The position numbers and the translations under genes are program-made. Positions 1 to 21,908 of a DNA stretch of 21,908 nt are shown in pieces. The stretch comes from a virus. Position 1 is the first letter of the stretch, and every line of letters begins with the position of its first letter. The DNA is taken from the IMG/VR virus record IMGVR_UViG_3300011114_000543, positions 1 to 21,908 of that record. The stretch is one strand, 5' to 3'. The notes under the pieces are model-generated. The model searched no databases, was not told where the DNA came from, and saw only the letters and a list, made by a program, of their open reading frames with translations.

Positions 1-2
1 GT

Positions 3-461
3 GGATTCACTGCTCTCAAAGAAAACCTGAACTATAGTGCAGAGGGTTTGACAAAGGTTTGGCCTAAGCGTTTCCCTAGTTTGGATGTTGCCCAGCCTTA
101 CCACCGCAATCCTGAGAAGATTGCCAACAAGGTCTACGCTGACCGCATGGGCAATGGAAATGAAGCCTCTGGAGAGGGTTTTAAGTACCGTGGAAGGGGT
201 TTGATTCAGTTGACAGGCAAAGACAACTATAGGGCTTGTGGAGAGGCTTTGGGAGTTGATCTACTGGATAACCCTGACTTAGTGTCATCTCCTCAGTATG
301 CCGCCTTGTCAGCAGGGTGGTTTTGGGACAAGAACAAGCTGAATCAGTTTGCTGATGCCAACGATATGACGGGTCTGACCAAGAGAATCAATGGCGGCAC
401 ACATGGTTTGGATGACAGGGTTGCCCGAACCCAGACTGCCATTGATGTTCTGATGGCTTAA
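3..461 (+). CDS. GH19-family endolysin (5' truncated by window edge)
   Basis: This is the C-terminal part of a glycoside hydrolase family 19 (chitinase-like) lysozyme that cleaves peptidoglycan to release phage. The open frame runs from the window edge: it reads GFTALKENLNYSAEGL before the first internal TTG (48), and that string is typical of GH19 phage lysins just after the catalytic Glu, so the true start lies upstream. The core motif YRGRGLIQLTGKDNY follows, then the helical C-terminal half ending in RVARTQTAIDVLM. The catalytic Glu normally placed before GGF is outside the window. The gene converges on a minus-strand microprotein and overlaps it by four bases. In a circular or permuted genome it could be the end of the late transcript that begins at 11908; that is inference. 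Confidence 0.88.
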   Translation, partial: GFTALKENLNYSAEGLTKVWPKRFPSLDVAQPYHRNPEKIANKVYADRMGNGNEASGEGFKYRGRGLIQLTGKDNYRACGEALGVDLLDNPDLVSSPQYAALSAGWFWDKNKLNQFADANDMTGLTKRINGGTHGLDDRVARTQTAIDVLMA

Positions 462-556
462 TCGTCAAAGAAGTGGAGTATTACCCAAACACCTAGTACG
501 AGTAATGCTCCACCAAATGCCAAAAGAATTATTATGTTAAGTACATTTTCAATCAT
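458..556 (-). CDS. 32-residue single-membrane-span microprotein
   Basis: This short gene encodes MIENVLNIIILLAFGGALLV followed by LGVWVILHFFDD. It is almost entirely one hydrophobic segment (residues 5-28) with an acidic end on each side. The ATG overlaps the stop of the upstream gene as ATGA (553-556), a normal translational-coupling junction in this operon, which is the main reason to call it. Its stop overlaps the end of the convergent endolysin. Its function is unknown. A small membrane protein next to a lysin invites a lysis role (holin or antiholin), but it is on the opposite strand and in the early block, so that is only a guess. Confidence 0.55.
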   Translation of the reverse strand: MIENVLNIIILLAFGGALLVLGVWVILHFFDD

Positions 557-849
557 CTTGGCTCTCCAATCATCTGTTTTGTGTTGAATAAGTCCTTGTA
601 CTGAGGATACTTAGCTTGCCAGAGTCGAGCATAAAAAGCAATGTAGTCGTTGCTGATCTTGAAGTCTGAGCCTGTTGTGACTATGGTGACTTCCCACCTG
701 ATTCTGTTGATTATCAGCCAGTGACTGACCTTCTTGCGCCCTAGTCCTACTGCTTCTAAAGCAAACTTCTCGAAATACTGCCAAACCTGTGGGTTCTCCT
801 TATGCCATTCCCACCAGATTTGTTTGCGTTCTTCAAAACTCAAAGTCAT
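553..849 (-). CDS. Conserved phage protein of unknown function
   Basis: A 98-residue protein rich in aromatic residues (IWWEWHKENPQVWQYFEKFA near the N-terminus, IAFYARLWQAKYPQYKDLF near the C-terminus). I chose the ATG at 849 because AGGAG lies five bases upstream; a TTG five codons earlier would place that ribosome site inside the gene. No membrane segment or known catalytic motif is visible. It is the second-to-last gene of the leftward operon and its stop is coupled to the 32-residue membrane microprotein. Similar short proteins occur in many phages; I cannot assign a function. Confidence 0.7.
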   Translation of the reverse strand: MTLSFEERKQIWWEWHKENPQVWQYFEKFALEAVGLGRKKVSHWLIINRIRWEVTIVTTGSDFKISNDYIAFYARLWQAKYPQYKDLFNTKQMIGEPR

Positions 850-863
850 ATCAACTCCTATCA

Positions 864-883
864 AAGTTAGTGGGTACTCACTT
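864..883. promoter_or_regulatory. Imperfect 20-bp inverted repeat upstream of gene 553-849
   Basis: AAGTTAGTGGGTACTCACTT has arms of nine bases that match at eight positions around a GG centre. It sits 15 bases upstream of the start of the minus-strand gene at 849, in the short gap before the SSB-like gene. Its half-site resembles the repeats at 11455-11510 and its GTACTCACT core recurs at 8847, 11839 and (as GTACTAACT) 11878. It could be a repressor site or just a shared motif. Confidence 0.35.
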
Positions 884-934
884 GCGCTTTCCCCTGTTCT
901 TTTACTGGTTTTTTAAGAGGTTTTCCAGAGCCTC

Positions 935-1186
935 TCAATTAAAAGGTATATCTGAATCCATGTCCTCAATCTTGGCTTTGGGCTTGCTTTGAGGCTGTGG
1001 TTGGTCGTCTTTAGGGCTGACTGCTAGTCCCATGAACTTGCCGTTCTTGCCCTCTTTAATCCATGCTGAGAGCCAGAAGTCCTGTCCATCAACACGAATG
1101 TTGCCTTTATAGTCTGGGTGATTGTCTTTTTCTTTCTTGTCGTTCTTGAAAAGTACACCACTATTATCGCGTGGGCTATTATCCAT
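935..1186 (-). CDS. SSB-like single-stranded DNA-binding protein (putative)
   Basis: An 83-residue protein. The N-terminal part ([20 protein letters not shown], then [20 protein letters not shown]) resembles a small OB-fold-like phage family related in sequence style to DUF736. A Pro/Gln/Lys linker (about 60-72) leads to an acidic tail ending DMDSDIPFN, which looks like the DDDIPF tip that bacterial SSB uses to recruit partners. It lies downstream of the YqaJ exonuclease and annealing protein, so a ssDNA-binding role in recombination fits. AGGAG stands six bases before the ATG. The OB-fold is inferred, not shown; the tail is seen directly. Confidence 0.6.
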
Positions 1187-1679
1187 TTAACACTCCTTTG
1201 TATGCTGAAAATTTACCATGATGCAAATCTGCCGCTTCAACAGCAACCAGATCAGCTAGTTCACGATCTGAAAAATATCCAATGTGTTTGTCTTTAAAAT
1301 TAACTGTTAATCTAACCCTCCATTTTTGTTCACGCTTTGCCCATCCTACATTTTTGTGACCGCTAACATTATTTGTTCGTATCTTTTGATTTCTCAAATT
1401 TTCAAAATGTGTTGCTGGTCTTAAATTTTCTATTCTGTTATTTGATTTGTTTCCATCAATATGGTCAACTTCTTTTGGAAAATACCCATGATGAAACATA
1501 AAAATAAGCCTATGAGACATATATGCTTGACCATATAGACCTATCATTTTGTATCCATGATGAATTGTTCTCCCAGCAACTTTGTTAAGAATTATGTTTT
1601 TTGCAATTTTCTTTTTCCAAATGAGGTTGCCATCTTCATAGTGAAATATTTCATTTAATAACTCTTTGCTAAGTTCCAT
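1179..1679 (-). CDS. HNH homing-type endonuclease with AP2-like domain
   Basis: A 166-residue DNA endonuclease of the free-standing HNH type found in phages. The HNH region is [20 protein letters not shown] followed by [14 protein letters not shown] (about residues 55-88): the DHIDGN motif with downstream NNRIENL is the classic zinc/metal-binding core. Residues about 105-160 ([20 protein letters not shown] onward) form an AP2/ERF-like DNA-binding domain. The gene is visibly more AT-rich than its neighbours and sits between the exonuclease and the SSB-like gene, two genes expected to work together, so it is probably a mobile insertion. The ribosome site AAGGTG overlaps the stop of the exonuclease gene. 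It should nick or cut cognate phage DNA. Confidence 0.9.
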
Positions 1680-1681
1680 AT

Positions 1682-2302
1682 TTACACCTTGATTTCATTG
1701 AGTTTTTTAACCTTGTCATCCACTTCACTAAGAAACTGGACAACTTCACTTTCGAGTTCTGCAATGTAAGAGTCATTGCGCTCGATTCTTTTGACAAACA
1801 GTTGTAAGTGCGATGGCATCCGTGGGTCGAAACTCACAAAATCACACCACTTCCTGTCTGTACACGCCATTTGCCACTGCATCTGGTCGTAATACTTCTT
1901 TGTTGGCTCGTCACCAAGAATAGTGTCGATATGGGTTGCAGTGTTGGGACACTTGATCTCTAGGCATCCATCGTCACCAATAAGCCCATCAGGAGAGGCG
2001 GCAGACATGGCAATGCGTGGATGGTCAATAGCAGATACCTGATCGACTGTATTGCCTGTTTTAACCTCGTATGCGGCTCTGGCAAAGGGTTCATTTTCTG
2101 TACCCCACTCCATAGCGGCATTTGAGTAAGACTCTGCCACTTGGTTAGTCATGCGCTCGACTACCAACTGTGCCATGTAGTTTGCTCTACTGGTGCTGTA
2201 GCCTGTCTTTGTTTTGGCAACAATGTCAGAGATACGAGAAGCAGTGGCTTTGCCACAACGCTGTGCAAACCATTCTGGTGTACCTTGTTCAATATCACTC
2301 AT
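1682..2302 (-). CDS. YqaJ/lambda-exonuclease-type recombinase exonuclease
   Basis: A 206-residue alkaline exonuclease of the YqaJ family, which resects double-stranded DNA ends for single-strand annealing. Signature elements are QGTPEWFAQRCGKATASRI (6-24), WGTENEPFAR (66-75, Glu71), SPDGL (103-107, metal-binding Asp105), CLEIKCP (113-119, the E-x-K catalytic pair) and YYDQMQWQMACTDRKWCDFV (137-156). Length is normal for the family. It is translated from GGAGG just upstream of an ATG coupled by ATGA to the preceding gene. Together with the Sak3-type annealing protein at 2502-3062 it forms a Red-like recombination pair. Confidence 0.93.
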   Translation of the reverse strand: MSDIEQGTPEWFAQRCGKATASRISDIVAKTKTGYSTSRANYMAQLVVERMTNQVAESYSNAAMEWGTENEPFARAAYEVKTGNTVDQVSAIDHPRIAMSAASPDGLIGDDGCLEIKCPNTATHIDTILGDEPTKKYYDQMQWQMACTDRKWCDFVSFDPRMPSHLQLFVKRIERNDSYIAELESEVVQFLSEVDDKVKKLNEIKV

Positions 2303-2505
2303 GCTTCCTCCCTTGCAACAAGCATTGCATCTGCAACTTTGTAAGATTGTTTTGCAAAGACTTCAAGTGGCGCATTGACATCTGAAGACAACAACCCTTG
2401 CATAGCCTTTGCCGCAAAGTAATCACGCAGGGTCATGCCTCTTGAATTTGTTTCTTGGTCTTCAATGTAAATGCTTTGTACTGGAAATGCTGGTGGGTTG
2501 TTCAT
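2299..2505 (-). CDS. Small conserved phage protein of unknown function
   Basis: A 68-residue protein containing GMTLRDYFAAKAMQGLLSS and a C-terminal helix SYKVADAMLVAREEA. This GMTLRDYFAAKAMQG element recurs in many phage proteins without a known role. The gene lies between the annealing protein and the exonuclease and is coupled to both by ATGA overlaps, with AAAGGAGC seven bases before its ATG. The position suggests an accessory to recombination, but that is inference from context only. Confidence 0.75.
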   Translation of the reverse strand: MNNPPAFPVQSIYIEDQETNSRGMTLRDYFAAKAMQGLLSSDVNAPLEVFAKQSYKVADAMLVAREEA

Positions 2506-3062
2506 TTCAATGCTCCTTTACGCTTTTCTTTAGCATCAATCACTTTCTTTTGCCAAGCCTTATCAGTACCGCAAGCACTGTAAGCAGTGGTGTAAACATT
2601 CTTCAACTCCTCAATGGTGGATGCCGCTTCAATAGCCGCTAAATGGTCAATCATGCTGTTGACATCTATGTCTGAACCCTCGCCTTCAGGCAAGTCTTCT
2701 CCAGCATAGATATACAAACCCAAACCATGCAATGACAGTGCCTTAGTCATGCAACGCATGATGGCAGTGTTGACTGCAAATGCGTCAGGGTTGAGGATTG
2801 CTTTGTTGCGGAAATCCATCACTGGAAGTTGGCAAGTCATTGCTTTGCCAAACATTGTGACTGTGACAAACACCATTGCAGTGCCGTTTATGTCCATGTA
2901 ACACTTGTCGCCAAACATCTCAATCTTGTAAGTTGCATTAGGGTCTGCTTTGAGTGCTTCTGCCCATGCCCACGCCCATGAAAGATATGTCAAACCACCT
3001 TTTTTCTCAGTATGTTCGTTGACATTCTTACTGAGAAGACTTAACACCTGTTCTTGATTCAT
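2502..3062 (-). CDS. DUF1071/Sak3-type single-strand annealing protein
   Basis: A 186-residue protein with the hallmarks of the DUF1071 (Sak3) recombinases: YLSWAWAWAEALK near residues 26-38, and MRCMTKALSLHGLGLYIYAG about residues 102-121, followed by EDLPEGE. These proteins bind ssDNA and promote annealing of complementary strands and are related in function to Red beta and Rad52-like proteins. The C-terminal third is helical and charged. GGGAG stands seven bases before the ATG. Its neighbour two genes downstream is the YqaJ exonuclease, the usual partner. I am confident of the family; biochemical activity is inferred from it. Confidence 0.87.
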   Translation of the reverse strand: MNQEQVLSLLSKNVNEHTEKKGGLTYLSWAWAWAEALKADPNATYKIEMFGDKCYMDINGTAMVFVTVTMFGKAMTCQLPVMDFRNKAILNPDAFAVNTAIMRCMTKALSLHGLGLYIYAGEDLPEGEGSDIDVNSMIDHLAAIEAASTIEELKNVYTTAYSACGTDKAWQKKVIDAKEKRKGALK

Positions 3063-3256
3063 TCCTTGACTCCCATTACATCGTTAAAAATATCTATCGC
3101 CTCTTGATTAACTGCCCACATTGCCAACAGCGTCAAATCGCTGTGCATTTGGGCTATATCACTACTGAACCCTTCGAATTTTCTGTGCAGACAATTGTCC
3201 CCTAGCTTCTTTGTCGTTCTTTCTATCCTCATTAGGATTGTTGAATAATCCAGCAT
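3059..3256 (-). CDS. Small protein of unknown function upstream of annealase
   Basis: A 65-residue, mostly helical protein (MLDYSTILMRIERTTKKLGD, then an amphipathic C-terminal half with LLAMWAVNQEAIDIFNDVMG). An AGGAG site six bases before the ATG is one of the best in the operon, and the stop is coupled by ATGA to the annealing protein. No known domain recognised. Its first 95 bases are overlapped by the end of the preceding gene in another frame. Confidence 0.7.
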   Translation of the reverse strand: MLDYSTILMRIERTTKKLGDNCLHRKFEGFSSDIAQMHSDLTLLAMWAVNQEAIDIFNDVMGVKE

Positions 3257-3479
3257 TGTTTACTCCTGTTGAATGCTTCTTCCATGTATCCTGAACATTT
3301 GTCAGGGCTGAGTTCACATACCCGAATGTTGGGTCGGTGATGAGTTTGGATGGCATGACCACCCGTTGCGTCTTAGGTTGTTCTTTCACTCGCCTAGCCG
3401 CCTTTCTGAGCAATCTCTGACGCTCTTTCAAACTGAGTGTGGGTGTCCAAATCTCGAAATAAGATAAAAAACGAGTCAT
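3162..3479 (-). CDS. Basic phage protein of unknown function (start uncertain)
   Basis: A frame of about 105 residues: LSLKERQRLLRKAARRVKEQ, then RVVMPSKLITDPTFGYVNSA, LTNVQDTWKKH and a polar tail. The middle resembles short phage proteins with a PSK.ITDPTF.Y.NSA.TNVQ.TW pattern, which supports coding. It fills 3257-3393, where no other gene fits. The ATG at 3479 has no clear ribosome site; an internal ATG at 3356 is preceded by GGGTGG two bases away. Both ends overlap neighbouring genes in other frames (86 and 95 bases), unusual even here. Function unknown. Confidence 0.5.
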   Translation of the reverse strand: MTRFLSYFEIWTPTLSLKERQRLLRKAARRVKEQPKTQRVVMPSKLITDPTFGYVNSALTNVQDTWKKHSTGVNNAGLFNNPNEDRKNDKEARGQLSAQKIRRVQ

Positions 3480-3582
3480 CACAACATTTATCTGTTGGGT
3501 TGCGAGGCTTAATGCAGAACGCACAGTAATACTCATTTGAATGCTCCTCAATGATTCTCTCAAGATTCAGCTTAGTTTTCAT
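3394..3582 (-). CDS. Cys-containing small protein of unknown function
   Basis: A 62-residue protein: IIEEHSNEYYCAFCIKPR, then DKCCDDSFFILFRDLDTHTQ. The CxxC pair plus a CC pair could bind zinc, as in a small treble-clef or ribbon, but this is only suggested by spacing. The ATG at 3582 overlaps the previous gene's stop by 11 bases and has GAGG about seven bases upstream. It is a member of the leftward early operon; function unknown. Confidence 0.55.
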   Translation of the reverse strand: MKTKLNLERIIEEHSNEYYCAFCIKPRNPTDKCCDDSFFILFRDLDTHTQFERASEIAQKGG

Positions 3583-3913
3583 TGCTGGCCTCGCTGGTGT
3601 AAGGGTTGATTTTAGGCAGTTTAGGCTTGTTCTGTTCAATAGCCTCACGCTGTAATTCCATGCGGTAATAACGCCAGAGATTGAGTTCTTCTTCACTATC
3701 AACCCAAGGTGTTAGTGGTAGATCGTTTGCGACTTGTGCCAATCTCTCTGCTTTGAGTTCGACTCTTGATCGAACCATGTCAGCAACATCAGCCCATGCG
3801 TTTGATTGAATTGCTTCAACTATTGCTTGACTATCGCATATCGCATCTGCAACATCTGAGGGGCTTAGGTCTTGCAGTGCCATCCATTTATCTCTCTCTA
3901 AATCAATCATCAT
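3572..3913 (-). CDS. Hypothetical protein, 113 residues
   Basis: A helical acidic protein (DLSPSDVADAICDSQAIVEA, then WVDSEEELNLWRYYRMELQR) with no recognised domain. Two adjacent ATG codons (3913 and 3910) follow AGGAG; the second has the better six-base spacing, so the protein may be one residue shorter. It begins after a 37-base gap that contains the palindrome at 3944-3960, so a promoter or operator for this part of the operon may lie there. Function unknown. Confidence 0.7.
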   Translation of the reverse strand: MMIDLERDKWMALQDLSPSDVADAICDSQAIVEAIQSNAWADVADMVRSRVELKAERLAQVANDLPLTPWVDSEEELNLWRYYRMELQREAIEQNKPKLPKINPYTSEASNEN

Positions 3914-3943
3914 TCACTCCTGTTAAAAACCTATCAATGCGTG

Positions 3944-3960
3944 TATTCTGTCAGACATTA
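3944..3960. promoter_or_regulatory. Candidate operator, copy 1 of a repeated 17-mer
   Basis: TATTCTGTCAGACATTA, centred on the short palindrome TGTC-N-GACA, matches 5481-5497 at 16 of 17 positions; the one difference is the central base of the palindrome. It lies about 30 bases upstream of the minus-strand gene starting at 3913 and overlaps the stop of the gene at 3951-4136. A repeated palindrome ahead of two genes of the same operon suggests a shared regulatory protein. Confidence 0.45.
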
Positions 3961-4136
3961 TCGTAATTGATATAGGGAATTTCCCTAATGCACTTATGAA
4001 TGTCTGCGAGTGCTTTGTTAGTGAACACTTTGCCGCAACTCAAGCAAATCCAAGCAACTCCCATCCTGACTTCGGTTCTACGCTTACCGCTTTCACCTCT
4101 TTGTCTGCCAAAGAATGTCCTGATTTGCTGAATCAT
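3951..4136 (-). CDS. Small C2H2-like zinc-finger protein
   Basis: A 61-residue protein with a basic N-terminus (FFGRQRGESGKRRTEVR) and the segment WICLSCGKVFTNKALADIHK-C, which has the CxxC...H pattern of a C2H2-like finger with Cys as a possible last ligand. Its ATG overlaps the previous stop as ATGA (4133-4136); an internal ATG at 4064 would leave only the finger. It could bind nucleic acid or a host protein. Zinc binding is inferred from spacing. Confidence 0.55.
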   Translation of the reverse strand: MIQQIRTFFGRQRGESGKRRTEVRMGVAWICLSCGKVFTNKALADIHKCIREIPYINYDNV

Positions 4137-4303
4137 TTTTTGCCAGACAGGGCTTTAGAGTAGATGAAGACTTGGTTTTGCTCATGGATGCCTCGTTTGT
4201 CTTGCTTGCGCTTGGCATACTCCTCACCCTGTTTAAACCGTTTCATCTTGGTGTCGGTCAACCAGACCGATGACTGACCTTTGTAATCAAATGCTGACTT
4301 CAC
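4133..4303 (-). CDS. AFDYKGQ microprotein B (GTG start), tandem paralogue
   Basis: A 56-residue basic protein starting (M)KSAFDYKGQSSVWLTDTK. Its GTG overlaps the stop of the preceding gene (GTGA, 4300-4303), and its own stop overlaps the next ATG (ATGA). The N-terminal signature K-S/N-AFDYKGQ-P/S-S-I/V-W is shared with the gene immediately upstream, so the two are tandem paralogues that have diverged after residue 15. The rest is Lys/Arg/Gln-rich (FKQGEEYAKRKQDKRGIHEQ) and ends SKALSGKK. The non-ATG start and small size make it easy to miss. Function unknown; the charge would suit nucleic-acid binding. Confidence 0.68.
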   Translation of the reverse strand: MKSAFDYKGQSSVWLTDTKMKRFKQGEEYAKRKQDKRGIHEQNQVFIYSKALSGKK

Positions 4304-4467
4304 TTTTTGTTCTTTCTTGCTTGGAGTGGATGATGACCTTGAATTTCTTTTTCACGCAGTTGTTCTCTGCGTTTCATGCCAATTTTCTTGCCAAGTGTAA
4401 TCATCTTGAGTTCAGAATCTCTTGTCCAAATTGACGGTTGACCCTTGTAGTCGAATGCGTTTTTCAA
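4300..4467 (-). CDS. AFDYKGQ microprotein A (TTG start), tandem paralogue
   Basis: A 55-residue basic protein starting (M)KNAFDYKGQPSIWTRDSE, then LGKKIGMKRREQLREKEIQG and a Lys-rich end. The TTG start is supported by AAGGAG eight bases upstream and by a TTGA overlap with the stop of the preceding gene. The first 15 residues match the downstream neighbour closely, marking a duplication. No domain is recognised. Without these two genes the stretch 4137-4463 would be an unexplained gap of more than 300 bases in an otherwise gapless operon. Confidence 0.7.
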   Translation of the reverse strand: MKNAFDYKGQPSIWTRDSELKMITLGKKIGMKRREQLREKEIQGHHPLQARKNKK

Positions 4468-4778
4468 GTGTTGCGCTCCTTCAATAAGGCGATGGCTTGA
4501 GCAACAGCACTTTGTTGACCTAAATTTGTGTTGTAGAACAAATCTGTTAACTCATCATTCGTCAACCCTACCCATGTGCGCCGTGGTGTACTGTAGAGTT
4601 TATGAATGCCAACTGGCAAATTCACTTCCAAAACATAAGCAACCCTACCCACAGGAGCGTGTTCTCGCACGGCTATCGTTGCGGCAGGATTCTGATCTGA
4701 TTGTTCCAAGGCTTCTTGAATAGCGGCAATGGCCTTGTCTCGTGCCTCTAGTGCCATGCGCAATGCTTCTTGTGTCAT
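4464..4778 (-). CDS. Hypothetical phage protein with WVGLTNDEL motif
   Basis: A 104-residue protein with an N-terminal helix (MALEARDKAIAAIQEALEQS) and a later segment RRTWVGLTNDELTDLFYN. The WVGLTDEE-type element is common at the ends of small phage proteins of unknown role and is probably a short helical module. The ATG is coupled by ATGA to the preceding gene. Function not assignable. Confidence 0.7.
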   Translation of the reverse strand: MTQEALRMALEARDKAIAAIQEALEQSDQNPAATIAVREHAPVGRVAYVLEVNLPVGIHKLYSTPRRTWVGLTNDELTDLFYNTNLGQQSAVAQAIALLKERNT

Positions 4779-5005
4779 CGCTTCATTCCCCTGATAAAAA
4801 TTCCAAAAGAACTCAGTGTGTCATTGCCAAAGCATTTCATCTTCTCAATCTCGACTGCCACTTCTTCAAGAATGTCGTTTCTCAACTCGTCATAGACTTG
4901 TTGTTGGGTCTTGGCTTGCAACTGCATTTCTTCATCAAATGCTTTCTTCACTCTGTTCATACTTTCCACATGGTTGTATTCTTTCGGTTTGTTGTATTCA
5001 GACAT
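4775..5005 (-). CDS. Hypothetical charged helical protein
   Basis: A 76-residue protein (MSEYNKPKEYNHVESMNRVK, then a long helix with QLQAKTQQQVYDELRND and ILEEVAVEIEKM). I start it at ATG 5005 because GAGGA lies five bases upstream; the longer frame to 5068 has no ribosome site and would overlap the previous gene much more. The middle may form a coiled coil. It overlaps the preceding gene by eight bases. Function unknown. Confidence 0.65.
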   Translation of the reverse strand: MSEYNKPKEYNHVESMNRVKKAFDEEMQLQAKTQQQVYDELRNDILEEVAVEIEKMKCFGNDTLSSFGIFIRGMKR

Positions 5006-5207
5006 GGATTCCTCGCTTTTCACAGACGGTTGCATAGTTTTTTGCCTTTCTTTTGTGAAGCCTGACACAAGCCTTCAATAGACTTTTCTTCTTGCTGATG
5101 ACTTGGATACTCTGTGACTGTGGTGATGGCGTTAAAACATGGTTTATGCCCATCAGCAAGGCAACAATGAGTGCGATGCGCCCAAAGACTTCAGAGAATG
5201 TCATCAT
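4998..5207 (-). CDS. Small N-terminally anchored membrane protein
   Basis: A 69-residue protein with a hydrophobic N-terminal segment (FGRIALIVALLMGINHVL), then a basic tail with two Cys (SLLKACVRLHKRKAKNY and VCEKRGIHV). AGGAG is placed seven bases before ATG 5207 and ten before ATG 5204; I take 5207. The hydrophobic stretch is a signal anchor or signal peptide. An early membrane protein of this type could act in superinfection exclusion or host alteration, but nothing in the sequence decides this. Confidence 0.6.
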   Translation of the reverse strand: MMTFSEVFGRIALIVALLMGINHVLTPSPQSQSIQVISKKKSLLKACVRLHKRKAKNYATVCEKRGIHV

Positions 5208-5439
5208 TGTCATTCTCCTCAATCAAACGCACGATTTTGGCAAAGTCAAAGCTGGATAACTCATCAGTGATGTCAACCCACTTGTCGTCAACAAACTTTT
5301 GTAATTCAAACTCGTATTTTTGGTAAAGCCCCTCTTTAGGGCTGTAGTCTGGGTCGTATGACCATTTGACCCTTAACTCCCATTCAGTCTCTGGTAACTG
5401 TAAGTCTCTGAGTTCATCTAAACACACATCGAATTTCAT
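5191..5439 (-). CDS. First gene of the leftward operon, acidic hypothetical protein
   Basis: An 82-residue acidic protein (ELRDLQLPETEWELRVKWSY, YEFELQKFVDDKWVDITDEL, ending EENDNDDIL). AAAGG precedes the ATG by six bases. As the first gene after the divergent control region it is probably among the earliest transcribed. Strong acidity and small size are common in phage host-takeover and DNA-mimic proteins, but there is no homology I recognise, so no function is given. Confidence 0.7.
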   Translation of the reverse strand: MKFDVCLDELRDLQLPETEWELRVKWSYDPDYSPKEGLYQKYEFELQKFVDDKWVDITDELSSFDFAKIVRLIEENDNDDIL

Positions 5440-5480
5440 ACACGCCTTTCAAGTTGATGAGTGGATACTGTACGACACTA

Positions 5481-5497
5481 TATTCTGTCTGACATTA
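5481..5497. promoter_or_regulatory. Candidate operator, copy 2 of a repeated 17-mer
   Basis: TATTCTGTCTGACATTA, the second copy of the motif at 3944-3960, lies about 40 bases upstream of the leftward gene starting at 5439. A TATAGT -10-like element for leftward transcription (5482-5477) abuts it, but no good -35 lies 16-18 bases further upstream, which would fit an activator-dependent promoter using the palindrome. Confidence 0.45.
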
Positions 5498-5510
5498 GGA
5501 CATACCCTTA

Positions 5511-5539
5511 TTGTCAAACAAAATTTAGCGTGATACTTT
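5511..5539 (+). promoter_or_regulatory. Sigma70-like promoter for the rightward regulator gene
   Basis: TTGTCA (5511-5516), a 17-base spacer and TACTTT (5534-5539) form a reasonable sigma70 promoter. A start about seven bases later falls on the A of ATG 5546, predicting a leaderless message. The same bases read leftward give TTGACA (5517-5512), a perfect -35, though the matching leftward -10 at 17 bases is poor. Confidence 0.45.
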
Positions 5540-5545
5540 ATGGGC

Positions 5546-5713
5546 ATGGCTAGACACAAATCGGAAATCACAGGAAGCCCACTCAAAATCGCCACAAGAG
5601 TTACTTTTGACCAATGGTTGGAGTTTCGCAAACTTGGCGGTTCTGTGTGGTTGAGAAACCTACTCAAGAATTCGATGGAGAATCGAAAGAGTCAACTAAA
5701 GGAGAAAACATGA
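5546..5713 (+). CDS. Small putative DNA-binding regulator (ribbon-helix-helix-like)
   Basis: A 55-residue protein: MARHKSEITGSPLKIATRVT then FDQWLEFRKLGGSVWLRNLL and a polar tail. A basic N-terminus, a beta-like strand (KIATRVT), a helix, a GG turn and a second helix follow the layout of Arc/MetJ-type ribbon-helix-helix proteins. Short phage proteins with xRLT...W..LGG..WLR are common. It lies in the divergent control region and its stop is coupled by ATGA to the next gene. There is no ribosome site; the promoter position suggests a leaderless message from ATG 5546 (an ATG at 5540 adds two residues). Fold and role as regulator are inferred. Confidence 0.6.
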   Translation: MARHKSEITGSPLKIATRVTFDQWLEFRKLGGSVWLRNLLKNSMENRKSQLKEKT

Positions 5714-5859
5714 AAAAAGTCATTATTGGCGCATACTTAGCACTTTCCAGCCTGACATTGTGGGCGGCTTGTTCAACCCATACTTACTATGCAAATGGTC
5801 GGTATGTGACTTGCCAAACCTGTTGTTATGGGAACAATTGCAACACCAACTGCTATTGA
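5710..5859 (+). CDS. Exported Cys-rich peptide
   Basis: A 49-residue protein with a signal peptide (MKKVIIGAYLALSSLTLWA) and a short mature part with six cysteines (residues 21, 35, 38, 39, 44, 48), including RYVTCQTCCYGNNCNTNCY. Cleavage after WA or just before Cys21 is likely; the site is close to a lipobox but has Trp at -3, so lipidation is doubtful. AGGAG stands six bases before ATG 5710. Disulphide-linked periplasmic peptides of this kind recur in phages with no known role. It sits in the early control region, not with lysis genes, which would suit a cell-envelope or superinfection function (inference). Confidence 0.68.
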   Translation: MKKVIIGAYLALSSLTLWAACSTHTYYANGRYVTCQTCCYGNNCNTNCY

Positions 5860-5867
5860 TGTATGAT
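5838..5867 (+). promoter_or_regulatory. Possible promoter for the structured RNA
   Basis: TTGCAA (5838-5843), an 18-base spacer and TATGAT (5862-5867) resemble a sigma70 promoter. Predicted transcription would begin near 5874, one base before the first hairpin of the structured RNA. The -35 lies inside the end of the Cys-rich peptide gene. Confidence 0.4.
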
Positions 5868-5874
5868 TAAACGA

Positions 5875-5981
5875 AATGCTTGGCGGCATTATCGTAGTAG
5901 GGTTACACATGAAGTCTGCTGGAACTACGCCAGTCCGCCAACATCCGAAAGGGTGAGACTTCAGGTGTAGCCCTTTTTTTT
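5875..5981 (+). ncRNA. Structured leader or small RNA with pseudoknot potential
   Basis: Pairings that can be read directly: hairpin 5875-5879/5886-5890 with loop UUGGCG; long stem 5900-5916/5957-5973 (17 positions, one mismatch, one G-U); hairpin CUGG/CCAG 5919-5922/5930-5933; hairpin CAUCC-GAAA-GGGUG 5942-5955 with a GNRA-type tetraloop. In addition UUGGCGG (5880-5886) is complementary to CCGCCAA (5935-5941), and CGUAGU (5893-5898) to ACUACG (5924-5929); these two are nested with each other and cross the long stem, giving a pseudoknot or an alternative fold. An eight-U tract follows. The strand order resembles HDV-like ribozymes, but the long first junction and lack of a junction C before the last strand argue against that. 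I do not recognise the class. Confidence 0.5.
5900..5981 (+). terminator. Intrinsic terminator with long arms, just before the replication initiator
   Basis: The stem GGGTTACACATGAAGTC / GACTTCAGGTGTAGCCC closes a 40-base interior and is followed directly by TTTTTTTT (5974-5981). The initiator ATG is only ten bases later and has no ribosome site or room for its own promoter, so transcription must read through or be antiterminated. Confidence 0.75.
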
Positions 5982-5990
5982 GGGCAAACT

Positions 5991-6713
5991 ATGCAAATCA
6001 AGAATTGGAAGAAGTTTCAGCACTTTAAAGACCGCAAACCACCTTGGGTAAAACTCTACAGGGATGTTTTAGACGATCTTGAGTGGTATGAATTAGACCC
6101 ACTTGCTAGCAAGGTGCTAGTAATGTGCTGGCTTATTGCTAGCGAGGATGATGGCAAATTGCCACCAGCAAAAACTCTTGCATTTAGGCTAAGGATGACA
6201 GAAAAGCAAACTATTGATTGCTTAAACAAGTTGTCTCACTGGCTGGAACAAGATGATATCAGCTTGATATCAGAACGATATCAAAGTGATAGTCTAGAGA
6301 CAGAGACAGAGACAGAGACAGAGACAGAGAAAGAGAAAGAGACAGAGGCAAAACAAAGAACAAAAGGCTCACGCCTTTCTGCTGATTGGGTTTTACCAAA
6401 AGAATGGGCAGATTGGGCAAGACAGGAAAGACCTGATTTGGATTTGCGGAGTGTGGGTGAGCAGTTTCGAGACTACTGGAGTGCAAAAGCTGGTTCAGGC
6501 GCAACAAAACTGGATTGGCAAGCCACTTGGAGGAATTGGGTTCGAAATCAGAAACAGTCTTACAAGCCTGTGGACATTGCAAGGGTAACAGTGCCATCAA
6601 GCTCACAGCGTGACCCTGCGCTTGTCAAGCTGGATGAGGATAGGCTGAAGACTGCACCACCAAACCCTGAAGTTTTAGCCAAAATCAGGGCAGTTTTAGG
6701 GAAAACAGCATGA
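5991..6713 (+). CDS. Replication initiator / helicase loader (O- and DnaT-like)
   Basis: A 240-residue protein with the usual two-domain plan. The N-terminal winged-helix-type domain (about 1-90: NWKKFQHFKDRKPPWVKLYR, LDPLASKVLVMCWLIASEDD) resembles phage O-type replication proteins. A low-complexity linker of repeated Glu-Thr (102-120) follows. The C-terminal domain (about 129-190: RLSADWVLPKEWADWARQER, GATKLDWQATWRNWVRN) resembles the DnaT-like domain of helicase loaders. It should bind the origin and load the replicative helicase. Iterons at 6255-6294 lie within the gene at the domain boundary, as in lambda O. The ATG has no ribosome site and follows a terminator by ten bases. Confidence 0.82.
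   Translation: MQIKNWKKFQHFKDRKPPWVKLYRDVLDDLEWYELDPLASKVLVMCWLIASEDDGKLPPAKTLAFRLRMTEKQTIDCLNKLSHWLEQDDISLISERYQSDSLETETETETETEKEKETEAKQRTKGSRLSADWVLPKEWADWARQERPDLDLRSVGEQFRDYWSAKAGSGATKLDWQATWRNWVRNQKQSYKPVDIARVTVPSSSQRDPALVKLDEDRLKTAPPNPEVLAKIRAVLGKTA
6255..6294. repeat. Iterons inside the initiator gene, candidate replication origin
   Basis: GATATCA occurs at 6255, 6266 and 6277, and a partial copy (GATA) at 6288, at a strict 11-base period, so all face the same side of the helix. The purine-rich hexamer tract starts three bases downstream. Lambda ori has the same placement, iterons between the two domain-coding halves of its initiator gene. Confidence 0.55.
6297..6350 (+). repeat. Hexamer repeat (GAGACA-type) encoding an ETETEKE linker
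   Basis: Nine tandem hexamers: five GAGACA, two GAGAAA, one GAGACA, one GAGGCA. The upper strand is almost free of pyrimidines apart from C. It encodes alternating Glu-Thr/Lys in the initiator's linker. The six-base unit preserves the frame, so changes in copy number alter linker length rather than switch the gene off. Confidence 0.9.
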
Positions 6714-6964
6714 TTCAAAAACAAAATGCTCTTTTTGAAAAACTTGAAGAATCCTTCAGAGATGAGTGGAAAAATATGCCTGAATATGTGCAAGAAGATT
6801 TAACACCTTACAGAACAATTAATGTCAGATTTAGAAATGCAGAAGATGTGGCAATTTTTGAACATTTGATGCAACAAAAAATTACTGAAAAACAAAAAAC
6901 AATTTGGTTTCCTTTTGCCGAGCCTAGAATTGCATCAATTTACAGGTATGTAGATGAATCCTGA
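6710..6964 (+). CDS. Conserved small partner of the glycosyltransferase
   Basis: An 84-residue protein with EWKNMPEYVQEDLTPYRTIN, VRFRNAEDVAIFEHLMQQKI and TEKQKTIWFPFAEPR. The pattern MPE.VQEDL.P.rtI.v.F...ED...F..L..Q.IT.KtksIW(F/Y)P is widespread in phages, often near a glycosyltransferase-like gene. It begins with an ATGA overlap with the initiator and ends inside the next gene, so the two are likely co-translated. Its function is unknown; a specificity or docking role for the enzyme next door is a context-based guess. Confidence 0.75.
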   Translation: MIQKQNALFEKLEESFRDEWKNMPEYVQEDLTPYRTINVRFRNAEDVAIFEHLMQQKITEKQKTIWFPFAEPRIASIYRYVDES

Positions 6965-7823
6965 TTATCCAATTTACATTGTTTCTAAAGGTCGCTGGGA
7001 ATCAAGGTTAACAAGCAAAGCATTGGAGCGCATCAATGTGCCATACAAAATTATTGTTGAAGAACAAGAAAAAGATTTGTATGCCAGCGTGATATCAGAA
7101 GAAAAAATTTTGGTCTTGCCAAAAAATTATTTGCAAGAATATGAAACTTGTGATGAGTTGGGCAACACCAAGGGCGTGGGGCCGGGGGCGGCTCGCAACT
7201 TTGCTTGGCAACATTCCATTGAAATGGGTGCAAAACGCCATTGGGTCATGGATGACAACATCGCATCATTTAACCGCCTTAACCGCAATTTAATGTGCAA
7301 AGTAAGTTCTGGAACAATTTTTAGGGCATCTGAAGATTTTGTAGACCGATATGAAAATGTGGCAATTGCTGGATTTAACTATGATTTCTTTGCCAAAGCC
7401 AAAGAACAAATACCACCATTTGTGTTGAATACTCGCATTTACTCATTGCTTTTAATTAAAAATGATTTGCCATTCAGGTGGCGTGGTAGATATAACGAAG
7501 ATACTGACCTATCATTGCGTGTCCTTAAAGCTGGTATGTGTACTGTTCAATTTAATGCGTTTTTGCAAGAGAAGGCTACAACACAAACATTAAAAGGTGG
7601 TAACACTGATGAGTTTTATGCTAAAGAAGGAACATTACCAAAATCACAAATGATTGCTGATTTGCACCCCGATGTGGCTAAAGTAGTTTGGAGATTTAAT
7701 CGTTGGCATCATCATGTGGATTACAGGGCGTTTAAAAAAAACAAGTTACAAAGAATTAAAAATATTTATATTCCTGATGTTGTTAACAATTTTGGTATGA
7801 AACTTGTGGAAATACAAAAATGA
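6954..7823 (+). CDS. TET/JBP-associated-type glycosyltransferase (TAGT)
   Basis: A 289-residue GT-A-like enzyme. It begins YPIYIVSKGRWESRLTSKAL and contains a metal-binding-type DDN (HWVMDDNIASFNRLNRN, D100-D101), EDFVDRYENVAIAGFNY (128-144), RWRGRYNEDTDLSLRVLKAG (175-194), where E182-D183 would be the acidic pair, and LKGGNTDEFY. These match phage proteins described as TET/JBP-associated glycosyltransferases, proposed to add sugar to hydroxymethylated bases in DNA. No TET/JBP dioxygenase, hydroxymethylase or thymidylate-synthase-like gene is seen in this window. The substrate (DNA base) is inferred from the family. The surrounding DNA is AT-rich compared with the head genes. Confidence 0.8.
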   Translation: MNPDYPIYIVSKGRWESRLTSKALERINVPYKIIVEEQEKDLYASVISEEKILVLPKNYLQEYETCDELGNTKGVGPGAARNFAWQHSIEMGAKRHWVMDDNIASFNRLNRNLMCKVSSGTIFRASEDFVDRYENVAIAGFNYDFFAKAKEQIPPFVLNTRIYSLLLIKNDLPFRWRGRYNEDTDLSLRVLKAGMCTVQFNAFLQEKATTQTLKGGNTDEFYAKEGTLPKSQMIADLHPDVAKVVWRFNRWHHHVDYRAFKKNKLQRIKNIYIPDVVNNFGMKLVEIQK

Positions 7824-8089
7824 CAAAAGAACAAGCAAACCGCCTTTTGGATGAGGTGAAAGATGGGAACAGTTATCTATCTATCAAACGCATCACCGAA
7901 GCCTTGTGGCTCACAGGGGATGCGGTACGACCTGTACCAATCCACACTCGCCCATTTAGTCAAGATGGCATCAACGAGTGGCTGGAAAGCACACGCATGG
8001 CACAGGGCACAGGAACTGGAACAGCATCCATTGGGAATTTTCAAGGGAATCAGTCAGGAATTGACAAAAATAATGAAAGAAATCAATGA
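7820..8089 (+). CDS. Small protein with overprinted tail
   Basis: An 89-residue frame. The first 35 residues (MTKEQANRLLDEVKDGNSYL, then SIKRITEALWLTGD) look like a conserved short phage protein with xEAxxLLDxVxDG and LxLTGD. The remainder is low in complexity (GTGTGTASIGNFQGNQ) and is read in a different frame from the likely gene at 7863-8105. It starts with ATGA coupling to the glycosyltransferase and ends with ATGA coupling to the RuvC-like gene, so translation across its full length is plausible. Only the N-terminal part looks conserved. Function unknown. Confidence 0.55.
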   Translation: MTKEQANRLLDEVKDGNSYLSIKRITEALWLTGDAVRPVPIHTRPFSQDGINEWLESTRMAQGTGTGTASIGNFQGNQSGIDKNNERNQ

Positions 8090-8105
8090 TTTACATAGGG
8101 ATTGA
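7863..8105 (+). CDS. Conserved phage protein (WKAHAWHRAQELE), overlapping frame
   Basis: An 80-residue protein whose later part (LYQSTLAHLVKMASTSGWKA, HAWHRAQELEQHPLGIFKGI, SQELTKIMKEI) has the composition and pattern of a real helical phage protein. GAGGTG lies four bases before ATG 7863, a full match to the 3' half of the consensus ribosome site. An internal ATG at 7920 is the alternative start. It overlaps the preceding gene by 227 bases and the RuvC-like gene by 20. Function unknown. Confidence 0.6.
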   Translation: MGTVIYLSNASPKPCGSQGMRYDLYQSTLAHLVKMASTSGWKAHAWHRAQELEQHPLGIFKGISQELTKIMKEINDLHRD

Positions 8106-8565
8106 CCCCGGTGCTGTCAGTGGCGCATTGGGTGCAGTAGACCATGAGGGTAATTACCTAGAAGCATTTGACATTGAGCACAAGGACAAGCACATACTAG
8201 CCCTTGTTTTCAAGAGTCGAATCCTATCCATTGTTGACCCAAAAGAGGGCGCAGAAATCTGCATGGAACAGGTGCATAGTATGCCAAATCAAGGGGTAAG
8301 TAGTACTTTTACATTCGGTAGGGCAGTTGGGGTTATCAGTGCGGTTTGCGAATTGACCCGCTACCCTGTGCATTTAGTCACCCCACAACGATGGAAAAAG
8401 CACTTTCACTTGACAGCCGATAAAGAGGAATCGTTGGACATGGCAAGGTATCTATGGCCTGAAGCCAAACTAAAGCGCAAAAAGGACATAAACAAGGCTG
8501 AAGCCCTACTAATCGCTGAATATTTAAGGCACACACTGCATGGCGCACAAAAAGCATCCGAATAA
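8086..8565 (+). CDS. RuvC-like Holliday junction endonuclease
   Basis: A 159-residue RNase-H-fold resolvase. Acidic catalytic residues are visible: D7 in IYIGIDPGAVSGALG, E61 in ICMEQVHSMPNQGVSSTFTF, and D134/E139 in KKDINKAEALLIAEYL. PQRWKKHFHLTADKEESLDM (100-119) is the phage RuvC-like helix region. Length matches phage members. It should cut branched DNA made during replication and recombination, clearing it before packaging. Its ATG overlaps the stop of gene 7820-8089 (ATGA). Confidence 0.9.
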   Translation: MIYIGIDPGAVSGALGAVDHEGNYLEAFDIEHKDKHILALVFKSRILSIVDPKEGAEICMEQVHSMPNQGVSSTFTFGRAVGVISAVCELTRYPVHLVTPQRWKKHFHLTADKEESLDMARYLWPEAKLKRKKDINKAEALLIAEYLRHTLHGAQKASE

Positions 8566-8749
8566 TATTTATTTGACGCTAACCAGTGACGAGATGTTGA
8601 TTCTAAAAACACTGGGTGATGGTAGGGATCAAGTAGGCGCACGGGTAGCCCTTCAATGGGCTAGTCACTTTTACAATCTAGGCTTAAGACCTGAATACGA
8701 TATTAACCACATAGGGCTGTGCTTACTAGCCGACAATGATATCGATTAA
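8540..8749 (+). CDS. Hypothetical protein, last gene of the replication operon
   Basis: A 69-residue protein (LTLTSDEMLILKTLGDGRDQ, VGARVALQWASHFYNLGLRP) that begins 26 bases inside the RuvC-like gene. The ATG has only AAGG at long spacing, so translation probably depends on coupling. The stop lies within the terminator stem that ends the operon. Function unknown. Confidence 0.6.
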   Translation: MAHKKHPNNIYLTLTSDEMLILKTLGDGRDQVGARVALQWASHFYNLGLRPEYDINHIGLCLLADNDID

Positions 8750-8780
8750 ACGGGTTTAAAAGCCCCTAGAATCGATTTTT
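8741..8780 (+). terminator. Rightward terminator of the replication operon
   Basis: Outer stem ATCGATT (8741-8747) / AATCGAT (8770-8776), four-by-four internal loop, inner stem GGGTT/AGCCC with loop TAAA, then TTTT. It overlaps the last codons of the preceding gene. The T tract is short, so strength is uncertain. Confidence 0.5.
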
Positions 8781-8813
8781 ATATGTTGGTCTATGGTAGG
8801 GTATAGGTAGGCG

Positions 8814-8835
8814 TAAAAAAAGCCCCGAAGGGCTT
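8814..8835 (-). terminator. Leftward terminator with UUCG tetraloop
   Basis: On the minus strand AAGCCC-TTCG-GGGCTT is followed by TTTTT, a textbook intrinsic terminator with the stable UUCG loop. It ends the leftward block that starts at 11173. On the plus strand the same stem is followed only by AATTTT. Confidence 0.85.
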
Positions 8836-8858
8836 AATTTTGAAAAGTACTCACTAAC

Positions 8859-9119
8859 TTATTCTTCAATGTCAAATTCTTGAAAATCGACTCCAGCTTC
8901 GCTGACAGTGTATTCTTGAGTGTAGCCATGCACACTCTCCCATGCCCTTATTTCTATGCTTGGCGGGTTTCCCATAGACAATTGATTTTCAGCATCTCTC
9001 GCCCATGCGTTTATGTTTTCATTGTCCAATTGATTGCCAAGTTTATGATTTTGAATAAGAAAACCTAAAATCTCTTGTTTCCCAATGGTGTTTATGATGC
9101 TAGCTACTTGAACTTTCAT
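8859..9119 (-). CDS. Hypothetical protein with acidic C-terminus
   Basis: An 86-residue protein: MKVQVASIINTIGKQEILGF, then NPPSIEIRAWESVHGYTQEY and an acidic end GVDFQEFDIEE. The segment GNPPsIEIxAxxSVxGxTQEYT resembles short proteins in phages and plasmids of unknown role. I choose ATG 9119 because AAAGG lies seven bases upstream; the ATG at 9134 has none. It is the last gene before the UUCG terminator. Function unknown. Confidence 0.65.
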   Translation of the reverse strand: MKVQVASIINTIGKQEILGFLIQNHKLGNQLDNENINAWARDAENQLSMGNPPSIEIRAWESVHGYTQEYTVSEAGVDFQEFDIEE

Positions 9120-9177
9120 TTTAAAACCTTTCATTTTCTGAGAATAATTTTCAAAATTAGAGCAATTGTGGCGTATA

Positions 9178-9351
9178 TCAAGGGTTTTCCCTCACTGTTG
9201 ATAATGCATTATCTTTACATTGATTAATTATTTCAGCGGGTAACCCGCTTGATAATTCGATTGCAAGTGAAATAGCCTTTTTGCTTTGTTCATTGCTGGG
9301 AGCGACAATGGCTAATACTAGGGCTTGAGTAAATGCTTCTATTTGTGTCAT
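9178..9351 (-). CDS. Small helical protein of unknown function
   Basis: A 57-residue protein (MTQIEAFTQALVLAIVAPSN, EQSKKAISLAIELSSGLPAE) with the pattern T.IEAF.qALvLAI.AP...qs..ai.lA..l..gL, seen in short phage and plasmid proteins. GGGGG lies four bases before ATG 9351; a longer frame to 9369 has no ribosome site. It follows the 27-residue membrane peptide by one base. Function unknown. Confidence 0.65.
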   Translation of the reverse strand: MTQIEAFTQALVLAIVAPSNEQSKKAISLAIELSSGLPAEIINQCKDNALSTVRENP

Positions 9352-9352
9352 A

Positions 9353-9436
9353 TTACCCCCACAATGCAATTATGAACATTAAACACACAAAGCCCATTAA
9401 GCTTACCCCTACAATAATTTGATCGATTTTTTCCAT
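9353..9436 (-). CDS. 27-residue membrane microprotein
   Basis: Encodes MEKIDQIIVGVSLMGFVCLM followed by FIIALWG: a short polar N-terminus and one membrane-spanning segment. AAGGGTG lies six bases before the ATG, and the stop is one base from the next ATG. The ribosome site and exact spacing make it credible despite its size. Function unknown. Confidence 0.55.
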   Translation of the reverse strand: MEKIDQIIVGVSLMGFVCLMFIIALWG

Positions 9437-9472
9437 TATTAACACCCTTCAATTGATTGATTGATTGAAATT

Positions 9473-9530
9473 CTAGGTTAACCAAAACCTAGACCATAGG
9501 CCACTAAATTTAATGGCCTACAGTCTATGC
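9473..9530 (-). repeat. Two-hairpin intergenic element, copy I
   Basis: Hairpin CTAGGTT (9473-9479)/AACCTAG (9486-9492), and hairpin AGAC-ca-TAGGCCA (9491-9503)/TGGCCTA-ca-GTCT (9514-9526) with a symmetric internal loop. It lies directly after the stop of gene 9532-9732 on the minus strand. AAAACCTAG, GGCCACTAA and CAGTCTATGC are shared with copy II at 10195-10252. Confidence 0.6.
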
Positions 9531-9531
9531 A

Positions 9532-9732
9532 TTAATTACGGGAATAATGAATAGGCCGCTCATATAGCCCTTTTTCGTCCCTATAGACCGATACATAATG
9601 CCCGTGCTTTGTTCCGTCATTAAAGGTTAAGCTTAGGGTTTGCTCATATGCTATAGGTCTACCATCCCACATATGCGAGATATTTTCCGATTCTAGGGCT
9701 TCTGACAATGTGTTAAATTTATTTTGTTTCAT
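9532..9732 (-). CDS. Hypothetical protein, ERPIHY motif
   Basis: A 66-residue protein: KFNTLSEALESENISHMWDG, then YEQTLSLTFNDGTKHGHYVS and VYRDEKGLYERPIHYSRN. It looks like a small beta-rich domain with a conserved ending (GxYERPIHYxR). AAAGG precedes the ATG by seven bases, and the gene overlaps its upstream neighbour by 14 bases. Function unknown. Confidence 0.65.
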   Translation of the reverse strand: MKQNKFNTLSEALESENISHMWDGRPIAYEQTLSLTFNDGTKHGHYVSVYRDEKGLYERPIHYSRN

Positions 9733-9919
9733 AGTTAAGCCTTTTTGATTCTCTGAGATATTCAGTTATTTGATACATCAACGGATTTAATTTGTTGAGA
9801 TTTTTTATAACTGTATCTCTCAATTCAGGATTATCTAAATTTTCAATTAGATTCGATTTTGCACCCAGCATACATAAATGTATTGTGCGTAATTCATCAA
9901 TGGATAATTCAATTTTCAT
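9719..9919 (-). CDS. Hypothetical helical protein
   Basis: A 66-residue protein (MKIELSIDELRTIHLCMLGA, then two more helices ending RESKRLNYETK). AGGGG lies six bases before the ATG. It is preceded by a two-base gap after gene 9922-10161. No domain recognised; likely a small helical bundle. Confidence 0.65.
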   Translation of the reverse strand: MKIELSIDELRTIHLCMLGAKSNLIENLDNPELRDTVIKNLNKLNPLMYQITEYLRESKRLNYETK

Positions 9920-9921
9920 AA

Positions 9922-10161
9922 TTAAGCCCCTAAAGCTTTTAATTCGGCCTTTAAGGCTTTAGCCCGTTCACCCCTAAAGCTTGAAGCATTGGACAAAAAA
10001 TAAAGCACTACAGATTTTGCAGAATCTTCATAATATTTATCATTTATAGAATCTAATTCAAGCATAGCATCAAGATAGGGTTTAGCCGCATAATTAACTT
10101 TTACCCATTCTTTTTTGATATCCAAAGCGATGGCACGGATTGAGCGATTTTCAGTTGACAT
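9922..10161 (-). CDS. Small conserved helical phage/plasmid protein
   Basis: A 79-residue protein: MSTENRSIRAIALDIKKEWV, KVNYAAKPYLDAMLELDSIN, VVLYFLSNASSFRGERAKAL. The pattern kVnyaAkPYLdAM..L......Y..D....V..FL.Na..fRG..Ak.lK.EL occurs widely in phages with no assigned role. AGGTG lies five bases before the ATG. Gene borders carry the two-hairpin element copy II on the upstream side. Confidence 0.7.
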   Translation of the reverse strand: MSTENRSIRAIALDIKKEWVKVNYAAKPYLDAMLELDSINDKYYEDSAKSVVLYFLSNASSFRGERAKALKAELKALGA

Positions 10162-10194
10162 ATTTACACCTATTGAAAATGATTGATGAAAAAC

Positions 10195-10252
10195 CCTAGA
10201 TTGTGAAAACCTAGGCCACTAACCCCTAAATATAAGGGTTAGCAGTCTATGC
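10195..10252 (-). repeat. Two-hairpin intergenic element, copy II
   Basis: Hairpin CCTAG (10195-10199)/CTAGG (10211-10215), and hairpin CTAACCC (10219-10225)/GGGTTAG (10236-10242). It lies directly after the stop of the GP88-like gene on the minus strand. Flanks are conserved with copy I (9473-9530), but the second hairpin's stem sequence is different, so the pairing is kept while the bases change. Confidence 0.6.
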
Positions 10253-10253
10253 T

Positions 10254-10901
10254 TTAAGCCGCTTTAAGTATTTTTATAACTTTTTGCATTTTTTGGCCAT
10301 GTGCTGGGTATGCGATAACTTTTACTTTTTTGTCCCAGCATGCCCGGCAACCCGAGCATTTACCGGCATTTTCATAAGCCCGGCAAAGTGTCATGGCCTT
10401 AGTGGTTTGCGTAGGATCGGCTACGATAACCGATCCATGTAGACCCTTAGTGAATTCACCATTGATCGAATCGCTCGAAAATCGCACGGATACATTCGGC
10501 AATTCGCCCATGGTTTTTAAGACTAGAGCGAATTTCGGGAATTTATGCATACGAGTAGGTAGCCAGTGTTTGCACCATGGCGTAAGCCGCATAACTTCTA
10601 GAATTTTTTCGGCTAAGCCTAGGGTGTACATATCGCCCGAATCAAACCACCTAAAAAACCGATCATTCTCTAAAGCTTTAACCATATCGGATACCCAGTC
10701 GAATCGTTGCCAATCCGATTGATTCGAAATTCTAGGGGCTTTGACATTCGGATAACGATAGTTGCCAGTGGTCGCATAACACCCAGAGCATGCATCGACT
10801 AGCACGCCCGGAGCGGCTAACGAACCCGGACAAGTGTCTAAAGCTTGAAGCGACCACGAACGAATGCCATCAAGCTTTGATGTAACGGATATTTTGATCA
10901 T
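10254..10901 (-). CDS. GP88-family Cys-rich protein
   Basis: A 215-residue protein of the phage/plasmid GP88 type (named after mycobacteriophage gene product 88). Conserved features are LDTCPGS (C24), DACSGCYATTGNYRYP (C38, C41), FRWFDSGDM (84-91), WLPTRMHKFP, VSVRFSSDSI and a terminal cluster LCRAYENAGKCSGCRACWDK (C173, C182, C185, C188) followed by VIAYPAHGQ. The seven cysteines in two groups suggest an iron-sulphur or zinc site, but the first group lacks the CxxxCxxC spacing of radical SAM enzymes. The family has no established activity. It is coupled by ATGA to the gene upstream. The DNA here has frequent TCGA and CTAG tetramers, unlike the head genes, which hints at separate ancestry. 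Confidence 0.8.
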   Translation of the reverse strand: MIKISVTSKLDGIRSWSLQALDTCPGSLAAPGVLVDACSGCYATTGNYRYPNVKAPRISNQSDWQRFDWVSDMVKALENDRFFRWFDSGDMYTLGLAEKILEVMRLTPWCKHWLPTRMHKFPKFALVLKTMGELPNVSVRFSSDSINGEFTKGLHGSVIVADPTQTTKAMTLCRAYENAGKCSGCRACWDKKVKVIAYPAHGQKMQKVIKILKAA

Positions 10902-11173
10902 GCTACACCCCCAAAGCGATAGGTGGCATATGAGCGAATAGGGCTACGATTATTCGTGTGCTTTGTGGTTAGATCGATTTTATAGCCTAAGTTATGGCAA
11001 GCAATATATAAAGTATTTAAATCGCAGTCTTCCTCGAGATATGCGCTATTACCACGGATATACGAGTAGGTAGAGATTTTATCGGCTATGCCTAGGTCGA
11101 TAAGGGTTTGAAGCTTTACGGATACCCAGCCATGACCCGAATCGGTGAAATAGTTAAGCTTGAGATTTTTCAT
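10898..11173 (-). CDS. Conserved hypothetical protein preceding GP88
   Basis: A 91-residue protein: MKNLKLNYFTDSGHGWVSVK, LQTLIDLGIADKISTYSYIR, GNSAYLEEDCDLNTL. The pattern F.DsGHGW..V....L..LGI...IStYSY..g...YLEEDcD is familiar from phage and plasmid proteins of unknown role. I choose ATG 11173 with GGGTG five bases upstream; a longer frame to 11188 begins with a poorer start. It is the first gene of the leftward block and is translationally coupled to the GP88-like gene. Confidence 0.7.
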   Translation of the reverse strand: MKNLKLNYFTDSGHGWVSVKLQTLIDLGIADKISTYSYIRGNSAYLEEDCDLNTLYIACHNLGYKIDLTTKHTNNRSPIRSYATYRFGGVA

Positions 11174-11203
11174 TGTGACACCCATCAAAAAAGTTAATGA
11201 AAT

Positions 11204-11227
11204 TATGGAATTTTTCCGTATTCCATA
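11204..11227. promoter_or_regulatory. Inverted repeat upstream of the GP88 operon
   Basis: TATGGAAT (11204-11211) and ATTCCATA (11220-11227) form a perfect eight-base inverted repeat with eight bases between. ATGGAAGA recurs nearby at about 11237 and 11331. It is an operator candidate for the leftward operon, or a hairpin in its 5' leader. Confidence 0.4.
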
Positions 11228-11454
11228 CCTTATATCATGGAAGAATCATGCCAGTTTTCGTAACCCATTGATCTATATAGTAGCTCCAAAACCCTATGAA
11301 TTGCAAAGTATTAAGAATGATATAACTTATGGAAGATATGGGGTGAATTGATAGATTGAAAAGTATTTTAAGATAGTACCCCTAGAATGGTGCATAGCCC
11401 CTATCCCCTAGAATCTACTTAACATAATATTTTCCGCATCAAGTGGAATGTTAG

Positions 11455-11510
11455 TTAGTGCTTACTTCGACCATGTTAGTGCTTGCTAACTTGTAAGTGA
11501 GTGCTCACTT
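11455..11510. repeat. Three operator-like repeats with 21-22 base spacing
   Basis: TTAGTGCTTACTT (11455-11467), TTAGTGCTTGCTA (11476-11488) and TGAGTGCTCACTT (11498-11510) share T-K-AGTGCTYRCTW. The last is the core of the inverted repeat AAGTGAG-TG-CTCACTT (11495-11510), and the second of GTTAG...CTAAC. Spacing of two helical turns suggests cooperative binding of a dimeric protein. Confidence 0.55.
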
Positions 11511-11633
11511 TGATGGGGGGGAGGGGGTTGTCGTGTGTTGTAAATATTTGTGATACCTCCTCTACACTTAAAAAGCCAATCTAACCGTACAACACTAAAC
11601 AATGGCTATCTGGATTAGGGGAGAAGACGGAAT

Positions 11634-11668
11634 AGGAAAGTCACCCGTAGAGGGTGGTATCCTTTTTT
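11634..11668 (+). terminator. Terminator-like hairpin in the control region
   Basis: AGGA/TCCT outer pairing and CACCC (11642-11646)/GGGTG (11652-11656) inner stem with loop GTAGA, followed by TTTTTT. A rightward transcript starting upstream would be stopped here before the late genes. The outer pairing is short, so the call is tentative. Confidence 0.35.
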
Positions 11669-11907
11669 AAAGGAGAGCCTCTCGTTTATCTAAGTTAGAG
11701 ATGCTTGTCAGTGCTATCTCTCCACGCTACTAGCCCCGTTCAAGATTACTCTTTACTGAAGAACTACATGGTTCACTACGCTTATCCTACTTGGTCGGCT
11801 CAACCGCATAGAGGGGTGGGTGATGCCCCCGTGTGTGTGTACTCACTATACAAGAAAACAATTCTCGTGTAAAGTGTGTACTAACTTCCCATTCTGTTGG
11901 ACAAAAG

Positions 11908-12303
11908 ATGAACGCTGTAGATGCACTTCCTGATAACCTGAAGAAGAAAGGTCGTCCTCGTGGTTCAGGCAAGATGACCTTATCCAAGTACGCAGACAAC
12001 CCTGCGGCACTCGTCTTACCCAAGACTGAACAACAAAAAATCAAAGAACTCAAAGAACTCCTGATAAACAGTGCTGGTTCTAATGTCGTCATCAAAGCAG
12101 TTGAGATTGCCATGAATGACGAACACCCTGCTCAAATGGCGGCACTCAAACTCTGTATGGACAGAATGCTCCCTGTCTCCCTGTTTGAGAAAGAAGGAAA
12201 ACAACGCTCCTCAGTCAACATCACAATCTCAGGCATTGGTGGTGTCAGTATTGGGGAAAACCCTGTCCTAGAAGCAGAAGATATAGAAAGCAAAGATGTC
12301 TGA
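11908..12303 (+). CDS. terS: Terminase small subunit (putative)
   Basis: A 131-residue protein. The N-terminus contains KKKGRPRGSGKMTLSKYADN, a KGRPxGSxxK basic element usual in phage small terminases. The middle is helical (KIKELKELLINSAGSNVVIK, AVEIAMNDEHPAQMAALKLC, MDRMLPV), matching the pattern of ...A.ela..gd..AlklcldRl.P. It should recognise viral DNA and pair with the large subunit to start packaging. It lies directly before the large terminase and overlaps it by eight bases. ATG 11908 has only weak ribosome pairing (GGA, eight bases). Family call rests on motif and position. Confidence 0.72.
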   Translation: MNAVDALPDNLKKKGRPRGSGKMTLSKYADNPAALVLPKTEQQKIKELKELLINSAGSNVVIKAVEIAMNDEHPAQMAALKLCMDRMLPVSLFEKEGKQRSSVNITISGIGGVSIGENPVLEAEDIESKDV

Positions 12304-13555
12304 TTTGAACTTCAGTCTTCTTCCTTGGCAACAAGAAGTCTTTGCTGATAAAACAAGGTTCAAAGTCATTGCCGCTGGTCGCAGATGCGGTAAGTCACGA
12401 CTCTCAGCCGTTACCCTCCTGATTGAAGGACTCCAATGTACTGCTGGCTCGGCTGTGCTGTATGTTGCGCCTACCAATGGTCAGGCAAGACAGATTATTT
12501 GGGATGTTTTGATGGAGTTGGGCAGAGATGTCATTCAGTCTAGCCACATCAATAACATGGACATCACCCTGATAAACGGAGCAAAAATCTATGTTAGAGG
12601 TGCAGATCGCCCAGATACTCTGCGAGGAGTGTCACTCACCTATGCTGTGCTTGACGAGGTTGCCGACATCAAACCAGAAGCTTGGGAGCAAGTCATTCGA
12701 GCTTCGCTGTCAGACAAAAAAGGTAGGGCAATGTTCATCGGAACTCCCAAAGGTCGTAACTTTTTCTATGACATTTTTAAACTCGGAAGATCAGAAGAAG
12801 ATAAAGATTGGAAATCTTGGCATTTCACCACCAAAGATAACCCCCTGATCGACCCCTCTGAGATTGAATCTGCCAAGAAAACTCTCTCTACCTTTGCTTT
12901 CAAGCAAGAGTACATGGCTTCCTTTGACAACGCTGGCTCAGATGTCTTCAAGGAAGAATGGCTGAAATATGGAGTAGAACCTGAGTATGGAAGCTACTAC
13001 ATTGCCGTGGACTTGGCTGGTTTTGAGGAAGTTGCCAAACAAGCCGCCAATTCCAAGAAAAGGCTAGACCAGACTGCTATCTCTGTGGTCAAGGTCACAG
13101 ACGATGGGAAATGGTTTGTCAAGGAGATTGCCTATGGGCGGTGGGACATCAGGGAGACAGCCGCCACGATTCTGCTGAAAATGCGGGAATATCGCCCTTT
13201 GTCGGTGGGAATTGAGAGGGGAGCGTTAAAAAACGCAGTTTTGCCGTATTTGAGTGACTTAATGCGAAAAAATAATGTATATTCGCACATAGTTGACTTA
13301 ACGCATGGCAACAGGAAAAAGGCTGACAGGATTATCTGGAGTCTCCAAGGGCGGTTTGAGCATGGGCGCATTGTGCTGAACTCTGAGGAAGATTGGGATG
13401 AATTCAAAGACCAACTCTTAATGTTTCCAGCCCAAGGCGTACACGATGACTTACCCGACTCTTTGTCATACATCGACCAACTTGCTGTCACTACATACTT
13501 TGAAGACGACCAAGAAGATGAGTGGCAACCACTAGATGTAATATCGGGGATATAA
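12296..13555 (+). CDS. terL: Terminase large subunit
   Basis: A 419-residue packaging motor. The ATPase has Walker A AAGRRCGKS (26-34), Walker B YAVLDE (116-121, D120 and E121) and coupling motif GTPKG (149-153). The nuclease domain has acidic residues D239 (YIAVDLAG), E307 (GIERG) and D384-D385 (VHDDLPDSL). An insertion of about 18 residues lies between the first nuclease strand and DQTAISVV. Length is in the normal range. It moves DNA into the prohead and cuts the concatemer. It starts eight bases inside the small subunit gene and ends directly before the portal ATG. Confidence 0.95.
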   Translation: MSDLNFSLLPWQQEVFADKTRFKVIAAGRRCGKSRLSAVTLLIEGLQCTAGSAVLYVAPTNGQARQIIWDVLMELGRDVIQSSHINNMDITLINGAKIYVRGADRPDTLRGVSLTYAVLDEVADIKPEAWEQVIRASLSDKKGRAMFIGTPKGRNFFYDIFKLGRSEEDKDWKSWHFTTKDNPLIDPSEIESAKKTLSTFAFKQEYMASFDNAGSDVFKEEWLKYGVEPEYGSYYIAVDLAGFEEVAKQAANSKKRLDQTAISVVKVTDDGKWFVKEIAYGRWDIRETAATILLKMREYRPLSVGIERGALKNAVLPYLSDLMRKNNVYSHIVDLTHGNRKKADRIIWSLQGRFEHGRIVLNSEEDWDEFKDQLLMFPAQGVHDDLPDSLSYIDQLAVTTYFEDDQEDEWQPLDVISGI

Positions 13556-15622
13556 ATGGCAACAGACAAACTTGAACAAAACGAATTTTATGAGCCGACT
13601 GAGGCTGATAAAGAATTGACAGATTTTGTCACTGACCATTGCCAACGCTGGCGTGATTACCGAGACACAAACTTCCTTCCTGATTGGCTAGAGTACGAAC
13701 GCATCTTCCGAGGTCAATGGGCTTCTGAAGACAAGACCCGTGAGTCTGAGCGTAGCCGTATCGTCACCCCTGCCACACAACAAGCCGTTGAAACACGCCA
13801 TGCTGAGATCATGGAAGCTATCTTTGGACAAGGCGAGTTCTTTGACATTGAAGACAATATCCAAGATGTGAACGGCAACCCCATTGATGTTGAGTTAATC
13901 AAAGCTCAACTGATGGAAGACTTCAAGAAAGACAAGATCAGGAAGTCCATTGACCAGATTGAGTTGATGGCTGAAATCTACGGTACAGGTATTGGCGAGA
14001 TTATTGTCAAGACTGAGAAAGAGTTTATCCCCTCTACACGACCTATCCCCGGTCAGCCCGGTCAAGCGGCAATTGGAGTCATGGAAAGAGACAGGATTGC
14101 AGTCAAGATCATGCCTGTCAATCCCAAGAACTTCCTTTTCGACCCCAACGGTACTTCCATTGATGACTGCATGGGCGTGGCTATCGAGAAATATGTCTCA
14201 ATCCACAAGGTTGTTGAAGGTATTGAACGAGGCATCTACCGCAAGGTAGACATCACGCCCACCTACGAAGACACTGACCTTGAGCCAACCCAAGAAGTGT
14301 CTCAGTACCAAGACGAGAAGGTGCTTTTGCTCACCTACTACGGTCTTGTCCCCCGTGAATACTTGAACAACTTAGAAGAAAACAAAGAGATTGTCGAGTT
14401 GTTCCCTGAAAACTCTGCCGCTGAAGACTACACAGACATGGTTGAAGCCATTGTCGTGATTGCCAACGATGGTTTGTTGCTCAAGGCTGAGGAAAACCCT
14501 TACATGATGAAGGACAGACCCGTCTTGGCATACCAAGATGATACTGTTCCTAACCGTTTGTTGGGTCGTGGCACAGTGGAAAAAGCATTCAATATGCAAA
14601 AAGCCATTGATGCACAGACCCGTAGCCACTTAGATTCACTGGCATTGACCACTTCCCCCATGATTGCGATGGATGCAACTCGTCTTCCAAGGGGTATGAA
14701 GTTTGAGATCAAGCCGGGCAAGGCAATCCTCACCAATGGCGCACCCAGTGAGATTCTTTACCCATTCAAGTTCGGTCAAAGTGACCCCAACAACCTAGCC
14801 ACTGCCAAAGAATTTGAGCGTATGTTGCTTCAAGCCACTGGAACTCTGGATTCTCAGGGCATGGTCAGCCAATCTGCCCGTGATGGTGGTGGTATGTCGA
14901 TGGCAGTAGCCTCCATCATCAAGAAATACAAGCGTACTTTGGTGAATTTCCAAGAAGATTTCTTGATTCCATTCATCAAGAAGGCGGCTTTCAGGTTCAT
15001 GCAGTTTGACCCAGAGCGTTACCCTTCTGTAGACATGAATTTTGTGCCTACTGCCACCTTGGGCATCATTGCTCGTGAGTATGAGCAACAGCAATTTATT
15101 GGTTTGTTGCAGACTTTGGGTGCTGAGACTCCTGTTTTGCCAATTATCCTCAAAGGAATCATTGGAAACAGCAGTTTGAGCAACAGAATGGAGTTGATTG
15201 CCAAGTTGGAAGAAATGATGCAACCCAATCCTGAAGCACAACAGATGCAACAGGCTCAACAGCAGTTGGCTATCCAAGCGGCACAGGCTCAGATTGCAGT
15301 TTCTACGACTCAGGCTGAACAAAACAGGGCTGAAGCACAGAAATTGCTCACAGAGGCACAGTTGATGCCTCAAGAAGTGCAAGCCAAGAACATGGCGGCT
15401 GTGACAAAGAATCTTCCGAACCAAGATGACTTGGCTTCCAAAGAGTTTGACAAGAGAGTTAAGATTGCTGAGTTGATGTTGAAGGAAGCAGACATCAAAA
15501 ACAAGTCTAAGATTGTTGAACTGCAAATGGCTGAGAAAAACAACAAGATTTCAGGCATGGAAGAAGATTTCCTCAACCAATTGACCAAGCAGTTAAGTTC
15601 TGCTCAAACTGGTACTGAATAA
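13556..15622 (+). CDS. Portal protein (podovirus/P22-like head-tail connector type)
   Basis: A 688-residue protein. The N-terminus (DHCQRWRDYRDTNFLPDWLE, YERIFRGQW) and SRIVTPATQQAVETRHAEIM are typical of large portal proteins in which EAIFG marks the start of the wing. The middle carries NPKNFLFDPN and LGRGTVEKAFNMQKAIDAQT. The C-terminal fifth is a Gln/Ala/Lys-rich long helix (AQQMQQAQQQLAIQAAQAQI and on), probably the barrel extending into the head. A dodecamer of this protein forms the DNA entry channel. It abuts the terminase gene without a gap, with GGGG seven bases before the ATG, and its stop overlaps the fibre start by one base. Confidence 0.88.
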   Translation: MATDKLEQNEFYEPTEADKELTDFVTDHCQRWRDYRDTNFLPDWLEYERIFRGQWASEDKTRESERSRIVTPATQQAVETRHAEIMEAIFGQGEFFDIEDNIQDVNGNPIDVELIKAQLMEDFKKDKIRKSIDQIELMAEIYGTGIGEIIVKTEKEFIPSTRPIPGQPGQAAIGVMERDRIAVKIMPVNPKNFLFDPNGTSIDDCMGVAIEKYVSIHKVVEGIERGIYRKVDITPTYEDTDLEPTQEVSQYQDEKVLLLTYYGLVPREYLNNLEENKEIVELFPENSAAEDYTDMVEAIVVIANDGLLLKAEENPYMMKDRPVLAYQDDTVPNRLLGRGTVEKAFNMQKAIDAQTRSHLDSLALTTSPMIAMDATRLPRGMKFEIKPGKAILTNGAPSEILYPFKFGQSDPNNLATAKEFERMLLQATGTLDSQGMVSQSARDGGGMSMAVASIIKKYKRTLVNFQEDFLIPFIKKAAFRFMQFDPERYPSVDMNFVPTATLGIIAREYEQQQFIGLLQTLGAETPVLPIILKGIIGNSSLSNRMELIAKLEEMMQPNPEAQQMQQAQQQLAIQAAQAQIAVSTTQAEQNRAEAQKLLTEAQLMPQEVQAKNMAAVTKNLPNQDDLASKEFDKRVKIAELMLKEADIKNKSKIVELQMAEKNNKISGMEEDFLNQLTKQLSSAQTGTE

Positions 15623-18198
15623 TGGATGTCGAAAAACTTGCCAAGGAGCTAATCCTTAAAAACATGACTCCTGAACAGCAGATGGCTGTTCTTGAGGGCA
15701 TTAAATCTACTGTTGCCGAAGCCAAAGAGGTACAAAAACGCAAGATTGGCGAGAATGTTGACATAGTTGTCCAAGCACTCAAGAAGATTGAGGCTGATAT
15801 TCGCTCTCGTTATGACGATGTTGGCAATGCCATTGAAAAGCGTGTTGCTTCTATCAAAGATGGTCGTGATGGTATCAACGGCAAGGATGGAAGGGATGGC
15901 AAAGATGGAAAAGCAGGTCGAGATGGCGCAAAGGGTGATAAGGGTGACGCTGGTCGAGATGGGCGTGATGGAGTGGATGGTGTTGATGGTGTTTCTGTTA
16001 CCTCTGCTCGCATTGATTTTGATGGTAGCCTTGTCATTGTCCTGTCTAGTGGTGTTGAACTCAATGTTGGTGAGGTTGTTGCTCCTGATCTTGCAGAACG
16101 CATCAAAGTCATTACTAATGGTGGCGGTACTTCTCAGTCTGTTCTTGATACTCTAGCCTCCCTACAGACCCAAATCAATAACCTGATTCCTAGCCAAACA
16201 GGAAACTCAGGAAAGTTCTTAACTACCAATGGTTCAGCCCTGTCTTGGGCTTCAGTTGCTGGTGGTTTGAGTTACCAAGGTACTTGGAATGCTTCTACCA
16301 ATACGCCTACATTGGCAAGCAGTACAGGTGTTAATGGTTACTACTACATTGTTGCAACTGCTGGCTCTACCAATCTAAACGGCATCACTGATTGGGCGAT
16401 AGGAGATTGGTTACTGTTCAATGGTTCTGTTTGGCAAAAGATTGACCAATCTGAGACTTTGCAATTTGTCACATCTGCTGATACCAGTGTCACAGTCACA
16501 ACAACAGGCTCAACTGCTGATCTTGCTGTTTACTCCTCACCAAGACTGATTACTCAGGTTCGCAATGAGACAGGCGCAACGCTGACAAAGGGAACAGTTG
16601 TCTACATCAATGGTGCTTCTGGCAACAAACCCACTGTAACCAAGGCTCTTGCAACAGGTGACACTACTTCTGCCCAAACACTTGGTTTGATTCTGGCAGA
16701 TATTTCAACAAACAATAACGGCTATGTGATTTTGGCTGGAGACATTGCAGGGTTAGACACTTCTGCATTTGCCGCTGGTACACAGTTGTATTTGAGTTCT
16801 TCTACGGCTGGCACATACACATCTACCAAACAATACGCACCTAACCACTTGGTTTATGTAGGTGTTGTCACTCGTAGCCATGTGAATCAAGGCTCAATTG
16901 AGGTCAGGATTCAAAACGGCTATGAGATGGATGAGTTGCACAATGTGTCTGCTCAGAATGCCACCAATGGTCAAGTGTTGATCTATAACGAAACAACTGA
17001 CTTGTGGGAAAAGAACACACTGACTGATGGCACAGGTATAACCATTACTGAAGGTGCTGGTTCTATCACGATTGCCAACTCAGGCGTGACCTCTGCGGTT
17101 GCTGGTACAGGCATTTCGGTTTCAGGTGCTACTGGTGCTGTGACTATTACCAATTCTGCCCCTGACCAAACAGTTGCATTGACTGCTGGTACTGGTATTA
17201 GTACGAGTGGTACTTACCCTAACTTCACAATTTCTAATACTGGTGTGACTTCAGTTGGAGTCACTTCACCTGTTGCATCTACTGGTGGAACAACTCCAAC
17301 AATCAGTTTGGCGAGTGGATATGGTGACACTCAGAATCCTTATGGTTCTAAGACTGCAAACTATGTCCTAGCCGCACCTAATGGGTCTGCTGGTGTTCCC
17401 ACATTCAGAGCAATTGTTGCCGCTGACATTCCGACCTTGAACCAGAATACCACTGGTACGGCATCGAATGTCACAGGTACTGTTGCTGTCGCAAATGGTG
17501 GAACTGGTCAAACGACTTATACCAATGGTCAACTTCTAATCGGTAACACTACTGGCAACACTCTTACAAAAGCAACATTAACTGCTGGCGCAGGAATATC
17601 AATTACTAATGGCACTGGAGCAATTACTATTGCTTCAACTGCAACTGGAACAGTTACAAGTGTTGCCGCAACAGTTCCTGCATTTTTGTCTATTTCAGGT
17701 TCTCCAATTACAACAAGTGGAACTTTAGCAATTAGTTTATCTGGGACAGCTTTACCAGTGGCTAATGGCGGTACAGGTGTTACATCTTCAACTGGTTCTG
17801 GCTCAGTTGTTTTAGGGACATCTCCAACTCTAACAACACCAAACATTAACTCTGCTCAGATTGCTACTGTTTCAGGCACTGCACCACTTTATATGTGTCG
17901 TGCTTGGGTGAACTTCAACGGCACAGGTACTGTGGCGATTCGTGCAAGTGGGAATGTGTCGAGTATTACTGATAACGGCACAGGAGACTACACAGTTAAC
18001 TTTACGACTGCAATGCCCGATGTAAATTATTCTATTGTTGGAAGTTCAGGAAGTGGAAACACTTATGGTAGCTATGCTTTTAATAACCCCGGTGCTGGTT
18101 CTAGATTTGCAGTAGGTTCTTGTCGAATAAATACATTTATTTCACAAACTGCTGGACTATCTGATGTTGACACTGTTTGCGTTTCATTTTTTAGATAA
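15622..18198 (+). CDS. Collagen-like fibre protein
   Basis: An 858-residue virion fibre. Residues 1-78 are helical (virion anchor). About residues 79-124 are Gly-X-Y repeats (KDGRDGINGKDGRDGKDGKA and on), predicted to form a collagen-like trimer. A small domain (SARIDFDGSLVIVLSSGVEL) follows. Residues about 200-740 are Thr/Ser/Gly-rich beta repeats including two VANGGTG units, typical of fibre shafts. The end (YMCRAWVNFNGTGTVAIRAS, YTVNFTTAMPDVNYS) resembles a receptor-binding or capping tip found in many phage fibres. Its place between portal and scaffold is unusual. It has no ribosome site and relies on a stop-start overlap with the portal gene. Confidence 0.85.
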   Translation: MDVEKLAKELILKNMTPEQQMAVLEGIKSTVAEAKEVQKRKIGENVDIVVQALKKIEADIRSRYDDVGNAIEKRVASIKDGRDGINGKDGRDGKDGKAGRDGAKGDKGDAGRDGRDGVDGVDGVSVTSARIDFDGSLVIVLSSGVELNVGEVVAPDLAERIKVITNGGGTSQSVLDTLASLQTQINNLIPSQTGNSGKFLTTNGSALSWASVAGGLSYQGTWNASTNTPTLASSTGVNGYYYIVATAGSTNLNGITDWAIGDWLLFNGSVWQKIDQSETLQFVTSADTSVTVTTTGSTADLAVYSSPRLITQVRNETGATLTKGTVVYINGASGNKPTVTKALATGDTTSAQTLGLILADISTNNNGYVILAGDIAGLDTSAFAAGTQLYLSSSTAGTYTSTKQYAPNHLVYVGVVTRSHVNQGSIEVRIQNGYEMDELHNVSAQNATNGQVLIYNETTDLWEKNTLTDGTGITITEGAGSITIANSGVTSAVAGTGISVSGATGAVTITNSAPDQTVALTAGTGISTSGTYPNFTISNTGVTSVGVTSPVASTGGTTPTISLASGYGDTQNPYGSKTANYVLAAPNGSAGVPTFRAIVAADIPTLNQNTTGTASNVTGTVAVANGGTGQTTYTNGQLLIGNTTGNTLTKATLTAGAGISITNGTGAITIASTATGTVTSVAATVPAFLSISGSPITTSGTLAISLSGTALPVANGGTGVTSSTGSGSVVLGTSPTLTTPNINSAQIATVSGTAPLYMCRAWVNFNGTGTVAIRASGNVSSITDNGTGDYTVNFTTAMPDVNYSIVGSSGSGNTYGSYAFNNPGAGSRFAVGSCRINTFISQTAGLSDVDTVCVSFFR

Positions 18199-18207
18199 AA
18201 GACAACC

Positions 18208-18399
18208 ATGAACTCAAGAATCATTTATCCAAACGATGATGGCGGTGTATCAATCGTTATTCCAACCGCTGAATGCGGTTTAACCATTGAGGAAATTGCC
18301 GCAAAGGATGTTCCTGCTGGCAAGCCCTACAAGATCGTGGATGTCGCTGACATTCCATCAGACCGCACATTCCGTAACGCATGGGAGTACACAGAGTGA
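18208..18399 (+). CDS. Small conserved protein next to the fibre gene
   Basis: A 63-residue protein: MNSRIIYPNDDGGVSIVIPT, VPAGKPYKIVDVADIPSDRT, FRNAWEYTE. This N-terminal MN(A/S)RIIYPND.GGV.viiPt with PSDRTFRNAW occurs after phage fibre genes in many genomes. It may be a fibre chaperone or part of the fibre, but no function is established. The ribosome site is weak. Confidence 0.75.
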   Translation: MNSRIIYPNDDGGVSIVIPTAECGLTIEEIAAKDVPAGKPYKIVDVADIPSDRTFRNAWEYTE

Positions 18400-18617
18400 T
18401 TACCATCAACATCAACAAAGCCAAGGGCATTGCCCACGACAAACGCAGAGAAGCAAGGTCTGCTGAGTTTGCGCCACTGGACATTAAGGCAACCATTCCA
18501 TCTGAAGCAACAGCGGCAGAAGCGGCAAGGCAAGCTATTCGTGACAAATATGCGGCTATGCAGACTGCCATTGATTCAGCATCCACGGTTGACGAAATCA
18601 AAGCGGCAATGCCATGA
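18396..18617 (+). CDS. Fibre-associated conserved protein (GTG start)
   Basis: A 73-residue protein beginning (M)ITININKAKGIAHDKRREAR, then SAEFAPLDIKATIPS and AARQAIRDKYAAMQTAIDSA. The INxxKAxxIaHxxRRxaRxxEFxPLD element is common in phage proteins next to fibre genes. The GTG overlaps the preceding stop as GTGA, with GGGAG eight bases upstream, which decides the start. Likely a fibre assembly partner; not proven. Confidence 0.72.
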   Translation: MITININKAKGIAHDKRREARSAEFAPLDIKATIPSEATAAEAARQAIRDKYAAMQTAIDSASTVDEIKAAMP

Positions 18618-18853
18618 CCCCAGAGTTACAAAAGTACTACGAAAGTAGGTTTGAGATGATGGGGAATCAGGGGTGGAAGGATTTAATTATTGATATTGAC
18701 AATATGATAGAGTCACTCAATAATATAAGCGTAATTCCTGATGAAAAGACCTTGATGTTCAGAAAAGGTGAACTTTCCATCTTGACTTGGCTGAAAACCC
18801 TTAAAGAGGTCAGCGAACGAGCCTACGAGGAATTGAATGAAAAGAATGTATGA
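18614..18853 (+). CDS. Conserved phage protein (GWKDLI), unknown function
   Basis: A 79-residue helical protein: YYESRFEMMGNQGWKDLIID, then EKTLMFRKGELSILTWLKTL and a Glu-rich end. The pattern f.m....GWkdli.di........i.de..L.frKGel.iL.wl occurs repeatedly in phage head regions. Starts with an ATGA overlap. Its place before the scaffold suggests a structural or assembly role (inference). Confidence 0.72.
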   Translation: MTPELQKYYESRFEMMGNQGWKDLIIDIDNMIESLNNISVIPDEKTLMFRKGELSILTWLKTLKEVSERAYEELNEKNV

Positions 18854-19064
18854 ATTTGTCTGCGTAAGTGGACACAGAATTGAGAGGTACTGTGATTATG
18901 AGACACAGGAAACTCAGTGTGAGTGCGGTGGTTCAGCCAATCGCACAATCAGCGCACCAAGCGTCAACTTGGAAGGGTGGTCTGGTCATTTTCCATCGTC
19001 ATGGATGAAATTTGACAAGAAACATCGTGATAAGTTGGTGGCAGAGCGCAAAGCCACAACATAA
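18837..19064 (+). CDS. Zinc-ribbon (FmdB-like) phage protein
   Basis: A 75-residue protein. MYEFVCVSGHRIERYCDYET and QCECGGSANRTISAPSVNLE give a C-x3-GH...C...C-x-C arrangement like short zinc-ribbon proteins of the FmdB type, though with degenerate spacing. The C-terminal part has WSGHFPSSWMKFDKKHRDKL. AGGA five bases upstream favours the first ATG over one three codons later. Similar proteins lie between terminase/portal and capsid genes in many phages; role unknown. Confidence 0.72.
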   Translation: MKRMYEFVCVSGHRIERYCDYETQETQCECGGSANRTISAPSVNLEGWSGHFPSSWMKFDKKHRDKLVAERKATT

Positions 19065-19119
19065 GCGTTTATGCCGTTGTGTATCCTAGAACCCAAAAGT
19101 GGCAGGAAAAAGGAAAAAT

Positions 19120-19881
19120 ATGTTGATTGATAACCCAGACGAGATGCAGAGTGAGTTAGACATTGTTGAGCAGAAAAAGCTTGAATCAACAATTGAGCCA
19201 GCGTCAGATGATATTCCTGATAAGTATCGGGGTAAACAGTTGTCTGACATTATCAAAATGCACCAAGAGGCAGAAAAGCTGATTGGCAAGCAAGCTCAAG
19301 AAGTTGGGGAAGTTAGGAAGCTCGCTGATGAACTCATCAAGCAAAACCTTGCTGGTAAACCTCAACCTATTAAAGAGGAAGAACCTGAAGTAGATTTTTT
19401 CGAGAATCCACAGGCGGCTGTTCGTAAAACTGTTGATAACCATCCTGATGTACTTGCGGCTCGTCAAGCGAGTCAAGAGTTCAAAAAGATGCAAATTCAG
19501 CAAAAGCTGGCGCAAGAACACCCTGATTTCGGTCAGATTGTTCAAGATGCAGACTTTGTGAATTGGGTGAAATCTTCACCTGTTCGTATTGGTTTGTACG
19601 CTAAAGCTGATGGTGAGTTTGACTATGACAGTGCAAACGAATTGTTGAGCACCTACAAGCAGTTGAAGGGCGTTAAGGCAAAACAGACTAGCGATGCAGG
19701 GGAAACCCAACGCAAGTCGAACCTTAAAGCGGCAAGTGTTGATGTAGGTGGTACTGGTGAATCTGGAAAACGAGTCTATCGCAGGGCAGACCTTATTCGG
19801 CTGAAGATGACTGACCCGAACCGATACGATGCCTTAAGTGAAGAAATCATGGCGGCATACGCAGAGGGGCGTGTCAAGTAA
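19120..19881 (+). CDS. Capsid scaffolding protein (putative)
   Basis: A 253-residue highly charged helical protein immediately before the major capsid gene, as expected for a scaffold. KYRGKQLSDIIKMHQEAEKL, IGKQAQEVGEVRKLADELIK and EEEPEVDFFENPQAAVRKTV are typical of scaffolds in short-tailed phages. The C-terminus (RADLIRLKMTDPNRYDALSE, IMAAYAEGRVK) is the probable capsid-binding end. I choose ATG 19120, with AAGGA six bases upstream, rather than a GTG at 19099. It helps assemble the prohead and is later lost. Confidence 0.8.
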   Translation: MLIDNPDEMQSELDIVEQKKLESTIEPASDDIPDKYRGKQLSDIIKMHQEAEKLIGKQAQEVGEVRKLADELIKQNLAGKPQPIKEEEPEVDFFENPQAAVRKTVDNHPDVLAARQASQEFKKMQIQQKLAQEHPDFGQIVQDADFVNWVKSSPVRIGLYAKADGEFDYDSANELLSTYKQLKGVKAKQTSDAGETQRKSNLKAASVDVGGTGESGKRVYRRADLIRLKMTDPNRYDALSEEIMAAYAEGRVK

Positions 19882-19911
19882 CCCTAACTTTTGATTTTTT
19901 GGAGTACACAA

Positions 19912-20859
19912 ATGGCAACATCATTTTCCCCTAGTAACTCAGTTACTACCACCACTGGCGCAACATTCATTCCTGAAATTTGGAGTGATGAAATTGTTGC
20001 GGCTTACAAGAAAAACCTAGTTTTAGCCAACTTGGTTATGAAGATGAACTTCAAGGGCAAGAAAGGTGACACTGTTCACATTCCTGCACCTACCCGTGGT
20101 TCTGCTTCTGCCAAAGCCGCTGAGACAGCAGTCACTTTGATTGCCGCTACTGAGTCTGAAGTCCAAGTGTCGATTAACAAGCACTATGAATATAGCCGCT
20201 TGATTGAAGACATCGTGGAAGCACAGGCTCTGAACTCTATGCGTCAGTTCTACACCTCCGATGCTGGCTATGCCTTGGCTCGTCAAGTCGATACAGACTT
20301 GGTGCAGTTGGGTCGTTCAGCCAACGGTGGTGCTGGTACAGCCGCATACGCCGCCGCCTACATTGGTGGTGACGGTACGACTGCCTATGTTGCCGCAAGC
20401 AACAATGAATCAGCACTGACTGATGCGGCTATCCGTCGCACTATTCAGCGTTTGGATGACAACGATACTCCTATGGACAATCGTTTCTTCTTGATTCCTC
20501 CATCAAGCCGCAACACCCTGATGGGTTTGGCTCGCTACACCGAACAAGCATTTGTCGGTACTGGTGACGCTATTCGCACTGGTGAAATTGGCAACCTGTA
20601 TGGCATCCCTGTCTTCACCTCTAGCAACGCTGATACCACTTCTGGTTCTGGTGCGGCTCGTGTGTGCTTGATGGGTCACAAAGATGCGATGGTCTTGGTT
20701 GAGCAAGTTGGTGTGCGTTCACAAGTTCAGTACAAGCAAGAGTACCTTGCTACGCTGTTCACAAGTGACACTCTGTATGGCGTTGCCGCCTTGCGTAGTG
20801 CCGCTTCTGTGGGTGCGGCTAAGTCCTCATCCATGTTTGCCTTGGCAGTTCCAGCCTAA
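19912..20859 (+). CDS. Major capsid protein
   Basis: A 315-residue HK97-fold-type capsid protein common in uncultured short-tailed phages. MATSFSPSNSVTTTTGATFI, PEIWSDEIVAAYKKNLVLAN, then KKGDTVHIPAPTRGSASAKA (E-loop region) and a central helix around YSRLIEDIVEAQALNSMRQF. Later motifs are PPSSRNTLMGLARYTEQAFV, GEIGNLYGIPVFTSSNA and VQYKQEYLATLFTSDTLYGV. GGAG lies eight bases before ATG 19912. Codons are biased as in a highly expressed gene. A strong terminator follows. Confidence 0.9.
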   Translation: MATSFSPSNSVTTTTGATFIPEIWSDEIVAAYKKNLVLANLVMKMNFKGKKGDTVHIPAPTRGSASAKAAETAVTLIAATESEVQVSINKHYEYSRLIEDIVEAQALNSMRQFYTSDAGYALARQVDTDLVQLGRSANGGAGTAAYAAAYIGGDGTTAYVAASNNESALTDAAIRRTIQRLDDNDTPMDNRFFLIPPSSRNTLMGLARYTEQAFVGTGDAIRTGEIGNLYGIPVFTSSNADTTSGSGAARVCLMGHKDAMVLVEQVGVRSQVQYKQEYLATLFTSDTLYGVAALRSAASVGAAKSSSMFALAVPA

Positions 20860-20869
20860 TGCAGTTGTC

Positions 20870-20900
20870 CCCCCTGCCCTAGTGGTAGGGGGTCTTTTTT
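20870..20900 (+). terminator. Intrinsic terminator after the major capsid gene
   Basis: Nine-pair stem CCCCCTGCC/GGTAGGGGG with a CTAGT loop, then TCTTTTTT. The next gene continues in the same direction 24 bases later, so this probably sets a high capsid-to-downstream ratio by partial termination. Confidence 0.85.
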
Positions 20901-20923
20901 AAACTAAATTAGGAGTAATCAAA

Positions 20924-21247
20924 ATGGCAACCGCTTCAGCAGTAGTCTCACGCAGAGGTAATGACCAGTTTCGGGGTTTGTTCTCCGATACTTGGGCTGT
21001 AAAAGCAACACTTGACGCTGGTTCTCTAGCCGATGGTGCTGGTGAAACAGATGATGTAACAGTGGCTGGTGTCGCCTTGGGTGACATGGTTATTGGTGCA
21101 TCTTTGGGTGTGGATTTGGTTGGTTTAACAGTTACTGGCTATGTCAGTGCCGCAAACACAGTCAAGTTCCGCATTCAAAACGAGTCAGGTTCTACAGTGG
21201 ACTTGGCATCTTCAACCTTGCGTATCGTTATTGTTCGCATGGTTTAA
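20924..21247 (+). CDS. Head decoration / capsid-stabilising protein (putative)
   Basis: A 107-residue beta-rich protein (VTVAGVALGDMVIGASLGVD, LVGLTVTGYVSAANTVKFRI, ending LRIVIVRMV). The repeats of short strands and Gly turns suit a trimeric head decoration or fibre-like knob, and the gene lies directly downstream of the capsid gene. AGGAG lies eight bases before the ATG. The family assignment is inferred from position and composition. Confidence 0.6.
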   Translation: MATASAVVSRRGNDQFRGLFSDTWAVKATLDAGSLADGAGETDDVTVAGVALGDMVIGASLGVDLVGLTVTGYVSAANTVKFRIQNESGSTVDLASSTLRIVIVRMV

Positions 21248-21251
21248 GGAT

Positions 21252-21275
21252 AGGGGGGCTAGTCCCCCCTTTCTC
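21252..21275 (+). terminator. Weak terminator-like hairpin after decoration gene
   Basis: Seven-pair stem AGGGGGG/CCCCCCT with a CTAGT loop, then TTCTC. The loop sequence equals that of the terminator at 20870-20900. The T tract is poor. Confidence 0.5.
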
Positions 21276-21289
21276 ATTTAAGGGGTTTT

Positions 21290-21511
21290 ATGGCTACTTT
21301 TAAGTGTCTGCAATCGGGTAATCTTGTTTCCTTTCACAATCAAGTTGACATTGATTCTATGAAAGGTCATCAGGGTTATGTGAGGGTAGACGATGTAGAA
21401 GTAACCATAGAATCTGTAGAATCAGAGACTAGAACAGATACCGCCTTTCGTGCGCCTGTCATCCCCACAATCAAGCGTATGGGAAGACCCAGAAAGGTAG
21501 AAAATGTCTGA
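21290..21511 (+). CDS. Small conserved phage protein of the head region
   Basis: A 73-residue protein: MATFKCLQSGNLVSFHNQVD, IDSMKGHQGYVRVDDVEVTI, ending IPTIKRMGRPRKVENV. The start (F.C..SGN.v.F....DI.sM..H.gY..v) is a pattern seen in short proteins between capsid and connector genes. The C-terminal GRPRK is basic. AGGGG precedes the ATG. Possibly structural; unknown. Confidence 0.7.
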   Translation: MATFKCLQSGNLVSFHNQVDIDSMKGHQGYVRVDDVEVTIESVESETRTDTAFRAPVIPTIKRMGRPRKVENV

Positions 21512-21707
21512 TGTTGATGCAAGAGACTTTGGCAAACTAGAGGCGCAAGTTGAGGCACTTCAAAAAGAAGTACACAATTTGAGCCAAGATGTGAAAGCCC
21601 TCCTTGAACTTGCCAACAAGGGCAAAGGTGGGTTTTGGATGGGTATGACCATTGCCTCATTCATGGGCGGTGTCATTACTTTTGTTGCTGACCGACTCTG
21701 GAAATAA
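21504..21707 (+). CDS. Coiled-coil membrane protein, holin-like or XhlA-like candidate
   Basis: A 67-residue protein with an N-terminal coiled coil (FGKLEAQVEALQKEVHNLSQ, DVKALLELANKGKGG) and a C-terminal membrane segment (FWMGMTIASFMGGVITFVAD). This plan matches small phage proteins annotated as XhlA-like or holin-associated. Its place just downstream of the head genes, and not next to the endolysin, leaves the role open. It starts eight bases inside the preceding gene. Confidence 0.6.
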   Translation: MSDVDARDFGKLEAQVEALQKEVHNLSQDVKALLELANKGKGGFWMGMTIASFMGGVITFVADRLWK

Positions 21708-21718
21708 AGGGGAACACT

Positions 21719-21886
21719 ATGTACGGCAAGATGATGGGTGGTAAGGCTAAAGAGATGAAAAGCAATGGTAAGAAAAAGGGTGTGCCTGTTGCCATCATGG
21801 TGGCAGTTGGCAAGCCCAAAGCTATGCCTATGCGTGGTAGCAGAACTGCTACAAACATGATGAAAAAATCAAGTCGTGGCAAATGA
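21719..21886 (+). CDS. Short Lys/Met/Gly-rich protein
   Basis: A 55-residue very basic protein beginning MYGKMMGGKAKEMKSNGKKK, with VPVAIMVAVGKPKAMPM in the middle and TATNMMKKSSRGK at the end. AGGGGA stands five bases before the ATG, and its stop is coupled to a further ATG. Similar Lys/Met-rich short proteins are frequent near phage head genes. Function unknown; the charge suggests DNA contact inside the capsid. Confidence 0.65.
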   Translation: MYGKMMGGKAKEMKSNGKKKGVPVAIMVAVGKPKAMPMRGSRTATNMMKKSSRGK

Positions 21887-21908
21887 AAAAGACCAAAGCA
21901 CAAGCCAA
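21883..21908 (+). CDS. Start of a further gene, cut by window end
   Basis: ATG 21883 overlaps the preceding stop (ATGA) and reads MKKTKAQA before the window ends. The first residues resemble short phage proteins of the DUF6496 type (KKsKAQ.K...VM.E), which often follow a Lys-rich partner, but eight residues cannot prove it. Confidence 0.5.

Follow-up and report, generated by a model that had tools for sequence, protein, structure and literature searches.

The DNA analyzed here (hereafter, the window) is the whole 21,908-nucleotide stretch of IMG/VR virus record IMGVR_UViG_3300011114_000543. Within it, an RNA of ~105 nucleotides (positions 5874-5981), which ends in an intrinsic-terminator signal, lies immediately 5' of a phage replication gene. 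The ATG of this gene is at position 5991, shortly 3' of the end of the U-tract at 5981. The features of the locus are as follows, with helices designated P0, P1, C, D, E and F.

5838-5867, plus strand: putative promoter-like site, TTGCAA-18-TATGAT, matching the consensus at nine of 12 positions.
5875-5890, plus strand: hairpin P0, with stem 5875-5879/5886-5890 and loop UUGGCG; the stem covaries.
5880-5886, plus strand: 5' strand of the first crossing pairing, P1, whose partner is 5935-5941; compensatory changes.
5893-5898, plus strand: 5' strand of the second crossing pairing, C, whose partner is 5924-5929; 97.8% of cells paired and double changes at seven of seven aligned pairs.
5900-5917, plus strand: 5' arm of D, the terminator and closing stem, whose partner is 5956-5973; double changes at 16 of 18 pairs.
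5918, plus strand: unpaired junction G, invariant in the alignments.
5919-5933, plus strand: hairpin E (CUGG/CCAG), with stem 5919-5922/5930-5933; double changes at three of four pairs once subfamily II is added.
5934, plus strand: unpaired junction U, invariant in the alignments.
5935-5941, plus strand: 3' strand of P1, CCGCCAA; compensatory changes.
5942-5955, plus strand: hairpin F (CAUCC-GAAA-GGGUG), with stem 5942-5946/5951-5955; double changes at four of five pairs.
5956-5973, plus strand: 3' arm of D, covarying with the 5' arm.
5974-5981, plus strand: U-tract of eight U residues (U8), evident in the sequence and kept in homologues.
5982-5984, plus strand: weak ribosome-binding GGG, which makes UUGG with the end of the U-tract.
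5991-6713, plus strand: O/DnaT-like replication or primosomal protein gene, the candidate gated gene, recognized by its homologues and by PHROGs matches (primosomal protein, E 1.8e-18; replication protein, E 8.5e-16).

The window's own genes upstream of the RNA encode a 57-amino-acid protein that matches no Pfam family and a small peptide that looks exported. The latter is cysteine-rich, is encoded at 5711-5859, just upstream of the RNA, and has homologues in 21 of 139 elements. Inside the replication gene, a six-base tandem repeat of AGAGAC (6296-6347) encodes ETETET; the repeat differs in sequence and length between close relatives, so the length of this protein linker is variable. Farther downstream (6954-7823) is a TET-associated glycosyltransferase gene (Pfam TAGT, E 6.7e-44), which suggests that the phage DNA is hypermodified.

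The strands of the RNA occur in the order P0 (with P1 in its loop), C, D, E, C', E', P1', F, F', D' and U8. The terminator stem D is thus crossed by both P1 and C, and C is enclosed by P1. The original prediction, which was made from the sequence of the window, had listed the terminator stem, the GAAA-capped hairpin, the CUGG/CCAG hairpin and both crossing pairings, nested with each other and crossing the terminator stem; all of these are present where they were placed. P0, whose loop is the 5' strand of P1, was absent from that list. D spans 18 positions with 17 pairs and a single A.G mismatch, and the loop of E contains the 3' strand of C (5924-5929). Two helix boundaries lack a linker: the 3' arm of F (to 5955) is followed directly by the 3' arm of D (from 5956), and in the alignment not a single nucleotide separates C from the outer end of D. 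Even when only pseudoknot-free structures are considered, the minimum-energy fold has a z score of -4.1, and none of 200 shuffled sequences folds as well.

To find homologues, we used the replication gene as a query, which gave 80 loci, about two dozen of which carry the RNA immediately 5' of the gene. A 15-base pattern and then a structural pattern recovered many more copies from IMG/VR phage contigs; all such counts are lower bounds. Together, the patterns and a covariance model identified more than 100 distinct homologues in these contigs, many of them from freshwater phages. The deduplicated set has at least 224 entries, some of which are overlapping pieces of one contig, and at least 102 distinct family I cores.

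The main covariation alignment comprises 57 non-redundant members and 45 pairs. Standard pairs occupy 96.1% of its pair cells, versus 77.6% in shuffles and 33-41% in slid controls. Double-change cells number 461, versus 136 in shuffles and 43-78 in slid controls, and the covariation score is 0.50, whereas shuffles reach 0.17 and slid controls no more than 0.09. Compensatory double changes occur at 31 of the 45 pairs. Helix C, for example, appears as GUAGU/ACUAC, CAGUA/UACUG and CAGGUA/UACCUG, among other variants.

This pair count cannot be used to judge P1 or E, because both were fixed by the search pattern. Therefore, these two helices were judged by searches in which either one strand or the entire helix was unconstrained. 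When only the 3' strand of P1 was fixed, in a form altered near its middle, 26 loci were found, of which 19 are this RNA and seven are unrelated sequence. The compensating 5' strand is present in all 19 of the RNA loci (UUGGAGG in 18, UUGGUGG in one). A second subfamily (subfamily II) was reached from a covariance-model match in one locus (L054) and then through E alone; here P1 is UGGGGAG/CUCCCCA and E is CACCG/CGGUG. P1 is therefore known in its reference form, UUGGCGG/CCGCCAA, and in the alternatives UUGGAGG/CCUCCAA, UUGGUGG/CCACCAA and UGGGGAG/CUCCCCA. With all subfamilies aligned, double changes are found at three of six pairs of P1 and three of four pairs of E, and both helices are 100% paired. 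A search for P1 variants at other positions returned chance matches only.

The original prediction had noted that its set of pairings needed covariation support; in the homologue alignments, both crossing pairings and all stems covary. Because both crossing helices covary, the nested double pseudoknot is a real RNA structure, which is our strongest result, with the closing stem as its intrinsic terminator, and we regard it as practically certain that this is a conserved double-pseudoknot RNA with a terminator stem. The stem and the U-tract are together under structural selection, as expected of an intrinsic terminator (double changes at 16 of 18 pairs of D; U8 in the window). A rival 35-codon reading frame at 5863-5970 is not conserved, as a frame of 30-40 codons is kept in just four of 27 elements with the homologous ATG. 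A hardly credible alternative is that the locus holds an ordinary terminator with chance complementarities, which would account for the strong hairpin and U-tract; however, a plain terminator needs neither two covarying crossing helices nor an invariant junction, and an unregulated stop at this position would silence the replication operon.

The RNA has a multi-way junction with a rigidly conserved core. G5918, U5934 and the pairs C5916-G5957, U5917-A5956 and C5942-G5955 are constant in every aligned member. That junction nucleotides are kept while the surrounding helices change sequence is the behavior expected of a recognition core, and this conservation pattern hints at a recognition site.

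The window and eight other carriers match none of the 4227 families of Rfam 15 at gathering score, and a relaxed scan of positions 5400-6100 gave only weak chance matches to eukaryotic or viral families. Plasmid sequences gave no match. In bacterial genome contigs searched with the 15-mer pattern, the first P1 strand was absent among the matches listed. Approximately 800 bacterial genomes from the order and phylum of a Rhodoferax metagenome-assembled genome gave chance matches only, a result that applies to those clades and to non-divergent copies. Among annotated phages, convincing matches are limited to the Manatee Spring records MW202462 and MW202544. In the former (MW202462.1; L465, 817-1059), a deposited hypothetical protein on the reverse strand spans the RNA, and is probably spurious.

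Two known RNA architectures bear comparison. HDV-like ribozymes share the strand order P1-P2-P3-P3'-P1'-P4-P4'-P2', which is likewise a nested double pseudoknot. However, our RNA has no J4/2 strand for a catalytic cytosine, and the 5' strand of P1, just before which such ribozymes cleave, is inside a hairpin loop; it also has the extra helix C and a terminator with a U-tract. There is no reason to expect cleavage, and for want of a J4/2 strand we rejected assignment to this class. In the RepZ-type control of IncI and IncB plasmids, a UUGGCG loop pairs with a distal CGCCAA upstream of the replication initiator gene; there the pseudoknot permits translation and is itself blocked by an antisense RNA. 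The RNA described here resembles that system in having a UUGGCG loop that pairs before a replication gene.

The position of the RNA relative to the next gene is regular. In 158 of the 160 copies that are followed by 150 bases or more of sequence, a reading frame of at least 50 codons starts just past the U-tract, and the two remaining copies have an ATG in that position as well. The distance from U-tract to start is nearly always 7-20 nucleotides, most commonly nine, with one copy at 30; six starts scored at zero or one nucleotide are probably assignment artifacts, and 157 starts are ATG. A start codon immediately past the U-tract leaves no room for another promoter, as the original prediction had proposed for the window. 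The arrangement in these 158 copies, a terminator followed by a gene at a short fixed distance with no promoter between, is that of a leader. In addition, each of 19 long viral records (19 of 19) carries exactly one copy.

The first downstream genes fall into 18 unrelated groups. The replication/primosomal group is the largest (55 of 117), and others include HNH nucleases, GIY-YIG/T5orf172 nucleases and ParB-like proteins. Where 2.5 kb of downstream sequence is available, 101 of 113 copies have a replication-group gene on the same strand within 0.8 kb. The leader is often followed first by a GIY-YIG, T5orf172 or HNH gene (L030, 5670-6008; L108, 885-1250; L365, 5228-5581; L360, 5322-5816; L345, 11095-11601), and in L030, L046 and L053 a GIY-YIG gene lies between the leader and the replication gene, as if homing nucleases had been inserted there. 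We consider it very likely that the RNA is a cis-acting leader of the replication operon and not a free-standing gene. That a short transcript instead serves replication itself, by opening or priming an origin beside the initiator gene, would fit with the adjoining replication genes; this is very unlikely, because certain copies stand before nuclease or ParB genes and lack a replication-group gene within 2.5 kb and because, in other relatives, the same place is occupied by an unrelated RNA, int-alpA.

The int-alpA RNA (RF02996) scores above the gathering threshold at two such loci and just below it at six. The loci preceding the same replication gene family are L013 (2054-2122), L025 (890-964), L029 (1181-1248), L036 (1232-1300), L039 (2464-2531), L040 (4298-4370), L045 (2527-2601) and L062 (5908-5977); in L040, our RNA and int-alpA occur in tandem. 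Like our RNA, int-alpA is directly before the replication gene, and in the int-alpA consensus a U-rich run comes after a closing stem; int-alpA differs in sequence and helices and has 71 positions. We rejected membership in int-alpA because the window and eight carriers score below its gathering threshold, whereas it is relatives lacking our RNA that match or nearly match. Although filed as an sRNA, int-alpA here too looks like a leader.

Upstream of the RNA, the commonest cluster of open reading frames is a P22-type Cro (52 of 139 elements), and in copies where Cro was located by motif, the cro stop codon is usually 12-28 nucleotides before the P1 loop. With Cro as the commonest upstream gene, the slot cro-RNA-replication gene is equivalent to that of lambda tR1. 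In lambda, tR1 lies between cro and the replication genes, and the early operon is controlled by terminator read-through, with antitermination brought about by protein N and the nut site. Our RNA resembles tR1 in its location between cro and the replication genes. In HK022, the put RNA modifies polymerase and is distinct from the terminator (PMC9378689).

The original prediction had left open whether the window encodes an attenuator or antitermination leader or an independent small RNA transcribed from a promoter at 5838-5867. The promoter is plausible, and a TATAAT-like box, enriched over shuffles, is present ~16-24 nucleotides before the P1 loop in most copies, in the same place as that of the window; in many relatives this box is near or overlaps the end of the upstream cro gene. 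A compact unit of promoter-like site, structured RNA and its own terminator, with a rigidly conserved core, would suit a small RNA with trans targets among host or phage RNAs or proteins, in which case the adjoining gene would be incidental. However, such an RNA has no need for a same-strand start codon almost always 7-20 nucleotides past its U-tract or for the same operon downstream. The fixed spacing to the start codon and the association with replication genes favor the attenuator or antitermination leader, and we judge the independent small RNA to be unlikely. The RNA and the gene could nevertheless both matter, given that terminated attenuator transcripts can act in trans.

A precedent for control within a terminator is the HMP-PP (thiS motif) riboswitch, whose aptamer lies within the terminator and forms a pseudoknot that disrupts this terminator close to the U-run (PMC6478431). 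Our RNA likewise has a conserved pseudoknotted domain in an intrinsic terminator, with a pseudoknot near the end adjoining the U-run, before the gene presumed to be regulated. The HMP-PP riboswitch differs in that it is much smaller, has one pseudoknot and is associated with bacterial thiamin genes, and the Rfam scans showed no sequence match. It nonetheless establishes that a pseudoknot inside a terminator can control that terminator.

Judging from sequence comparison, we think that the RNA is probably a cis-acting transcription attenuator of the phage replication operon in the cro-replication slot, with regulated attenuation as its main function. The covariation of all helices, the leader position, the replication operon downstream, Cro upstream, the single copy, the invariant junction and the HMP-PP precedent make this the most likely interpretation; the RNA would then work like a terminator-embedded riboswitch or lambda tR1. 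What is observed is the fold, its conservation and its position; actual termination, its regulation and the direction of that regulation are inferred.

In this proposed mechanism, polymerase that starts at the upstream promoter, or that reads through from genes farther upstream, would make the ~105-nucleotide RNA. P0 would fold first, followed by E with the second pseudoknot, C, then by P1 and F, and finally by D, which with the U-tract would form an intrinsic terminator. If that terminator is functional, the replication genes would be expressed only by read-through, since the U-tract and the start codon are too close together to accommodate a promoter. The sensor is likely to be the pseudoknotted domain, whose state would be set by a ligand, a protein or the rate of folding, and that state would determine whether the base of D zips up in time. 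Because C adjoins the outer end of D without a spare nucleotide, a stable C helix would strain the last pairs of D beside the U-tract. A model with rigid A-form helices is compatible with such strain, since C can form alongside D once just the outermost one or two D pairs are opened; it does not support strict mutual exclusion of C and D. The great stability of D as a duplex (-25.9 kcal/mol, versus -5.6 kcal/mol for C) means that termination in vitro might be unconditional, which counts against a regulated attenuator.

A translational layer may also exist. The original claim that the replication gene has no ribosome site was too strong, as a weak GG(G/A) follows the U-tract. UUGG occurs at the ribosome-binding site of family I leaders in 79% of cases, versus 9% for 650 other reading frames, an enrichment that is partly trivial because a run of T followed by GG makes UUGG. 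In subfamily II, the start codon at eight of 12 loci (L054, 5251-5375; L407; L409; L410; L419; L423; L427; L429) is immediately preceded by a hairpin that bears the P0 loop sequence UGGGGA, often with a stem that differs from that of P0 and between loci. This recurrence suggests recognition of both the P0 loop and the hairpin loop at the ribosome-binding site, either by the 3' strand of P1 or by a single shared binder.

The RNA could even be mainly a translational switch, in which the 3' strand of P1, as an anti-Shine-Dalgarno mimic, swaps the P0 loop for the ribosome-binding site of the read-through mRNA, or in which one binder recognizes both loops. The subfamily II hairpins, the enrichment of UUGG at family I ribosome-binding sites and the resemblance of P1 loops to Shine-Dalgarno sequences are consistent with this reading. 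Yet in most family I members the shared stretch is UUGG alone, four pairs that are trivially made, and conservation of the full terminator would be left unexplained. We consider a mainly translational role improbable, and retain attenuation of transcription as the preferred function.

This RNA family is absent from Rfam 15 and from the literature searched, including that on phage riboswitches and int-alpA; this RNA and the int-alpA RNAs seem to replace one another at the same position. If the gate is real, a structured RNA would guard the start of phage replication, where the known control is mainly antitermination by proteins. Because evolution has defined the fold almost pair by pair, its predictions are testable at once. 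More tentatively, the family may represent a new class of phage RNA sensor: a nested double pseudoknot within an intrinsic terminator, a swappable module across diverse phages that reads an intracellular signal to gate transcription of the replication operon, with an added translational step through a ribosome-binding-site hairpin that mimics its own first loop. If true, a sensor that reads the state of the host at this step would be relevant to the timing of phage replication.
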